From Oscillospiraceae bacterium (GTDB lineage Bacteria > Bacillota > Clostridia > Oscillospirales > QAMX01), in assembly GCA_015067715.1 (NCBI GenBank), contig SVLY01000003.1, forward strand, positions 35,574 through 99,573: a stretch of DNA of 64,000 bases, written 5' to 3'. Of the stretch, positions 1 through 64,000 are shown piece after piece. Both the position numbers and the translations under genes were made by a program. Under the pieces are notes generated by a model that saw only the letters and a list, made by a program, of their open reading frames with translations, ran no database searches and was not told where the DNA came from. Numbering within the stretch: position 1 is the stretch's first letter; each line of letters starts with the position of its first letter.

Positions 1-2001
1 AAGAGCGTAAGCGACCTCAGCCTTGCCCAGTGCGCCTGTATTGCAGGCATAACCAACAGTCCCACCTATTACGACCCCTTCCAGAACCCGGACAACAACA
101 AGGAGCGTCAGGAGCTCATCCTTGGCAAAATGCTTGAGCTGGGCTCCATAACCCGGGAGGAATACGCCGCGGCCATGACCGAGGAGCTTGACTTCCGCAC
201 CGAGGACGACGACGTTACCGATACCTCCGGCGTTCAGTCATATTTCACCGACCTGCTCATAAGCGAGCTCATCGAGGATTTCCAGACGGAGCTGGGCTAC
301 AGCTCCACCATGGCCTACAAGCTTCTCTACGCCGGCGGCCTGAGGATCGAGTCCACCATAGACCCCCGCGTTCAGTCCACCCTTGAGAGCGTTTACGAAA
401 ACCGGGAGAATTTCCCCCGTGTTAAGGGCACCACCCAGCTTGAGTCCGCCATGGTCATTATGTCCTCCGACGGCTATCTTCGGGGCATCGTTGGCGGCAT
501 AGGCCAGAAGAGCGGCAACCTTGTTCTGAACCGCGCTCTTGCGGCACGCCAGCCGGGCTCGGCCATAAAGCCCCTTTCGGCCTACGCTCCCGCTCTGGAA
601 TACGGGCTTATCACCCCCTATTCCGTGCTCGACGATTCCCCCTCAAAATACATCTCCTCCACGGGAGCGCTGGTTGAGGGCGAATCCGTTATTCTTCTCA
701 ACGACTCGTCCATAACCTCGTGGCCCTCCAACAGCGACGATACCTACCGGGGGCTGATGAGCGTTACCGAGGCAATGGAGCGCTCCACCAACACCGTTCC
801 CGTACGGGTGCTGGACATGATGACTCTGGACACCGCCTTTGACTTTGCCACCGAGCGTTTCCACCTCTCCCTCATCCGGGACGAGATACGAAACGACGTT
901 TTCTGCACCGACCTTACCTACAGCGCCCTTGCCCTGGGCGGCCTTTCCTACGGCGTGAGCCTTCTGGAGATGACCGCGGCTTACGTGCCCTTCGTTAACG
1001 ACGGCGTTTACAGCGACCCCACCACCTATACCAGAGTCTACGACTCCGACGGTAACCTTATCCTTGACAACACCGACCGGGACTCCATTGCAGTTTCCGC
1101 CGAGACCGCCTATTACATGACCGAAATGCTCCAGTCCGCCGTTGAAAACGGCACCGGCGCCGCCGCGGCCATTCCCGGCATGGCGGTGGGCGGAAAGACC
1201 GGCACCACCTCCAACGACTACGACCGCTGGTTCATGGGCGTCACCCCCTACTACGTGGGCGGCGTATGGGTGGGCTTTGACCGCAACAAGACCATCGGCC
1301 TTGACTACAACCCCGCTGTCACCGTCTGGCAGGACGTTATGGAGCTTTTGCACGAAAATCTTCCCTCCGCCGAATTTGAAGCCCGAAGCGACCTTGTCAC
1401 CTGCTCTTACTGCATGGACAGCGGCGGAATACCCACCGAAAGCTGTAAAAACGACCCCAGAGGCTCAAGGATCGCCACCGGCGAATTCTTTGAGACCGAC
1501 GCCCCCACCACCGTCTGCACGACCCACGTGGACGTAAAGCTCTGCCCCGATACGGGCAAGATCTGCACGGACTACTGCAACCGGTCAGACGCCCGTGTGG
1601 TGACAAGGCTGAACCTGTACAGATATTTTGCCATTCCCAACGTTGAGGTGGCGGACGAGGGCTGGTGCGTCCACTACGACGACGCCATAAGCGACCGCGT
1701 GCGCACCTATTATTTCCCGGCCATCTCCCCCGACCCCGTGCAAAAGGCTCTGGCCGGTGAGTGCCATCTCCACATTGCGCCGGTATCCACCAGAGCTTCC
1801 TCCACCAAGCCCCGCACCACCCGCGCGCCCATGAACACCCCCAGAGTTATGACCGTTATAACCACCACCACCGAGGAGACCACCCTGCCCCCCGAGACAA
1901 CGGCAGTTCCCCCCGGCGGAAGCGAGGGCAGTATCGTTCCCGGCGGCTCCACCTCCGGCGGCGGCGGAGGAAGCGGACTTCCCGAACCGCCTCCGGCATA
2001 A
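1..2001 (+). CDS. Class A penicillin-binding protein (5' partial)
   Basis: Bifunctional peptidoglycan glycosyltransferase/transpeptidase acting outside the membrane. The frame is open from base 1, ahead of the first Met in the ORF track, and the opening residues (SLAQCACIAGITNSPTYYDP) match the end of a GT51 glycosyltransferase domain, so the true start lies upstream of the window. The transpeptidase domain shows SxxK (SAIK, visible residue 187), SxN (STN, about 262) and KTG (GKTGTT, about 399). After it comes a Cys-containing segment (CTTHVDVKLCPDTGKIC), then a Thr/Pro-rich stretch and a Gly-rich tail, as in many Clostridia PBP1-type proteins. murB follows after 20 bp, so the two are probably co-transcribed cell-wall genes. 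Family call is firm; the exact PBP subclass is not resolved. Confidence 0.95.
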   Translation, partial: KSVSDLSLAQCACIAGITNSPTYYDPFQNPDNNKERQELILGKMLELGSITREEYAAAMTEELDFRTEDDDVTDTSGVQSYFTDLLISELIEDFQTELGYSSTMAYKLLYAGGLRIESTIDPRVQSTLESVYENRENFPRVKGTTQLESAMVIMSSDGYLRGIVGGIGQKSGNLVLNRALAARQPGSAIKPLSAYAPALEYGLITPYSVLDDSPSKYISSTGALVEGESVILLNDSSITSWPSNSDDTYRGLMSVTEAMERSTNTVPVRVLDMMTLDTAFDFATERFHLSLIRDEIRNDVFCTDLTYSALALGGLSYGVSLLEMTAAYVPFVNDGVYSDPTTYTRVYDSDGNLILDNTDRDSIAVSAETAYYMTEMLQSAVENGTGAAAAIPGMAVGGKTGTTSNDYDRWFMGVTPYYVGGVWVGFDRNKTIGLDYNPAVTVWQDVMELLHENLPSAEFEARSDLVTCSYCMDSGGIPTESCKNDPRGSRIATGEFFETDAPTTVCTTHVDVKLCPDTGKICTDYCNRSDARVVTRLNLYRYFAIPNVEVADEGWCVHYDDAISDRVRTYYFPAISPDPVQKALAGECHLHIAPVSTRASSTKPRTTRAPMNTPRVMTVITTTTEETTLPPETTAVPPGGSEGSIVPGGSTSGGGGGSGLPEPPPA

Positions 2002-2021
2002 ATTTAAAGGAGAACAGACCC

Positions 2022-2939
2022 ATGACTCTTCCCGTTGAAGAAATTAAAAAGGCCGTCGGGGCGGAAAACCTGCTCACAGGGGAGCCCCTTTCCCGTCACA
2101 CCTCCTTTCACATCGGGGGAGAGTGTACCATTGCCCTGCCCCGGAGCCCGGAGGCCTTCGCGGAGCTTTTCAGCCTTTCAAAAAGGCTTGGCTTTCCCGT
2201 TTTCGTCCTTGGCAACGGCACCAACGTCCTCGCATCGGACGACGGCTGGGACGGGCTGGTCATAAAAACAAAGGGACTTTCAAAAATCGGGATAAACGGC
2301 AACACCGTCACCGCAGGGGGTGGGGCTTTGCTCTCACGAACCGCCGTTGCCGCCGCTACGTCGGGGCTTTCGGGGCTTGAATTTGCCCACGGGATCCCCG
2401 GAAGCGTCGGCGGAGCCGTTGCCATGAACGCCGGAGCCTACGGCGGAGAGATGAGCTCCGTCGTGCGCCGTACCCTGTGCATTACCCCGGAGGGAAATAC
2501 CCTCACCCTGTCCGGGGCTGACCATCACTTCGGCTACCGCCACAGCGCCGTCATCGAAACCCCCGGCACGGTGGTGCTGGAGACGGAAATTGAGCTGACC
2601 CCGGGAAACCGGGAGGATATAGAAGAGACCATGCGCGCTCTGGCCGCAAAGCGAAAGGCCAGCCAGCCCCTTGAGCTTCCCAGCGCGGGAAGCGTTTTCA
2701 AGCGCCCCCAGGGACATTTCGTTGGCGCAATGGTTCAGGAGCTGGGCCTCAAGGGCCGCACCGTCGGCGGAGCTCAGGTCTCGGAAAAACACGCCGGGTT
2801 CATCGTTAACGTGGGCGGCGCCACCGCCGCAGACGTGCTGGACCTCATTGGCATCGTAAGAAGCGAGGTTCAAAAGGCCTTTGGAGTATGCCTTGAGTGC
2901 GAGATCCGTCCCCTTGGTTTGGGACGGGAGGAGATCTGA
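2022..2939 (+). CDS. murB: UDP-N-acetylenolpyruvoylglucosamine reductase MurB
   Basis: Cytoplasmic FAD enzyme that reduces UDP-GlcNAc-enolpyruvate to UDP-MurNAc with NADPH. The ORF track starts at 1761 inside the PBP gene, but the ATG at 2022 has AAAGGAGAA just upstream and begins MTLPVEEIKK, giving 305 aa, the usual size. Visible MurB features are the FAD-binding VLGNGTNVLASDDGWDG region, GLEFAHGIPGSVGGAVAMNA, the YRHS segment and AGSVFKRP with the catalytic Ser. The stop overlaps the whiA start (TGATG), indicating translational coupling. Confidence 0.97.
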   Translation: MTLPVEEIKKAVGAENLLTGEPLSRHTSFHIGGECTIALPRSPEAFAELFSLSKRLGFPVFVLGNGTNVLASDDGWDGLVIKTKGLSKIGINGNTVTAGGGALLSRTAVAAATSGLSGLEFAHGIPGSVGGAVAMNAGAYGGEMSSVVRRTLCITPEGNTLTLSGADHHFGYRHSAVIETPGTVVLETEIELTPGNREDIEETMRALAAKRKASQPLELPSAGSVFKRPQGHFVGAMVQELGLKGRTVGGAQVSEKHAGFIVNVGGATAADVLDLIGIVRSEVQKAFGVCLECEIRPLGLGREEI

Positions 2940-3856
2940 TGTCTTTTTCTTCCGAAGTAAAAAACGAGCTCTGCAAGATCTGGCCGGCCAAGCCCTGCTG
3001 CGCCCTTGCAGAGCTTTACGGCATGCTTTTGTACGCAAGCCAGCTTTCCGACCGGGAGATACGCATATACACCGCCACCCCCAGACTTGGCAAAAAGCTT
3101 ATCCAGCTCTCCGCCGCCGCTCTTGGCCACAGCCTTCCCTGGGAGATAAGCTCCGGCAACACCGGCAGAAGCTCCCTGAGCCTCACGGACGTTTCCGCCG
3201 TGAGAGAGCTTTGCCGCAGATTTGACTACGACTGCACCCACGGGGTGATCTGGCACTTAAACGGCTGGCACATTATCGACGACTGCTGCCGGGACGCTTT
3301 TCTTCGGGGAATGTTTTTGACCGGGGGCTACGTTGCCGACCCGGAAACCGGCTATTCAATCGAGCTCTCCGGCACCCACGCCGCCTTAGCTCGGGAAATA
3401 TCCGCCCTTTTGGGGGAGATGGATATGCTCCCGGGCTATGTCCGCCGCCGGGACGAGCACGTGCTGTATTATAAGGATGCGGACAGTATAGAAGCCTTTC
3501 TCACCCACGCCGGAGCCCACCACGGGGTGATACGGCTCATGGAGGCACGGGTGATACGGGACATGAGAAACCGCATTAACCGAAAGGTGAACTGCGAGAC
3601 CTCCAACCTCATGCGGACGGTGGAAAAGGCCGGAGACCATATGGAAGCCATCGAAAAGATCCGCGCCGCAGGAAAGCTTGGGGACCTTGAGCCGGGACTT
3701 CTCCAGGCCGTGCGTCTGAGAGAGGAATATCCCGACGCCTCCCTTGCAGAGCTTGCGGCAATGTGTGAGCCGCCAATATCAAAATCAGGATTCAACCACA
3801 GAATGAAAAAGCTGGAGGCCATCGCCTCCGCCCTTTCCGGGAGAACACAGGAATGA
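2939..3856 (+). CDS. whiA: WhiA-family DNA-binding protein
   Basis: WhiA proteins are conserved in Gram-positive bacteria and link cell division and, in actinomycetes, sporulation control. They combine an N-terminal domain related to LAGLIDADG endonucleases, with no nuclease activity, and a C-terminal helix-turn-helix. This 305-aa product starts at the ATG overlapping the murB stop (MSFSSEVKNELCKI, the typical WhiA beginning). It ends with the conserved HTH segment containing LAELAAMCEPPISKSGFNHR. The ORF track extends it upstream to 2897, which is unlikely. The usual rapZ/yvcK partners are not adjacent here. dnaE begins in the last 4 bases (ATGA overlap). Confidence 0.95.
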   Translation: MSFSSEVKNELCKIWPAKPCCALAELYGMLLYASQLSDREIRIYTATPRLGKKLIQLSAAALGHSLPWEISSGNTGRSSLSLTDVSAVRELCRRFDYDCTHGVIWHLNGWHIIDDCCRDAFLRGMFLTGGYVADPETGYSIELSGTHAALAREISALLGEMDMLPGYVRRRDEHVLYYKDADSIEAFLTHAGAHHGVIRLMEARVIRDMRNRINRKVNCETSNLMRTVEKAGDHMEAIEKIRAAGKLGDLEPGLLQAVRLREEYPDASLAELAAMCEPPISKSGFNHRMKKLEAIASALSGRTQE

Positions 3857-6800
3857 ACGATTTCGTACACCTTCACGTACATAGCGAATACAGTCTTCTG
3901 GACGGTGCCTGCCGCATCAGCGAGTCCGTTCTGCGGGCGAAAGAGATGGGGCAGAAGGCCCTTGCCATCACCGACCACGGCGCAATGTACGGGGTCTACG
4001 ATTTCTGGAAGGCCGCAAAGGATGCGGGCATAAAGCCCATTATCGGCTGTGAGGTCTACCTCGCCCCCAGAAGCCGCTTCGACCGCACCTACGACCGGGA
4101 TTCCGAGGCCGAGCATCTGGTTTTGCTCTGCGAAAACGGCGAGGGCTACAAAAACCTTATGAAAATGGTAAGCCTTGCCTGGACGGAAGGCTTTTACATA
4201 AAGCCCCGTGTGGACATGGAGCTTATCCGGAGCTGTTCAAAGGGGCTTATCTGCCTTTCTGCCTGCATTGCCGGGCGTATCCCCCGGCTTATCTTAAAGG
4301 GGCAGTACGAAAAGGCAAAGGCCTTTGCCCTTGAGCTGGAGGGCATCTTCGGCAGGGGAAACTTTTACCTTGAAATGCAGGACCACGGTATTCCCGAGCA
4401 GAAGACCGTTAACGCCGCAATACTCCGGCTTCACGCCGAGACCGGCATTCCCCTTGTTGCCACCAACGACGCCCACTACGTAAAGCGTGAAAACGCCGAG
4501 CTTCAGGACGTTCTCATGTGCATCCAAACGGTGAAAAAGCTGGACGACAAGGACAGAATGCGCTTTGAGAGCAGCGAGTTTTACCTTAAATCCGGGGACG
4601 AAATGGCCGCCCTCTTCCCATCCACCCCCCAGGCTTTGGAAAATACCGTGAAAATTGCCGACCGCTGTAACGTGGAGTTTGGCTTTACGGGCTATATCCA
4701 GCCCGTTTTCCCCCTGCCCGAGGGCTGGACGGACAGCGCCGAATACCTTCGCGAGCGCTGTAACCGGGGCTTTTTGCGGCGTTACGGTGAAAACGCCCCC
4801 CAAAAATACCGGGAGAGGCTTGAATACGAGCTTTCGGTCATAATCGGCATGGGCTTCCCGGACTATTACCTCATTGTTGCGGACTACGTTAACCACGCCA
4901 AGGAAGTTGGCATTCCCGTTGGCCCCGGCCGCGGAAGCGGCGCCGGAAGCATTGCGGCGTACTGCATGGGCATAACGGATATCTGCCCCATGAAATACGA
5001 CCTGCCCTTCGAGCGCTTTCTCAACCCCGAGCGTGTCTCCATGCCGGACTTCGACGTGGACTTTTGCCCCAAGCGCCGGGGCGAGATGATAGACTATATG
5101 GTGGAGCGCTACGGCGCAGACCACGTGTCGCAGATCATCACCTTCGGCACCATGGCCGCCCGCGCGGTCATCCGGGACGTTGGCAGAGTGCTGGACGTGC
5201 CCTACGCCGAGGTGGACAAAATTGCAAAGCTCATTCCAAACGAGCTCCACATTACAATAGAAAAAGCCCTTGAAAAGACCGCACCCCTCCGGGAGCTCTA
5301 CGAGAGCGACGCCACGGTAAAGCGGCTTATCGACCTTGCAAAGGGTCTTGAGGGTATGCCCAGAAACGCCTCCACCCACGCCGCAGGCCTTGTGGTCACA
5401 CCCCGTCCCACCGTGGAGTACGTTCCCCTTGCCAAAAACGACGAGGCCGTTGTCACCCAGTTCCCCATGAACACCGTTGCGGATCTGGGACTTGTAAAGA
5501 TGGACTTTTTGGGGCTCAGAAACCTCACCATCATCGGCGACACAGTCCGCCAGATAAAAAAGCGCGTTCCCTCCTTTGAGATCGAAAGCATTCCCGACGA
5601 CGATGCCGAGACCTTTAAAATGCTGGCCGAAGGCCGCACCTGCGGAGTTTTCCAGCTTGAAAGCTCCGGCATGACCGGGGTCGCGGTGAGCCTGAAGGCT
5701 CAGTCCGTTGAAGAGATCTCCGCCGTTATCGCCCTTTACCGCCCGGGTCCCATGGAACAGATCCCGAAATACATCGAAGGCAAGTTCCACCCCGAGCGTG
5801 TCACCTACCGACACCCCCTGCTTAAAGACGTGCTTGGCATAACCTACGGCTGTCCGCTGTACCAGGAGCAGGTCATGGAGATCTTCCGCTCCCTTGGGGG
5901 CTATTCTCTGGGACACGCAGACATTGTCCGCCGCGCCATAAGCAAAAAGAAAATGTCCGTGTTGGAGCACGAAAAAAACAGCTTTATCTACGGCAACGAG
6001 GCCGAAGGCGTTCCCGGCTGTCCCGCAAAGGGCATAGACGAGGCCACAGCCCGTGCCATTTTCGAGGATATCGAAAGCTTTGCCAGCTACGGCTTCAACA
6101 AGGCCCACTCTGCGGCCTATGCCATGGTGAGCTACCAGACCGCCTATCTCAAATGCCACTACCCCGGAGAATATATGGGCGCCCTGCTCTCAAGCGTTCT
6201 GGACAACGCCGGCAAGGTTGCGGAATATTCCGCCGAGTGCAAGGCCATGGGGATCTCCGTTCTGCCTCCCAACGTCAACAAAAGCGAGGACGGCTTCGTC
6301 GTTGAGGACGGAAACATTCGTTTCGGCCTCGTGGCCATCAAAAACGTGGGCATGAAGCTCATACTCGACCTTGTTGCCGAGCGGAACAAAAACGGCCCCT
6401 TTACCGGCTTTGGGGATTTTATAACCCGTATGTGCGAGTACGATTTCAACAAGCGCGCCGCAGAGAGCCTTATACGCTGCGGAGCCTGCGATTGCTTCGG
6501 GCTTTACCGCAGTCAGATGATGGCCATGTTCGAGGGGCTCATCGAGTCTGCCGTCCACGCAAAGGCCAGCCGCATTGAGAACCAGTTCATGCTCTTCGAG
6601 GAAGAGGAGCTTCCCCAGGTGACCGAACCCGTTCCCCCCAGAATGGAAGAGTTTACCCGCCGGGACCTTTTGCTCATGGAAAAGGAGACCGCCGGGATCT
6701 ACCTCTCCGGCCACCCCCTGGACGAATACGCCCGGGACTTCGAGGTCAGCCGCACCCTGCCCCTTTCGGAGATCATCGGCGAGGCCAACCCCGAGGAGGA

Positions 6801-7464
6801 CGAGTACGGTGAAGGCCTGCGGGGCAATATGAGCTACGACGGAAAGATCGTCACCGTTGGCGGCATCGTCACCTCCGTCAAGCAGAAATCCACCAAAAAC
6901 AGCCAGCTCATGGCCTTCGTCGGGTTTGAGGACCTCACCGGAAGCCTTGAAATGCTGGTCTTCCCCAAGGTTCTGGCAAGCTTTGGGGGATATATCCGCG
7001 CGGACAACGCCGTTGTCGTAAAGGCAAGGGTGAGCATTCGCGAGGGCGAGGATCCAAAGCTTATCTGCGAGGAGTGCCGCCCGGCACGTCCCGCAAAAAT
7101 GGTTGAGGAGGAGCTTGCCGCCGAAGCTCAAAGGCACGCCGCAGAGCCCGAACGTAACAGACGCCCCGAGCCCGACGAGTCCAACCGCACCACCATCTTC
7201 GACCGTCCCGCTCCCCCAAGACCCGCTCCGCCCCGGGAAGAAAACCGAAAGCTTTTCCTCCGGGTGGAAAAAGAAGATCCCGCGCTTTTCAAACGCCTTA
7301 AGGGGCTTTTCCAGATGTTCCCGGGAGAAATACCGGTCATCATCTGGGTGAGCTCCACAAACCGCAGGCTTTCCGGCGGCGCAGATAACACCGTTTGCGC
7401 AGACGAGCGCTTTATTTCGGAGCTTATACGCCTTTTGGGTCAGGGAAGCGCCATAATAAAGTGA
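3853..7464 (+). CDS. dnaE: DNA polymerase III alpha subunit DnaE
   Basis: Replicative C-family DNA polymerase, 1203 aa. Order of domains: PHP domain at the N-terminus (FVHLHVHSEYSLLDG and ITDHGAMYG carry metal-ligand positions), polymerase core with GPGRGSGAGS and the catalytic PDFDVDF near residue 400, a tandem-helix/HhH region around FGFNKAHSAAYA-like sequence, and an OB-fold (TVGGIVTSVKQKSTK) followed by a C-terminal tail. Clostridia usually also encode PolC, so this could be the second polymerase; that cannot be judged from this window. It overlaps whiA by 4 bp and is the last gene before a separate dnaB promoter. Confidence 0.97.
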   Translation: MNDFVHLHVHSEYSLLDGACRISESVLRAKEMGQKALAITDHGAMYGVYDFWKAAKDAGIKPIIGCEVYLAPRSRFDRTYDRDSEAEHLVLLCENGEGYKNLMKMVSLAWTEGFYIKPRVDMELIRSCSKGLICLSACIAGRIPRLILKGQYEKAKAFALELEGIFGRGNFYLEMQDHGIPEQKTVNAAILRLHAETGIPLVATNDAHYVKRENAELQDVLMCIQTVKKLDDKDRMRFESSEFYLKSGDEMAALFPSTPQALENTVKIADRCNVEFGFTGYIQPVFPLPEGWTDSAEYLRERCNRGFLRRYGENAPQKYRERLEYELSVIIGMGFPDYYLIVADYVNHAKEVGIPVGPGRGSGAGSIAAYCMGITDICPMKYDLPFERFLNPERVSMPDFDVDFCPKRRGEMIDYMVERYGADHVSQIITFGTMAARAVIRDVGRVLDVPYAEVDKIAKLIPNELHITIEKALEKTAPLRELYESDATVKRLIDLAKGLEGMPRNASTHAAGLVVTPRPTVEYVPLAKNDEAVVTQFPMNTVADLGLVKMDFLGLRNLTIIGDTVRQIKKRVPSFEIESIPDDDAETFKMLAEGRTCGVFQLESSGMTGVAVSLKAQSVEEISAVIALYRPGPMEQIPKYIEGKFHPERVTYRHPLLKDVLGITYGCPLYQEQVMEIFRSLGGYSLGHADIVRRAISKKKMSVLEHEKNSFIYGNEAEGVPGCPAKGIDEATARAIFEDIESFASYGFNKAHSAAYAMVSYQTAYLKCHYPGEYMGALLSSVLDNAGKVAEYSAECKAMGISVLPPNVNKSEDGFVVEDGNIRFGLVAIKNVGMKLILDLVAERNKNGPFTGFGDFITRMCEYDFNKRAAESLIRCGACDCFGLYRSQMMAMFEGLIESAVHAKASRIENQFMLFEEEELPQVTEPVPPRMEEFTRRDLLLMEKETAGIYLSGHPLDEYARDFEVSRTLPLSEIIGEANPEEDEYGEGLRGNMSYDGKIVTVGGIVTSVKQKSTKNSQLMAFVGFEDLTGSLEMLVFPKVLASFGGYIRADNAVVVKARVSIREGEDPKLICEECRPARPAKMVEEELAAEAQRHAAEPERNRRPEPDESNRTTIFDRPAPPRPAPPREENRKLFLRVEKEDPALFKRLKGLFQMFPGEIPVIIWVSSTNRRLSGGADNTVCADERFISELIRLLGQGSAIIK

Positions 7465-7471
7465 TTTTCGG

Positions 7472-7500
7472 TTGACGGAACCGCCATATTACGATATAAT
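7472..7500 (+). promoter_or_regulatory. Sigma-A-type promoter upstream of dnaB
   Basis: TTGACG, 17-base spacer, TATAAT, followed by the dnaB ribosome-binding site GGAAAGGAGAG. It suggests dnaB and tilS have their own transcription start besides any read-through from dnaE. Confidence 0.7.
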
Positions 7501-7537
7501 ATAATTTACCCCTCGGGAAAGGAGAGATCGCGACAAA

Positions 7538-8878
7538 ATGGAAGACCTGGTACTCAGAAGGCAGCCCTACAGCGCCGAAGCGGAACAGGCTGTGCTGGGA
7601 AGCATACTTATCGACTCCGCAACGGTGGCAACCGCCGTTTCTATGCTGAAGACAGACGATTTTTATATTCCCGAAAACGCGAAAATATTCGATACCCTCG
7701 TTTCAATGTTTACAGGGGGCGAAAAGATAGACCCCATAACCCTGCTGGACAAGCTCAAGGAGCTTGAGCTCTACGACGACGCAGGAGGAAGATCCTACCT
7801 CTACAAGATCATGGAGGCAACGCCCTCTGCGGTGAACATCGAGGCCTACGCCGCCATCGTAAAGGACAAGGCAAAGCTCCGCAAGCTGGCCGAGGTCACC
7901 GGCGAGGCAAACACCCGCGCCATGGGCGAGGTGGGCTCCGTATCCGAACAGCTTGAAACTCTGGAGCAGCAGCTTTTTGAGCTTCGCGGCGAGAGAAGCG
8001 GAGCGGGACTCGTGCCCATCCGGGAGGCGCTCAACGACAGCCTTCGGGAAATGAAGGAGCTGGCAGGCCAGGGAGGCAAGCTTCCCGGTCTTCCCACGGG
8101 CTTCCGCGACCTTGACTTTTACATTTCCGGCCTGAACCGTTCCGACCTTATAATCCTTGCCGCCCGACCGGGCGTTGGCAAGACCTCCGTCGCCCTCAAC
8201 ATCGCCCGTTACGCCGCAGAGGCCGGGGAGGGCAAAAACGTTCTCCTCTTCAACCTTGAGATGAGCCGCGTTCAGCTGGTTCAGAGAATGCTCTCCAGCG
8301 AGGCTCTGGTCGAGCTGGGCAAGCTCCGCACCGCCAACATGGTGCGGGACGAGTGGGACAGGCTTGTGGCCGGCGCACTGAAGCTGGCAAAGCTTCCCAT
8401 TTACGTGGACGATACCTCAAACATCACCGTTGCCGAGATAAAGGCCCGTGTCCGCCGGGTGCGGGACGTGGGCCTGGTGGTCATAGACTACCTCCAGCTC
8501 ATCAAGGGCGGCCGAAAGGACGGTAACCGCGTTCTTGAGGTCAGCGATATCAGCCGTTCCTTAAAGATCATGGCAAAGGAGCTTAACATTCCCGTGCTCT
8601 GCCTTGCCCAGCTCTCCCGCGCATCGGAACAGCGCAAGGACGATCCCAAGCCCAAGCTCTCCGACCTTCGTGACTCCGGCGCCATCGAACAGGACGCGGA
8701 CATCGTTCTCTTCCTCTACCGCGACGAGCAATACCACCCGGACACCGCAGAAAAGAACGTCTGCGACTGTATAATCGCCAAAAACCGCCACGGTCAGTGC
8801 AACACGGTTCAGTTCCAGTGGCAGGGTCAGTTCACACGCTTTACAATGCGTGACAGAATACATGAAAAGCCACAGTAA
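7538..8878 (+). CDS. dnaB: Replicative DNA helicase DnaB
   Basis: Hexameric 5'-3' helicase that unwinds DNA ahead of the replisome. The 446-aa protein has the N-terminal DnaB domain (QPYSAEAEQAVLGSILID) and the RecA-like C-terminal ATPase with Walker A ARPGVGKTS near residue 210. It also has VVIDYLQLIKG (Walker B/H3 region) and the QLSRASEQRKD loop. Start is ATG with GGAAAGGAG upstream. The 3' end overlaps tilS by 29 bp in another frame. Being next to dnaE gives two replisome genes in a row. Confidence 0.97.
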   Translation: MEDLVLRRQPYSAEAEQAVLGSILIDSATVATAVSMLKTDDFYIPENAKIFDTLVSMFTGGEKIDPITLLDKLKELELYDDAGGRSYLYKIMEATPSAVNIEAYAAIVKDKAKLRKLAEVTGEANTRAMGEVGSVSEQLETLEQQLFELRGERSGAGLVPIREALNDSLREMKELAGQGGKLPGLPTGFRDLDFYISGLNRSDLIILAARPGVGKTSVALNIARYAAEAGEGKNVLLFNLEMSRVQLVQRMLSSEALVELGKLRTANMVRDEWDRLVAGALKLAKLPIYVDDTSNITVAEIKARVRRVRDVGLVVIDYLQLIKGGRKDGNRVLEVSDISRSLKIMAKELNIPVLCLAQLSRASEQRKDDPKPKLSDLRDSGAIEQDADIVLFLYRDEQYHPDTAEKNVCDCIIAKNRHGQCNTVQFQWQGQFTRFTMRDRIHEKPQ

Positions 8879-10202
8879 ACGGGTTTTGGCCTGGATAAGG
8901 CAAAACGGACTCATCTCCCCCGGGGACAGGGTCGTCTGTGCCCTTTCCGGCGGCGCAGACTCCGTGGCAATGACACTTTTGCTCTTTTCTCTTCAGAAAG
9001 AGCTTGGGGCGGAGATATCCGCCGCCCACGTTAACCATATGCTCCGGGGAGCCGAGGCCGACCGGGACGAGGCCTTTTGCAAAAGCCTCTGCGAAAACCT
9101 CGGCATTCCCTTCACCGCCCTTCATGGCGACGCCGCAGAGCTCGCCCGGAAAGAGGGAAAAAGCCTTGAGGACGGGGCAAGGGAGCTTCGCTATTCCCTT
9201 CTTGCAACCCTCGGTGCAGACAGGATCGCCGTCGCCCACAACACGGAGGACAACCTTGAAACCGTGATCATGCGCCTTGCCCGGGGCGGCGGAGCCCGGG
9301 GACTTTCGGGCATTCCCCCGAAAAACGGCAGGGTCATTCGCCCGGTCATGTGTCTTTCCCGGGCAGAGACCGAAGAGATCTGCCGCAACGCCGGAGCCGG
9401 CTTCGTCACGGACTCTTCAAACCTGTCCGACGACTATACCCGCAACCTCATCCGCCACAAAATTATGCCGGTCATGGCAGAGCTTAACCCTGCCGCGGCC
9501 GCTCTTGCCCTTGAAAACAGCGCCTTTCTCCGCCAGGAGGACGCTTTTCTGGACAGCCGCGCCCGGGAGCTTCTGGAAAGCGCCGGCCAGATGAATACCG
9601 GGCTTTTCACCGCCGCCGGAGAGGTGCTCTCCCGGAGGATACTCCGCATTGAAGCCGAAAAGGCCGGAGCGGAGCTTGACGGGCGCACCGCCCAAAGGCT
9701 TTACGACCTGACCCTTTCCGGAAAAAGCCGCTTTTACGCCGACGTTCCGGGAAAGAGGTTTTACGGGGAATACGGCAGGTTTTGGTTCGGAGACAGGTGC
9801 GACAGCACCGGGTTTTCCTTTGACCTTATACCGGGCGTTCCCGTGGACACGGGGGCGTGGACGGTGGAGCTTTTGCCCCGCAAAGAGGAAAACATTTATA
9901 GAAAATTCAACATTTTCACCCTGTCTTCTGATAAAATACAGAATGGGCTGAAGATCCGCTCCGTCCGTGACGGAGACCGGTTTTGCCGCAACGGGAAAAG
10001 CGGCACCAAGACCCTGAAAAAGCTTTTTTCCGACATGAAGCTCCCCCGGACCGAGAGGGAAACGCTTCCCGTCTGCGCCGACGGGGAAGGGGTGCTTTTC
10101 GTGCCGGGGCTGGGAGAAAATTTTTCCCGGAGACCCTTTACGGGGGACGGGGAAATTTTTGATATAGTTTTCACGAAAAAGGAACAAACTAACAAAACAT
10201 AA
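8850..10202 (+). CDS. tilS: tRNA(Ile)-lysidine synthetase TilS
   Basis: ATP-dependent ligase that attaches lysine to C34 of the CAU-anticodon tRNA-Ile, changing its codon reading from AUG to AUA. The PP-loop motif SGGADS lies near residue 33, followed by AHVNHMLRGAEADRDE, the typical TilS region, and a C-terminal substrate-binding domain with KTLKKLFSDMKLPRTERETLPV. The track start is GTG 8850 (29-bp overlap with dnaB). ATG 8862, four codons in, is an equally possible start because neither has a strong ribosome-binding site. tilS then hpt then ftsH is a gene order widely conserved in Firmicutes. Confidence 0.96.
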   Translation: MTEYMKSHSKRVLAWIRQNGLISPGDRVVCALSGGADSVAMTLLLFSLQKELGAEISAAHVNHMLRGAEADRDEAFCKSLCENLGIPFTALHGDAAELARKEGKSLEDGARELRYSLLATLGADRIAVAHNTEDNLETVIMRLARGGGARGLSGIPPKNGRVIRPVMCLSRAETEEICRNAGAGFVTDSSNLSDDYTRNLIRHKIMPVMAELNPAAAALALENSAFLRQEDAFLDSRARELLESAGQMNTGLFTAAGEVLSRRILRIEAEKAGAELDGRTAQRLYDLTLSGKSRFYADVPGKRFYGEYGRFWFGDRCDSTGFSFDLIPGVPVDTGAWTVELLPRKEENIYRKFNIFTLSSDKIQNGLKIRSVRDGDRFCRNGKSGTKTLKKLFSDMKLPRTERETLPVCADGEGVLFVPGLGENFSRRPFTGDGEIFDIVFTKKEQTNKT

Positions 10203-10219
10203 CAAAAGGGGAACAGAAA

Positions 10220-10765
10220 ATGGAACTGCACAACGACGTTGAGAGAATACTCCTTTCCGAAGAACAGATCAAGGCCCGCGTTGCCGAGATCGGCAGAGAG
10301 ATCTCTCTTGATTACCAGGGCAAAAAACCCCTGCTGGTGAGCGTTCTCAAGGGCTCCATTGTTTTTATGGCCGACCTTATGCGCTCCATCAACGTTGACT
10401 GCGAGATCGACTTTATGAGCGTCTCCTCCTACGGCAGAAGCAAGACCAGCTCAGGTGTCGTCCGCATTCTCAAGGACCTTGACCACGATATCACAGACAA
10501 GCATATTATCGTTGTTGAGGACATTCTGGACAGCGGCCTTACTCTGTCCTACATTCTCGAAATGCTCAAGAGCCGCGGCGCGGCGTCCATTCGCCTCTGC
10601 ACTCTGCTGGATAAGCCCGAGAGAAGAAAGGTCAGCGTTGCCGTTGACTACGCCGGCTTTACCGTGCCGGACGATTTCGTCGTGGGCTACGGCCTTGACT
10701 ACGGCGAGTATTACAGAAATCTGCCCTATATCGGCGTTTTGAAGCCCGAGGTCTATACCAAGTGA
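10220..10765 (+). CDS. hpt: Hypoxanthine phosphoribosyltransferase
   Basis: Purine salvage enzyme converting hypoxanthine or guanine plus PRPP to IMP or GMP. The 181-aa protein contains the PRPP-binding motif VVEDILDSGLTL near residue 100 and the LLVSVLKGSIVFMADL segment near the start, both typical of bacterial HPRTs. The ATG follows AAAGGGGAA. Position between tilS and ftsH matches the conserved Firmicutes cluster. Function complements the xpt gene at 34035. Confidence 0.96.
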   Translation: MELHNDVERILLSEEQIKARVAEIGREISLDYQGKKPLLVSVLKGSIVFMADLMRSINVDCEIDFMSVSSYGRSKTSSGVVRILKDLDHDITDKHIIVVEDILDSGLTLSYILEMLKSRGAASIRLCTLLDKPERRKVSVAVDYAGFTVPDDFVVGYGLDYGEYYRNLPYIGVLKPEVYTK

Positions 10766-10805
10766 CCTGTTTTCCGGGCGCTTTAATTGGAAAGGTGTGA
10801 AACCG

Positions 10806-12680
10806 TTGAAGAAAAAGAATTTCCGGGGCGTACTGATATACGTTCTCATGCTTGTGGGTCTCATCGTTGCTCTCACGGTGCTCTTTGACCGTGGCGGCAA
10901 GGGCGAGGAGCCTCCCACCTATTCCGAGGTGCTTGAGCTCTTCAGAGAATCAAAGGTCTCTGAGTTCCTCCTCGACGACAGAGAGCTTTCAATGAAGCTC
11001 ACCGACGGCACCGAAATGGTCTACGAGGTGCCCTATCTCTCCCTGTTTATCGACGATATCAACGAGATAATGGACGAAAAGCGCGCCGCAGGGGAAGAGC
11101 TTCCCTCGTCCTACGACCTCATCCCCGCAGATGAGACTCCCTGGTGGCTGAACTTCGTGCCCTATTTGGTGCTGTTCGGCGTTATTATCATCCTCTGGTT
11201 CTTTATGATGCGCCAGGCAAACGGCGGCGGCAAGGCCATGAACTTTGGCAAAGCCCACGCCAGAGTCAGCGTCGGCTCCAAAAACCCCGTCACCTTCGCA
11301 GACGTTGCCGGTGCGGACGAAGAAAAAGAAGAGCTTTCTGAGATCGTTGACTTTTTGAAGGATCCCAAAAAATATACCGACCTTGGAGCCAGAGTTCCCA
11401 GAGGCGTTCTGCTTGTGGGCCCTCCGGGCACGGGTAAGACCTATCTGGCAAAGGCCGTTGCAGGCGAGGCGGGCGTGCCCTTCCTCTCCATTTCCGGCTC
11501 CGACTTCGTGGAGATGTACGTCGGCGTTGGCGCAAGCCGCGTGCGCGACCTTTTTGACCAGGCCAAGAAAAACCAGCCTTCCATCGTCTTCATCGACGAG
11601 ATCGACGCCGTCGGCCGCCAGAGAGGCGCCGGTCTGGGCGGCGGTCACGACGAGAGAGAACAGACCCTCAACCAGCTCCTTGTTGAGATGGACGGTTTCA
11701 CCGTGAACGAGGGCGTTATCATCATCGCCGCCACCAACCGTCCCGACATTCTGGACACCGCCCTTCTCCGTCCCGGCCGATTCGACCGTCAGGTCTACAT
11801 CGGCATGCCGGACAAAAAGGCCAGAGAGGCCATTCTCCGCATCCACGCCAGAGGCAAGACCTTTGAGCCGGACGTTGACTTTGAGGTCATCGCCAAGGCC
11901 ACCACGGGCTTCAGCCCCGCCGACCTTGAAAACCTGCTCAACGAGGCCGCTCTTCTCACCGCCCGCCGGAAAAAGACCGCTATCGGCATGACCGAGGTCA
12001 ACGAGAGCGTCGTTAAGGTCATGATGGGCCCCGAAAAGAAGAGCCGTACCGTTACCGAAAAGGACAAAAAGCTCACCGCTTACCACGAAGCCGGCCACGC
12101 CGTTGTGCGCCGCTTCCTGCCCAACCTCACCCCCGTCCACGAGATCTCCATTATTCCCCGTGGGATGGCCGGAGGCTACACCATGTGGCTCCCCTCTGAC
12201 GACAAGAACTACGTCTCACGCAACGAAATGTACGAGAGCATCGTATGCTCCCTTGGCGGCCGTGTGGCCGAAAAGCTCTTCCTGGACGATATCTCCACCG
12301 GCGCTTCTTCGGACATTTCCCACGCCACCGACACCGCAAGAAAGATGGTCATGAAATACGGCATGAGCGACGAGCTTGGTCCCATCGCCTTTGACAGCGA
12401 GAACCACGAGGTCTTCATCGGCCGCGATTTCGGCGCCGTCCACAACTATTCCGAACAGGTCGCCGCCAAGATCGACGCCGAGATCTCCGGCATGATCAAG
12501 AGCGCCTTTGCCAAAGCCGAGGAGATTCTCTCCGAAAAGGCAGACAAGGTCCACGCCGTCTCCGCCTACCTTATGGAGCACGAAAAGATGGACGCGTCCG
12601 AATTCAACAGCTTCTTTGCCCAGGGCGAGGGTACTCCCGCCGTTGATACCCCCGAAGAGGCCGAAACCCTGGAAAACTGA
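10806..12680 (+). CDS. ftsH: ATP-dependent zinc metalloprotease FtsH
   Basis: Membrane-anchored AAA+ protease that degrades misfolded membrane proteins and regulators. Two transmembrane segments flank a short extracytoplasmic domain ([16 protein letters not shown] and [16 protein letters not shown]). They are followed by Walker A GPPGTGKT (about 205), Walker B IVFIDEID and the zinc site HEAGH (about 427). The ORF track starts at GTG 10797, only one base after the GGAAAGG site. TTG 10806 lies in frame 10 bases downstream of that site and is the better start, giving 624 aa. Confidence 0.96.
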
Positions 12681-12687
12681 AAACACC

Positions 12688-13557
12688 ATGGCAAGAACGG
12701 TTCTTCTCACTGCCGGAGAAAATGAAGGCAGAAGAAGTCTGTCCCGGGTTTTACGGAGCAGACTGTGCGCTTCGCACAGTCTGCTCGTTAAATTAAAGGC
12801 CAACTGCGCCGTTTCCGTAAACGGCGAGACCGCCCGGCTGGACAGACTGGTCTTTCCCGGAGATCTGATCTCCGTTGACGTTCCGGAGCTTTGGAGCGAG
12901 ACCGGGGACGAGCCCAGCCTGGTCCCGGCGGACGTATCCGTGCCCGTTATTTTCGAGGACGAGGACTTCGTGGTCTTTTCAAAGCCTGCGGGAATGCCCA
13001 GCCACCCCTCCCACGGCCACCGGGACGACACTTTGGCAAACGCCTTTGCGGCAATGTACCCCCAAAGGGTCTGCCGCACCGTGACAAGACTGGACTCCGG
13101 CACCTCCGGAGCCGTGCTCATCGCAAAAAATATGCTCTCCGGCGCAGTCGAGCGGGAGAGCGTGACCAGAATATACTACGGAATAACGGACAGACCCGTG
13201 AGCTTTTTCCGCAAAAGCTTTTCCGCCCCCATCCAACGGGAGCTTCCCGAACAGCCCCGGCGCATCGTCACACCCCGGGGAAAGAGCGCCGTGACCCATA
13301 TTTTCCGGGTGCGGGAGAAAAACGGGTTCACCCTTTTGCGCTTCCGGCTTGAGACCGGGCGCACCCATCAGATAAGGGTACACTGCGCCGCTCTTGGCAT
13401 TCCCCTTGTGGGGGACGGGCTCTACGGCGGCACCGAAGGTATTCTTGACCGTCCCGCGCTCCACGGGGCGTATCTTTCGCTGGTCAACCCCGTTACGGGC
13501 AGGCGAATTGCCGCAAAAGCCCCCCTCGCCCCGGACATGAGGGCGCTTATCATCTGA
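12688..13557 (+). CDS. RluA-family pseudouridine synthase
   Basis: Converts uridine to pseudouridine in rRNA or tRNA; the RluA family covers several substrate specificities that sequence alone does not settle. The start at ATG 12688 (MARTVLLTAGENEGR) follows the ftsH stop by 7 bp; the track ORF begins inside ftsH. An S4-like N-terminal part is followed by the catalytic motif TRLDSGTSGAVL and by LETGRTHQIRVH, both family hallmarks. The coding sequence for residues 23-33 is a perfect 14-bp inverted repeat (separate entry), which is unusual. Length is 289 aa, normal for the family. Confidence 0.93.
   Translation: MARTVLLTAGENEGRRSLSRVLRSRLCASHSLLVKLKANCAVSVNGETARLDRLVFPGDLISVDVPELWSETGDEPSLVPADVSVPVIFEDEDFVVFSKPAGMPSHPSHGHRDDTLANAFAAMYPQRVCRTVTRLDSGTSGAVLIAKNMLSGAVERESVTRIYYGITDRPVSFFRKSFSAPIQRELPEQPRRIVTPRGKSAVTHIFRVREKNGFTLLRFRLETGRTHQIRVHCAALGIPLVGDGLYGGTEGILDRPALHGAYLSLVNPVTGRRIAAKAPLAPDMRALII
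12756..12786 (+). repeat. Perfect 14-bp inverted repeat inside the RluA gene
   Basis: GAGCAGACTGTGCG, loop CTT, CGCACAGTCTGCTC. The palindrome lies wholly within coding sequence (RSRLCASHSLL). It resembles the short TTCG-looped hairpins seen in the intergenic arrays at 20.9 and 28.3 kb. Seen directly; function unknown. Confidence 0.8.
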
Positions 13558-13583
13558 AATTTTCCGGAAAGGAGACCGCGCAA

Positions 13584-15356
13584 GTGAGCGTGAAAGGAAA
13601 AAGCATAGCTCCCGTTTTGGGCAGAGTTTTTGCCAGGATATGTGCCGCCTGGTTTTTGGGCATTGCCCTCACCCTTATCCTTCGCCCGGGAGACGCATCA
13701 TACACGGAATACAGCCTTGAAAACCTGCGCCTCACCCTTATCTGTGCCGGAGCGGCTCTGGCGCTGTTCACCGGGGGCGACGCGGTCTTCCGGCTGAAAA
13801 AACGGCAGAATTTCGACCTTCTGGCCCTTCTGGGGTGTTCGGTACTGCTGTCTGCGGTGTCCGCATATAAGTTTATGAGCATTTTCTACTCCGTGGGTTG
13901 CTTTGTGGGGCTTTGCGCTGTTTGTGCGGTGTGTTTTTACCGCCGCAGGCTGACCCTTCCGGAACTTTCCCTGGGGAAAAAGGCATCCCTGCTTATTCTT
14001 CTCGCCTCCGGCGCGGCGGTGACCATCTTTGTGGCGGCGGTCAGCGTTGTGCGCTACCGGGCGTATTACGCTCCCTCCTTTGACTTTGGCATTTTTGCGA
14101 ATATGTTCGAAAACATGCTCTCCACCGGGCTTCCCAACACCACCTGCGAGCGAAACGGCCTTCTGAGCCACTTTGCCGTCCACCTTTCGCCAATATTCTA
14201 CCTTATTCTGCCCGTCTACGCCCTTTTCCCCCGTCCGGAAACTCTGCTCATCGTCCAGGCGGCGGCTGTGGTTTCCGGCTGTGTGCCGATGTGGCTCATC
14301 GCAAGAAAAAAGACCGGAAGCTCCGGCGCGGCGGCGGTTTTTGCCCTGCTTTACCTGCTCTACCCCGCATTTTCCTGCGGCGCGTTCTTTGATTTTCACG
14401 AGAACAAGTTTTTAGCCCCCCTTATCCTTTGGCTCCTGTGGTTTGTCGAGGAAAAAAAGCGGCTTCCCATGTACCTTTTCTTTCTGCTCACCCTTGCCGT
14501 TAAGGAGGACGCTCCGGTCTACACCGCAGTGATCGGGCTCTATCTCTTCTTCGGGAAAAAAGAACGGCTCCACGGCGGGATCATGTTTTTGGGGTCGGGA
14601 GCGTATTTTGCCCTTGCGCTGGGACTTCTTTCCCGTTTCGGTGAGGGGGCACAGCTCTGGCGGTACGACAATATCGCCCCCGGAGGCATACGGGAGGTTA
14701 TAAAGGCCACGCTTTTGAACCCCATGCGTGTGATCGCAAGCTGTGTTGACGGGGACAAGATCAAGTTCATCTTCCAGATGCTCTTTCCCCTGCTGGGGCT
14801 TCCCCTGATGTGCCGAAAGCCCTCGGGCTGTTTTCTGCTGATACCTTTTTTGCTTGTAAACCTCATGCCGTCGTATGCCTACCAGCACGACATCGGCTAT
14901 CAGTATACCTACGGCTCGGGAGCGCTGCTGGTCTACCTTTCGGTGGTGAACTGGTGCGACGTTAGAAAGGCTCTCGAATCCCGGTACGTCTCCGTCTGCG
15001 CCCTGGGCGTTTGCGCCGCGGCGCTGCTCTCGTTTATGAGCTCCGGAGCAAGGGGCGGAATGTATTTCAAAATGGCAAGGGAAGAGGCTCACCTTATCAG
15101 CTCCATAGACTACGCTCTGGACTCCATTCCCGAGGAGAAAAGCGTTTGCGCCTCAACCATGTTCGTTGCCCACCTTGCCGACCGGGAGGAGATCTACGAC
15201 CTGGACGACGAGTTCCGCCTTGCGGACTACGTTGCCATCGACCTTCGCAACCGCAGTACCCAGGAGGCCGACACACAGATAATGAGCCTTGAGGCTCTTG
15301 GCTACCGCCAAAAGGTCATCTGCCCCGGGGCGGCGGTGATTCTTGAAAAATACTGA
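13584..15356 (+). CDS. DUF2079 polytopic membrane protein
   Basis: Predicted integral membrane protein of the DUF2079 family (590 aa) with many hydrophobic helices through most of its length. Family-like signatures are FDFGIFANMFENML and HFAVHLSPIFYLILPVYALFP near residue 200, then a soluble C-terminal portion. DUF2079 proteins have a fold related to GT-C glycosyltransferases, but no substrate is established. GTG start preceded by GGAAAGGAG at a good distance. It may be co-transcribed with the upstream pseudouridine synthase (26-bp gap). Confidence 0.8.
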   Translation: MSVKGKSIAPVLGRVFARICAAWFLGIALTLILRPGDASYTEYSLENLRLTLICAGAALALFTGGDAVFRLKKRQNFDLLALLGCSVLLSAVSAYKFMSIFYSVGCFVGLCAVCAVCFYRRRLTLPELSLGKKASLLILLASGAAVTIFVAAVSVVRYRAYYAPSFDFGIFANMFENMLSTGLPNTTCERNGLLSHFAVHLSPIFYLILPVYALFPRPETLLIVQAAAVVSGCVPMWLIARKKTGSSGAAAVFALLYLLYPAFSCGAFFDFHENKFLAPLILWLLWFVEEKKRLPMYLFFLLTLAVKEDAPVYTAVIGLYLFFGKKERLHGGIMFLGSGAYFALALGLLSRFGEGAQLWRYDNIAPGGIREVIKATLLNPMRVIASCVDGDKIKFIFQMLFPLLGLPLMCRKPSGCFLLIPFLLVNLMPSYAYQHDIGYQYTYGSGALLVYLSVVNWCDVRKALESRYVSVCALGVCAAALLSFMSSGARGGMYFKMAREEAHLISSIDYALDSIPEEKSVCASTMFVAHLADREEIYDLDDEFRLADYVAIDLRNRSTQEADTQIMSLEALGYRQKVICPGAAVILEKY

Positions 15357-15367
15357 GCTCACGCCCC

Positions 15368-15396
15368 TTGATAACCAATGGGTTTTGTGATAAACT
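15368..15396 (+). promoter_or_regulatory. Promoter for the zinc-ribbon membrane protein
   Basis: TTGATA, 17-base spacer, TAAACT, about 35 bp before the ATG at 15432, which itself has GGGAGG upstream. Confidence 0.5.
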
Positions 15397-15431
15397 TAAA
15401 AGCGAAAAATATATGGGAGGAAAAAAATCTT

Positions 15432-16532
15432 ATGTACTGCAAACATTGCGGCCGCAAGCTGGACGAAGACGCCCGCTTTTGTCCCGCCTGTGGAAAGACC
15501 GTTGAAAAAGACGCGGCCGAAGAACCCGTTTACGTTGCCGAAGAGCCCGTTTACACCCCCGAAGAGCCCGTTTACGTTGCTGAAGAGCCCGTTTACGCCG
15601 CTGAAGAGCCCACGGCGGCTCCCAAGGCAAAAAGCCCCGTTCTGCCAGCCATTCTCATGGGCGTGTTTTTGCTGGTCTGGAACTTTATTACCGTTCTGCT
15701 GAACCTCAACCTCCGCACCCTTACGACCTTGATCCAGCAAGGGTTTGACCGGGGGCTGAGAAACTTTTTCATCTCCTTTAGCGTAAACGCCGGTCTTGTG
15801 TGCGTCCAGGCCTTTATCGGCGCGGTGATCGTGCTGGTGGTCATTCTCATCCGCAGAAAAAAGCTTGCCTCTGTCACCTATAAGGACCTTATCGCCTTTG
15901 CCGTGTTTGTTGTATCCGTTTACGTTTTCAACCGGCTTGGCGGTCTGATCACCGCCAACGCCATGAACAGATACGGAGGCTCTATTTTCGCGGCAAAGGC
16001 CGCTTCAACCTCTGCGCTGAGCATAGCCAGCTTTTCGACCCTTCTTGGGTGGGTCGGCCTTGCCATTTTCCTGCTTGCCCGCTCCGGCGCAAAGATAGTC
16101 TCCCTTATCGCGGGCATCTGCGTCGTCGTTTTCTATTTTATCGTCGGCGTCTGTCTCGCCGTTTTCGCCGCACACGTCATGCGCCTGTTCACCCCCCATT
16201 CCTTCGTTCTTGAAAGTGCCGTCATTTTCCTTCGCATCGGCGCTATCGTGATGGTGCTCCCCGTTTTCCTTCAGCTTCTGTTCTACTGGGGCTGGGGCTC
16301 TGAAAAGATCGGCTTTATTCCCGCCGTTATCTACGGACCCGTTCAGGGTATTTTAAATCTTGTTCTTGGATCGGGACTTACTTACCTGCTTGTAGGAGTT
16401 ATCAACACCGGTTTGGCATACGTTGAAGCAGCTTCCGTTCTGCCCTGGCTCGCCGGTGGAGTATATCTCATTCTTTTCACCGTTCTTGGCGCTGTTAAGG
16501 CCGCAAAGAAGAAAAAAGCACTGAACGCATAA
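15432..16532 (+). CDS. Zinc-ribbon polytopic membrane protein (paralog 1 of 3)
   Basis: Not a recognised family. The 366-aa protein starts MYCKHCGRKLDEDARFCPACGK, a CxxC...CxxC zinc ribbon at residues 3-22. A linker of four copies of EEPVY plus two residues follows, then about seven to eight hydrophobic helices. The track begins at 15378 but ATG 15432 has GGGAGG upstream and starts exactly at the zinc ribbon. Two paralogs without the ribbon follow directly (16549 and 17609). They share the MPAILM/LPAFLM opening of the membrane part, YKDLIAFA and the C-terminal IYGPVQGILNL pattern. Role unknown; a stress or envelope function would be a guess. Confidence 0.85.
   Translation: MYCKHCGRKLDEDARFCPACGKTVEKDAAEEPVYVAEEPVYTPEEPVYVAEEPVYAAEEPTAAPKAKSPVLPAILMGVFLLVWNFITVLLNLNLRTLTTLIQQGFDRGLRNFFISFSVNAGLVCVQAFIGAVIVLVVILIRRKKLASVTYKDLIAFAVFVVSVYVFNRLGGLITANAMNRYGGSIFAAKAASTSALSIASFSTLLGWVGLAIFLLARSGAKIVSLIAGICVVVFYFIVGVCLAVFAAHVMRLFTPHSFVLESAVIFLRIGAIVMVLPVFLQLLFYWGWGSEKIGFIPAVIYGPVQGILNLVLGSGLTYLLVGVINTGLAYVEAASVLPWLAGGVYLILFTVLGAVKAAKKKKALNA
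15519..15602 (+). repeat. Four tandem 21-bp coding repeats
   Basis: Four units of gaagarcccgtttac plus six variable bases, encoding EEPVYVA, EEPVYTP, EEPVYVA and EEPVYAA. They form a charged linker between the zinc ribbon and first membrane helix. Copy number may vary by slippage. Confidence 0.85.
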
Positions 16533-16548
16533 GGGGAAGTTTTTTACC

Positions 16549-17469
16549 ATGTATTCTGAACGTGCGGAAGCCCCCAAAAACAGGGCGCTTCTTCCGGCCT
16601 TTCTCATGGGCGGATTTTTGCTGGTCTGGAATTTCATAGCCTTCGTTTTGGGCATAAATTTCCGGGCGCTGAAGGTCATTGCCCAGCAGGTTGGCTGGGA
16701 AATGCTCCGGCCTCAGCTTGCTGTCATTGGCATAAACGCCGGAAAGACCCTTGTCCAGGCTCTCGTCGGAGCGGTCATCGTTCTGATCATCATTCTCGTG
16801 TGCAAAAACAGGCTCAGGGTCACCTATAAGGACCTTATCGCCTTTGCCCTGTTCACGGTCTCTCTGTGGGGCTTTGGCAGGCTGGAGGGTCTGTTTACCA
16901 CGGTTTTGACAGGACAGATGCTGGGTAATTCCTATCTGGCGGCAAGCGGTGCGGCAACTTCTGTGACAAACCTTATAAATTTCGGCGTGCTCTTTGGCTG
17001 GCTCTGCCTTGCCGTGTGGCTTTTGGGCAGGGCGGGGAAAAAGGTGCTCTCCCCCGTTTTGGGCGGATGCATTCTGGGCGTGCGCTTTTTCGTCGGAATA
17101 TGTGCCGCGGTCTTTGCAATGCCTATGCTGAGGCGCTTGGGCGCTCCCGAATCCGTTATCGACATTGCCGCTGGCATTGTCCGCGTGAGCGCACTTCTCT
17201 CCATCGTCCCCGCAACGGTGGAGATGCTGTTCTTCTGGACATGGGGAACGGAGAAGATGGGCTTTGTCCCTGCCATGATCTACGGTCCGGCGCAGGGGCT
17301 TTTGAACCTGATGCTCGGCTATACCGGGGCGTTTCTGGTTTTATCCGTGTTCCGTCTCGGCGCAGCTTATGCCGGGCTGGGCACTCTCGTCGCATGGCTT
17401 TTGGGCGGAGTGTATCCCGTTATTTTCGCCGTTATCGGCATTATCAGACAGGCCAAACGAAAAGCATAA
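16549..17469 (+). CDS. Polytopic membrane protein (paralog 2 of 3)
   Basis: 306-aa membrane protein homologous to its upstream neighbour over the hydrophobic region. LLPAFLMGGFLLVWNFIAFVLGINFRAL compares with the equivalent stretch of paralog 1, both share YKDLIAF, and both have WTWGTEKMGFVPAMIYGPAQG-like sequence near the C-terminus. It lacks the zinc ribbon and starts with only a short charged leader. ATG has AAGGGGAAG upstream and follows paralog 1 by 16 bp, so they are probably one transcript ending at the terminator at 17474. Function not recognised. Confidence 0.85.
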   Translation: MYSERAEAPKNRALLPAFLMGGFLLVWNFIAFVLGINFRALKVIAQQVGWEMLRPQLAVIGINAGKTLVQALVGAVIVLIIILVCKNRLRVTYKDLIAFALFTVSLWGFGRLEGLFTTVLTGQMLGNSYLAASGAATSVTNLINFGVLFGWLCLAVWLLGRAGKKVLSPVLGGCILGVRFFVGICAAVFAMPMLRRLGAPESVIDIAAGIVRVSALLSIVPATVEMLFFWTWGTEKMGFVPAMIYGPAQGLLNLMLGYTGAFLVLSVFRLGAAYAGLGTLVAWLLGGVYPVIFAVIGIIRQAKRKA

Positions 17470-17473
17470 GCTC

Positions 17474-17522
17474 AATACCGCACCTCCCGGGGGCAATAAC
17501 GGGAAGGTGCGGTATTTTTTTC
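17474..17522 (+). terminator. Intrinsic terminator after paralog 2
   Basis: Stem AATACCGCACCT(CCCG) with (CGGGA)AGGTGCGGTATT, followed by a T run. Separates paralogs 1-2 from paralog 3. Confidence 0.88.
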
Positions 17523-17542
17523 GAAAAAAGTCGAATTTATTC

Positions 17543-17572
17543 TTGCAATCCTGCCGGTCGCTGTGTTATACT
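17543..17572 (+). promoter_or_regulatory. Promoter for paralog 3
   Basis: TTGCAA, 18-base spacer, TATACT; the ATG at 17609 with GGGAGG lies about 36 bp downstream. Confidence 0.6.
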
Positions 17573-17608
17573 CATATCAAAGAAAAGCTTTTGGGAGGTA
17601 ATATCTTT

Positions 17609-18592
17609 ATGATGCGCAGGCTGAACAGCAAAGAAGCCCCTGCCGGGGGAGAAGCTACCGTCAAAAAAGCCGCGGTAATGCCGGCAATACTTATGGCGGC
17701 GGTTTGCTATCTTGCAGGCTGGATCAACACTATGATGTCCCTTGACGTGGAGCGTGCCATAATCTTTATCCAGCAGGGCCGCACCGAACAGCTCAAAGCC
17801 ATGCTCCTGGGCTTTGTCAAGGTTCTTGCCCACGACAACGCCGAACAGCTTTTGGGCGTTATTCTCGTTGCGGTAGTTATTTTCCTCAAGAGAAAATCCC
17901 TTGAAAACATAAAATACAAGGACATCGCCGTTGCGGCGGTGTGGTTTGTGTTCACTCTGGGTCTGGGCAAGCTCTCTGCCACGGTGAACCACCTGCTGGT
18001 CAGCGAGAACATGAGCCATATGGCAAACGTTGCCATCGGCGAAAAGACCGCCGCTGTGGATATGTTCACGGTTCCCCTGCTTGTAAACTGGGTGGCTCTG
18101 GCCGTGTTCATTCTCGTCCGTTCCGGCGCTGTCAAGCTCGCCCGCACACTTTCCGGCGGCGTGAGCCTTCTGTCCCTTGTGGCAAGCGTTGCTTCCTGCA
18201 TTTTCACAGGCAAGCTTCTGGGCGCGATCTCCCAGAATATGCCCAACGTCATCGAAGCCGCCACACCCCTTACCCGGGTCGCACTTCTGCTGGACTTTAT
18301 CGGCGTGGTCACCGTGCTGTTCTTCTGGTATATCTACGGTGAGGGCAGAATTAAGCTCTTCGGAGCCATTGTCTACAGCATCGTCCAGCCCCTTCTGCTC
18401 ACCCTTTTGGGCGCGGCGTTCATCTTTATCGGTGCCGCCCTCATGCCCGAAGGAGGAAAGATCGGCGCCGGTCTCGTGTTCACGGGCTTTGGCCAGCCTT
18501 TGGCATACTGCCTTGGCGGAGGCGGACTCGTGGGCATTCTGCTTTTGAAAAAGCTCCGTGATGCCAAAAAAGCCGCAAAACAGCAGGCTTAA
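17609..18592 (+). CDS. Polytopic membrane protein (paralog 3 of 3)
   Basis: 327-aa membrane protein starting at ATG 17609 (MMRRLNSKEAP), just after GGGAGGTAA; the track's 17369 start runs back through the terminator and promoter and is wrong. After a short cytoplasmic leader come about seven hydrophobic helices. VMPAILMAAVCYLAGW and IKYKDIAVAAVWFVFTLGLGKL align in position with paralogs 1 and 2, but it is the most diverged. Own promoter and terminator make it a separate unit. Function unknown. Confidence 0.82.
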   Translation: MMRRLNSKEAPAGGEATVKKAAVMPAILMAAVCYLAGWINTMMSLDVERAIIFIQQGRTEQLKAMLLGFVKVLAHDNAEQLLGVILVAVVIFLKRKSLENIKYKDIAVAAVWFVFTLGLGKLSATVNHLLVSENMSHMANVAIGEKTAAVDMFTVPLLVNWVALAVFILVRSGAVKLARTLSGGVSLLSLVASVASCIFTGKLLGAISQNMPNVIEAATPLTRVALLLDFIGVVTVLFFWYIYGEGRIKLFGAIVYSIVQPLLLTLLGAAFIFIGAALMPEGGKIGAGLVFTGFGQPLAYCLGGGGLVGILLLKKLRDAKKAAKQQA

Positions 18593-18608
18593 AACCCCAA
18601 AAAATCTT

Positions 18609-18645
18609 CGGGACAGAGCAAAACCTGCTCTGTCCCGTTTTTTTC
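18609..18645 (+). terminator. Intrinsic terminator after paralog 3
   Basis: CGGGACAGAGCA, short loop, TGCTCTGTCCCG then TTTTTTTC. Strong 12-bp stem. Confidence 0.92.
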
Positions 18646-18647
18646 TT

Positions 18648-18677
18648 TTGACAGGGAGCTTGTCCCTGTGATATAAT
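18648..18677 (+). promoter_or_regulatory. Promoter of the glycyl radical enzyme with a palindromic spacer
   Basis: TTGACA, 18-base spacer, TATAAT. The -35 end and spacer contain ACAGGGA-GCTTG-TCCCTGT (18651-18669), a 7-bp inverted repeat positioned as a repressor operator would be. Promoter call is strong; operator role is inference. Confidence 0.75.
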
Positions 18678-18712
18678 CAAGTTGACAAACAAGCCTTAAG
18701 GCGGTGAGAAAT

Positions 18713-20863
18713 ATGTACAGCTTTAAAATAAAGGACGAGCCCTTTGCGGTGGGCTATCTCTCCTGCGAAAGCGAAAGCATTTACGTTCGCACGGGCACGG
18801 GCGTTTTGGAGACCGTGCGCCATGGAAAAATATACTTCGATAAGGACACCGGCTTTGCCTCTCTCGATCTTGGGGGAATGGCCTGCCGCAACACCTGGCA
18901 GGCAGGGCAGAGTCCCGACCTTGGGCGGCTGGAGCAAAAGGCTTTGGCCAACCCGGAAACGGCGGAGGACTACCGCTATATCGCCCGGGAAATGGCAAAG
19001 GTGGATCTGAACGCCATTGAAAGGCACTTCACCGAAAACCAGCGGGACATAATAATCTCCTCCTCGGGCTGGGGCGGAACCTGGGGCGGTCACAGCGTTC
19101 CAAACCTTTTCCACTTTGCCCTTTTGGGAACGGAAGCTCTCCGGGAAAAGGTCGCCCGCTGCGCCGCAGAAAACCCGGGCTCTGCAGATTTTTACCGGGG
19201 ACTTGAACTGGCACTGGATGCAATCGAGCTCCTCGCCGACCGCATTTGCGCATCCGCCCGGGAGGAGCTTGAAAAGACCGGGGACAAAAAGCTGGAAAGG
19301 CTGATACGCACCTTTTCGGAGTGCCCCCGCAGGCCTGCCGTCACCTTTGAAGAGGCCCTCTGCGTTTACCAGATGGTCTATAATCTCGACGGCCCGGACT
19401 CCCCGGGACATTTCGACCAGTATATGTACGGCTTCTGGAAAAACTCGGACTACGCCCCCTCACGCCAGGCGCTGGAGGACATTTGGGTCTATTTCCACAA
19501 GACGAGAACCTGGAATCTGTGCATTTCCGGCTCGGACGAAAACTGGAACGACCTTTCAAACGACCTCACCTACGAAATTCTGGACGTCGCCCGGAAATTC
19601 CGCTTCCAGACCCCAAACCTCACCATGCGGTGTCACAGAAACACCCCGGAAGCCCTCTACGCCGCCGCCGCAAAGACCCTTGCCACAGGCATCGGAATGC
19701 CGGCGCTCTACAACGACGAGGTTGTCTGTCCCGCCCTTGAGAGCCTTGGCATTCCCCCAAAGGACTCCCACCTCTACGTTATGAACGGCTGTAACCAGAT
19801 AGATATCCAGGGCAAATCCCACATGGGACTTGAGGACGGCGAGGTGAACCTTGCCCTTGCTCTGAGCTACGCCCTCACAAACGGCTACAACAAGCGCTAC
19901 GACAGGGTCATCGGCCTTGAGACCGGCGTGGCTGAGAGCTTTGACACCTTTGAAAAGTTCTACGCCGCCGTAAAGGCGCAGATCGCCCACCTTTGCGACC
20001 AGGTCTGCGCCAGCGCAAACACCGCCCAGGAGATGGTCGCCGCACGCTCGGCAAACCTTTTCCGCTCACTTTGCATAGAGGGCTGTGTTGAAAAAGGCCT
20101 GGACCACAAAAACCGCGGACCCCTCTACGGCCACGGTCAGATCCTTTGGGAGGGAGGCGCCGAGCTTTACGACTCGCTTGCCAACATCAAACGCTACGTT
20201 TATGAGCAGAAAAAGTACACTCTCGCCCAGGTACGTGATGCCATTCTTTCGGATTTCGCCGGTCAGGAGGAAATGTACGCCGATTTCAAGCGCTCGGGGC
20301 TGAACTTTGGAAACGACGACCCCTACGTGGACGGGTTTGCCCGGGAGACCATGGACGAATTCAACCGCTATCTGCGAAAGAAAAAGACCTGGCGGGGCGG
20401 TTTTTACTCCGGCGGATGCTCGCCCTTTAACCGCGCCGCAGACTACGGCCGCCAGACCGGCGCTCTGCCCAACGGCAAGCTCTCCACGGAGACCATGTTT
20501 GCCGACTCCATCGGCGCCACCCCGGGACGGGACGTGAAGGGCCCCACGGCTCTGCTGAACTCCTGCCTCGCATTTGATCACAGCCTTGCCGGAAGCGGGT
20601 TTATTCTGAACCTGAAATTCGAACGGGGGCTTTTTGAGAGCGAAAAGGGTCAGGCAGGCTTTATTGCCCTGTGGAAGACCTATTTTGCCCGGGGCGGCCA
20701 GCAGCTTTCCGTCACCGTTGCCGACCGCGCGATCCTTCTCGCCGCCAAAGCCGACCCCGACGCCCACAGAGACCTCATCGTCCGCGTGGGAGGCTACAGC
20801 GAGTATTTTGTAAACCTGTCAGCCGAGCTTCAGGAAAACATCATCGCAAGAACGGGATATTGA
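18713..20863 (+). CDS. Glycyl radical enzyme (PFL-like) with atypical active-site loop
   Basis: Member of the pyruvate formate-lyase/glycyl radical enzyme superfamily, about 716 aa. The C-terminal glycyl radical loop is clear: LIVRVGGYSEYFVNL, radical Gly near residue 694. The thiyl-radical Cys lies in YVMNGCNQID (about residue 360), preceded by the usual GIGMPALYNDEVVCPAL. Known dehydratases, lyases and decarboxylases of this family usually have Cys-x-Glu here; this protein has Cys-Asn-Gln, so the general-base Glu is replaced. PFL itself has adjacent cysteines, which are also absent. ATG 18713 is preferred over GTG 18704 because AAGGCGG sits upstream. No activating radical SAM enzyme is adjacent, so it must be activated in trans. 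Reaction unknown. Confidence 0.88.
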   Translation: MYSFKIKDEPFAVGYLSCESESIYVRTGTGVLETVRHGKIYFDKDTGFASLDLGGMACRNTWQAGQSPDLGRLEQKALANPETAEDYRYIAREMAKVDLNAIERHFTENQRDIIISSSGWGGTWGGHSVPNLFHFALLGTEALREKVARCAAENPGSADFYRGLELALDAIELLADRICASAREELEKTGDKKLERLIRTFSECPRRPAVTFEEALCVYQMVYNLDGPDSPGHFDQYMYGFWKNSDYAPSRQALEDIWVYFHKTRTWNLCISGSDENWNDLSNDLTYEILDVARKFRFQTPNLTMRCHRNTPEALYAAAAKTLATGIGMPALYNDEVVCPALESLGIPPKDSHLYVMNGCNQIDIQGKSHMGLEDGEVNLALALSYALTNGYNKRYDRVIGLETGVAESFDTFEKFYAAVKAQIAHLCDQVCASANTAQEMVAARSANLFRSLCIEGCVEKGLDHKNRGPLYGHGQILWEGGAELYDSLANIKRYVYEQKKYTLAQVRDAILSDFAGQEEMYADFKRSGLNFGNDDPYVDGFARETMDEFNRYLRKKKTWRGGFYSGGCSPFNRAADYGRQTGALPNGKLSTETMFADSIGATPGRDVKGPTALLNSCLAFDHSLAGSGFILNLKFERGLFESEKGQAGFIALWKTYFARGGQQLSVTVADRAILLAAKADPDAHRDLIVRVGGYSEYFVNLSAELQENIIARTGY

Positions 20864-20877
20864 TTCTCCCCGACACA

Positions 20878-21295
20878 AAAAAGCTCCCTTTTTATGGCGT
20901 AATGTCCTTATGGGACATTACGCCAACGAAATAAATCCCTCACGGGATTTATGAAATATCCTATGGATATGAAATATTGCTTCGCAATGTGAAATACGCT
21001 GCGGCGTATCGGGATTTATTTCATTTCACGTTCGGGCGCAGTCCGAATATTTCACAATTCTCGAAGAGAATTATTTCACATTTTGCGTCAGCAAAATATT
21101 TCAATAAAAAGAAAGAGAAGGAACAACCGATAGGTTGAGCCTTCTCTTTTTCTGTTGCAAGTGGGTTCGGGCAACTGCCCGACTGCATTTGTGCATACAA
21201 ATGCGATGCCGGTTCTTTTCAGCAGAAATGATAGAAAACGGTGCTTTCTAAAATTCTCCGTTAAGAACACAATCCTATCCAAAAGGGAGCTTTTT
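20878..21295. repeat. Hairpin-rich intergenic element bounded by a 15-bp inverted repeat
   Basis: This fills the 437-bp gap between two convergent genes. The ends are AAAAAGCTCCCTTTT (20878-20892) and its exact reverse complement (21281-21295). Inside is a run of short hairpins: GGCGTAATGTCC/GGACATTACGCC, AAATCCC/GGGATTT, ATATCC/GGATAT, ATTGC/GCAAT, ATACGC/GCGTAT, TTCGG/CCGAA, AATTCTC/GAGAATT and ATTTTGC/GCAAAAT. They are separated by TGAAAT on the left and ATTTCA on the right. Then come GAGAAGG/CCTTCTC, TCGGGC/GCCCGA and GCATTTGT/ACAAATGC. Non-coding repetitive element or structured RNA; small ORFs here (for example 21088-21282 minus) look like by-products. Confidence 0.75.
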
Positions 21296-21300
21296 ATTCT

Positions 21301-22935
21301 TCAGGAAACGATCTCGATCTCAACGCCCTCCGGGGCGGAGTATTCGGTCTTTATGCCGTCGGGAGTGGCGGTATGGCTTACGTTGACGACGCCGTGGGGT
21401 GTGGGGTAGGTGCCACGGGCGAAGGTCATGCCGCAGAGATCGGGGCGAAGAATGAGCTTTTTACAGCCGGGCTCGGCAATTGTAATGCCCAGCACGGTTT
21501 CTGCCAGAAACGCCGTGACCGCGGAGGACCAGCCGTGGCAAAGGCTGTGGCGCAGGCCAATATAGCAGAAGGCGCCGTTGTCCCCATGGATATCGCTCTT
21601 GCCCTCGGGCACGGGAGCGTCGATGGGCGCGGCGTTTTCCATCCAGTCGATGTTGAAATCCTCCCAGAAGGTGGTTGCGCCCATGGAGAGCATTGCGCCG
21701 TAGTATTCCTTGAGCACCTCAATTGCCCCGGGGGCGTCGGCCCGGGCGGCAACGGTGAAGAGGTAGTAGCTCATAAAGGTGGAAAAGCCCTTTGCGCCGC
21801 CGGAAAGGATGTTTTTACCGGCGGTGACCGTGTCGCTCCAGCCCGAAAGGGCGGCAAAGGCCTCGACCTGCTTTGCGCCGTGGGTGTCGAGCGCCGTTGC
21901 GCAGATAAGCTCTGCCTTGGCAAGACAATCCCCGGCCAGCATCACGTCTCCGCAGACCCCGGCGAGAAGCGAGGTCTTTCTCAGGCACAGCGCCATAAGG
22001 GCTCTGGTGCCTGCCTTTTCCCACGGGGTCTCGTGGCTGGGCCAGTCCAGGAAATAGCCCGGGAGGTGATCCTCGCCTGTTTCGTCCACAAGGGCTTCTA
22101 TCTTTCGGGCAAGCTCAAGGGCGTATTCCCGGTTTTTCTCAAGGAAGGCCGTGCTTCCGGTGTAAAAATACCAGTCCCAGACCATTATCAGCCACCAGAG
22201 AGAGTAAGAGGGCATACCGTTCATCCAGCCGGAAAGAGGCGTCTGGTCCCGCATAAAGTCAAGGCTGTCCTCGAAGACCTGCTGAGGGCCGAAAACCGTG
22301 CGGACGGTGAGCATTTCGGGGTGCATATCTCCAACCCAGACCAGCCTGTCACGCTTTATGCCGTCCCAGATAAACTGCTGCATACAGTTGCGGCAGGTGT
22401 AGGCGGCAGTGGAGTAGATGCGGTTGAGAAGCTCGCTGTCGCACTCGAAGCTTCCGAGATAGGGAATGTCCCGGACGATCTCAACGGCGGAGAGCGCCTT
22501 TATGCGAAGAGAGGAATTCGGCTCCTCAAGAATTATGCGCACGAAGCGAAAGCCGCTTTCGGGGTAGGTCATGTCGCTGAAGGGGCAGATAAAGGTCTCG
22601 AAATCCCGGATGGCGTGGTCGTTGGTGGCACCCTTTTCGCCCACGGTGCTCATGGTCTCGGAGACGCTCTCTCCCAGCACGATGCGAACCTTTACGTTTT
22701 TCATTCCGGAGGTAACGTGGGTGAGCAGTCTTGGGGAGCCGTTAAGCTCTCTGCCAAAGTCCAAAATCACCTCTGCCTTTTCGCCGCTTTCGCCGTTTGA
22801 AAGCAGGGTGCAGGCAGGCTCGTCGGTGGTTATCTGAAGGGGCTTTTGGCTGAGCAAAAGCTCAGCGCCGGAAACCTCTCCCCGGGTGAGCACTACCTTC
22901 GAGGGGAAAAGGTCGTATCTTTTTCTCTGATCCAT
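21301..22935 (-). CDS. Alpha-L-rhamnosidase-like glycoside hydrolase (GH78-like)
   Basis: 544-aa protein with the layout of bacterial alpha-L-rhamnosidases: an N-terminal beta-sandwich (VILDFGRELNG...GFRFVRIILEE), an (alpha/alpha)6 barrel and a small C-terminal beta domain. WDGIKRDRLVWVGDMHPE corresponds to the conserved acidic GH78 segment usually written as DCPQRDERxGWxGD, and TFWEDFN contains the expected Glu. It is shorter than many GH78 enzymes and has no signal peptide, so it would act in the cytoplasm on imported glycans. It ends six bases from the hairpin element. Substrate is not certain; related GH families remain possible. Confidence 0.82.
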   Translation of the reverse strand: MDQRKRYDLFPSKVVLTRGEVSGAELLLSQKPLQITTDEPACTLLSNGESGEKAEVILDFGRELNGSPRLLTHVTSGMKNVKVRIVLGESVSETMSTVGEKGATNDHAIRDFETFICPFSDMTYPESGFRFVRIILEEPNSSLRIKALSAVEIVRDIPYLGSFECDSELLNRIYSTAAYTCRNCMQQFIWDGIKRDRLVWVGDMHPEMLTVRTVFGPQQVFEDSLDFMRDQTPLSGWMNGMPSYSLWWLIMVWDWYFYTGSTAFLEKNREYALELARKIEALVDETGEDHLPGYFLDWPSHETPWEKAGTRALMALCLRKTSLLAGVCGDVMLAGDCLAKAELICATALDTHGAKQVEAFAALSGWSDTVTAGKNILSGGAKGFSTFMSYYLFTVAARADAPGAIEVLKEYYGAMLSMGATTFWEDFNIDWMENAAPIDAPVPEGKSDIHGDNGAFCYIGLRHSLCHGWSSAVTAFLAETVLGITIAEPGCKKLILRPDLCGMTFARGTYPTPHGVVNVSHTATPDGIKTEYSAPEGVEIEIVS

Positions 22936-22964
22936 ATATCTTTCGTCCCTTTGCGTCCGATTTA

Positions 22965-23852
22965 TTATGCCTTGCCGTTGAGCCGGGCAGAGTAGACTCC
23001 CGCCCGGTGGAGGGCGGCGAGCTTTTCCGCAACGGCAGGTCGGTCCTCCCGGTAGGTCACACCAAACCAGCTCCCCGCGGTGGGCCGCAGGAGTATCTCC
23101 AGCCGGTCAAGGGCCAGCATTCTGTTTACGAAAACGGGAATGGGAAGCTCCTCGTTGTTTTTGCCGCCGTCGGTGGCGGCAAGGAATTCGGCAAAGCCGC
23201 GTTCAAGGTCACCGAAGATCTCCGGGCAGAAGCACCACATATTCATGGAGACCTGGGCGTCGGGGTCAAGCACCTCTCCGGAGACCGTGTCCACGATAGT
23301 GCCGTCGGGGTTCAGGCCGATTTTGGTGAGCTCTCTCACAGCGGTGAGTCTGCCGTTGCTGTTTTCAAATATTGCCCGGGCGACGGTGCCGTTGGGGCTG
23401 ACGGTGTTTTTCAGCAGATAGGGCACGGAAACGCATTTGCCCTTTTCTCCGGCGATGTCGCAAAGCCCCCGGTAAGCCGCTCCAAAGGCCTCAGGCCCGT
23501 AATAATCGTCCGCATTGATCACCGCAAAGGGCTCCGCCACACAGGGCTTTGCGCACAAAAGGGCGTGGACGGTGCCGTAGGGCTTGGTTCTTCCGTGGGG
23601 CGCACCCTCCATGCTCTGGACGGCGTATTTTATCTCCACGCCCAGCTCAAGCCTCGACCGGCAGAACTCGTCCATCCAGGGGCGCATATCCTCTTTGATT
23701 ATGAACACGAGCTTGGAAAAGCCCGCCCTCACGGCGTCGTGAATGGCATACTCCATGAGTATCTCCCCGTTGGGGCCCACTCCGTCCAGCTGTTTACAGC
23801 CGCCGTACCTTTTTCCGAGACCTGCCGCCATGAGCACAAGTGACGCTTTCAT
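22965..23852 (-). CDS. Sugar-phosphate nucleotidyltransferase-like protein (copy 1)
   Basis: NTP-transferase fold enzyme of about 295 aa, probably transferring NMP to a sugar phosphate or related acceptor. The opening LVLMAAGLGKRYGGCKQLDGVGPNGE is the nucleotide-binding signature, and FAVINADDYYG carries the metal-binding Asp. The track start at 23924 is replaced by the ATG at 23852, which has GGAGG 12 bases upstream and begins directly at the fold. A close paralog lies at 26309. The gene sits just downstream of the divergent oxidoreductase region and upstream of the GH78-like gene, fitting sugar metabolism. Substrate unknown. Confidence 0.87.
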   Translation of the reverse strand: MKASLVLMAAGLGKRYGGCKQLDGVGPNGEILMEYAIHDAVRAGFSKLVFIIKEDMRPWMDEFCRSRLELGVEIKYAVQSMEGAPHGRTKPYGTVHALLCAKPCVAEPFAVINADDYYGPEAFGAAYRGLCDIAGEKGKCVSVPYLLKNTVSPNGTVARAIFENSNGRLTAVRELTKIGLNPDGTIVDTVSGEVLDPDAQVSMNMWCFCPEIFGDLERGFAEFLAATDGGKNNEELPIPVFVNRMLALDRLEILLRPTAGSWFGVTYREDRPAVAEKLAALHRAGVYSARLNGKA

Positions 23853-23894
23853 AAAAAAACAAAGCCTCCGCTGAATCTGGTAATCACTAAGACA

Positions 23895-23923
23895 ATTATA
23901 ACAGATAGCAAAGGCTTTGTCCA
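23895..23923 (-). promoter_or_regulatory. Promoter for nucleotidyltransferase copy 1
   Basis: On the minus strand: TGGACA, 17-base spacer, TATAAT, about 40 bp upstream of the chosen ATG. It supports the shorter start, because the track's upstream start lies inside this promoter. Confidence 0.65.
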
Positions 23924-23982
23924 CCGATTTGAAATTATTTCGGCTTTTTTATCCGCAAAAAAGACCCCGCAATGCCGGAAGC

Positions 23983-25050
23983 TTATTCAAGAGAGATCTC
24001 CTTCTTAAGGGCGGCAGACTGATAGAGGTAGTCCAGCAGCTTGGCGCTTTCAAGTATATTGTCGATATGGCTGCGGTTCTTAACGCCGGAGTCGATCTCC
24101 TCCAGGAATGCGACGTCCTCGCAAAGGTACATATTGGGGATCTCGTAGTCGGGGGCTTCGGTCTCTAAGGTCTCGCCGTTGTAGAACTCAAAGTGTCCGC
24201 AATAGTCCAGCCTTGCGCCGCCCTTGTCTCCCAAAAAGTCCACGAACATATCACGCTTGTTAATATTCTGGGCCCAGGCGCCGTTGAAGGAGATGCTGGC
24301 CTTGTCGGTGCGGACGTAGCCGGTGACGAAGTCCTCGACGTCGTTGGTGCCGTTTTCAACGTCGGAGGTATCCTCCGCCCACATACTTTCGTAGCGGTAG
24401 GACTTCATGTCCTTCGCCATTTCGCTGTAGGTGTCGCAGGTGAGATTTTCTATCTTTGCGCCGCCGAGAATGTAGAGAATAAGGTCCAGGAAGTGAACGC
24501 CCCAGTCGATGAGAGCGCCGCCGCCGGACTGGGTCTTGGTGGTAAATGCGCCGCCAAGGCCGGGAATGGCGCGGAAGGAGCGGAAAGAGCAGTAAACGTG
24601 GTAGATATTTCCAAAGCGGCCCTCGCGCACCATCTGCTCGAGCATTTCAACGGAGCGGTGGAAGCGGTTGCAGACGCCGATGTTCAGCATCAGCCCCCGG
24701 GAGTTTGCAGCCTCGGCCATTTCGCAGGACAGGGCGTAGTTTACGGTGATGGGCTTTTCGCAGAAAACGTTCTTGCCCGCCTTCAGCGCGTCCATGGTAA
24801 CGGTGTAGTGGGCGTAGTTGGGAGTGAGAACGTATACGGTGTCCACCTCGGGGTCGGAAAAGGCGACGTTGTAGTCCGTGATAACGTTTTCAACCTTTTC
24901 GGGATATTTCTCCTTAAAACTCCGGGCTTTTTCCTCTATAAGGTCACAGGCGTATTTAATGCGAACCTCGGGTATCTGTGTAAGGGCGGGAAAATGGGCG
25001 TCTCCGGCGATCCGGCCGCAGCCGACGATGGCGATAACGTGTTCTTTCAT
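23983..25050 (-). CDS. Gfo/Idh/MocA-family oxidoreductase
   Basis: 355-aa NAD(P)-dependent dehydrogenase-like protein. The Rossmann motif AIVGCGRIAGDAHFPAL is at the N-terminus, followed by the family motif CEKPITVNYALSCEMAEAA near residue 97 with the conserved Lys, and a C-terminal alpha/beta domain with LIDWGVHFLDLILYILGG containing the probable catalytic His. Such enzymes oxidise or epimerise sugars, inositols or amino sugars; the substrate cannot be read from sequence. Starts at ATG after GGAAG. The clustering with two nucleotidyltransferases and GalE suggests a role in sugar interconversion. Confidence 0.93.
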   Translation of the reverse strand: MKEHVIAIVGCGRIAGDAHFPALTQIPEVRIKYACDLIEEKARSFKEKYPEKVENVITDYNVAFSDPEVDTVYVLTPNYAHYTVTMDALKAGKNVFCEKPITVNYALSCEMAEAANSRGLMLNIGVCNRFHRSVEMLEQMVREGRFGNIYHVYCSFRSFRAIPGLGGAFTTKTQSGGGALIDWGVHFLDLILYILGGAKIENLTCDTYSEMAKDMKSYRYESMWAEDTSDVENGTNDVEDFVTGYVRTDKASISFNGAWAQNINKRDMFVDFLGDKGGARLDYCGHFEFYNGETLETEAPDYEIPNMYLCEDVAFLEEIDSGVKNRSHIDNILESAKLLDYLYQSAALKKEISLE

Positions 25051-25085
25051 GGATAACGGTCTTCCTTTCGCATATTTTCGGTTCT

Positions 25086-25114
25086 ATTATATATCCTCCG
25101 CCCCCATTTTTCAA
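25086..25114 (-). promoter_or_regulatory. Promoter for the Gfo/Idh/MocA gene
   Basis: Minus strand TTGAAA, 17-base spacer, TATAAT, about 35 bp before the start codon and just past the 3' end of the SpoIID gene. Confidence 0.65.
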
Positions 25115-25122
25115 GCCGCTTT

Positions 25123-26175
25123 TCAGCTTTTCACAAAATAATCCGAAAGCTCCGTGCCGGGGTAGTAGTGGGAGAGTATCTGCTCCCAGCTTTTGCCCTC
25201 TTCGGCCATGGCCCGGGCGCCGTATTGACTCATGCCCACCCCGTGGCCGTAGCCACGGACGTCGAAACGGATGAGATCCGTGCCCTCTTCCACGGCAAAG
25301 CAGGTGCTTTTCAGGCCGCAAAGGGCGCGGATCTCGCTCCCGGAGACCCATTCTCCTCCCACCTGCACCCTTTCCACGTAGCCCCCGTCGGAAAGCTCTG
25401 CCGCACCGAACCAGAACGCCCCGGAGAGATCCGCTCCCGGGTGGGAGGAGCGTATTGCCGCGGCGAAGGCCTGTTTTTCAACGTAGACCTCGCTGGACCA
25501 GGCGGAAAAGTCCTTTTCCCCCACCGGGCTGGGCACGCTGACCAGATATTCCACGTTTCCGCCCCAGACGGATGCGGCAGAGGCGGTGCGCCCGGCGCTG
25601 GATGCGTGGAACACCGCCAGAATGGGCTCGCCCTCAAAGGTAAGCACCTGTCCCGCCGTCTGCTCTGCGGCGGCTTCGATCCGGCCATACCAGCTCTCCC
25701 CGTTTTCTCCCCACGAGGCGACGAGCTCATCTTTTCCGGCAACGGCGCAGCAATGGCCGGGGTCGTCACAGACGGCGGCACCGGGGTGAGCCTCCACCGG
25801 ACGGGAAAGACGGTAGGCGATATAGGTTCTGGCGGCAACTGCCTGGGCCTTTAGGGCTTCCTCCGGAAAAAGCGCCGGCATTTCCGCGGCGGTCACCCGG
25901 CAGACCAGCTCCTCAAGGGGAAGAAAGACCTCTTCGCCCCCGAGAAGAGCGCAGATAAGCTCCTCCTCCTTTTCCCCGGGCGCGTCAGAGACCGAAACCG
26001 GGGGCAGAGAGGAAGAAGACGTGACCGGTTCAGCGGAGGTCGTCTCCGTGACCTGTGATTGGAGCTCCGCGGCCGTATCCGGCGGAACGGGGGGCTTATT
26101 CAGCGAAACAAAGGCCATGGGCAGGGCAAAGACCGCAAGGATCGCGCCGGACAGTAAAAATAAGAGCTTTCTCAC
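25123..26175 (-). CDS. spoIID: SpoIID/LytB-domain protein (stage II sporulation protein D)
   Basis: Membrane-anchored peptidoglycan lytic transglycosylase used during forespore engulfment. The 350-aa protein has an N-terminal membrane anchor ([20 protein letters not shown]), then a low-complexity Ser/Thr/Val linker, then the SpoIID domain. That domain shows [22 protein letters not shown] with the catalytic Glu, CDDPGHCC as zinc-ligand-like residues, and the diagnostic [17 protein letters not shown] start with GGAGGG eight bases upstream. Its presence suggests a spore-forming ancestry. A LytB-type relative with a vegetative role is possible but less likely. Confidence 0.9.
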
Positions 26176-26242
26176 AACTTGTCCCTCCGGGATATTTATT
26201 CATCGGTAAATCACTATGCCAGGTCTCGCGGGGATATTCGTA

Positions 26243-26271
26243 TTGCTTTCACCGGCGAAAAGTAGTATAAT
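26243..26271 (+). promoter_or_regulatory. Promoter for nucleotidyltransferase copy 2 and galE
   Basis: TTGCTT, 17-base spacer, TATAAT, ATG about 38 bp downstream. Confidence 0.7.
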
Positions 26272-26308
26272 ATAAAGAGATAAAATCCCGGAAAATCGGA
26301 GGTCAACC

Positions 26309-27229
26309 ATGGAAAAAGTTAAAACCTCGCTGGTCGTCATGGCCGCCGGCATCGGCTCCCGTTTTGGGGGAGGAATTAAACAGCTTGAGCCCGTCGGTCC
26401 CAACGGCGAGATCATTATGGACTACTCCATCCACGATGCCCTTGCCGCAGGCTTTGACCGCGTTGTATTTATAATCCGCAGAGCCATTGAAAAGGACTTT
26501 AAGGAGATCATCGGAGACCGCATTTCAAAGGTCTGCGAGATCGCCTACGTCTATCAGGAAAACTCCGCCATCCCCGAGGGCATCGCCGTTCCCGATGGCC
26601 GCACGAAGCCCTACGGCACGGGTCACGCCGCCCTCTGCTGCAAGGGTGTTGTGAACGAGCCCTTTGCGATCATCAATGCGGACGATTACTACGGCCGGGA
26701 GTGCTTTAAGCTCATCCACGACTATCTCGTCTCCACCGCAGACAAAAAAGACCCCGTTTGCTTCTGCATGGCGGGCTTTTACGTTAAAAACACCCTCTCC
26801 GAAAACGGCGGTGTTTCCCGCGGGCTTTGCCAGGTCGACGAAAACGGCTTCCTTGCCGACGTAACCGAGACCCACAATATCGTCCCCAACGGGACGGGCG
26901 TTGCCGTTAAGACCGAAGAGGGACTTGTTGAGATATCCCCCGAGAGCTACGCTTCCATGAATATGTGGGGCCTTACCCCTGCTTTCTTCGACCGCACCGA
27001 GGCCGGATTTGAAGAATTCCTCAAAAACCTTGGCAAGGACGATATTAAGAGCGAGTTTTATCTGCCCCGCGCCATCGATACCATGCTCAAAGAGGGACTT
27101 GCCACGGTAAAGGTCCTGCCCACGGATGAAAAATGGTTCGGCGTTACCTACCGCGAGGATAAGCCGGGCGTTGTGGATGCCTTTAAAAAGCTCTATGCCA
27201 CCGGAGTTTATTCCGGAAAGCTCTTTTAA
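26309..27229 (+). CDS. Sugar-phosphate nucleotidyltransferase-like protein (copy 2)
   Basis: 306-aa paralog of the 22965 gene. Same signature (LVVMAAGIGSRFGGGIKQLEPVGPNGE), same INADDYYG acidic motif, same SMNMWGLTPAFF and KWFGVTYREDKPGV blocks. ATG after CGGAGG. It precedes galE by 22 bp and shares its promoter, so this copy is probably linked to UDP-sugar supply, though it is not a standard GalU or GalT. The two copies are diverged enough to suggest separate substrates. Confidence 0.88.
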   Translation: MEKVKTSLVVMAAGIGSRFGGGIKQLEPVGPNGEIIMDYSIHDALAAGFDRVVFIIRRAIEKDFKEIIGDRISKVCEIAYVYQENSAIPEGIAVPDGRTKPYGTGHAALCCKGVVNEPFAIINADDYYGRECFKLIHDYLVSTADKKDPVCFCMAGFYVKNTLSENGGVSRGLCQVDENGFLADVTETHNIVPNGTGVAVKTEEGLVEISPESYASMNMWGLTPAFFDRTEAGFEEFLKNLGKDDIKSEFYLPRAIDTMLKEGLATVKVLPTDEKWFGVTYREDKPGVVDAFKKLYATGVYSGKLF

Positions 27230-27251
27230 GAAAAGGAGATAGATTTAAAAA

Positions 27252-28262
27252 ATGAAAGTTCTTCTCACAGGCGGCGCCGGATATATCGGCTCCCATACTG
27301 CCGTTGAGCTCATCAACGCCGGCCACGAGGCCATTGTGGCAGATAATTTTGCAAACAGCTCCCCCGAAGCAACAAAGCGCGTGGAGCAGATAACCGGAAA
27401 GTCCGTTCCCCTCTACGAGCTGGACGTTTGCGACAAGGCCGCTTTGGAAAAGCTCTTTGCCGCCGAGCGCCCCGACGCGGTCATTCACCTTGCCGGTCTC
27501 AAGGCCGTTGGCGAGTCCGTTGCAAAGCCCGTGCTCTATTACCGCAACAATATCGACTCCACCCTGTCCCTGCTTGAGGTCATGGAGGAATACGGCTGCA
27601 ACAGGCTGATCTTCAGCTCCTCCGCCACGGTCTACGGCGCGCCGGACACCCTGCCCATCACCGAAGAGTCCAAAGCCGGCGGCTGCACCAACCCCTACGG
27701 CTGGACGAAATACATGATCGAGCGCATTATCGAAGGCGCCGCCGTTGCAAACAAAAACCTCTCCGCCGTGCTTCTGCGCTATTTCAACCCCGTCGGCGCC
27801 CACGAAAGCGGACTTATCGGTGAAAAGCCCAACGGCATCCCCAACAACCTTATGCCCTATATCTGCAAGGTCGCCGGCGGCGAGCTTAAAGAGCTTTCCG
27901 TTTTCGGCAACGACTATAACACCCACGACGGCACCGGCGTGAGAGACTATATCCACGTGGTCGACCTGGCAAAGGGTCACGTTGCCGCCCTTGGCTATTG
28001 CGCCGAAAACTCCGGCACCGAGATATTCAACCTTGGCACCGGCATCGGCTACAGCGTTCTGGACATGGTAAACGCCTTTGAAAGAGCAAACGGCGTTCCC
28101 GTTGCCCACCGCATCGCCCCCCGCCGCCCCGGCGACATCGACGCCTGCTACGCCGACCCCTCAAAGGCCGCCAGGCTTCTCGGCTGGAAGGCCGAAAAGA
28201 ACCTGGACGATATGTGCCGCGACTCCTGGACCTGGCAGAAAAACTGCCTGGCAGGGAAGTGA
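27252..28262 (+). CDS. galE: UDP-glucose 4-epimerase GalE
   Basis: NAD-dependent epimerase of the Leloir pathway converting UDP-glucose and UDP-galactose, 336 aa. The Rossmann motif GGAGYIGSHTAVELI opens the protein, and the catalytic YxxxK appears as NPYGWTKYMIE (Tyr near residue 150) with the SSSATVYG Ser/Thr segment before it. LRYFNPVGAHESGLIGE is the usual substrate-binding region. ATG follows AAAAGGAGA. Co-transcribed with the upstream nucleotidyltransferase. A hairpin array starts in its stop codon region. Confidence 0.97.
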   Translation: MKVLLTGGAGYIGSHTAVELINAGHEAIVADNFANSSPEATKRVEQITGKSVPLYELDVCDKAALEKLFAAERPDAVIHLAGLKAVGESVAKPVLYYRNNIDSTLSLLEVMEEYGCNRLIFSSSATVYGAPDTLPITEESKAGGCTNPYGWTKYMIERIIEGAAVANKNLSAVLLRYFNPVGAHESGLIGEKPNGIPNNLMPYICKVAGGELKELSVFGNDYNTHDGTGVRDYIHVVDLAKGHVAALGYCAENSGTEIFNLGTGIGYSVLDMVNAFERANGVPVAHRIAPRRPGDIDACYADPSKAARLLGWKAEKNLDDMCRDSWTWQKNCLAGK

Positions 28263-28361
28263 GTTATATTCGCCTTCGGCGAGTTATATTGCTGCGCAGT
28301 TATATTCGCCTTTGAGGCGAGTGATATTGCTACGCAGTGATATTCGGCCTTCGGCCGAGTT
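28261..28361. repeat. Array of five short hairpins after galE
   Basis: The word AGTTATATT or AGTGATATT alternates with small palindromes: CGCCTTCGGCG, GCTGCGC, CGCCTTTGAGGCG, GCTACGC and CGGCCTTCGGCCG. Layout is like the array at 20.93-21.11 kb but with a different spacer word. Starts at the galE stop and ends shortly before its terminator. Confidence 0.8.
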
Positions 28362-28378
28362 AAACAAAAGATAAAAAT

Positions 28379-28409
28379 GATCCGGTCGTTTTGACCGGGT
28401 CTTTTTTTT
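28379..28409 (+). terminator. Intrinsic terminator for the galE unit
   Basis: GATCCGGTC, loop, GACCGGGTC (one G-T pair) followed by eight T. The next 170 bp (28410-28580) show nothing I can assign. Confidence 0.85.
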
Positions 28410-28582
28410 GCGTGGGGCGTTTGGATATTTTACTTATTCATTAGCTCATACCCCAGGAAACGGGAGAGAAAATAACGCTCATTCCCCCGGAAAATATACC
28501 TTGACTCAAGGAGCAACAATGGGGTTGTGCAAAATGCGCAAATAGTGTCGAAACTATGCTTTTTAATCCATTAATTCCTCAA

Positions 28583-28618
28583 TTGACATTTGACGGTCAC
28601 ACTGGTAAACTATATCAT
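28583..28618 (+). promoter_or_regulatory. Promoter of the purine riboswitch operon
   Basis: Two overlapping options: TTGACA with 17 bases to TAAACT, and TTGACG (28590) with 17 bases to TATCAT (28613). Either starts transcription shortly before the riboswitch aptamer. Confidence 0.65.
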
Positions 28619-28653
28619 GCGAGTTTACCCGTAACAGAATATGCTTTGATCGC

Positions 28654-28720
28654 TCGATACATAACAAATGATACGGATTTGAAGTTTCTGCCCGGACGCC
28701 GTAAATGACCGGACTATCGA
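28654..28720 (+). promoter_or_regulatory. Purine (guanine-class) riboswitch aptamer
   Basis: Matches the purine riboswitch plan. P1 is TCGATA/TATCGA. P2 is CAAAT/ATTTG with loop GATACGG. J2/3 is AGTTTCTGCC. P3 is CCGG..CG with CG..CCGG, and its loop CCGTAAA equals the loop of the B. subtilis xpt aptamer. The base equivalent to position 74 is C (GACTAT), which in known aptamers selects guanine or hypoxanthine over adenine. J2/3 reads CTGCC where the consensus is CTACC, so the base equivalent to A52 is G, a deviation near the ligand pocket. Downstream nucleoside transport and xpt genes agree with purine control. Confidence 0.92.
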
Positions 28721-28777
28721 CCGCATTGGAAATGCGCCGATAGGGGGGAGTTTTTTCCTTTATCGGCCTTTCTTTTC
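28714..28777 (+). terminator. Riboswitch expression platform: antiterminator and terminator
   Basis: Antiterminator: CTATCG (the 3' P1 strand) pairs with CGATAG at 28738, enclosing GCATT/AATGC. Terminator: CCGATAgg (28737) pairs with CCttTATCGG (28766) before a T-rich tract. P1, antiterminator and terminator exclude one another, so ligand binding should stop transcription. Confidence 0.88.
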
Positions 28778-28854
28778 GTATGAACCCCCCCAACAGACGT
28801 ATCTTTTCCCCGGCAAAACGGGGTTTTGATAAAAAATATTTAGGAGAGAAAAAA

Positions 28855-30039
28855 ATGAAAAAGTATCTTGCCCTGCTTCTCGCACTGGTCATGGTCTTTT
28901 CCTTTGCTGCCTGCGGCAACAACGGCGAGGACAAAACCGCGGATTTTAAGGCCGGTTTCATCTTCCTTCACGATGAAAACTCCACCTACGACCTTAACTT
29001 CCTGAACGCTGCCAAGGAAGCCTGCGAAGCCCTTGGCGTTGAGTACGTCATCAAGGTCAACATCCCCGAGTCCGAAGCCTGCTACGACGCTGCCGCCGAG
29101 CTGGTTGACGACGGCTGCACCTACATCTTCGCCGACTCCTTCGGCCACGAGCCCTATATGCTCCAGGCTGCCAAGGAATTCCCCGAGGTTGAGTTCTGCC
29201 ACGCTACCGGCACCCAGGCCCACACCGCCGGTGTTCCCAACTATCACAACGCTTTCGCCAACATCTACGAAGGCCGTTTCCTGGGCGGCGTTGCTGCCGG
29301 TCTTAAGCTCAACGAGATGATCGCCGCCGGCGAGTTCACCGCTGAAGAAGCCAAGGTTGGCTACATCGGTGCATTCCCCTACGCCGAAGTTATCTCCGGT
29401 ATGACCTCCTTCTTCCTGGGCGTCCGTTACGCCTGCCCCTCCGCCACCATGGACGTTACCTTCACCAACTCCTGGTACGATCCCACCCTTGAGCAGGAAG
29501 GCGCTGTTAAGCTCATCAACAACGGCTGCAAGCTCATCTCCCTCCACGCCGACTCCATGGGCGCTCCCACCGAGTGCCAGAACAAGGGTGTTCCCTTCGT
29601 CTTCTACAACGGCTCCGCTATGGACGCCTGCCCCGACACCTACATCGTCGCTTCCTACATCAACTGGGCTCCCTACATGACCTACTCCATGCAGGCCGCT
29701 ATGAACGGCGAGACCATTGCTGCTGACTGGAACGGCACCCTCGAAAACGGCGGTGTTGCTCTTAAGGAGCTCAACGAGAACGTCGCTGCCGAAGGCACCA
29801 AGGCCAAGCTTGAAGAAGTCAAGGCCGCTCTGCTCAACGGCTCCATCAAGGTCTTCGACACCTCCACCTTCACCGTCAACGGCCAGACCCTCACCAGCTA
29901 CATGGCCGACGTTGACGATATGGGCGACTTCGTTCCCGAGACCGAAGCCATCTCCGGCGGTTACTTCCACGAGTCTGAATACCGTTCCGCTCCCTACTTC
30001 GATATGTTCATCGACGGTATCACCAACCTCGACGCCTAA
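28855..30039 (+). CDS. BMP-family nucleoside ABC transporter substrate-binding lipoprotein
   Basis: Extracytoplasmic binding protein of the basic membrane protein (BMP/Med/NupN) family, which binds purine nucleosides. The ATG at 28855 follows TAGGAGAG; the track's start at 28780 lies in the riboswitch terminator. The leader MKKYLALLLALVMVFSFAAC ends in a lipobox Cys near residue 20. The mature part begins with ADFKAGFIFLHDENSTYDLNF and has GRFLGGVAAG, as in this family. Strongly biased codons suggest high expression. It is the first gene of the riboswitch operon, ahead of its ATPase and two permeases. Confidence 0.93.
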   Translation: MKKYLALLLALVMVFSFAACGNNGEDKTADFKAGFIFLHDENSTYDLNFLNAAKEACEALGVEYVIKVNIPESEACYDAAAELVDDGCTYIFADSFGHEPYMLQAAKEFPEVEFCHATGTQAHTAGVPNYHNAFANIYEGRFLGGVAAGLKLNEMIAAGEFTAEEAKVGYIGAFPYAEVISGMTSFFLGVRYACPSATMDVTFTNSWYDPTLEQEGAVKLINNGCKLISLHADSMGAPTECQNKGVPFVFYNGSAMDACPDTYIVASYINWAPYMTYSMQAAMNGETIAADWNGTLENGGVALKELNENVAAEGTKAKLEEVKAALLNGSIKVFDTSTFTVNGQTLTSYMADVDDMGDFVPETEAISGGYFHESEYRSAPYFDMFIDGITNLDA

Positions 30040-30053
30040 AATCTGATTTGCAT

Positions 30054-30140
30054 AAGGGAAGCCCTGTTTATCAAAACAGGGCTTCCCTTAAAGTGCTGTA
30101 AAGGGCAACCCAGTGACACTCAGCCTCTGAGCTGCCCTTT
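30054..30140 (+). other. Two hairpins between the binding protein and ATPase genes
   Basis: AAGGGAAGCCCTGTTT, loop ATCA, AAACAGGGCTTCCCTT is a perfect 16-bp stem with no following T run. Then AAAGGGCA/TGCCCTTT forms a second, wider stem. Such hairpins inside transporter operons often stabilise the binding-protein mRNA or reduce read-through; that role is inference. Confidence 0.7.
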
Positions 30141-30190
30141 GCTGCTCTTTATTATTTACAGAAATATACCTGAACTGGAGGACAAAGCAT

Positions 30191-31720
30191 TTGGAGACCA
30201 AAGTTGCCAGCGTCAAAATGCGAAACATCACCAAGTCGTTCGGCCCGGTAATTGCAAACGACAGAGTGTGGTTGGACATCTATAAGGGAGAGATCCTTGC
30301 CCTGCTGGGAGAAAACGGCAGCGGCAAGACCACCCTGATGAATATGCTTTCCGGTATTTACTATCCCGATGAAGGCGACATTTTCATAGACGACAAGAAG
30401 GTCGTCATCCGCTCCCCCAAGGATGCCTTTGCCCACAGGATCGGCATGATCCACCAGCACTTCAAGCTGGTCGACGTGCTCTCCGCCGCCGAGAATATAA
30501 TTCTCGGCCTTGAGGGCAAGCTGGATCTCAAGGCCGCCTCTGAAAAGATCCGCCAGATCTGCGACGCCTACGGCTTCGAGGTCGACCCCGACCAGAAGAT
30601 CTACGATATGTCCGTCTCCCAAAAGCAGACCGTTGAGATTGTAAAGGTTCTCTACCGCGGCGCGGACATTCTTATCCTGGACGAGCCCACCGCCGTTCTC
30701 ACCCCCCAGGAGACAGAAAAGCTCTTTGCGGTTCTCCGCAACATGAGAAACGACGGAAAGGCCATCGTCATCATCACCCACAAAATGCACGAGGTTGAAG
30801 AGCTTTCCGACCGCGTTGCCGTTTTGCGCCACGGCCAGTTCATCGGCGACATGCTGACCCGGGACACCAACGCCCAGGAAATGACCAATATGATGGTCGG
30901 CCACTCCGTCACTCTTAACATCGACCGCCCCGAGCCCGTTGACCCCAAGCCCCGCATCGAGGTCAGAAACCTTACCGTCCGCTCCATCGACGGCATTTTA
31001 AAGCTCCAGGACGTCTCTTTCACCGCCATGAGCGGCGAAATTCTTGGCATTGCCGGCATTTCCGGCAGCGGTCAGAAGGAGCTGCTTGAGGCCATCGCCG
31101 GTCTTCAGCCCGTTGAAAAGGGCTCTATCTGCTACGTTGAAGAAGACGGTACCCACGACGAGCTTCTGGGCAAGGACCCCCTCCGTATTGCCGAAAAGGG
31201 CATCGCCCTTTCCTTCGTCCCGGAGGACCGGTTGGGAATGGGTCTCGTTGGCGCAATGGACATCAGCGACAACATGATGCTCCGTTCCTTCAGAAAGGGC
31301 AGGAGCATCTTCACCGACCGCAAGAGCCCCCGCAAGCTGGCTCAGAAGGTCGTCCGCGACCTTGACGTAAAGACCCCCAACATTGAGACCCCCGTCAGCA
31401 AGCTCTCCGGCGGCAACGTTCAGAAGGTGCTGGTCGGCCGCGAGATCGCCGAAGCTCCCAAGGTCCTGCTCACCGCCTACGCCGTGCGCGGTCTGGACAT
31501 CAACTCTTCCTACACCATTTACGAGCTGCTCAACCAGCAAAAGAAAAAGGGCGTCGCCGTTATCTACGTCGGCGAGGACCTGGACGTGCTTCTTGAGCTC
31601 TGCGACCGCATTCTGGTGCTCTGCGCCGGAAAGGTCAGCGGCATCGTTCCCGGCAGAGGCGCCAAAAAGCGCGACGTCGGCATGATGATGACCCGTCTTG
31701 GAGGTAACAGCAATGAATAA
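30191..31720 (+). CDS. Nucleoside ABC transporter ATP-binding protein (two ATPase domains)
   Basis: Cytoplasmic ATPase with two fused ABC domains (509 aa), as in the NupO/RbsA type. Domain 1 has Walker A GENGSGKTT near residue 43, a signature YDMSVSQKQ and Walker B ILILDEPTAVL. Domain 2 has a degenerate Walker A region (GISGSGQKE), the signature LSGGNVQK and KVLLTAYAVRGLD in place of a normal Walker B, an asymmetry common in this family. The start is TTG with GGAGGA nine bases upstream. It overlaps the first permease gene by 8 bp. Confidence 0.95.
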   Translation: METKVASVKMRNITKSFGPVIANDRVWLDIYKGEILALLGENGSGKTTLMNMLSGIYYPDEGDIFIDDKKVVIRSPKDAFAHRIGMIHQHFKLVDVLSAAENIILGLEGKLDLKAASEKIRQICDAYGFEVDPDQKIYDMSVSQKQTVEIVKVLYRGADILILDEPTAVLTPQETEKLFAVLRNMRNDGKAIVIITHKMHEVEELSDRVAVLRHGQFIGDMLTRDTNAQEMTNMMVGHSVTLNIDRPEPVDPKPRIEVRNLTVRSIDGILKLQDVSFTAMSGEILGIAGISGSGQKELLEAIAGLQPVEKGSICYVEEDGTHDELLGKDPLRIAEKGIALSFVPEDRLGMGLVGAMDISDNMMLRSFRKGRSIFTDRKSPRKLAQKVVRDLDVKTPNIETPVSKLSGGNVQKVLVGREIAEAPKVLLTAYAVRGLDINSSYTIYELLNQQKKKGVAVIYVGEDLDVLLELCDRILVLCAGKVSGIVPGRGAKKRDVGMMMTRLGGNSNE

Positions 31721-32924
31721 AAACAGAGAACCTCTTTTCCATATTTCAAAGCGCGGCGATATGCCCTGGTATTTCGGCTGGGGAGTGAGAGCGGCATCCA
31801 TCCTTCTGGCACTTCTGGTCTGCGGAATTATCAGCTCGCTGGTCACCTCCGAAAACCCCATTCAGATCTACGGTACCATTTTTGACGGCTCCTTCGGCTC
31901 TGTCCGCAAGTTCATGGTATTGCTTCAGAACATTGCCATGCTCCTGTGCATTGCCCTTGCTCTCACACCCGCATTTAAGATGCGCTTCTGGAACATCGGC
32001 GGCGAAGGTCAGGCTCTGGCCGGAGCTTTGGCCGCGGCGGCCTGCATGATCCTTATGAAGGATCTGCCCAATATCGTCGTCATTCCCTGTATGTTCATCA
32101 CCAGCATTTTGGCCGGCGCTCTCTGGGGCGCCATTCCCGCCGTTTTCAAGGCGAAATTCGGCACCAACGAGACCCTTTTCACACTTATGATGAACTACGT
32201 TGCGATCCAGCTGGTTGCCTATTTCTCAGTGGTCTGGGAAAACCCCAAGGGCTCCGGCAGTATCGGCGTTATCAACCCCCTCACAAAGATCGGCTGGTTC
32301 CCCGACCCCTCCGGCATAAAGACCGCCATCGGCGACTTCCTCGCAAACGGCTGGATAGCCGACTTGCCCTTCAGCCAGGCCCTTGAAAACCTCTTCATCA
32401 AGTCCGAGTGGCTCTTCGACATTCTCTGCTCCAAGTACACCGTCAACATCGTCATCGTGGCTCTGGTCACCGTTGGCATGTACATCTACCTCAACTACAC
32501 CAAGCACGGTTACGAGATCTCCGTCGTGGGCGAAAGCGAGCGCACCGCAAGATATATCGGCATCAAGGTGGACAGGGTCATCCTCCGCACCATGCTGATC
32601 TCCGGCGCCATCTGCGGTCTTGCCGGTCTGCTGCTGGTGGGCGGCACCAACCACACCCTCAACGCCGACATCGTTGCCGGCAGAGGCTTTACCGCGGTCA
32701 TGGTTTCCTGGCTTGCCAAGTTCAACCCCATCTGGATGGTGCTCACCAGCTTTTTGCTGGTCTTCCTTGAGAGAGGCGCCGGCGAGATCGCAACGGACTT
32801 CAGCCTGAACGCCTCCTACGGCGATATCCTCACCGGTATCATCCTCTTCTTCATCATTGGCGGCGAATTTTTCATCAACTACAAGCTCAGCCTGAAAAAA
32901 TCTTCTAAGAAGGAGGAGAAATAA
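31713..32924 (+). CDS. Nucleoside ABC transporter permease 1
   Basis: 403-aa integral membrane permease of the BPD_transp_2 family, homologous to the NupP type. Starts at ATG 31713, overlapping the ATPase stop, with GGAGG just upstream; the track start is five codons earlier. About ten hydrophobic helices, with the typical FWNIGGEGQALAGALAAA motif and GYEISVVGESERTARYIGIK, the conserved cytoplasmic loop that contacts the ATPase. Forms a heterodimer with the next gene product. Confidence 0.93.
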   Translation: MNKNREPLFHISKRGDMPWYFGWGVRAASILLALLVCGIISSLVTSENPIQIYGTIFDGSFGSVRKFMVLLQNIAMLLCIALALTPAFKMRFWNIGGEGQALAGALAAAACMILMKDLPNIVVIPCMFITSILAGALWGAIPAVFKAKFGTNETLFTLMMNYVAIQLVAYFSVVWENPKGSGSIGVINPLTKIGWFPDPSGIKTAIGDFLANGWIADLPFSQALENLFIKSEWLFDILCSKYTVNIVIVALVTVGMYIYLNYTKHGYEISVVGESERTARYIGIKVDRVILRTMLISGAICGLAGLLLVGGTNHTLNADIVAGRGFTAVMVSWLAKFNPIWMVLTSFLLVFLERGAGEIATDFSLNASYGDILTGIILFFIIGGEFFINYKLSLKKSSKKEEK

Positions 32925-32926
32925 CA

Positions 32927-34012
32927 ATGTTTGAAGCCATTCTGTCTTTCCTCCCCCGCGCCGTTTCCCAGGGTATCCCCCTGCTTTACGGCTCCACAGG
33001 CGAGATCATAACTCAGAAATCCGGAAACATGAACCTGGGTATTCCCGGCGTTATGTACGTTGGCGGTATCTGCGGCGTTATCGGCGCATTCATCTACGAA
33101 CAGAGCCTTCCCTCTCCCGAGGCCATGATCCCCTTCTTTGCGGTGCTCATTCCCCTGCTGTTCTGCCTGCTTGGCTCACTGCTGATGGGCGCGCTCTTTT
33201 GCTTCCTCACCGTCACCCTCAGAGCCAACCAGAACGTCACCGGTCTTGCCATGACCACCTTCGGCGTGGGCTTTGGCAACTTCTTCGGCGGCTCCCTGGT
33301 CAAGCTGGCCGGCGCCGATATGCCCTATCTGGCACTCACTGCCACCTCAAACTGCTTTAAAAAGACCCTTCCTCTGGCCGCGATTCTCAACTCCTGGGGA
33401 GACAGCATTGACGAGGCCTGCGGCAAAATGGGCGTCTTTGGGGACAAGCTGGGCAACGTTATCGACTTCATCTTCGACGCTTTCGGTGAGGTCCTGCTGA
33501 ACTACAGCTTCCTTGTTTACCTTGCCATCATCATCGCCCTCATCGCATCCTTTATTATCAACCGCACCCGCACCGGTCTTCACCTTCGCGCCGTTGGCGA
33601 AAACCCCGCCACCGCAGACTCTGCGGGCATCAACGTCAATCTCTACAAGTACGTTGCCACCTGTCTTGGCTGTATGATCGCAGGTCTTGGCGGACTTTAC
33701 TACGTTATGGACTACGCCAACGGCATCTGGGCCAACAACGCCTTCGGCGACAGAGGCTGGCTGGCCATCGCTCTGGTCATCTTCACCGTGTGGCGCCCCA
33801 ACGTCGGCGTTGTGGCATCCTTCCTCTTTGGCGGCCTTTACATTCTCCATATGTACATCCCCTCCGGCATGAACCTTGCCGTTAAAGAGCTGTACAAAAT
33901 GCTGCCCTACGTTGTCACTATCATTGTTCTGATCATCTCCTCTCTGAGAAACCAGAGAGACAAACAGCCGCCCCAGTCACTGGGTCTGCCCTATTTCCGG
34001 GAAGACCGATAG
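32927..34012 (+). CDS. Nucleoside ABC transporter permease 2
   Basis: 361-aa membrane permease, second half of the channel. The N-terminal LYGSTGEIITQKSGNMNLGIPG is the family motif of NupQ-type permeases and TGLHLRAVGENPATADSAGI is the ATPase-contacting loop. ATG 32927 follows AAGGAGGAG with two bases between the genes. Completes the transporter: binding protein, ATPase and two permeases, in the order of the B. subtilis guanosine importer nupNOPQ. Confidence 0.93.
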   Translation: MFEAILSFLPRAVSQGIPLLYGSTGEIITQKSGNMNLGIPGVMYVGGICGVIGAFIYEQSLPSPEAMIPFFAVLIPLLFCLLGSLLMGALFCFLTVTLRANQNVTGLAMTTFGVGFGNFFGGSLVKLAGADMPYLALTATSNCFKKTLPLAAILNSWGDSIDEACGKMGVFGDKLGNVIDFIFDAFGEVLLNYSFLVYLAIIIALIASFIINRTRTGLHLRAVGENPATADSAGINVNLYKYVATCLGCMIAGLGGLYYVMDYANGIWANNAFGDRGWLAIALVIFTVWRPNVGVVASFLFGGLYILHMYIPSGMNLAVKELYKMLPYVVTIIVLIISSLRNQRDKQPPQSLGLPYFREDR

Positions 34013-34034
34013 CAAGCACCGGAGGTCAAAAGCA

Positions 34035-34616
34035 ATGAACTTTCTTGAAGAACGCATTATCAAAGACGGTAAAGTCAAGCCCAACAACGTCCTCAAGGTG
34101 GACAGCTTTCTCAACCACCAGATGGACATCTCTCTCATGGAAGAGATCGGCCGCGAGTTTCGCCGCCGCTTTTCGGACAAGCAGATCACCAAGGTTCTCA
34201 CCATCGAGGCTTCCGGCATAGGCATTGCCTGTTTTGTGGCAAAGGAGTTCGGCGTGCCCATGGTGTTTGCCAAAAAGTCACACTCCATCAACATCGACAG
34301 CGAAGTTTACATCGCCCAGGTCGAGTCCTTCACCCACAAGAACATCAACAACATCGTCGTATCAAAGCAGTTCATCACCGCCGAGGACCGCGTTCTTATC
34401 ATCGACGATTTCCTTGCCAACGGCTGCGCCCTGCAGGGGCTCATCGGCATTACCAAGTCCGCCGGAGCAACCGTCGAGGGTATCGGCATCGTCATTGAAA
34501 AGGGCTTCCAGATCGGCGGCCAGATCATCCGCAACCTCGGAATTCAGCTGGAGTCCCTTGCCATCGTAGACGCCATGGACGCCGAGACCGGCACCGTGAC
34601 CTTCAGAGAACAGTAA
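34035..34616 (+). CDS. xpt: Xanthine phosphoribosyltransferase
   Basis: 193-aa salvage enzyme forming XMP from xanthine and PRPP. Shows the PRTase motif VLIIDDFLANGCALQGL near residue 120, with the ASGIGIACFVAKEFGVPMVFAKK region typical of Xpt. RBS GGAGG, 22 bp after the permease. Its place at the end of a guanine-riboswitch operon is the classic arrangement for xpt genes. It extends the salvage range beyond Hpt. Confidence 0.96.
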   Translation: MNFLEERIIKDGKVKPNNVLKVDSFLNHQMDISLMEEIGREFRRRFSDKQITKVLTIEASGIGIACFVAKEFGVPMVFAKKSHSINIDSEVYIAQVESFTHKNINNIVVSKQFITAEDRVLIIDDFLANGCALQGLIGITKSAGATVEGIGIVIEKGFQIGGQIIRNLGIQLESLAIVDAMDAETGTVTFREQ

Positions 34617-34630
34617 AATCCCAAACACTG

Positions 34631-34665
34631 ATCCCCCGAACCCCTTGGGTTCGGGGGATTTTGCT
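34631..34665 (+). terminator. Terminator of the purine transport operon
   Basis: ATCCCCCGAACCC, loop, GGGTTCGGGGGAT followed by TTTGCTT. Confidence 0.88.
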
Positions 34666-34693
34666 TGCATACGGAAAGGTCTTAGGGTATAAT
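34665..34693 (+). promoter_or_regulatory. Promoter for the nagB-like gene
   Basis: TTGCAT, 17-base spacer, TATAAT, directly after the preceding terminator and about 44 bp before the ATG. Confidence 0.65.
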
Positions 34694-34736
34694 ATCGGTA
34701 AAGACAAAAATTTCTTTTTTGAGGGAGAATTCACAT

Positions 34737-35450
34737 ATGAACAAACTGGTCTACGCCGAAAATTACGACGGGATGAGCGCCCTTGCGGCGGATATGATGG
34801 TGCGGATAGTTCGGGACAACCCCAGGGCCGTAGTTGTGATCGCCACCGGCGGCTCGCCGCGCCTTGCCTACCGCATTTTCTGCAGCCGCGCAAAATCCGA
34901 GGGCATCGACGTTTCCGGCGTCACCTTCGTCAAGCTGGACGAGTGGCTGGGGCTTGAGCCCACGGACGAGGCCACCTGCGAGTTCTTTATCCGCCGGGAG
35001 CTTCTCGATCCCCTTGGGATCTCTGAAGATAAGTTCATCCACTTTGACTCCCTCGCCCCGGATGCCGAGGCAGAATGCGCCCGCTTCCGCGCTGAGTTCG
35101 ACGCCCTTCCCGCTGTGGATCTGGTCACTCTGGGCATCGGCAAAAACGGACACCTTGGTCTCAACGAGCCTTCCGACCACCTTTTCACCCGTGCCCACAC
35201 CGTGGAGCTGGAAGCAAAGACCCGCACCCACGATATGCTCACCCACACCGGCGTAAACGTCACCCGGGGCATCACCATGGGACTTGCCGAGATCTTCCGG
35301 GGTAAGGAGATAATGCTTCTTGCCACCGGCGGAGAAAAAGCCCACCTTAAGGACTACCTCACCGACGGCCGCATTACCACCGAGGCTCCCTTCACTCTGC
35401 TGAAGCTCCACCCCGGCTGTACCTGCTTCGTGGACAGGACTGCCTTTTAG
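34737..35450 (+). CDS. nagB: Glucosamine-6-phosphate deaminase-like protein
   Basis: Isomerase-deaminase converting glucosamine-6-phosphate to fructose-6-phosphate and ammonia. The 237-aa protein has the phosphate-binding ATGGSPR near residue 42, VKLDEWLG, the active-site block GIGKNGHLGLNEP and TRGITMGLAEI, all in NagB order. ATG 34737 with GGGAG upstream is better than the track start at 34719. The related 6-phosphogluconolactonase family is less likely given GHLGLNEP. A radical SAM gene follows after 3 bp, so the two are translationally linked. No nagA is nearby. Confidence 0.9.
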   Translation: MNKLVYAENYDGMSALAADMMVRIVRDNPRAVVVIATGGSPRLAYRIFCSRAKSEGIDVSGVTFVKLDEWLGLEPTDEATCEFFIRRELLDPLGISEDKFIHFDSLAPDAEAECARFRAEFDALPAVDLVTLGIGKNGHLGLNEPSDHLFTRAHTVELEAKTRTHDMLTHTGVNVTRGITMGLAEIFRGKEIMLLATGGEKAHLKDYLTDGRITTEAPFTLLKLHPGCTCFVDRTAF

Positions 35451-35453
35451 CCC

Positions 35454-36281
35454 ATGTTCCGGAAAGTCTACGTAGAGATAACCAATATCTGCAATATGCG
35501 CTGTTCCTTCTGCCACGGCCACAGCAGACCGCCACGGCAGATGACCCGGGAGGAGTTTTCGCTGGCGCTGGACAGGCTTGGCACCCGGACGGAATATATC
35601 TACTACCACCTCATGGGCGAGCCTCTCACCCATCCGCTCCTTCCGGAGTTTATAAGGCTGGCAGGGGAGAGGGGGTATAAGTCCGTCGTCACCACAAACG
35701 GCGCCCTTCTGCCCCGACAGGGCGGTGAGCTTTTGGCCGCCGGGGTGAACAAGATAAACATCTCTCTCCACAGCTTTGAAGAGCGCATAGACGAAAAGGC
35801 CGCCCAAAGCATTGTTTCCCTGGCGGAATTTGCAAAAACCGCCGCCGCAGAGGGTGTTACCGTGGTCTTCCGCCTTTGGAACCGGGGCTTTGACGGGGGA
35901 AATAACGTCACCGCCGAGGCAATTTTGCGCCGTCATATTCCCGGAGAATGGGCGGAAAACACCCGCGGCGTGCGCATACGCCATAAGCTCCACCTTGAAT
36001 GGGGCGAGCGCTTTTCCTGGCCGAACAGCAACGCCCGGGCTCAGGGGGACAGCTTTTTCTGCTACGGTCTGAGAGACCACTTCGGCATCCTCTCCGACGG
36101 CACTGTGGTTCCCTGCTGTCTGGACAGCGACGGAGTCATTGCCCTTGGTAATATTTTCACAGAGGAGCTTGACGAAATACTGAACTCCGAAAGAGCAAGA
36201 AAAATGGTGGAGGAATTCAACTGCCGCCGGGCATCGGAAGAGCTGTGCAAACGCTGCGGCTACGCCCGAAGGTTTGTGTAA
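35454..36281 (+). CDS. Radical SAM protein with SPASM-like C-terminus
   Basis: 275-aa radical SAM enzyme. The N-terminal CNMRCSFC is the CxxxCxxC motif binding the SAM-coordinating 4Fe-4S cluster (residues 13-20), followed by YYHLMGEPLTHP. The C-terminal Cys pattern (GTVVPCCLDSDG ... ELCKRCGYARR) suggests an auxiliary cluster of SPASM type. It is not a glycyl-radical activase: it lacks their short N-terminal layout, and it is linked to a NagB gene 15 kb from the GRE. No peptide precursor was seen beside it. Substrate unknown; the NagB coupling hints at sugar chemistry but is weak evidence. Confidence 0.9.
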   Translation: MFRKVYVEITNICNMRCSFCHGHSRPPRQMTREEFSLALDRLGTRTEYIYYHLMGEPLTHPLLPEFIRLAGERGYKSVVTTNGALLPRQGGELLAAGVNKINISLHSFEERIDEKAAQSIVSLAEFAKTAAAEGVTVVFRLWNRGFDGGNNVTAEAILRRHIPGEWAENTRGVRIRHKLHLEWGERFSWPNSNARAQGDSFFCYGLRDHFGILSDGTVVPCCLDSDGVIALGNIFTEELDEILNSERARKMVEEFNCRRASEELCKRCGYARRFV

Positions 36282-36322
36282 GGCCCTCTCCGCCCCGCCC
36301 TTGGGCGGCACCTGTCAAAAAG

Positions 36323-36351
36323 AAAAGCGTGGGCTTTTAGCCCACGCTTTT
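36323..36351. terminator. Bidirectional terminator between convergent genes
   Basis: AAAAGCGTGGGC, loop TTTTA, GCCCACGCTTTT. It also contains the last codons and stop of the minus-strand hydrolase, so one hairpin serves both strands. Confidence 0.85.
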
Positions 36352-37053
36352 AATAATACATTCGGCGAATTTTGCTTTTGCCGAGGGCGAGAGGTTGCAA
36401 TGCTCGCTTCCCTCGTCGCAGCAGACAGTAATATCGTGACCGTTTTCGCTCATCAGAGCGGCAAATTTCTTCACATGGGCCTCGGGAGAGACAAGAGAGT
36501 CGGCAGTGCCGTAGAAAATAAAATAGGGTATCCGCGGCAGACGGTTGACGAGATGGAGGGGAGAGATGTTTTTGAGCGCCTCTTCAATGGGGCCCGGCTC
36601 ATTCCAGAGCGCACTGTAAAATGTACGGGGCAGGTCATTTCGTTCGGTGTAATGAAAGACCGCGTCGCACACGGGGCAGTCGGTGACACAGGCCACCGGA
36701 GTGCGCTTTGAAAAGAGGGAATAGACAAGTGCCGACTGGCCCCCCATGCTTCCGCCCGTTGAAACAACGGGAATATCGCCGGGAAGCGAATATTTCTCAA
36801 TGAGAACGTCCACAACCTCATCCGCATAGGCAACAGCGGCCGCGTTCATCCAGGACCAGGGGTTAGTATATGGCGCAACGTAGAGCAGGCCCTCTTTGCC
36901 GTAAAGCTCGCCCTCGGGGATATCATCGTTGTAGATACAGCATGATCCAAGTCCAAAAAAGGACAGCACGATGCCGCGAATCGGTTTTCGGCAGAGTTTT
37001 TCGTTTACGTAGGCAAAATCTCTTATGTTTTCGCAGGTGATAAGCTTGTCCAC
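36337..37053 (-). CDS. Alpha/beta hydrolase (esterase-like)
   Basis: 238-aa cytoplasmic alpha/beta-hydrolase. Nucleophile elbow STGGSMGGQSAL (Ser near residue 103), Asp in YGTADSLVSPE and His in GSEHCNLS make a complete catalytic triad in the right order. The oxyanion region is FFGLGSC. GTG start with AAGGAGG upstream. Prolyl-oligopeptidase-like or carboxylesterase functions are both possible; the substrate is unknown. Monocistronic with its own promoter. Confidence 0.87.
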   Translation of the reverse strand: MDKLITCENIRDFAYVNEKLCRKPIRGIVLSFFGLGSCCIYNDDIPEGELYGKEGLLYVAPYTNPWSWMNAAAVAYADEVVDVLIEKYSLPGDIPVVSTGGSMGGQSALVYSLFSKRTPVACVTDCPVCDAVFHYTERNDLPRTFYSALWNEPGPIEEALKNISPLHLVNRLPRIPYFIFYGTADSLVSPEAHVKKFAALMSENGHDITVCCDEGSEHCNLSPSAKAKFAECIIKSVG

Positions 37054-37091
37054 AACGGAAGCCTCCTTGCAATTTTTAGTGGAGTGCTATG

Positions 37092-37120
37092 ATTATATCA
37101 CAGGGTCTGCTTCTGTGCAA
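37092..37120 (-). promoter_or_regulatory. Promoter for the alpha/beta hydrolase
   Basis: Minus strand TTGCAC, 17-base spacer, TATAAT, about 38 bp before the GTG start. Confidence 0.7.
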
Positions 37121-37131
37121 GCATAACAGTG

Positions 37132-37165
37132 CAAAAAGCCCGCCGTGCATTTCAGCACGGCGGGC
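37132..37165 (-). terminator. Terminator after the PPi-PFK gene
   Basis: Minus strand GCCCGCCGTGC, loop, GCACGGCGGGC then TTTTTG. Strong 11-bp GC stem. Confidence 0.9.
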
Positions 37166-37184
37166 ATCTGTTGTTTATTTGAGC

Positions 37185-38846
37185 TTATTCGCCCTTTTCG
37201 AGAGCAAGGGTCTTGGTGGTCTGGTCGCAGACCTCGGTGGGTCCGAAGTACTGGATGGCACCGGGGTAGGTGAAGCAGGTCTCAACTGCCCACTGGGCTC
37301 TGTTGGCTTCGAAGAACTTGAAGGGCTTGCCTTCCAGCTCCACAAGGGCCTTGCGGATAACGGGCTTGTCCTTGCCGTTTCTTCTTTCGATGTTCATCAT
37401 CTTGGTCATGGGCATACCGCCAGCCACCCACTCCTCGGCGGGCTTGGACAGGTTGGAGACCTTGGAGAGGTATCCGGTGTAGCCGTACTGGATCAGCATG
37501 AAGGCGTTGTAGCCCAGGGAGTAGCAGTAGTCAGCATCGAAGTTGCTGGGGAAAGCGCAACGGCCTTCGTAGCCCAGGAAGTGATGCAGGGCGGAGAACT
37601 TGCCCTTATAGGTGCCGGCGGCCTTGCGGGCGGCGAGGTTGTCCTTAACAAGGGCGGAGAACAGCTTTTCGCTCTCGATGAGGGAGACCTGAACGTTGCC
37701 GTGGGGGTCACGCTCCAGGAAGAGCTGCTGCTGGATGCTTTCGGGGAGGATGGCGAAGACGGCCATGGCTTCCTTGGTGAGGCCGTTTTCGATGAAGGCG
37801 TACTTGTCGGCCCAGGTGGCAAGAGCGTTGAACTCTGCGGTCTTTTCGCCGGCGAGAAGCTCGTTGATCTCGGCAATCAGCATGGAGAACTCGGGAACAA
37901 ACTCAACGATGCCTTCGGGAATGATGGCAACGCCAAAGTTCATGCCGTTTGCGGAGCGGGTGGCCACAGAGTCGGCGATATAGTCGGCGATCTGGGCAAG
38001 GGACATCTTCTTGGCGGCAACTTCTTCGCCGATCAGACAGATGTTGGGCTGGGTCTCGAGAGCGCATTCCAGAGCGACGTGGGAAGCGGAGCGGCCCATG
38101 ACCTTGACAAAGTGCCAGTACTTCTTGGCGGAGTTGGCGTCTCTTTCGATGTTGCCGATGATCTCGCTGTAGGTCTTGGTGGCGGTGTCGAAGCCGAAGG
38201 AGCACTCGATATCCTCGTTCTTAAGGTCGCCGTCGATGGTCTTGGGGCAGCCGATGACCTGAACGCCGTTGTTGTGGGCGGCGCAGTACTCGGCGAGAAC
38301 GGCGGCGTTGGTGTTGGAGTCGTCGCCGCCGATGATGACGATGGCGGTTATACCGTGCTTGGCGCAAACTTCGCTGACAACGGCAAACTGCTCTTCGGTC
38401 TCGAGCTTGGTTCTGCCGGAGCCGATAATGTCAAAGCCGCCGGTGTTTCTGTACTGGTTGATATATTCATCGTCGAAGATGATATAATCGTCCTCAAGAA
38501 GACCGCTGGGACCGCCCTTGAAGCCGTAGAGAACGTTTTCCTTGTTGGTTGCCTTAAGAGCATCGTAAAGGCCGCAGATAACGTTGTGTCCGCCGGGGGC
38601 CTGGCCGCCGGAAAGGATAACACCGACGACCTGCTTCTTGGCCTCGGAGGTATTCTCGCCCTTCTGGAAGGTGATCTCGTTCTTGCCGTAGGTGTTGGGG
38701 AAGAGGGCCTGGATCTTTTCCTGGTCCGCAACGCTCTCGGTGGCGCCGCCGTTCTTCACGCTGATCTCGGAGATGCCGTTTCTGAGCATTCCGGGAAGCT
38801 TGGGCTCATAGCGGTATCTTGCGATCTGAAGAGGTGAAAGCTTCAT
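37185..38846 (-). CDS. pfp: Pyrophosphate-dependent 6-phosphofructokinase (long type)
   Basis: Reversible PPi:fructose-6-phosphate phosphotransferase, 553 aa, the length of the long PFP clade. [11 protein letters not shown] is the phosphate-binding loop. [16 protein letters not shown] carries the Asp (GGDD) that marks PPi rather than ATP use. [11 protein letters not shown] holds the catalytic Asp and [15 protein letters not shown] is the substrate region. ATG 38846 has GGAG upstream and starts [11 protein letters not shown], the usual N-terminus; the track start is 14 codons earlier. Strong codon bias fits a central glycolytic role. PPi produced by biosynthesis would feed this enzyme and the membrane pyrophosphatase at 55909. 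Confidence 0.95.
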
Positions 38847-38891
38847 TTTTAATAACACTCCTTGAAGTTGATTTGCTTTTTCTGCCATTAT

Positions 38892-38920
38892 ATTATACTA
38901 TATTTCCCCGAAAAGGTAAA
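38892..38920 (-). promoter_or_regulatory. Promoter for pfp
   Basis: Minus strand TTTACC, 17-base spacer, TATAAT, about 45 bp before the ATG. Confidence 0.65.
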
Positions 38921-38942
38921 TAGTTTTCTGCCTTTTTCTTTG

Positions 38943-40259
38943 TCAAAGCAGTTCTTCGGCGAAGATCTCTCCCCGGTGGACCTGGGGATAATAACTGCCG
39001 TAGACGTAGGCAGGGTCGTGGTCCAGCGCCAGCTTAAAGACCGTTATCCCCGCGATTTTGTCCGGGGGATCTTCGGGCAGGTTTTTGAGAATTATTCTGT
39101 GCCCCCTGTGCTCAAACTCAACGGGAGTTCCGTCCATAAGCGTGACAGACTCCGGCGCTTCCATCCAGCCGCCGATACCAAGCTCGCCGCCATAGGGCCA
39201 GGTGTGGTTCACGCCGTAGATATAGCGGCTGTCCATGGTGACGGCGGTCAGGGCGTTCATGCCGATGCCGCTGTTTTTCCGGCGGATGCCGTATATGGCG
39301 TCGCCGTTGACCTCAAGCCACCTGCCCACCGTCCGCAGGGGCTCAAAGGCCTCCGCCGGAACAGAGCCGTCCGGCGCCGGGCCGATGTTCAAAAGCAGGT
39401 TTCCCGCTCCGGCGGCGCAGGTGGTGAGCATGGTGATTATCTGCTGGGGGCTGTGACTGAAGTTTACAGCCTGTCTCGAGTCAACGTAGCCCCAACTGAG
39501 GCCGTTGAAGGTCATGCAGGCCTCCCACTCTCTTTCGCAGGCGTAAATACTGCCCTCGGGAGTGGTATAATCCTCGTCAAGACCGCTCCGGTCGTTTATG
39601 ATCAATCCGGGCTGAAGGGCTCTGAGACGCTGGTTTCTGCCAAGAGAATCCCAGCCCTCCCAGGTGGTCATGGGAGAATATGAGTCGTAGTAGAGCACGT
39701 CTATCTGCCCGTAGTTTGTGAGAAGCTCCGTGCAGAGAAGCTCGGTATACTCCAGAAAACGCTCACGGGCCGCTGTGTCGAAGGCGCATATGCCCCCGTC
39801 GGGATGGTGCCAATCCATAAGAGAGAAATAAAGCCCCACCTTAAGGTCAAACTCCCGGCAGGCGTCCACGAACTCTCTTACAATGTCACGTCCGCAGGCG
39901 TTCATGGAGTTATAGGGGTTTATCTTTGAATTCCAAAGGGAAAAGCCCTCGTGGTGGCGGGTGGTGAGCACCATGTACTTCATGCCTGCCTCTTTTGCAA
40001 GCTTTGCCCATTCCCGGCAGCAGCCGGGCTTGGGGGCAAAACGGCCGGCCAGCTTTTCATACTCTTTGGGAGGAATGTTTTCCTGCACCTGCACCCACTC
40101 GTGGCGGCCAAGAACGGAATAGAGGCCGTAGTGGATGAACATTCCAAACCTGGCCTTTTTCCACCAATCCATGCGCGAGGCTCTCGTGGCGGCAAGGGCG
40201 CGCTCGTAATCGGGTTTTGAGACGATGGGTAAGCTTCGGTTGATCTTCGTTCTTGCCAT
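38943..40259 (-). CDS. Alpha-L-fucosidase GH29 (copy 1)
   Basis: 438-aa GH29 enzyme releasing alpha-linked L-fucose. Characteristic stretches are WWKKARFGMFIHYGLYS, MKYMVLTTRHHEGFSLW, LYFSLMDWHHPD and the nucleophile region QIDVLYYDSYSP with the Asp. A C-terminal beta domain follows. No signal peptide, so it is probably cytoplasmic. It is the last gene of a four-gene minus-strand operon and a tandem duplicate of the next entry; the central third is nearly identical. Confidence 0.93.
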   Translation of the reverse strand: MARTKINRSLPIVSKPDYERALAATRASRMDWWKKARFGMFIHYGLYSVLGRHEWVQVQENIPPKEYEKLAGRFAPKPGCCREWAKLAKEAGMKYMVLTTRHHEGFSLWNSKINPYNSMNACGRDIVREFVDACREFDLKVGLYFSLMDWHHPDGGICAFDTAARERFLEYTELLCTELLTNYGQIDVLYYDSYSPMTTWEGWDSLGRNQRLRALQPGLIINDRSGLDEDYTTPEGSIYACEREWEACMTFNGLSWGYVDSRQAVNFSHSPQQIITMLTTCAAGAGNLLLNIGPAPDGSVPAEAFEPLRTVGRWLEVNGDAIYGIRRKNSGIGMNALTAVTMDSRYIYGVNHTWPYGGELGIGGWMEAPESVTLMDGTPVEFEHRGHRIILKNLPEDPPDKIAGITVFKLALDHDPAYVYGSYYPQVHRGEIFAEELL

Positions 40260-40287
40260 AAGAACTTCCTCTCGTATTCAAAAAAAC

Positions 40288-41589
40288 TCAGATCTTGTTC
40301 TCTCCGGCAAAGTCCTCGCCGCCCCAATGCTGGGGATAGTAGCTTGCAAAACGGAAGGGCGCCTCTTCGCCGTACTCAAGGCGGATAACGGTGACGGCGG
40401 CGGTCTTGTCGGGATGTGCCTGGGGCAGATTCTTCAGCAGAATGCGGTGACCCCTGTGCTCAAAGTCAATGGGTGTTCCGTCCAAATAGGTCACAGACTT
40501 TGGCGCTTCAATAAAGCCGCCAAGACCCATCTTTCCGCCCTTGGGCCAGATGCGCATCCAGAGATACACATACTTGCTGTCCCGGCTGACACGGCTGACG
40601 CCGGAGCACTTGAAATCTATCCAGCTTGAAATGCGTTTTTTCTTTCCGTATACAGCCTCTCCGTTGGCCTCAAGCCATTTGCCAACGGTGGTGAGGGGCT
40701 CAATGGCGTCTTCGGGGACAGAACCGTCCGGCGCGGGTCCGATGTTCAAAAGCAGGTTGCCCCCCTCGGAGGCGCAGGTGGCCAGCATATCGATGATCTG
40801 CTGGGCGGTGTAGCAATAGGGACGGGCCTGTTCAGGGTCGATATAGCCCCAGCTGATGCGGTTGAAGGTCATGCAGGCCTCCCAGTCTCTCTGGGTTGCG
40901 GCGATATTCTCTTCGGGGGTGGAAAAGTCCTCGTCGAGGGCACTGCGGTTGTTGATTATGATGTGGGGCTGAAGAGCTCTCAGGCGCTGGTTACGGGCAA
41001 GGCTGTCCCAGCCTTCCCAGCCCTGCATGGGGTTGGAAACGTCGTACCAGAGAATATCGATCTTTCCGTAGAAAGTGAGAAGCTCGGTGTTGAGCATTTC
41101 GATATAGTCAAGGAAGCGACGGCGGGCTTCGTTGTCGAAGGCACAGCGCCAGCCGTCCGGATGGTGCCAGTCCATAAGGGAGGTGTAAAAGCCGATCTTC
41201 AGGTCAAATTCCCGGCAGGCATCCACAAACTCTCTTACGATGTCCCGTCCGCAGGCATTCATGGAGTTATAGGGGTTGATCTTGGAGTCCCAAAGAGAGA
41301 ATCCCTCGTGGTGACGGGTGGTGAGCACCATGTATTTCATTCCGGCGGCCTTTGCAAGCTTTGCCCACTCACGGCAGCAGCCGGGCTTGGGGTTAAAGGT
41401 CTTTGCAAACTCCTCGTATTCTTCCTTGGGAACGTTTTCGAAAGACTGGAGCCACTCGTGGCGCCCCTCCTGGGAGTAGAGGCCGTAGTGGACGAACATT
41501 CCAAATCTGGCGTCGCGCCACCATGCCATTCTCTCGTCCCGGGTGCGGGCCAGCTCGCGTTCGTATTCGGCTTTGCAGAGTATCTTCAT
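40288..41589 (-). CDS. Alpha-L-fucosidase GH29 (copy 2)
   Basis: 433-aa GH29 paralog of the adjacent copy. Same blocks (WWRDARFGMFVHYGLYS, TTRHHEGFSLW, SLMDWHHPD) with the nucleophile Asp in KIDILWYDVSNP. The differences fall mostly in the active-site entrance after the nucleophile and in the C-terminal half, which may mean different linkage preference. No signal peptide. 28 bp from copy 1 and 12 bp from the upstream sialidase-like gene, so one transcript. Confidence 0.93.
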   Translation of the reverse strand: MKILCKAEYERELARTRDERMAWWRDARFGMFVHYGLYSQEGRHEWLQSFENVPKEEYEEFAKTFNPKPGCCREWAKLAKAAGMKYMVLTTRHHEGFSLWDSKINPYNSMNACGRDIVREFVDACREFDLKIGFYTSLMDWHHPDGWRCAFDNEARRRFLDYIEMLNTELLTFYGKIDILWYDVSNPMQGWEGWDSLARNQRLRALQPHIIINNRSALDEDFSTPEENIAATQRDWEACMTFNRISWGYIDPEQARPYCYTAQQIIDMLATCASEGGNLLLNIGPAPDGSVPEDAIEPLTTVGKWLEANGEAVYGKKKRISSWIDFKCSGVSRVSRDSKYVYLWMRIWPKGGKMGLGGFIEAPKSVTYLDGTPIDFEHRGHRILLKNLPQAHPDKTAAVTVIRLEYGEEAPFRFASYYPQHWGGEDFAGENKI

Positions 41590-41601
41590 ATTATTTTCCT
41601 C

Positions 41602-42960
41602 TCATATCAAAAGATTCTTGTAGTTTTTTATCCTGTGGAAGGTCTGGCAGTTGGCGTCGTGGAAGTTTTTCGCCCCGTTTATCGCCGTGCGGCAGAGCCA
41701 GAGAAGGTCGTCCCCCTCGAAGAAAAAGTCCACGTATTGGAAGCCCACGAGCTTGGGGTCATCCTCCCGGTGATCCAGCAGGTCGCACACCAGCTCCCAT
41801 TTTTCAAGATCACGACTGGAAACAAGGCTTAAAAGGTTTCGGTTTCCCTCACAGCCCGGCCCAAGTATGCGTGAGACGATGGAGAGGTAGAGCTCCTCCC
41901 CCGGAACGGGCTTTATCATAAACTTCGAGTGGTTGCCGGGAAAGCTCATCATCCTGCAGAAGGTCTCCGGAGCTTCGGGGTCTGCCTCGTTAACGTCCAT
42001 GACCACCGCAAGCCCGTAGGACGGGGTGTTGCCGATGAGCTGATAGCGGTAGATATTTCTCAGACGTCCGTCGGGGCAGACGGTCATACAGCCCTCTAAG
42101 ATGGCGGTACTGGTGATGCCAGGTTCTCCCGTCCAGGTGGGGTCCATTTTTACAGGCTCGGAGAAGAGCCAGTTCTCCGCGTCCATGGGGTCCGCATCCG
42201 CAGGGACGGAGCCGTGGAGCCCGGCGTAGGGGGAGTGACCCCACTCAAGGCTGAACCAGAGCCTTCCGTTGTGCTCAACAACGGGCTGGGGATTGCGGTG
42301 GGCGCCGTCCTCTTCCCGCTTACATCCGCCCCGGAGGAGCACCGTGGGATTGCCCCAGGTATTCCCTCCGTCCTTTGATTCACCGATAAGCAGATCCCCG
42401 AACTCTGTGGAAACGGCAATTATAAACAGCCTGCCCCGGTGGACGAAAAGCCTGCCCCAAAAACAGGGGAACAGGTCGCAGACGTAGCGCCAGGTTGCGC
42501 CGTCGTCGTCGGAGCGGAAGATAAGACTGAGGTTTTGGGGCGCACGGCTTGAAAACAGATCCATTGAAGAGAGCAGATGCCCCTGGGGCGTTCGCACCAT
42601 TGAGGGACTGCACAGAGCGTGGCCTGAAAAAGCGTAGACATTGTCCTGGTGGTGAACGTAGTTCACCACCGTACCGGGGTAGATCCCGGTGCGGGCAAGG
42701 CGGAGCTCACCTTCTCCAACCCGTATCTCGTAGTCCGTATCCGGTTCAAGGCCGGAGATACGGCAGCTTCCGTTCTCTCCGGGGCAGGAGAAAAACTCCT
42801 CTTCGCCCCGTTTTCGCCAGTACACCCTCTGGCACCCGTCTCCAAGCCAGTCAAGATATACCCCCGTTTCGTCCGGGACAAGACGGCAGATAAAGGGAAG
42901 CTTCTTTTCCCACAGGATGGGCCGGTAGGGCCGATAGCTCCATTGAGTGTGAGCTTTCAC
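41602..42960 (-). CDS. Asp-box (BNR) sialidase-like protein
   Basis: About 452 aa with a beta-propeller signature: Asp boxes FRSDDDGATW and ESKDGGNTW, plus several blade-like beta stretches. An N-terminal fibronectin-like part includes GVYLDWLGDGCQRVYW. The track's longer start gives a Pro/Thr-rich implausible N-terminus. GTG 42960 (VKAHTQWSYRPY) with AGGTGAT upstream is a better start. Exo-sialidase is the nearest family, but no full arginine triad is obvious, so another propeller hydrolase is possible. It sits in an operon with two fucosidases, fitting host or plant glycan breakdown. Confidence 0.75.
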   Translation of the reverse strand: MKAHTQWSYRPYRPILWEKKLPFICRLVPDETGVYLDWLGDGCQRVYWRKRGEEEFFSCPGENGSCRISGLEPDTDYEIRVGEGELRLARTGIYPGTVVNYVHHQDNVYAFSGHALCSPSMVRTPQGHLLSSMDLFSSRAPQNLSLIFRSDDDGATWRYVCDLFPCFWGRLFVHRGRLFIIAVSTEFGDLLIGESKDGGNTWGNPTVLLRGGCKREEDGAHRNPQPVVEHNGRLWFSLEWGHSPYAGLHGSVPADADPMDAENWLFSEPVKMDPTWTGEPGITSTAILEGCMTVCPDGRLRNIYRYQLIGNTPSYGLAVVMDVNEADPEAPETFCRMMSFPGNHSKFMIKPVPGEELYLSIVSRILGPGCEGNRNLLSLVSSRDLEKWELVCDLLDHREDDPKLVGFQYVDFFFEGDDLLWLCRTAINGAKNFHDANCQTFHRIKNYKNLLI

Positions 42961-43039
42961 TGTTACATCACCTCTTTTTCCTTTCCGGGTACGAAAATCC
43001 CCACAGAGTGGCCCCTGTGAGGATAGTCGGTTATTATTT

Positions 43040-44929
43040 TTACTGTCTGCGCCAGAGCTTTCCTCCGGCGTGGAGCATACGTATAAACAGGCCGCCCTGG
43101 ACCGTGCGGTGGCGGAAGCCAACCATTTTGGCGGTCTTCGTGTCGTACCAGTCGGTGAGGGGAACGCGGCTCTCGCTCTCGTGGTAGGCAAGCCAGAGGG
43201 GAGCGACGGCCTTTTCAAAATCGGCCTGATCGTCCAGCAGGGTGGCAGTCCACACCAGCCAGTCGGACTTGGTGTAGTCGGCGCGGTTGTCCAGGGGCAG
43301 ACCGTAGACATTGGTGTGGCCGGCGTAGCTTTCCAGCTCGCCGGAGATAACTCTGGGGTCGAAGAAGCCCGTGCCCCAGATCTTGTCCCAGACGGCGTTG
43401 TACTTCATGCTGAAGGTGCCCTCGCGGTCGTAGGCAAGGCGCAGTGAGCCGTCGCCGTTGGATGCGCGAACGCAGAAATCTGCGGCCATCTCACGGGCAA
43501 GACCCATTTTTTCTCCGGCCTCGTCCTTGCGGTCAAGCATTTCGTAGATAATGCCAAGAGCGGCAATGCCCATGATGGCTTTTATGCTGAGGTTGCAGTT
43601 GTGGGCAAGGTGACCTGCAAAATCGTCGGTGCAGAGCTGGTTTTCGGGGTCGCGGCCGTAGCGCTCGAGATACTTTTCCCAGGCCTCGAGAAGATCCAGA
43701 TTTTCCTCCGCAAAGGCGGCCGTACCCTCGGCGAGGGCGACGTTTGCGGCCATGACCAGCATATTTCCGCACTCCTCAACGGGCATCTGACCCTCAAGGC
43801 GGTTGTCGCAGTAGACCTGGCCGTTAACGTGGGGATAACAGCCGCAGTCGTGGGGAGCAAAGTCAAAGCTCCAGCCCTCGCTTCTGGCATAGCGGAAGAT
43901 GGGGCGCATCATGCCCTCGACAAGCTCGGGGTTGTAGATCAAAAACATGGGGATGGAGGGATAGCTCACGTCCACGGTGGCGGCACAGCCGTTTGAGAAA
44001 CATTCCTTGGAGATATAGAGCAGGTTGCCCTCGGTGTCCAGCACCAGCTTGTGGGCGGCGCAGACCTGGCGGTAGGCAAGGCTAAGAAGCTCGGCGTATT
44101 TCTCGCCGCCGCATATAAGGGCGTCGGACCAGAGCTTTTTGGCGAAAATATCACACCGGGAGGTTAGGAATTCCCGATCCCGGAAGGTGGCTTCGATCTC
44201 GGAGAGGATGCTGCCGCCGTTTCTGTTCCAGAAGGAGCGCAGACTGTCGCCGAAATAGACTATGCTTTCGATATCGTCGTAGGCGGCGGTGAACAGAGCG
44301 CCGCTTTCCGGCACGTCACGGCAGATGCCAACGAAGGTCATAAGGTTGTCCGTAAAGGTAATTGCCTCTCCGCCGTCGGAGGAAAGGTAGAAATAGCCCC
44401 AGTCTATGCGGACGTCGTCACCGCAACGGGCAAGCACAGGCTGGGAAACGCTGCCCATTTTGGCAGAGGTTATGCCGTTGTGGGAGAGCATTTCAACGCT
44501 GACCTCGTCGGAATTTGCCCTGTCAAGGCAGAGCTCCTCAGAGGCGGTGATGCGCACGGAGACGGTGTGGCTCTCTCCGTCGAGAGCCTCCCAGGAAACG
44601 TAGATCATTCCCACCGGGCGGGTGAAAACGGTGAGGTCGTTGGGAAGGAAAAGGGCAGTGAACTTTACATTCAGCAAAATTCCGCCGCCGGTAAAGCGAT
44701 ATTCCGTAGAGAGCGCGTCGATATCAAGCCCCATCTGAGCCATTGCCGGTGCGCTTCCCGCTCCCATAAAGCGATATTCTTTTCCGTCCACGAAAACTGT
44801 TCCGTTAAAGCTGTTGGGTTTTCCCGTCCAATGCTCGACAGATCCGTCGGTCAGCTTATCGTAAGGTGACCACATTGAAAAATAGGGGTCCACCGTTATC
44901 AGCGGAACACTTGGGGCGCGAAGCTTCAT
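43040..44929 (-). CDS. Glutaminase-A-like DUF4965/DUF5127 protein
   Basis: 629-aa protein resembling the fungal glutaminase A (GtaA) family: an N-terminal DUF4964/DUF5127 beta region (APSVPLITVDPYFSMWSPYDKLTDG is diagnostic) and a C-terminal (alpha/alpha)6-like DUF4965/DUF1793 part (SYPSIPMFLIYNPELVEGMMRPIFRYA, DFAPHDCGCYPHVNGQ). ATG 44929 (MKLRAPSVP) has GGAG upstream and is chosen over the track start 77 codons earlier, which runs back through the promoter. No signal peptide. Bacterial members lie among glycan-degradation genes and their real activity is poorly defined, so a glycosidase role is as likely as glutaminase. Confidence 0.85.
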   Translation of the reverse strand: MKLRAPSVPLITVDPYFSMWSPYDKLTDGSVEHWTGKPNSFNGTVFVDGKEYRFMGAGSAPAMAQMGLDIDALSTEYRFTGGGILLNVKFTALFLPNDLTVFTRPVGMIYVSWEALDGESHTVSVRITASEELCLDRANSDEVSVEMLSHNGITSAKMGSVSQPVLARCGDDVRIDWGYFYLSSDGGEAITFTDNLMTFVGICRDVPESGALFTAAYDDIESIVYFGDSLRSFWNRNGGSILSEIEATFRDREFLTSRCDIFAKKLWSDALICGGEKYAELLSLAYRQVCAAHKLVLDTEGNLLYISKECFSNGCAATVDVSYPSIPMFLIYNPELVEGMMRPIFRYARSEGWSFDFAPHDCGCYPHVNGQVYCDNRLEGQMPVEECGNMLVMAANVALAEGTAAFAEENLDLLEAWEKYLERYGRDPENQLCTDDFAGHLAHNCNLSIKAIMGIAALGIIYEMLDRKDEAGEKMGLAREMAADFCVRASNGDGSLRLAYDREGTFSMKYNAVWDKIWGTGFFDPRVISGELESYAGHTNVYGLPLDNRADYTKSDWLVWTATLLDDQADFEKAVAPLWLAYHESESRVPLTDWYDTKTAKMVGFRHRTVQGGLFIRMLHAGGKLWRRQ

Positions 44930-44987
44930 TTTTACTGGTTCTCCTTTTATATATTGTACACAGTGCGTGCAGTTTTCCACGGTAATA

Positions 44988-45016
44988 ATTATAGCTTTTG
45001 CACAGTGAATTGTCAA
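44988..45016 (-). promoter_or_regulatory. Promoter of the glutaminase-like/sialidase/fucosidase operon
   Basis: Minus strand TTGACA, 17-base spacer, TATAAT: a perfect consensus. Faces left, with the palindrome 45030-45060 just upstream of its -35. Confidence 0.82.
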
Positions 45017-45029
45017 CCTTTTCAAACAA

Positions 45030-45060
45030 TAAAAATTTATCGAGAAACGATAAATTTTTA
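45030..45060. promoter_or_regulatory. 13-bp inverted repeat between divergent promoters (operator candidate)
   Basis: TAAAAATTTATCG, loop AGAAA, CGATAAATTTTTA. It touches the -35 of the rightward promoter and is 13 bp from that of the leftward one. Placement suggests a regulator site; the XRE protein at 45629 is the obvious candidate ligand (inference). Confidence 0.7.
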
Positions 45061-45089
45061 TTGACATTCGCAGAGCGCTGTGATATACT
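45061..45089 (+). promoter_or_regulatory. Promoter of the DUF2975/XRE unit
   Basis: TTGACA, 17-base spacer, TATACT, immediately after the palindrome. Confidence 0.8.
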
Positions 45090-45134
45090 CTATATACCGA
45101 CAGAAAAAAAGAAAGGCGGTACTCTGCAGATACC

Positions 45135-45599
45135 ATGAATGCTTCAATGAAACGGACCACCCGAATTGCCCAGGCGCTTACTCTCGTGCTTCTCGCCGGG
45201 CTTGTTGCCCTTGCAATTTGCCTTCCCTGGCTGCTCCGGGGCTATATTTCCAAATTCGCCTACGAAAACACAACGGTGAGCTCGGCAAGCTTTGGCATTG
45301 TGCTTACCCTTTGCTACTGCGTGCTGATACCGGGCTTTTTTGCCGGCGGACTTATGGCCGGGCTTTTGCGAAGAGTCTCCCGGGGGCTTATCTTCGCCGC
45401 TCCCAGCGCCCTCATCATTCGCCTTATTGCCATCTGCTGTTTTGCTGAGTGCGCGATCTTTGCCCTGTTCACGGTATATTTCACCGTGTCTCTGGGCATT
45501 TCCTTCTGCGCTCTGTTTTTGGGGATAGCATTGCTGGTGGTCGCATCGGTGATCGACGTTGGAACGGAGATCAAGACCGAAAACGACTACACCGTCTGA
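45135..45599 (+). CDS. DUF2975-like four-helix membrane protein
   Basis: 154-aa protein with four transmembrane helices (for example LTLVLLAGLVALAICLPWLL and ALFLGIALLVVASVIDVGTEIK). DUF2975 proteins are typically encoded beside a YozG-type XRE regulator, which is the case here, and the C-terminal VASVIDVGTEIKTENDYTV fits the family ending. Start ATG 45135; ATG 45147 (MKRTTR) is an alternative, and neither has an ideal ribosome-binding site. Function of the family is unknown; a small membrane sensor paired with its regulator is a reasonable inference. Confidence 0.8.
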   Translation: MNASMKRTTRIAQALTLVLLAGLVALAICLPWLLRGYISKFAYENTTVSSASFGIVLTLCYCVLIPGFFAGGLMAGLLRRVSRGLIFAAPSALIIRLIAICCFAECAIFALFTVYFTVSLGISFCALFLGIALLVVASVIDVGTEIKTENDYTV

Positions 45600-45628
45600 C
45601 CCCCCCAACAGAAGAAAGCGGTGAGAAA

Positions 45629-45832
45629 ATGATCGTTTTGAACCTTGACGTTATGCTGGCAAAGAGAAAAATGTCCCTTGGTGAGCTCTCCGAAAAAGTG
45701 GGCATTACCCTTGCCAACCTGTCCATTCTGAAAAACAACAAGGCCAAGGCCATACGTTTTTCCACACTGGACGCAATTTGCCGGGCGCTGGATTGCGAGG
45801 CCGGCGATATTATTGAATACAGAAAGGACTGA
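45629..45832 (+). CDS. Small XRE-family regulator (YozG/HTH_26 type)
   Basis: 67-aa helix-turn-helix protein: MIVLNLDVMLAKRKMSLGELSEKVGIT, then the recognition helix ANLSILKNNKAKAIRFSTLDAICRAL and the typical ending CEAGDIIEYRKD. The ATG at 45629 follows GCGGTGAG; the track ORF starts in another gene. It pairs with the DUF2975 gene 29 bp upstream and probably binds the palindrome in front of the unit. It is shorter than most XRE proteins, normal for this subfamily. Confidence 0.9.
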   Translation: MIVLNLDVMLAKRKMSLGELSEKVGITLANLSILKNNKAKAIRFSTLDAICRALDCEAGDIIEYRKD

Positions 45833-45842
45833 AAACCAATTT

Positions 45843-47411
45843 ATGGAACAGAACACCGTATACGCTCCTCCCGAACCGGAAAACAAGCCCCGTTTTTCGC
45901 CCCAACAGAAAACCGCGGCCATAGTCAGCCTTTTGGTCTGTTTTCTTGCCGCGCGGCTTCTCACAGCCCCCGAATGCGCTCTGGGCACGCTGATCGTCGC
46001 CGGCATTGCCTACGTGCTCACGGCGGTCTACGTTTTCATTAACGCGCGCCCCGTCTCCCCCCGGGACGCCGTTATTCCGACCGTCGCTCTGGTGCTCTCC
46101 GTGGGGTGCATCTTCACCTCCGTTCCCGTGCTCCGGGGGCTTATCTGCCTTGCGGTTTTGGTTATGTATATCTACTGGGTGTACTGCGCTCTCTCGTCCT
46201 CCGGAGAGGCATTCCCCGGCAGACTTGCCTTCTTCGACCTGCTCAAGGCATGCCTTATCGTCCCCATCCCCTCCATGGGCACTCTGTGGCCGGCGCTGTT
46301 CCAAAAACGGGGAGGCAAGAGCAACCGCACTCTTTGGCTGGTGCTTGCAGGCATTGCCATTGCCGTTGTTCCCACGGCGGTCATAATCGCCCTTTTGTCC
46401 TACGACGCCGCCTTTACCGACCTTTTGGGCAAGATAACCGACTGGCACCCCCTGCGGAGTATTTTCTCGAATTTCTACTGCGTGGTTTTGGGAATTCCCA
46501 TGGCCATGTACCTTTTCGGCCTTATCTACGCCTCTCAGGCCCGGCTGAGAAGGGATATCCTCACCCCCGAGACCTCGGACAGGGTCATCTCCGCAATGCG
46601 CTTTGCCCCCTCGCCCCTGGTTGCCGCCGCTCTGAGCCCGGCGCTTGTTATCTACGTTATCTTCTTCATCTCCCAGTGGGGAAATTACGTTTCCGCTTTT
46701 ACCGGGGTCAAGCCCGAGGGAGTCATCTATTCGGACTACGCAAGAGAGGGCTTCTTTGAGCTCTGCGCCGTTGCGGCCATAAACGCCCTTATGATCCTTG
46801 CCGCAAACCTGTTTATGCGCCGGGCAAAAAAGGCCGCGCCCGTCCTTCGGGTGTACAGCTGTGTTTACTCCGTATTCACCCTTGTGCTCATTGCCACCGC
46901 CCTTTCGAAAATGGCGTTATACATCGGGGAGTTCGGTCTCACCCGGCTCCGCCTGCTGACAAGCTGCTTTATGGTTCTGATGGCTGTCTGCTTTCTGGCA
47001 CTGCTGGTGGCCCAGTTCGTGCGTAAGCTTCCCCTTGTTGGAGTGTTTGCCGCGGCGGCGATACTCTCGCTGGGGGCTGTGAGCCTTACGGACGTGGACG
47101 AGGTAATTGCCTCTTACAACGTAAGAGCCTACGTTTCCGGCAGGCTTGAAATGCTCGACGTCTATCACTTCTACGACCTTGGCTACGGCGCCGTTCCTGC
47201 CGCAGTTGAGCTCTCCGAAACGGAGTGGCTGGACCCCATCACCGCCGAGGAAGTTGAAAACTACCTCACCTGGGCATCCGACGACCTTTCTTCCCAAAAC
47301 GAGGTCCGCACCCCCGCAGAAAAGCTCTTTTCATGGAGCATCCCCCGGGCAAAGGCGGTTGCCGCGCTGGAAAAAGCGGGCTACCTTGAAGACGGGCTTC
47401 TGAAAAACTGA
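45843..47411 (+). CDS. DUF4173-family polytopic membrane protein
   Basis: 522-aa integral membrane protein with about 12 hydrophobic helices and a soluble C-terminal tail (DVYHFYDLGYGAVPAAVEL). The segment YSDYAREGFFELCAVAAINALMI is the DUF4173 signature. ATG 45843 (MEQNTVYAPPEPENKP) is preferred to TTG 45813, which overlaps the XRE gene. DUF4173 genes often accompany DUF2975/XRE pairs or two-component systems; role unknown. Ends at a strong terminator. Confidence 0.82.
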   Translation: MEQNTVYAPPEPENKPRFSPQQKTAAIVSLLVCFLAARLLTAPECALGTLIVAGIAYVLTAVYVFINARPVSPRDAVIPTVALVLSVGCIFTSVPVLRGLICLAVLVMYIYWVYCALSSSGEAFPGRLAFFDLLKACLIVPIPSMGTLWPALFQKRGGKSNRTLWLVLAGIAIAVVPTAVIIALLSYDAAFTDLLGKITDWHPLRSIFSNFYCVVLGIPMAMYLFGLIYASQARLRRDILTPETSDRVISAMRFAPSPLVAAALSPALVIYVIFFISQWGNYVSAFTGVKPEGVIYSDYAREGFFELCAVAAINALMILAANLFMRRAKKAAPVLRVYSCVYSVFTLVLIATALSKMALYIGEFGLTRLRLLTSCFMVLMAVCFLALLVAQFVRKLPLVGVFAAAAILSLGAVSLTDVDEVIASYNVRAYVSGRLEMLDVYHFYDLGYGAVPAAVELSETEWLDPITAEEVENYLTWASDDLSSQNEVRTPAEKLFSWSIPRAKAVAALEKAGYLEDGLLKN

Positions 47412-47419
47412 AAAAATTT

Positions 47420-47466
47420 CCGCAACAGGCGCATTTACCTCAAAATGCCTGTTGCGGTTTTTTTCG
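47420..47466 (+). terminator. Terminator after the DUF4173 gene
   Basis: CCGCAACAGGC, loop, GCCTGTTGCGG, then a T run. A possible promoter for the next gene (TTGCGG, 17 bases, TAAAAT, 47452-47480) starts within the 3' arm. Confidence 0.88.
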
Positions 47467-47526
47467 CACTGTGTTAAAATGAAGGTACACTGAAAAACAG
47501 ATCATCAGGGGAGAGGTTATCAGCAT

Positions 47527-48492
47527 ATGACCGAAAGAGAACGCTTTATACGCACACTCCGGCGCGAGCCCATCGGCGGCAGAGTCCCCACCTTTGAGCT
47601 CGTCTTCTATCTCACCATGGAGGCCTTCGGAAAGGTCCACCCCGACCACAGAAGCTACCACCAGTGGAAACAGATGAGCCGCTCCGAGCAGGAGCTTCAC
47701 ATCAACGACCAGGCCGATTTGTTTATCGACACCGCCCGCCGCTACCACCACAGCGCCATTTTCGTCCACGCCAACCCCCACGATATGGAGACCCAGCGCC
47801 GGGTCTACGAGGCCATTCGCGAAAAGAGCGGAGACGAGTTTTTCCTCATGGCCCACGGTGACCCCACCTTTTCCATGCCCGACGGCGAGCACATGATGGA
47901 GTTCACCGAAATGATGTACGACGAGCCCGAAAAGCTCATCGCCCAGGCCGAAGCCAACACCGAAGCCTCCATCGCCCGTGCAGAGGAATACCGCAAGTGG
48001 GGCAACCTTTTGGACGGCTTTGCCCTTTGCTCGGACTATTGCTTCAACGTGAACCCCTTCTTCACCCCCACCGCCTTCTCGGAGTTCATCACCCCCTTCC
48101 TTAAAAAGACCATCGACGCCTACCGGGACCTGGGCTTTTACACCATCAAGCACACCGACGGCAACATTATGCCAATCGTCGACCAGATGGTCCAGTGCGG
48201 CCCCGACGCTCTCCACTCCCTTGACCCCCAGGGCGGCGTTGACCTTGCAGAGGTCTCACGGCTCTACGGCGACAGAGTTGCCCTTATCGGCAACGTGAAC
48301 TGCGGACTTTTGCAGACGGGAAGCGAAGAAGAGTGTGTCGCCGACGTCCGCCGCGCCCTGCGCGACGGTATGGCAAGAGGCGCGGGATATATCTTCTCCA
48401 CCTCCAACTGCGCCTACACCGGCCTGCCCCTTGAGCGCTACGAGCTTATGAACAAAATCTGGTTCGAGGAAGGCATTTACCCGGAAAAGTAA
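47527..48492 (+). CDS. Uroporphyrinogen decarboxylase-family protein
   Basis: 321-aa TIM-barrel protein of the URO-D superfamily. It lacks the N-terminal PxWxMRQAG motif of true HemE and instead begins MTERERFIRTLRREPIGGRVP, the pattern of the MtaA/CmuA-like methyltransferase branch. GFYTIKHTDGNIMPIVDQM and HSLDPQGGVDLAEV are typical of that branch. ATG after GGGGAGAGG. No corrinoid protein is adjacent, so methyl transfer is only inferred. Strong codon bias. Confidence 0.85.
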   Translation: MTERERFIRTLRREPIGGRVPTFELVFYLTMEAFGKVHPDHRSYHQWKQMSRSEQELHINDQADLFIDTARRYHHSAIFVHANPHDMETQRRVYEAIREKSGDEFFLMAHGDPTFSMPDGEHMMEFTEMMYDEPEKLIAQAEANTEASIARAEEYRKWGNLLDGFALCSDYCFNVNPFFTPTAFSEFITPFLKKTIDAYRDLGFYTIKHTDGNIMPIVDQMVQCGPDALHSLDPQGGVDLAEVSRLYGDRVALIGNVNCGLLQTGSEEECVADVRRALRDGMARGAGYIFSTSNCAYTGLPLERYELMNKIWFEEGIYPEK

Positions 48493-48499
48493 AAAATTC

Positions 48500-48542
48500 A
48501 TCGGCGGGATACCGGTAAAACGGGTATCCCGCCGATATTTTC
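48500..48542. terminator. Bidirectional terminator after the UroD-family gene
   Basis: ATCGGCGGGATACC, loop, GGTATCCCGCCGAT, with T-rich flanks on both sides (ATTTTC on plus; GAATTTTTTAC on minus). It lies just past the left 47-bp repeat, so before the insertion it probably also ended the minus-strand FAD oxidoreductase gene. Confidence 0.85.
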
Positions 48543-48547
48543 ATCCA

Positions 48548-48594
48548 ATCAATACGGGCTGATGCCGGTGATTATCATGGGAACACCCCGGGCA
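48548..48594. repeat. 47-bp direct repeat, left copy (orphan 3' end of the FAD oxidoreductase gene)
   Basis: Identical over 47 bases to 49776-49822. On the minus strand it spells the last 15 codons of the oxidoreductase (ARGVPMIITGISPY and stop), but the sequence beyond 48594 is unrelated to that gene. Confidence 0.93.
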
Positions 48595-48634
48595 TACTTC
48601 CATTTCGGTACCCCCACCCAATATTGGAAATGCC

Positions 48635-48685
48635 ATGGGTAAAAAACACATAGCATACCCAACTTATAAGTCGGGTATGCTATGT
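48635..48685 (-). terminator. Terminator of the islet gene
   Basis: Minus strand ACATAGCATACCC, loop, GGGTATGCTATGT followed by GTTTTTTACC. Confidence 0.85.
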
Positions 48686-48697
48686 TCTGTTTGCTAT

Positions 48698-49498
48698 TTA
48701 TTTGCCAAAGGCTTCCATAAAACTCCGTTCGCCTAATTCATCAATACCTCTGAAATAGAAAAGGTAAATATCGTCCAGATCTTCACCCTCCTCATATTTC
48801 TCAAGGCATTCTGTGGCAAGGCGAACCAACCCCTCTGCTTGCCAATACTCATATGTCCCAGGTTCAAAAGAATACTCAAGGAAGGTTTGATTAAACAAGA
48901 TCGTTTGATCCATCATATCCTTAAAATACACTTCTTCATTATAAAGATCGGGATTCTCTATAACAGAACCGTGATTCAGCCATATCTCAGCGAGACGGTC
49001 ATCTATTCTCTTAAGCTCCGCGGCCTCAGAGGCGGCGAGAATCTTTGTATTCCCCTTTACCGAGGAGATAATATCTGCTCTTCGTGATTCAAGCTCATCT
49101 TTTTCTTTGATTATTGACTCTGCCCAGGCGGCACTCTCGGCAATATGCCTTATTAACTCAGCAGCCCTGTTCTCCGGGGAATTGTCCACGTATTCTATTT
49201 TGGATTCCTTTTCAGCGATTGCAGACGGCGAAACCTGGGGGGATCTGTCTTTATCCGAAGAGTCCTGCTCCGATCCATTCGTTTGAACGGGCATGACGCA
49301 ACTTTCATCTTCAGCATCCGTTTTTTGAGTGTCAAATTGGAGCAGTATTTCCGTTTCCATATTGACTGCGGTCTCTCCGGAGAGCTGATCCGTCACAGGG
49401 TTCGTCCCCCCGTTGCCGTCCCACAGAATAGCGCCCACAAAAGAAACAAGGACAATAACAAGCGCCATCGCCATTATAAATACAGTTCTTTTTTTCAT
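48698..49498 (-). CDS. Membrane-anchored hypothetical protein of the islet
   Basis: 266 aa, not recognised. One N-terminal hydrophobic segment (VFIMAMALVIVLVSFVGAIL, residues 6-25) acts as an anchor or uncleaved signal. Next is a polar low-complexity linker rich in Glu, Asp, Ser and Thr (residues 30-100), then a mostly helical charged region with coiled-coil character (AWAESIIKEKDELESRRADI) and an aromatic/acidic C-terminus. Start at ATG after AAGGAGCTGAG. Codon and base use are AT-richer than its neighbours, suggesting transfer. Flanked by its own promoter, terminator and the 47-bp repeats. Confidence 0.85.
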   Translation of the reverse strand: MKKRTVFIMAMALVIVLVSFVGAILWDGNGGTNPVTDQLSGETAVNMETEILLQFDTQKTDAEDESCVMPVQTNGSEQDSSDKDRSPQVSPSAIAEKESKIEYVDNSPENRAAELIRHIAESAAWAESIIKEKDELESRRADIISSVKGNTKILAASEAAELKRIDDRLAEIWLNHGSVIENPDLYNEEVYFKDMMDQTILFNQTFLEYSFEPGTYEYWQAEGLVRLATECLEKYEEGEDLDDIYLFYFRGIDELGERSFMEAFGK

Positions 49499-49610
49499 GG
49501 TCTCAGCTCCTTAGTCTGAAAATCCATTAATCGTTGAATCTGTCTCCTGCGGACTACAGCACTGGATCACTCCTCCAATCCGGCCAAAGTCGTAGTCCAA
49601 CCACATTCTT
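49499..49610 (-). promoter_or_regulatory. Long structured leader of the islet gene
   Basis: About 105 bases of transcribed leader between the promoter and start codon. GGACTAC and GTAGTCC pair around a G-rich stretch, so the leader could fold. No known riboswitch recognised. Confidence 0.4.
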
Positions 49611-49639
49611 ATTATACATAGCTGCACTATTCCTGTCAA
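49611..49639 (-). promoter_or_regulatory. Promoter of the islet gene
   Basis: Minus strand TTGACA, 17-base spacer, TATAAT: perfect consensus, better than most neighbours. Confidence 0.82.
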
Positions 49640-49731
49640 GTACAACCATAGTACTATTTATAAATCAGTTGCATTTTTCTTTGTTTTCGAAAAGATGATC
49701 CCGGTAACCGTCCAAATATCACTAAGCCGTA

Positions 49732-49771
49732 GTGCCGGGTAAAGGGTTTACCCGGCACTCATCGTTTTTTT
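49732..49771 (+). terminator. Right-end hairpin of the islet
   Basis: GTGCCGGGTAAA, loop GGG, TTTACCCGGCAC, then TCATCGTTTTTTT. Terminator-like for plus-strand transcription, although no plus-strand gene precedes it; it lies 17 bp from the right repeat. Confidence 0.7.
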
Positions 49772-49775
49772 ACTT

Positions 49776-49822
49776 ATCAATACGGGCTGATGCCGGTGAT
49801 TATCATGGGAACACCCCGGGCA
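49776..49822. repeat. 47-bp direct repeat, right copy (functional gene 3' end)
   Basis: Same 47 bases as 48548-48594; here they are the real C-terminal codons and stop of the FAD oxidoreductase. Confidence 0.93.
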
Positions 49823-51036
49823 AAAAGTCCGGAGGGGCGGCCCACGGCCGGGTCTTCTGTTTTTTGGCTTTTCAGCTCTTCTGCCGCAGACAGGTGGCAT
49901 CTCACCGGGATCGGCCGGGCGGAACGGAGGGATACGCTTTTTCCCTCCGGGGTCTTTACGGTGAGGGTGAGATACCTCTCCGGGTTTTTGGCAAGCTCTT
50001 CCCCTCGGGGACAGAAATTTCCCGTAACGCGCCCGTCGGGCTCTGTTTTGACAGTGCACCCCCGGGGACAGCCTGTGCAAACCGTCGCCCCGTCCTCCGG
50101 AAAGCCCGTGGGAAGCACGGGAAGCTCCGGAACACTCACTTCCCCTTCGGGGACAATGCCAAGTGCCGCCGCCGCGGCGGCTTTTCCTGCGTTCTCTCCC
50201 GATACCGTGGCAAGATCTGCCAGTTGTTCGATCCTTTTGCAGTTTCCGCAGAGGAAGATCCCCTCTGCCTCTCCGCCGGGGATAAGCTCACGCTCGGGGA
50301 TGAGCCCCACGGAAAGTATGAGCGTGTCGCACTCAATGACCTGCTTTTCGCCGCGGCGGTTGCTTATCTCAACGGCGCTCACTCTGCCCTTGCCAAAAAT
50401 CTCCGTCACGGTGGTTCCCGTTAAAATGGGAATGCCAAAATCCCGGGCGCACTGTACCACGTTCCGGGTCAGGCCGGAGGGCTCGTCCCGGGCTTCGCAT
50501 ATGGCCGCCACCTCCATGCCCCGTAGTTTCATTCTCCGGGCGGCAATAAGACCGATGTCTCCGGAGCCCAGCACCACGGCACGCTTTCCGATAGCTCTGC
50601 CACGAAGGTTCATAAGCTCCTGTGCCGTACCGGCGGTGAAAATTCCGGCGGGTCTCGTGCCGGGGATCATTATCGCCTCCCGTGTGCGCTCGCGGCAGCC
50701 CGTTGCCATCACGATCGCTCCGGCGCGGACGCGGTTCAGCCCCTCCGGGCTCACAACGGTGAGCTCCCGGTCGGAAAGCCCGGTTACGGTGCACCCTGTG
50801 AAGATCTCCGCGCCCTCTGCCTCGTCAAGGGCGTAGCGGGCGTATTCCGGGCCGGAGAGGGCGGCTCCGTAGCGGTAGAGCCCAAAGCCATCGTGAATGC
50901 ACTGTGAAAGCACGCCCCCGGTGACCGCGTTTCTCTCAAAAAGGGCGACACTCGCCCCAAGGCTGACAGCTCCCGCCGCCGCGCCGAGGCCCCCAGGGCC
51001 GCCGCCGATTATACAAACGTCGTAATATTCCTTCAT
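49777..51036 (-). CDS. FAD/NAD(P) oxidoreductase fused to a DUF1667 domain
   Basis: 419-aa protein. The N-terminal pyridine nucleotide-disulfide oxidoreductase fold has two dinucleotide motifs: GGGPGGLGAAAGAVSLGA near residue 10 and VVLGSGDIGLIAARR near 155. ATG...PGTRPAGIFTAG connects them. The C-terminal part has Cys-rich CTGCPRGCTVK and GNFCPRGEELA, the DUF1667 pattern normally encoded by a separate small gene beside GlpA-like oxidoreductases. ATG 51036 (MKEYYDVCII) is chosen over the track start 40 codons earlier. It overlaps the upstream GlpA-like gene by 4 bp. The pair probably forms a flavin/Fe-S dehydrogenase complex acting on glycerol-3-phosphate or a similar 2-hydroxy compound. Its last codons are the right 47-bp repeat. 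Confidence 0.9.
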   Translation of the reverse strand: MKEYYDVCIIGGGPGGLGAAAGAVSLGASVALFERNAVTGGVLSQCIHDGFGLYRYGAALSGPEYARYALDEAEGAEIFTGCTVTGLSDRELTVVSPEGLNRVRAGAIVMATGCRERTREAIMIPGTRPAGIFTAGTAQELMNLRGRAIGKRAVVLGSGDIGLIAARRMKLRGMEVAAICEARDEPSGLTRNVVQCARDFGIPILTGTTVTEIFGKGRVSAVEISNRRGEKQVIECDTLILSVGLIPERELIPGGEAEGIFLCGNCKRIEQLADLATVSGENAGKAAAAAALGIVPEGEVSVPELPVLPTGFPEDGATVCTGCPRGCTVKTEPDGRVTGNFCPRGEELAKNPERYLTLTVKTPEGKSVSLRSARPIPVRCHLSAAEELKSQKTEDPAVGRPSGLFARGVPMIITGISPY

Positions 51037-52484
51037 TCTTCGTCCCCCCGGAATATCTCGCTTCCTCTTCCCCGGAGCGTTACCTCCCCGGGCTTCAGAC
51101 CGCCCCAAGTCACAAGGGCATCCGTCAGCTTGCCCATGCAATAGCCGCTCTGGCATCTGCCCGTGGCCGCACGGGTGCGGTATTTTATTGACGAGAGGGT
51201 CTTTGCCCCAAGGGGGTTGTTAATGGCCGCGATTATTTCCGCCTTGGTAACGTTGCGGCAACGGCAGAAGATCTCGCCCCAGGCAGGATCTTTGGCGATA
51301 AGCTCCGCCCTTTCCCCGTCGGACAGCCGCCGAAAACAGGGGGGCGCTTTTCTCGTGGGGTCAAAATCCGGCTTTGCTTCAAGACTCAGGTGCTCTGCCA
51401 CAAGCCCCCTCACCATTTTGGCAAGGGGAAGGGAGGCGGTGAGCCCCGGAGATTCTATGCCGATGAGGTTGATCAGTCCCGGCACCGCAGGCTCGCTTTT
51501 CACGGTAAAGTCAAAAAATCCGCCCTTTTCCGGAGGCGCCTGCTTGGCGCGGATGCCGGAATATGCGCCGATGGGCACTCTGCCGGAAAGCCCCGGCAAA
51601 AGCGCCGTTGCCTCGGTGAGAAGCTTATGCTGAATCTCGGCGGTGGTGGCTGTGTCCGCAGGGGAGCCTATGTACTCTGCGCTGGGTCCAACCAGAATGT
51701 CCCCCTCGGTGGTGACGGTGAGGTGTACCCCAAGACCGCCGATGCCCTTTCTGGGCGCCGGGTAGACCGGCACGTTCAAAAGGGAGCTGTCCCCCTCGAA
51801 GATGAGATATTCTCCCCGGCAGGGGTAGATCCTGTAGCCCTCCACCCCGGCCATGGCGGATATTTTGTCTGCATAGAGCCCGGCGGAGTTCACCAGCACA
51901 CGGGAGAAAAAAACTCCCCCGGCAGTCTCCACACGGAAGACGCCGTTTTCACGGCTTATGCCCACAACCTCGCTGTTAAATAAGAACTGCGCGCCGTTTT
52001 TCTGAGCGTTTTCTGCCAGGGCGACGGTGTAAAGAAAGGGGTCGAAGACCGAGGTGGAGGCGCTCTCCATTCCGGCGATCCCCCCCACACCGGGCACCCG
52101 GGCGTAAAGCTCTTCCCGGGAGAGCATGGAAAGCCCGGTGCACCCGTTTGCCTTGCCCTTTGCCACAAGCCCCTTCAAAACCTCAATATCCTCATCATTA
52201 AAGGCCACCAGCACCTTTCCCGTGTTCACAAAGGGCACGTCCAGCTCACGGCACAGCTTCTCAAAGCCCCGGTTGCCCTCAACGCAGAGCTTTGCCATAA
52301 GGCTTCCCGTGGCATTGTTAAAGCCCGCGTGGACAACGGCGGAGTTTCTTCCGCTGGTACCCGGGGCAACGTCACAGCCCTTTTCCAAAACGCCGATATC
52401 AAGCTTATATGCGGAGAGCTCACGGGCAACTGCACAGCCCACAGCTCCGGCGCCGATCACAAGAACGTCGAAAATCCCGTTCAT
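51033..52484 (-). CDS. GlpA-like FAD-dependent dehydrogenase with BFD-type Fe-S domain
   Basis: 483-aa FAD oxidoreductase of the DAO/GlpA group. VLVIGAGAVGCAVAREL binds FAD; GTSGRNSAVVHAGF is the usual loop. The C-terminal Cys set (FCRCRNVTKAEI ... GRCQSGYCMGKL) is a BFD-like [2Fe-2S] domain. Anaerobic glycerol-3-phosphate dehydrogenase is the likeliest activity; 2-hydroxyglutarate oxidase-type substrates are possible. Overlaps the DUF1667 fusion gene by ATGA. No glycerol kinase or uptake gene is in view. Confidence 0.9.
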   Translation of the reverse strand: MNGIFDVLVIGAGAVGCAVARELSAYKLDIGVLEKGCDVAPGTSGRNSAVVHAGFNNATGSLMAKLCVEGNRGFEKLCRELDVPFVNTGKVLVAFNDEDIEVLKGLVAKGKANGCTGLSMLSREELYARVPGVGGIAGMESASTSVFDPFLYTVALAENAQKNGAQFLFNSEVVGISRENGVFRVETAGGVFFSRVLVNSAGLYADKISAMAGVEGYRIYPCRGEYLIFEGDSSLLNVPVYPAPRKGIGGLGVHLTVTTEGDILVGPSAEYIGSPADTATTAEIQHKLLTEATALLPGLSGRVPIGAYSGIRAKQAPPEKGGFFDFTVKSEPAVPGLINLIGIESPGLTASLPLAKMVRGLVAEHLSLEAKPDFDPTRKAPPCFRRLSDGERAELIAKDPAWGEIFCRCRNVTKAEIIAAINNPLGAKTLSSIKYRTRAATGRCQSGYCMGKLTDALVTWGGLKPGEVTLRGRGSEIFRGDEE

Positions 52485-52507
52485 CTTTATCCCTTCTTTT
52501 CAAATAC

Positions 52508-52535
52508 CGCCCCGGAAGAAAGGCCTTCCGGGGCG
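52508..52535 (-). terminator. Terminator after the Ig-like surface protein gene
   Basis: CGCCCCGGAAG paired with CTTCCGGGGCG; the following minus-strand bases are only moderately T-rich (GGTATTTG). Confidence 0.6.
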
Positions 52536-52556
52536 ATACGGGTTATTTACAGGTTC

Positions 52557-53909
52557 TTATTTTTTTCTCAGCTTTTTTATTACGATGATAAGCGCAAACA
52601 CCAGCACGCATATGGCAAGCACCAAAACCACGCCAACGCCCACGAACAGAGCAATTCTCAGCCCTCTGGGAAGACCGTGCTCAAGGTCGGGGTTGATGCG
52701 CCCCTCGTCCGGGTCGCCGGTCTGGGCAGAGTCGGAGGAAGCGGCTGTTGTCCCTGCCTCGCCGCCGATGCCGGTATCCTCAGATGTGGCGACGGTCTGA
52801 CCGGTGGCAACGGGAGCGGAGGTGGTGGGAACGGTTGTGGTCATTTCGGTGACAGCTTCGGTGGTTACGGGCTCGGTGGTCGTCATCTCGGTGGCAGAGG
52901 AGGTCGCCTCGGCAGTGGTCTCGGGAGCTTCCTTTACGGTGAGCTCGTAACGCATATAGCCCTCGCCGCCCTCGCCGGAGGCGCAGACGGTAAAGCCGTA
53001 GGTTCCGGCCTTGGCGGGATAGCCTCCGATCTCGCCGTTGTCGAGAAGCACAAGACCCGTATCATCAAACTGATTTTCGGCGCCGATGTCGAAATAGAGG
53101 TTAAACACGGCTTCGTCGTCGGTGGAGTTGATCTTCGTCCAATAATAGCTGCCCATGGTGGCGTCGGGCAGGGTCTTTGTGGTGATCTCCGGAGGATCCA
53201 CCGGAGCAACGGGCGCCTCGTAGACGATGACGCGGACAAGGTCGGAATACTCCGAAACGCCGGAGGAGGAGCTGACCATGCAGCAGTAGAAGGTAACTCC
53301 AATGTAGTCCGTGGGGACCCGAAGGGTCGCAGAGGTCTCGGTGCCGCGGTTGACCGCGATTATTGTGGTTATATCCTCGGTGTTGGTTGAATACCAAAGG
53401 TAGCTCAGCTCGCCTCCGGCAGAATCCGTGGCATTACAGGTGATGTCCACAGTCTCGCCGACACAGGTGTCGATATACGAAGGAACTTCAATGGTGAGCT
53501 TTGCAGGCGCGGGGATAACGGTGAGTGTCGCCTGGGAGCTGTAGGTCTCCTGCTCGCCGTTGGTAATAAGGGCGTATATCGTTGCTCCGTCAAGTCCGGC
53601 TCCTGCCTCGGAAAAATAGAAGCTGAAGTAATTATCCCGGCGATAGGCGCCGAAATCCGACCCGGCATGCTCGATCCAGGGAGCGCCGCTTGAGGTATCC
53701 TCAAGGAAATAGGTGTTTCCCTCATAGACGATAAGCCAATGGCAGGTCAGATTCTCTCCCACCGCGTTGAGGTTGAAGGAAACGTATTCGCCCTCCTCTA
53801 CGGTCTGGTCGTAAATGTCCACCACGATTATCGGCGCTTTAGTTGCCGCCGCCGGAACAAGACCGGCAAGCAAAAGTACGGTTAATAGAACAGACAGCAC
53901 ACGCTTCAT
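52557..53909 (-). CDS. Secreted Ig-like surface protein with C-terminal membrane anchor
   Basis: About 450 aa. Signal peptide MKRVLSVLLTVLLLAGLVPAAA, followed by two or three Ig-like/bacterial Ig repeats: beta-rich segments with Cys pairs, VDITCNATDSAGGELSYLWYS and GVTFYCCMVSSSSG. Next is a putative Ig module beginning PPEITTKTLPDATMGSYYW, a Thr-rich linker, and a single membrane helix (IALFVGVGVVLVLAICVLVF) ending in a Lys/Arg stop-transfer. There is no LPxTG motif. ATG 53909 with the Lys-rich leader is chosen over the track start 46 codons upstream. Adhesion or receptor role inferred, partner unknown. Confidence 0.85.
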   Translation of the reverse strand: MKRVLSVLLTVLLLAGLVPAAATKAPIIVVDIYDQTVEEGEYVSFNLNAVGENLTCHWLIVYEGNTYFLEDTSSGAPWIEHAGSDFGAYRRDNYFSFYFSEAGAGLDGATIYALITNGEQETYSSQATLTVIPAPAKLTIEVPSYIDTCVGETVDITCNATDSAGGELSYLWYSTNTEDITTIIAVNRGTETSATLRVPTDYIGVTFYCCMVSSSSGVSEYSDLVRVIVYEAPVAPVDPPEITTKTLPDATMGSYYWTKINSTDDEAVFNLYFDIGAENQFDDTGLVLLDNGEIGGYPAKAGTYGFTVCASGEGGEGYMRYELTVKEAPETTAEATSSATEMTTTEPVTTEAVTEMTTTVPTTSAPVATGQTVATSEDTGIGGEAGTTAASSDSAQTGDPDEGRINPDLEHGLPRGLRIALFVGVGVVLVLAICVLVFALIIVIKKLRKK

Positions 53910-53961
53910 TTTTTTACCACTCCGTTTTTTCTGTTTATATTTATTGAGCAAAACGCCGGGG

Positions 53962-54828
53962 TCAGAATATGGGCAGCATTCCCAAAAGAGTGCCGCACAC
54001 AACGCCCGAGACGTAGAGCACACCCAAAGTAATAAGGTTGTCCCCAAGCTTTTTGTTTGAGCGGAAGAGCACCAAAAGCCCCAGCCCGGAGCTTACCATC
54101 AGCCCGGAGAGCATTGCCCCCGTGCCGATAGCTCCCCCAAGCCAAAGCTCGGTGAGCACAACACTTCCCGCGCAGTTGGGAATAAGCCCCACAATGCCGC
54201 AGATAAGGCTTCCCGCAACGGGGGCGGATGCGGCAAAGGCGGCAAGCCTGTCCTCGCCCAGAAACTCAACGGCAATATTCACCGCAAGGGTTATGGCAAG
54301 AATGAACAGGCCTATCTTCACCGTATGGGAAAGGGCGGCGCGGAAAACACCGTGATCTCCGCAGCCACAGCCGCTGTCCTCGCACATCTCGTGGATATGT
54401 CCGGAATGGTCGCGGCCGTCCCGGCGGATAAGGCGCTCTGCAAGGTCAACAACAAAGCCGACGGCAATGCCGGTTAAGAGCTTAAGCCCCAAAAGCTTCA
54501 AAATTATACCAACCGACGCCCCGGAGGAGACGAGAATGGGGAGCATTTCGTCGGAGGTGGAGAGAAAGACTGCGATAAGCGTGCCCCGGGTTATAAGCCC
54601 GCCGGCGTAGAGGTTCGAGGTGGCCGCCGCAAAGCCGCACTGGGGCAAAACGCCAAGAGCGCCTCCCAGCACAGGACCAAAACGGCCGGATCTTTTGATC
54701 AGCGCCCGGGTCTTCTCCCCGGCGCGGTGCTCGATAAGCTCCATCACCAGATAAGCAAGGAACAAAAAGGGCAAAAGCTTTGCAAAATCCAAAAGGGTGT
54801 GCAGAAATACGTGGGGAAGATGTTCCAT
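53962..54828 (-). CDS. ArsP_2-like heavy-metal permease (putative manganese transporter family)
   Basis: 288-aa membrane protein with about eight to ten helices in two repeated halves. GVLPQCGFAAATSNLYAGGLITRGTLIAVFLSTSDEMLP and GLIPNCAGSVVLTELWLGGAIGTGAMLSGLMVSSG are the duplicated PxCG/PNC motifs of the ArsP_2 family. A central His/Cys-rich loop (HSGHIHEMCEDSGCGCGDHG) is a likely metal-binding site. ATG 54828 (MEHLPHVFLHT) follows CGGAG; the track start is 25 codons upstream. Substrate (Mn, arsenical or other metal) is not certain. Confidence 0.85.
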   Translation of the reverse strand: MEHLPHVFLHTLLDFAKLLPFLFLAYLVMELIEHRAGEKTRALIKRSGRFGPVLGGALGVLPQCGFAAATSNLYAGGLITRGTLIAVFLSTSDEMLPILVSSGASVGIILKLLGLKLLTGIAVGFVVDLAERLIRRDGRDHSGHIHEMCEDSGCGCGDHGVFRAALSHTVKIGLFILAITLAVNIAVEFLGEDRLAAFAASAPVAGSLICGIVGLIPNCAGSVVLTELWLGGAIGTGAMLSGLMVSSGLGLLVLFRSNKKLGDNLITLGVLYVSGVVCGTLLGMLPIF

Positions 54829-54874
54829 TTGGTTCTCCGAAATAACGTGTGGGTATGTGTGTGTATACAGAAGA

Positions 54875-54903
54875 ATGATATCACAATAATCGGCGCTTGT
54901 CAA
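54875..54903 (-). promoter_or_regulatory. Promoter of the metal permease
   Basis: Minus strand TTGACA, 17-base spacer, TATCAT. Only 11 bp from the divergent promoter at 54915. Confidence 0.75.
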
Positions 54904-54914
54904 TTGTAAAACCC

Positions 54915-54943
54915 TTGCAAACGATAAAATAATTTCGTATAAT
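54915..54943 (+). promoter_or_regulatory. Promoter of the secreted protein gene at 54969
   Basis: TTGCAA, 17-base spacer, TATAAT, 25 bp before the GTG start. Confidence 0.75.
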
Positions 54944-54968
54944 ATAATTGAAAGGAAGTGATTTTCCG

Positions 54969-55814
54969 GTGAAAAAAATCTTTTCGTCTGTTATTTGCCT
55001 CTTTCTTGTGCTCTGTCTGGGCACAGCGTGCTTTGCCGACGCCATCGCCACTCCCTATAACAACTTTGTTGACCACCACCGGGAGGAATGCCGCATCCAC
55101 GCCCACTACTACGTTGCCGTAAAGGGCTCTGTTGCCCAGCAGTCTCCCCACAGACCCTTCCGCGCCTTTGAGCTCCGGGAGGGCTTCGTTTACCGGGTGA
55201 GCTACAGCTACACGGACGGCCGGGGGGTTGAATGGGGCTGTATTGCCCAAAACAACGACCCGAGCGAAAAACACGGCTGGATACCCCTTGAAGCCCTGCG
55301 CCCCATATACGACGCGGAGTATTTCTTTGCCGACCGAAAAGACGAAATCGTTTTCGAATTCGCCGTTGCGGATCTTTCCCGGGGCGCCGTTTTGTACGAA
55401 TATCCCGGCTCGCCCCTTAAATGGGTCGTCGGCCCTGAGAAAATATACGAAGACGCCACGCTCCACGGAATCTGGACCGACGAAAACGGGGTCAGTTGGA
55501 CAATTTACTCTGGCGACAAGGGGGAAATAATCCATGGCACCGCCGACCCCCACTACCACTGGATCTGCCTTGACAATCCTCTTGCGGGCTTTGACCTTGC
55601 CGTTAACTCCGGAAGCGTCACAGTCACTCCCGACCCCAATGCGCCGAAGATCAAAGGCCTTCCTCCCTGTGACGACCTTGCCTATCTGGACAGCACCGTG
55701 CCGGAACCCTTCGTTCCCCGGGGCGGACGGCTTATTATCTTCACTCTGGCAATAACCCTTGCCGCCGCCGCAGGCGCAACGGGTCTGGCACTTGTTCTGA
55801 AGAAGAAAAACTAA
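54969..55814 (+). CDS. Secreted/membrane-anchored hypothetical protein
   Basis: 281 aa, not recognised. GTG 54969 follows AAGGAAGTGA; the track's TTG 54948 lies upstream of that ribosome-binding site. Signal peptide VKKIFSSVICLFLVLCLGTACFADA, then a beta-rich extracytoplasmic part in two similar modules with SH3-like features (YYVAVKGSVAQQSPHRPF ... GFVYRVSYSYTDG and EYPGSPLKWVVGPEKIYEDA). A C-terminal membrane helix (LIIFTLAITLAAAAGATGLALVL) ends in KKKN. Divergently transcribed from the metal permease. Possibly a cell-surface binding protein. Confidence 0.8.
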   Translation: MKKIFSSVICLFLVLCLGTACFADAIATPYNNFVDHHREECRIHAHYYVAVKGSVAQQSPHRPFRAFELREGFVYRVSYSYTDGRGVEWGCIAQNNDPSEKHGWIPLEALRPIYDAEYFFADRKDEIVFEFAVADLSRGAVLYEYPGSPLKWVVGPEKIYEDATLHGIWTDENGVSWTIYSGDKGEIIHGTADPHYHWICLDNPLAGFDLAVNSGSVTVTPDPNAPKIKGLPPCDDLAYLDSTVPEPFVPRGGRLIIFTLAITLAAAAGATGLALVLKKKN

Positions 55815-55845
55815 GGTTCATATCCAAAATCATTTTCACAAGGCA

Positions 55846-55893
55846 CAATAAAAAAGAGAAGTCTCGCTTCTGAGACTTCTCTTTTTATTGTGT
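55846..55893. terminator. Bidirectional terminator between 55814 and hppA
   Basis: AAAGAGAAGTCTC, loop GCTTCT, GAGACTTCTCTTT with A/T tracts on both sides; extends further as CACAATAAAA/TTTTATTGTG. Serves both converging genes. Confidence 0.9.
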
Positions 55894-55908
55894 TACGTTA
55901 AGTTACTC

Positions 55909-58098
<2,190 letters not shown>

Positions 58099-58258
58099 TT
58101 TTAATTACCTTCCTTTACTATTTCTCTCCGGCCGGATCCCGGCCGATTAAAGAGCGGTTGGTGCACTCAGGGAACAGCGGACATAAAAAAACGCCCATAA
58201 ACGCCGAAATAAACGAAGCCATGGGTGGGGTATTTTTGCGCCATCTATCCCCATCATT

Positions 58259-58287
58259 ATCTTACCACATAACACCGATTTTTGCAA
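58259..58287 (-). promoter_or_regulatory. Promoter of hppA with a long leader
   Basis: Minus strand TTGCAA, 17-base spacer, TAAGAT. Gives about 150 bases of untranslated leader containing CCCAT/ATGGG followed by seven T, and a GGCCGG/CCGGCC hairpin near the ribosome-binding site, so attenuation is possible. Confidence 0.55.
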
Positions 58288-58379
58288 GGGTATTTTTCGA
58301 TTTTTTCACCCCGTATCCGTCATTTTTCTCCATTGCCCTAAATCCGCAGATCTTTTCATCCTTATTTTGTGCACGTCAT

Positions 58380-58500
58380 CGCAGGTAAAGACAAAATTAA
58401 GACAGCCCCAAGCGCAATTAAGAACCGACTAAGCTCCGCGGGCAAAAACCCGTCGACAGGATCCCCCGTCGGAAAAGCCCGCATTCCGGCGCAAAATGGG
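58380..58500. other. Unassigned intergenic stretch before the ParB-like gene
   Basis: The 529-bp gap between hppA and the ParB-like gene holds the two promoters and, near 58437-58485, an outer GCGGGC/GCCCGC pairing with smaller inner complementarities. No gene, tRNA or known RNA recognised. Confidence 0.4.
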
Positions 58501-58553
58501 GACGGGTGTTGTTTCCCATGGCGAAAGTGGCGAAAAGGGTAAAACGGTTTTTC

Positions 58554-58582
58554 TTTACATTCTTCCGGGGTTTATGTATACT
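58554..58582 (+). promoter_or_regulatory. Promoter of the ParB-like gene
   Basis: TTTACA, 17-base spacer, TATACT, about 45 bp before the ATG. Confidence 0.7.
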
Positions 58583-58627
58583 TTTCGGTGTAAAGAACGC
58601 AAAGAGAAGAAAAGGGGACCAAAGGCA

Positions 58628-59437
58628 ATGGCAGAAGCTCATCCCTACCGCAGGCAGAACGCGCAAAGCGAGAGGATATGGTCGCTGAATATTTCAGACA
58701 TCCACCCCGATCCGGCTCAGGCAAGGCGGATCTTCGAGCCCGGAAAGCTTGCCGAGCTTGCCCGGAGCATTTCCGAGCTGGGGGTGATACAGCCCCTCAT
58801 CGTGCGGAACACGCCCCAGGGCTTCACCCTTATCGCCGGGGAGCGGCGGCTTCGGGCGGCGGCAATGGCGGGGCTCACCCACGTGCCCTGTATCATCAGC
58901 CGCGCCGAGGGTGAAAGGGCGGCCTATATGGCCCTTGTGGAAAACCTTCAGCGCCGGGATCTGGACTGCTTTGAGGAGGCCGCAGGGATCGCACGGCTTA
59001 TGGAGACCTACGGCCTCTCCCGGGAGGACGCGGCGGCAAAGCTGGGCAAAAGCTCCTCTGCACTGGCAAACAAGCTCAGGCTATTAAAGCTGGATCCCGC
59101 CTGTATCTCCGCAATACGCCGCGCCGGACTCACCGAGCGCCACGCCCGGGCGCTTTTGCGGCTGCCGGACAGGGAAGCCGTACTTAGGGCAGTTGAACAC
59201 ATGGGCAAAAACCGGCTCTCCGTTGCCCAGGCCGAAAGCTACGTTGAAAGCCTGCTTGCCCCGGAAAAAGAAAAAAAGCCCGTCCCCACACACAAAACCC
59301 CCGGGGAGAAGAGCATTTTCCGGGCCATAAGCAAGGCCGTTAAAAACGCAAACTCCGGGGGCATCTGCGCCCGGGTGGACAGGGAGGAAAACGAAAACAC
59401 CGTGACCTATAAGATCACGGTGAAAAAGGGGTCGTAA
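58628..59437 (+). CDS. ParB/Noc-family DNA-binding CTPase
   Basis: 269-aa protein of the Spo0J/ParB/Noc family. The N-terminal CTP-binding fold shows LIAGERRLRAAAMAG and ALVENLQRRDL. The helix-turn-helix lies around SREDAAAKLGKSSSALANKLRLLKL, followed by a C-terminal dimerisation part. The ATG at 58628 follows GACCAAAGGCA; the track start is upstream of the promoter. Chromosomal ParB normally follows parA near oriC; here no parA neighbour is present, which favours a Noc-like or additional ParB. ParB spreads from parS in chromosome segregation; Noc prevents division over the nucleoid. Confidence 0.9.
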   Translation: MAEAHPYRRQNAQSERIWSLNISDIHPDPAQARRIFEPGKLAELARSISELGVIQPLIVRNTPQGFTLIAGERRLRAAAMAGLTHVPCIISRAEGERAAYMALVENLQRRDLDCFEEAAGIARLMETYGLSREDAAAKLGKSSSALANKLRLLKLDPACISAIRRAGLTERHARALLRLPDREAVLRAVEHMGKNRLSVAQAESYVESLLAPEKEKKPVPTHKTPGEKSIFRAISKAVKNANSGGICARVDREENENTVTYKITVKKGS

Positions 59438-59440
59438 AAC

Positions 59441-59482
59441 AAAAAAAGGCGGCTGTTGCGCCGGGGTGACGGCACAACAGCC
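59441..59482 (-). terminator. Minus-strand terminator downstream of the DUF3810 gene
   Basis: GGCTGTTG/CAACAGCC stem preceded on plus by AAAAAAA, i.e. a T run in minus-strand RNA. The stem itself also lies just after the ParB-like gene but lacks T on that side. Confidence 0.6.
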
Positions 59483-59546
59483 CAATGGTGTGCATCCGTA
59501 AAGATCGTTTGACACACAACAACAGAAAAAATAGAAAGGAGGGGGT

Positions 59547-59606
59547 TTGAAAGCTGAACTTCGCGTTTCAACTTCCAAGGCTATGATACATCAGAGATGT
59601 GAATAA
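59547..59606 (+). CDS. Possible 19-codon small ORF
   Basis: TTG start one base after AAGGAGGGGG, encoding LKAELRVSTSKAMIHQRCE then TAA. The ribosome-binding site is one of the strongest in the window but the ORF is very short and no homolog is known to me. It might be a leader peptide or an accident. Confidence 0.25.
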   Translation: MKAELRVSTSKAMIHQRCE

Positions 59607-59639
59607 AAAACACCGCTCTCTGTGAACAAATTGTAAACC

Positions 59640-60731
59640 TCAACCTCTCTCCCCGTACCACGCCAGAAGCAGATCCACCATTCTGCCGTAGCTCCGGGTG
59701 CCGTCGGACTGGCCGTTGACGCTGAGATAGGCGTTGTTGGTCTTCTGGGAGACCTCGGCGGCCTTGCCCTCGAACTGGCTCCAGTATTCGGAGTATTTCT
59801 GATTGTCGTAACGCACCAGGTCGTTGTATTTCCGGGAGACCTCAAGAAATGCCTCTCTGTCCGCAGAGGAGAGCTGGCTTTGGGTATAGCGCAGAGCCGC
59901 AAGGTGGACGCTGTAGGCAAGGGCGGGATCTTCCGCATCCCAAAGCACTAAAAAGGCCATAAAGTTTGCCTCGTCCTCACGGGCGACGGCATAGCGGTGG
60001 GCAGTCTCGTGGGCCATGCAGAAGGGAAGTGAGGAAACGTAGTTGTCCCGGTTTACGTTTGCCTCCCCCGTGTAGGCGACGAAAATGCCCGTGGTGCGGA
60101 ATTCGGAGAGCCCGCTGGACCAGATAACGTATTTCACGGGCTTCTCTTCCCGGCCGGAATATTCCGAAAACTCCCGGGCGACCTCGTCGGCAAAATACTC
60201 AAAGGTGTATTCCGGAGAAAACGCGCCGGTCCCGTCCCGCTCAACCAAAAGGCTGAGCTCGTTTGTCCGCTCGCAAAGATACTCTGCCAGCTCATAAAGC
60301 TCGGCAGAGCTTCTTTTTTTGACGTCGAGCCCGAGCTCCGTGCCAAGGGTCAGGCCGAAATAGTTCATGCCCCAGAGCGCGTAGTAGGATGACACCGCCA
60401 CCACCGCGATCAAAAGCAGAACGGATATCTTCCGCAAAAGATATTTCAGCCTCGGCGCGTCCCCGGAGATGAGCACCCATATCAGCCGGACGAGAAAGCA
60501 CAGCGCGCCCAAAATCAGGGCGTAGAGCAAAACCTCGGCGGCGGAAAAGGGAACGAAGCTCCAAAATCCGGACATCGCGCCAAGCACGCTCCGGGAAAAG
60601 GGACGGTAGACCTCGGTTACCGTTGCCGGATGAGCCTTTAGCCAATTAAATGCAATAAGGCTCACCGCCCCCAAAACAAGGGCGGTGAGAAATATTATAA
60701 GGGTCTTGATAAGCGAATAGCGTCTTTTCAT
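59640..60731 (-). CDS. DUF3810 membrane metalloprotease-like protein
   Basis: 363-aa protein with three N-terminal hydrophobic helices (for example LIIFLTALVLGAVSLIAF and VLLYALILGALCFLVRLIWVL) and a large soluble part. The zinc-protease-like motif HETAHRYAVAREDEANFMAF (HExxH with a downstream Glu) is the DUF3810 hallmark. ATG 60731 (MKRRYS). Its 3' end is separated from the ParB-like gene by about 200 bp of non-coding DNA. Peptidase activity is predicted from the motif only. Confidence 0.85.
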   Translation of the reverse strand: MKRRYSLIKTLIIFLTALVLGAVSLIAFNWLKAHPATVTEVYRPFSRSVLGAMSGFWSFVPFSAAEVLLYALILGALCFLVRLIWVLISGDAPRLKYLLRKISVLLLIAVVAVSSYYALWGMNYFGLTLGTELGLDVKKRSSAELYELAEYLCERTNELSLLVERDGTGAFSPEYTFEYFADEVAREFSEYSGREEKPVKYVIWSSGLSEFRTTGIFVAYTGEANVNRDNYVSSLPFCMAHETAHRYAVAREDEANFMAFLVLWDAEDPALAYSVHLAALRYTQSQLSSADREAFLEVSRKYNDLVRYDNQKYSEYWSQFEGKAAEVSQKTNNAYLSVNGQSDGTRSYGRMVDLLLAWYGERG

Positions 60732-60741
60732 ATTATAAGGT

Positions 60742-60940
60742 AGTAAGATTTAAATATCCCCCCTACCCCCCTTGAGACAAGGGGGGCAGGCAATAGGTTA
60801 GAGTGCATCCCTTATCCCCTTCGGGACAAGGGGGGCGGGCGGCAATAGGAAGTAAGATTTAAGTATCCCCCCTACCCCCCTTGAGACAAGGGGGGCGGGC
60901 AATAGGTTAAAATGCATCCCTTATCTCAAGGGAGCAGGCA
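60742..60940. repeat. 109-bp tandem repeat with CCCCCCTTG hairpins
   Basis: Unit begins agtaagatttaartatcccc at 60742 and again at 60851 (period 109). Each copy has CCCCCCTTG-AGA-CAAGGGGGG and the tail gcaataggtta with variants; the second copy is cut short near 60940. Fills the gap between the DUF3810 gene and the isomerase gene. Confidence 0.85.
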
Positions 60941-60952
60941 ACTTCAAAATTA

Positions 60953-61774
60953 TCAGACCTCTGCAACGAGGCGTTCGAGCATTTCCTTGGCGGCAAGGAT
61001 GTCTTTGGTCTGCTGTTCGCCGGAGATCTCGCGTTCGATGGTGAGGGGGCCGTCGTAGCCAAGATCCTTCAGCTGGCGGATAAGGCGGGGCCAGTCGGCC
61101 TTGCCCTGTCCAAGGGGAACTTCGTGGCCAAGCTCACGGCCGTTGGTGGGATAGAGACCGTCCTTGCAGTGGAAGTCCTTGACGTATTTGCCGAAGACCT
61201 CAAGGGCGTCGTTGGGGTTGCCCTTGCCGTAGAGAACGATATTGCCGGTGTCGAAGTTGATGCCCACGTTCTCGCCCCCAAGATCCTCAATGGTGCGCAG
61301 AAGGGTGACGGGGGTTTCCTGGCCGGTCTCGAAGAGGAAATTCATATCGTATCTCTTGCAGGCGCGAACGACCTGCTTCAGGGCGACGAGAGTGCCCTTG
61401 TAGACCTCGCTGTTGCAGTCCTCGGGAATGAAGCCCGCATGGGTGGCGATCTGCTTAAGGCCGCACTTGTGGGCGAATTCAACGCCCTTCAGCAGAGCCT
61501 GGGTGCGCTCGAAGCGGTAGCACTCGGGAACGAGACCCAGAGTGAGGGGGCCGTCGGTGAAGTTCCACGCCGCAGGTCCCGGCCAGCCGCACCAGAGGGT
61601 GAGTATCTTGATGCCCGTATCTGCCATGGCAGAGCGCACCTCGGCGGCCATCTCGTCCGTGAAGCTGGGAATATCCCAGGAGCATATCTGAGCACACTCA
61701 AAGCCGTAGCCCTTGAGGCGCTCAAGGCTTTCTCTTATGTTGTCCAGTCCGACCAAAACGCCGACTTTCATCAT
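60953..61774 (-). CDS. Xylose isomerase-like TIM-barrel sugar phosphate isomerase/epimerase
   Basis: 273-aa protein of the AP-endonuclease-2/sugar isomerase-epimerase superfamily. Metal-binding residues appear in FLFETGQETP (Glu), GVNFDTGNIVLYG (Asp), DFHCKDG (His/Asp) and LTIEREIS (Glu), in the usual order for the barrel. ATG 61774 or the next Met (61771). Substrate unknown; related proteins isomerise or epimerise inositols and ketoses. It follows the tandem repeat, with its own promoter. Confidence 0.9.
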   Translation of the reverse strand: MMKVGVLVGLDNIRESLERLKGYGFECAQICSWDIPSFTDEMAAEVRSAMADTGIKILTLWCGWPGPAAWNFTDGPLTLGLVPECYRFERTQALLKGVEFAHKCGLKQIATHAGFIPEDCNSEVYKGTLVALKQVVRACKRYDMNFLFETGQETPVTLLRTIEDLGGENVGINFDTGNIVLYGKGNPNDALEVFGKYVKDFHCKDGLYPTNGRELGHEVPLGQGKADWPRLIRQLKDLGYDGPLTIEREISGEQQTKDILAAKEMLERLVAEV

Positions 61775-61816
61775 TGCAGTAATCCTCCGAAAATAAGTGT
61801 TGGTTCCTTAATAAAA

Positions 61817-61844
61817 ATTATACCACCTTCACTGCAAAAATCAA
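61817..61844 (-). promoter_or_regulatory. Promoter of the sugar isomerase-like gene
   Basis: Minus strand TTGATT, 16-base spacer, TATAAT, about 40 bp before the start. Confidence 0.6.
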
Positions 61845-61909
61845 CCCTTCTCCCAAGGTTTTTTCCCGGGGCGGAAGGGTTTTGGCAAATACCCGGAAAA
61901 TAAAAAACA

Positions 61910-61938
61910 TTGCCTTTACACGGCGCATATGGTATAAT
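61910..61938 (+). promoter_or_regulatory. Promoter of pgeF
   Basis: TTGCCT, 17-base spacer, TATAAT, about 40 bp before the ATG at 61978. Confidence 0.65.
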
Positions 61939-61977
61939 ACAGAGTGGATTATAATGTAAAGGGAGCTGAACGCAAAA

Positions 61978-62793
61978 ATGATCATCGGCGGTTTTTCGGA
62001 CTTTGCCGCACACGGCGGCGCCGTTGTTGTAAAATGCGACAGGCTTTCTGAATTTTCCGGCCTTGCCCACGGTTTTTCCACACGGCTGGGCGGCGTGAGC
62101 GGGGCAGAGTTTTCCTCCCTTAACCTGAGCTTTGGCAGGGGCGACGGGGACGAAAACGTGGTGCAAAATTTTTCCCGCTTTGCCCTCTCTGCCGGACTTT
62201 CAAAAAACGCCTATGCCTTCACAAACCAGATCCACCGGGACTGCGTTCGGAAAGTGGGCTCTGCCGACGTTTTTGCTCCCGCTCCGGGTTATACCGCGCC
62301 CGACTGCGACGGGCTTGTCACCGCAGAGGCCGGCGTACCCCTTTTGGGCAAAAACGCCGACTGCGTGCCGGTTTTGCTCTACTGTCCCAAGCCCCGTGTT
62401 TGCGCCTTTGCCCACGCCGGATGGCGGGGCACCGCAATGGCCATTGTTAAAAACGCCGTTTTGGAAATGGAAAAGCTGGGCGCCGCCCCGGCCGATATCA
62501 TCGCCGCCGTGGGCCCATCAATTTCCCCCTGCTGTTTTCTCACCCACAGCGACGTAACCGATGCGCTTTTGCCCCTTGGCCAGGAGATCCTCCGGGACAG
62601 GATCCTCCCCTCTGCCGACGGCAGGACCGCCGTTGACCTTAAGGCCATTAACGCCGCCCTTTTGGAGCAGGCGGGAGTGGGTGAGGTCTGGGTCTGCCCG
62701 GACTGCACCTGCTGCATGGAAGATAAATACTATTCCCACCGCCGAAACGGCCCCGCAAGGGGAAGCATGGCCGCTGTTATCCAGCTTCTCTGA
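61978..62793 (+). CDS. pgeF: Peptidoglycan editing factor PgeF / multicopper-laccase-like (YfiH family)
   Basis: 271-aa protein of the YfiH/DUF152 family, members of which act on purine nucleosides or edit peptidoglycan precursors. GFSTRLGGVS near residue 32, NQIHRDCVRKV, DCDGLVT, the Cys/His pair KNADCVPVLLYCP, AHAGWRGTAMAI, GPSISPCCF and the ending SHRRNGPARGSMAAVI are family blocks carrying the metal ligands. ATG 61978 follows GGGAG. Adjacent to the lipoprotein gene after 27 bp. Confidence 0.92.
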   Translation: MIIGGFSDFAAHGGAVVVKCDRLSEFSGLAHGFSTRLGGVSGAEFSSLNLSFGRGDGDENVVQNFSRFALSAGLSKNAYAFTNQIHRDCVRKVGSADVFAPAPGYTAPDCDGLVTAEAGVPLLGKNADCVPVLLYCPKPRVCAFAHAGWRGTAMAIVKNAVLEMEKLGAAPADIIAAVGPSISPCCFLTHSDVTDALLPLGQEILRDRILPSADGRTAVDLKAINAALLEQAGVGEVWVCPDCTCCMEDKYYSHRRNGPARGSMAAVIQLL

Positions 62794-62820
62794 GGCCGCC
62801 ATATTACGAGGATGATCCCC

Positions 62821-64000
62821 ATGAAAAAAACTTTCACCGTGTTTTCACTTATTCTGTGCCTTTGCCTTTTGCTCTCTGCCTGTGCCCCGGGCACCCCGGA
62901 GCAGACCACAGCTCAGGACACCGAGGCTCCCCCGGAGCAACCCATTCTCTCCGCTCCGGATCAATCCGTAAACTCCCTCTTCGCCCTGCCCTATTGCTAC
63001 AATGCCGCCGGGGTTTTTAACCCCATTTTGGTACATAACGAGGCCTGCGACCCCCTCTTTGCCCTTTTGTACGACGGGCTCTTTGCCGTGGACAGCAAGG
63101 GCAACGTCCAGCCAAGGCTCGCCCTTGACTACGCTTCCGACGAAAACTCCTTCACCGTGACCCTCCGTGAGGACGCCCTCTTTCACGACGGCACCCCCGT
63201 AAAGGCAAGCGACGTTGTCTGGTCGCTGAAAATGGCAAAGGAAAACGAAGCCTCTGCCTATGCCGGGCGTTTTTCAGACGTGACGGATATATCTGCAAAG
63301 GACGGCCGCACCGTCGTGCTGATCCTTGAGCGTGAGCGCGGCTCCCTTACCCACTGTCTTGACGTGCCCATCGTTAAAAACGGTACGGGCATAACCAACA
63401 ACGCCGTGGGAAGCGGCAGATACCGCATCGTGGAGCAGGAAGAGTCCATGTATCTCATGGCAAACGAGAGCTGGTACGCCCGACCCATGGACAGCCTTTT
63501 CCCCACCGACCTTATCATTCTCACCTACGCCGACGGGCTGGACGACCTTGTCTACTCCATGGTCTCCGGAAACTCCAACCTCGTGCGGCTGGACCCCTTT
63601 ATTTTCCGGGACAAAAAGATCAGCGGAAACTGCGATACCTACCCCGTTCTCAGCCGGGAGTTCCTCTACGTTGCCTTCAACACCTCTTATTACGCTCCCA
63701 CGGGCTCTTCCGCCGTGCGAAAGGCCCTTGCCCACGCAATTGACGTCTCCGCCCTGCTTGCCGACCCCTACGCCGGCGTGGTCTATTCTGCCGGACTCTA
63801 CCCCGAAAGCGTCACCGGCACCCCTGCTCCCGCCCCCGTAAAGCCCGACCCTGCCGAGACCGCAAGAGCTCTCCGGGCGGAGGGTTACCGCTTTATTGCA
63901 AACCAGTGGGTGGACTCCGAGGGTGAGGTGCTCTCTCTCACCGTTCTCTGCGCAATGGACAGCACCAAACAGGCCGCCGCAGAGCGTATCGCCGCAGACC
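62821..64000 (+). CDS. Oligopeptide-type ABC substrate-binding lipoprotein (3' partial)
   Basis: Extracellular solute-binding protein family 5 (OppA/DppA type), cut by the window end after about 393 codons and therefore missing from the ORF track. MKKTFTVFSLILCLCLLLSAC ends in a lipobox Cys at about residue 21; a Pro/Glu/Thr linker follows. Family-like blocks are NPILVHNEACDPLFALLYDGLF, FTVTLREDALFHDGTPVKASDVVWSL, GSGRYRIVEQ and VRKALAHAIDVSALL. Start ATG 62821, 27 bp after pgeF. Cognate permeases may lie beyond the window. Confidence 0.92.
   Translation, partial: MKKTFTVFSLILCLCLLLSACAPGTPEQTTAQDTEAPPEQPILSAPDQSVNSLFALPYCYNAAGVFNPILVHNEACDPLFALLYDGLFAVDSKGNVQPRLALDYASDENSFTVTLREDALFHDGTPVKASDVVWSLKMAKENEASAYAGRFSDVTDISAKDGRTVVLILERERGSLTHCLDVPIVKNGTGITNNAVGSGRYRIVEQEESMYLMANESWYARPMDSLFPTDLIILTYADGLDDLVYSMVSGNSNLVRLDPFIFRDKKISGNCDTYPVLSREFLYVAFNTSYYAPTGSSAVRKALAHAIDVSALLADPYAGVVYSAGLYPESVTGTPAPAPVKPDPAETARALRAEGYRFIANQWVDSEGEVLSLTVLCAMDSTKQAAAERIAAD

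Follow-up and report, generated by a model that had tools for sequence, protein, structure and literature searches.

A probable guanine-type riboswitch with a rare C22-G52 pocket-roof pair upstream of a nucleoside/purine importer and xpt

Computational analysis of the window, i.e. the whole 64,000-nucleotide stretch of DNA under study, revealed a purine riboswitch aptamer in which the usual U22-A52 pair is replaced by C22-G52, a double change that is rare among sampled aptamers. The aptamer is followed by a terminator-type expression platform and by genes for an ABC importer and xanthine phosphoribosyltransferase (xpt). We consider it likely that this is an OFF riboswitch of the guanine-I type for the nucleoside/purine importer and xpt, with a rare isosteric swap in the roof of its binding pocket. 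In this explanation, C22-G52 would keep the pocket and guanine recognition, with U51 and C74 unaltered.

Aptamer architecture and the pair at positions 22 and 52

The Rfam purine riboswitch model RF00167 matches positions 28635-28736 of the forward strand (55.2 bits, gathering score 37, E 1e-6), and a whole-genome search returned this riboswitch as the single match. The aptamer core, comprising P1, P2-L2 and P3-L3, lies at 28652-28722 (+; 71 bits with the R1 model), and no gap is needed to align its 71 bases with 11 guanine-type aptamers of the same order and phylum. With positions numbered after B. subtilis xpt, the alignment shows canonical junction lengths, U47, U51, C74, the G46-C53 pair and the L2-L3 pairs, while L2 (GAUACGG, with G37-G38) and L3 (CCGUAAA, with C60-C61) keep the conserved loop bases. 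C74 (28714, +) is predicted to pair with a guanine ligand (PMC9295807); an adenine riboswitch, which requires U74, was rejected. A preliminary description of this DNA had assigned the aptamer to the guanine class and found both loops fitting, in agreement with these results. Its further claim that all stems fit needs qualification: the stems are present, but contain isolated mismatches, one C-C in P1, one A-A in P3 and, on the junction side of P2, two A-A. By minimum free energy, the bare aptamer folds otherwise than into the aptamer structure, and forcing P1 and the stems costs just 0.2 kcal/mol across the whole leader.

J2/3 reads G46-UUUCUGC-C54, which places a G at position 52 (28690, +), where A is otherwise invariant, and the alignment thus confirms the altered equivalent of A52 reported before. 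That report gave base 52 alone and overlooked position 22 (28660, +), a C in place of the U that all remaining 148 of the 149 distinct sequences carry. In solved purine aptamers, U22-A52, an isolated Watson-Crick pair, stacks on the ligand and sandwiches it together with A21-U75 (PMC13374515; PMC7139962). From the alignment and these structures, G52 is the predicted Watson-Crick partner of C22; the isolated 22-52 pairing is retained in the window aptamer and its usual identity lost. Because the two bases are partners, the exchange reads as a compensatory, isosteric swap in the pocket roof and not as a lone J2/3 change, and since C22 restores the pairing with G52, the pocket geometry is probably kept. 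The idea that G52 alone breaks the pocket was abandoned after C22 had been noticed. Although the identity of the 22-52 pair is near-invariant in our sample, we do not take it as defining the RF00167 guanine type.

Rarity of the swap

A covariance model was built and 158 aptamer rows were aligned. Of these, 58 represent the RF00167 matches in 394 genomes of the order, and 100 are the higher-scoring matches of a phylum sample. Among the 149 distinct sequences of this combined sample, U22-A52 occurs in 148 and C22-G52 in one, the window aptamer; half-changed forms at 22/52 are absent from the set, and U51 and C74 are constant throughout. Far from being common, G52 is thus found in 1/149 distinct sequences, and the preliminary description was right to call it non-consensus. 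As high-scoring matches are over-represented in the phylum set, pattern searches for C22 plus G52 were added. All matches in the 394 order genomes and 344 phylum genomes except that in the window failed the aptamer model, none of the 66 matches in 2.9 million viral contigs was a riboswitch by the model, and a looser pattern scan of the genome_contigs set gave no aptamer among the 80 loci listed. A second natural C22-G52 copy was therefore found neither in the sampled aptamers nor in the order, phylum and viral pattern searches, with the proviso that these patterns fix the junction letters and relatives with unusual junctions may escape them. Orthologous leaders in the family likewise held no further C22-G52 aptamer of guanine type, and a same-genus genome is without both the riboswitch and the Bmp lipoprotein. 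The lipoprotein gene closest to that of the window (81%; L288, genome G001) has a promoter-like, hairpin-rich leader with no riboswitch detected.

This uniformity bears on neutral drift, a sub-case of the guanine-I explanation in which the riboswitch works and the swap leaves affinity, kinetics and specificity unchanged. The exchange is isosteric and Watson-Crick and every base contacting the ligand edge is unaltered, as drift would have it, but free drift is unlikely for a pair that stays identical in 148 of the 149 distinct sequences, and we regard a neutral swap as possible, if rather doubtful.

Expression platform and downstream operon

By consensus scan only, a sigma-70-like promoter (TTGACA-17-TAAACT, with TG before the second hexamer) is predicted at 28583-28611 (+), overlapped by an alternative promoter ending at 28618 (+). 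Both hairpins of the switch named in the preliminary description were recovered, and both are strong: an antiterminator at 28714-28743 (+), in which an inner stem accompanies the pairing of 28714-28719 and 28738-28743 (-12.6 kcal/mol, z -3.4; seen in co-transcriptional folds), and an intrinsic terminator at 28736-28777 (+), with a 14-bp stem at 28736-28767 followed by CUUUCUUUUC (-18.6 kcal/mol, z -5.3; found by scan). The antiterminator takes bases from the P1 3' strand and from the terminator 5' arm and is mutually exclusive with the terminator, so that P1 closure and termination are coupled. In folds of the growing transcript, which are thermodynamic and leave out ligand and tertiary contacts, P1 forms first, the antiterminator from about 28742 and the terminator from about 28766. 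The shared bases and this order of folding together predict an OFF switch. Plentiful guanine would bind the aptamer and close P1, the 3' strand of which would then no longer pair with the terminator 5' arm; the freed terminator would form and transcription of the importer and xpt would stop.

A decaying or non-functional riboswitch, its changes reflecting relaxed constraint, would fit the mismatches in P1, P2 and P3 and the nearest ortholog in G001, which has no detected riboswitch upstream. However, the changes at 22 and 52 offset one another, and the pocket, the tertiary loops and both hairpins of the platform are preserved, making decay in our judgement highly improbable.

The genes downstream, all on the forward strand, encode a PnrA/Bmp-type substrate-binding lipoprotein of the purine nucleoside importer type (28855-30039; PF02608, E 2.9e-25), an ABC ATPase with two nucleotide-binding domains (30191-31720; two stretches matching PF00005), two ABC permeases (31713-32924 and 32927-34012; PF02653) and xpt (34035-34616; NF006671, 268.6 bits against a cut-off of 177; TIGR01744, 230.9 against 164.45). 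These matches corroborate the nucleoside importer with xpt that had been proposed from the letters. Canonical U22-A52 riboswitches of the same order lie upstream of Bmp lipoproteins (L006, L007, L011, L014; Pfam), purine permeases (L005, L010, L027; Pfam) and xpt-like ORFs (L002, L003, L021, L024; N-terminal sequences), and because they precede the same kinds of genes, gene context gives no reason to assume a new ligand. Other canonical purine riboswitches in the order were seen upstream of amidohydrolases (L018, L029) and of an FAD-dependent oxidoreductase (L004). The window also contains two matches to Gut-1 RNA, at 20924-21000 (68.5 bits) and 28297-28370 (51.2 bits), the latter some 280 bases ahead of the riboswitch.

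Ligand choice and relation to known classes

Three-way junction, junction lengths, U51, C74, G46-C53 and the L2-L3 pairs are shared with guanine-I riboswitches (RF00167, B. subtilis xpt-pbuX type), as are the predicted terminator OFF platform and the association with xpt and purine transport genes, whereas guanine-I has U22-A52 in place of C22-G52. With 2'-dG-I (RF01510, Mesoplasma florum), the window aptamer shares C74 and the C22-G52 pair, which is C31-G59 there. It differs from that class in U51 (28689, +), a guanine-type state where 2'-dG-I has C58, the equivalent of C51, in J2/3 (GUUUCUGC versus a GACCC-type strand) and in its genes, which serve import and salvage and not, as in the 2'-dG-I context, ribonucleotide reductase. 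Membership in 2'-dG-I was rejected: RF01510 (gathering score 51) has no match at the locus at E<=10, and its best match in the genome lies elsewhere, at 18 bits. Guanine-II and xanthine-II variants have the same scaffold, and guanine-II also shares purine salvage genes (PMC9295807). Both were discarded, as they need insertions in J2-3 and J3-1, which are absent from the gap-free alignment of the window aptamer, and G51, which xanthine-II combines with its insertions (PMC9295807), is lacking too.

The preliminary description had suggested a changed ligand, and one version of this idea is a nucleoside-leaning riboswitch in which guanosine or 2'-deoxyguanosine is tolerated or preferred by the pocket, maybe as an intermediate between guanine and 2'-dG-I. 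The RF01510 consensus (UAUACA in J1/2, GCC at the J2/3 end) indeed has C22 and G52, C31/G59 of 2'-dG-I align with positions 22/52 (PMC8872408), and the downstream importer is of nucleoside type. An effect on specificity is thus still conceivable because 2'-dG-I has the same C-G pair. Base 51, however, speaks against it: in PMC8872408, which cites binding work, U51C alone turns a guanine aptamer toward 2'-deoxyguanosine preference, and C51 is the nucleoside determinant, U at this place weakening dG binding 83-fold in 2'-dG-I. J2/3 is otherwise guanine-type (GUUUCU rather than GACCC), C22 compensates for G52, C74 and the junction lengths are canonical, and the importer and xpt are ordinary targets which canonical guanine riboswitches precede as well. 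Altered ligand choice is therefore possible but not favoured, a nucleoside-leaning riboswitch appears unlikely, and slightly less probable still is a natural intermediate on the way from guanine to 2'-dG-I, with C22-G52 plus U51 making the specificity dual or shifting it to guanine nucleosides. Judged from sequence, guanine would be the likeliest ligand, and the swap would do no more than adjust affinity, kinetics or the tolerance for related ligands.

A separate, diverged purine-type three-way junction was observed in front of xpt and a Bmp lipoprotein in two genomes of one genus of the same family (L293:575-641, +; L291:3460-3526, -). It has UACAGG in J1/2, UGACCGGC instead of GUUUCUACC in J2/3, and retains C74. 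The two copies are identical over 67 bases, with xpt DNA 93% identical, and resemble 2'-dG-I junctions, C22 included, while RF01510 gave no match. Absent from the other order genomes searched, this junction is possibly a separate variant class.

The window riboswitch itself is no evidence for a new class. The 22-52 pair is uniform in nearly all sampled guanine riboswitches and different in 2'-dG-I, and the window aptamer separates its role from that of base 51. Should the pair only tune, it would be a minor addition to the variation of a well-studied class; should the intermediate reading be true, it would show the order of ligand change within the class. A natural aptamer swapped at 22-52 only, with U51 and C74 kept, offers a clean test of ligand choice versus tuning.
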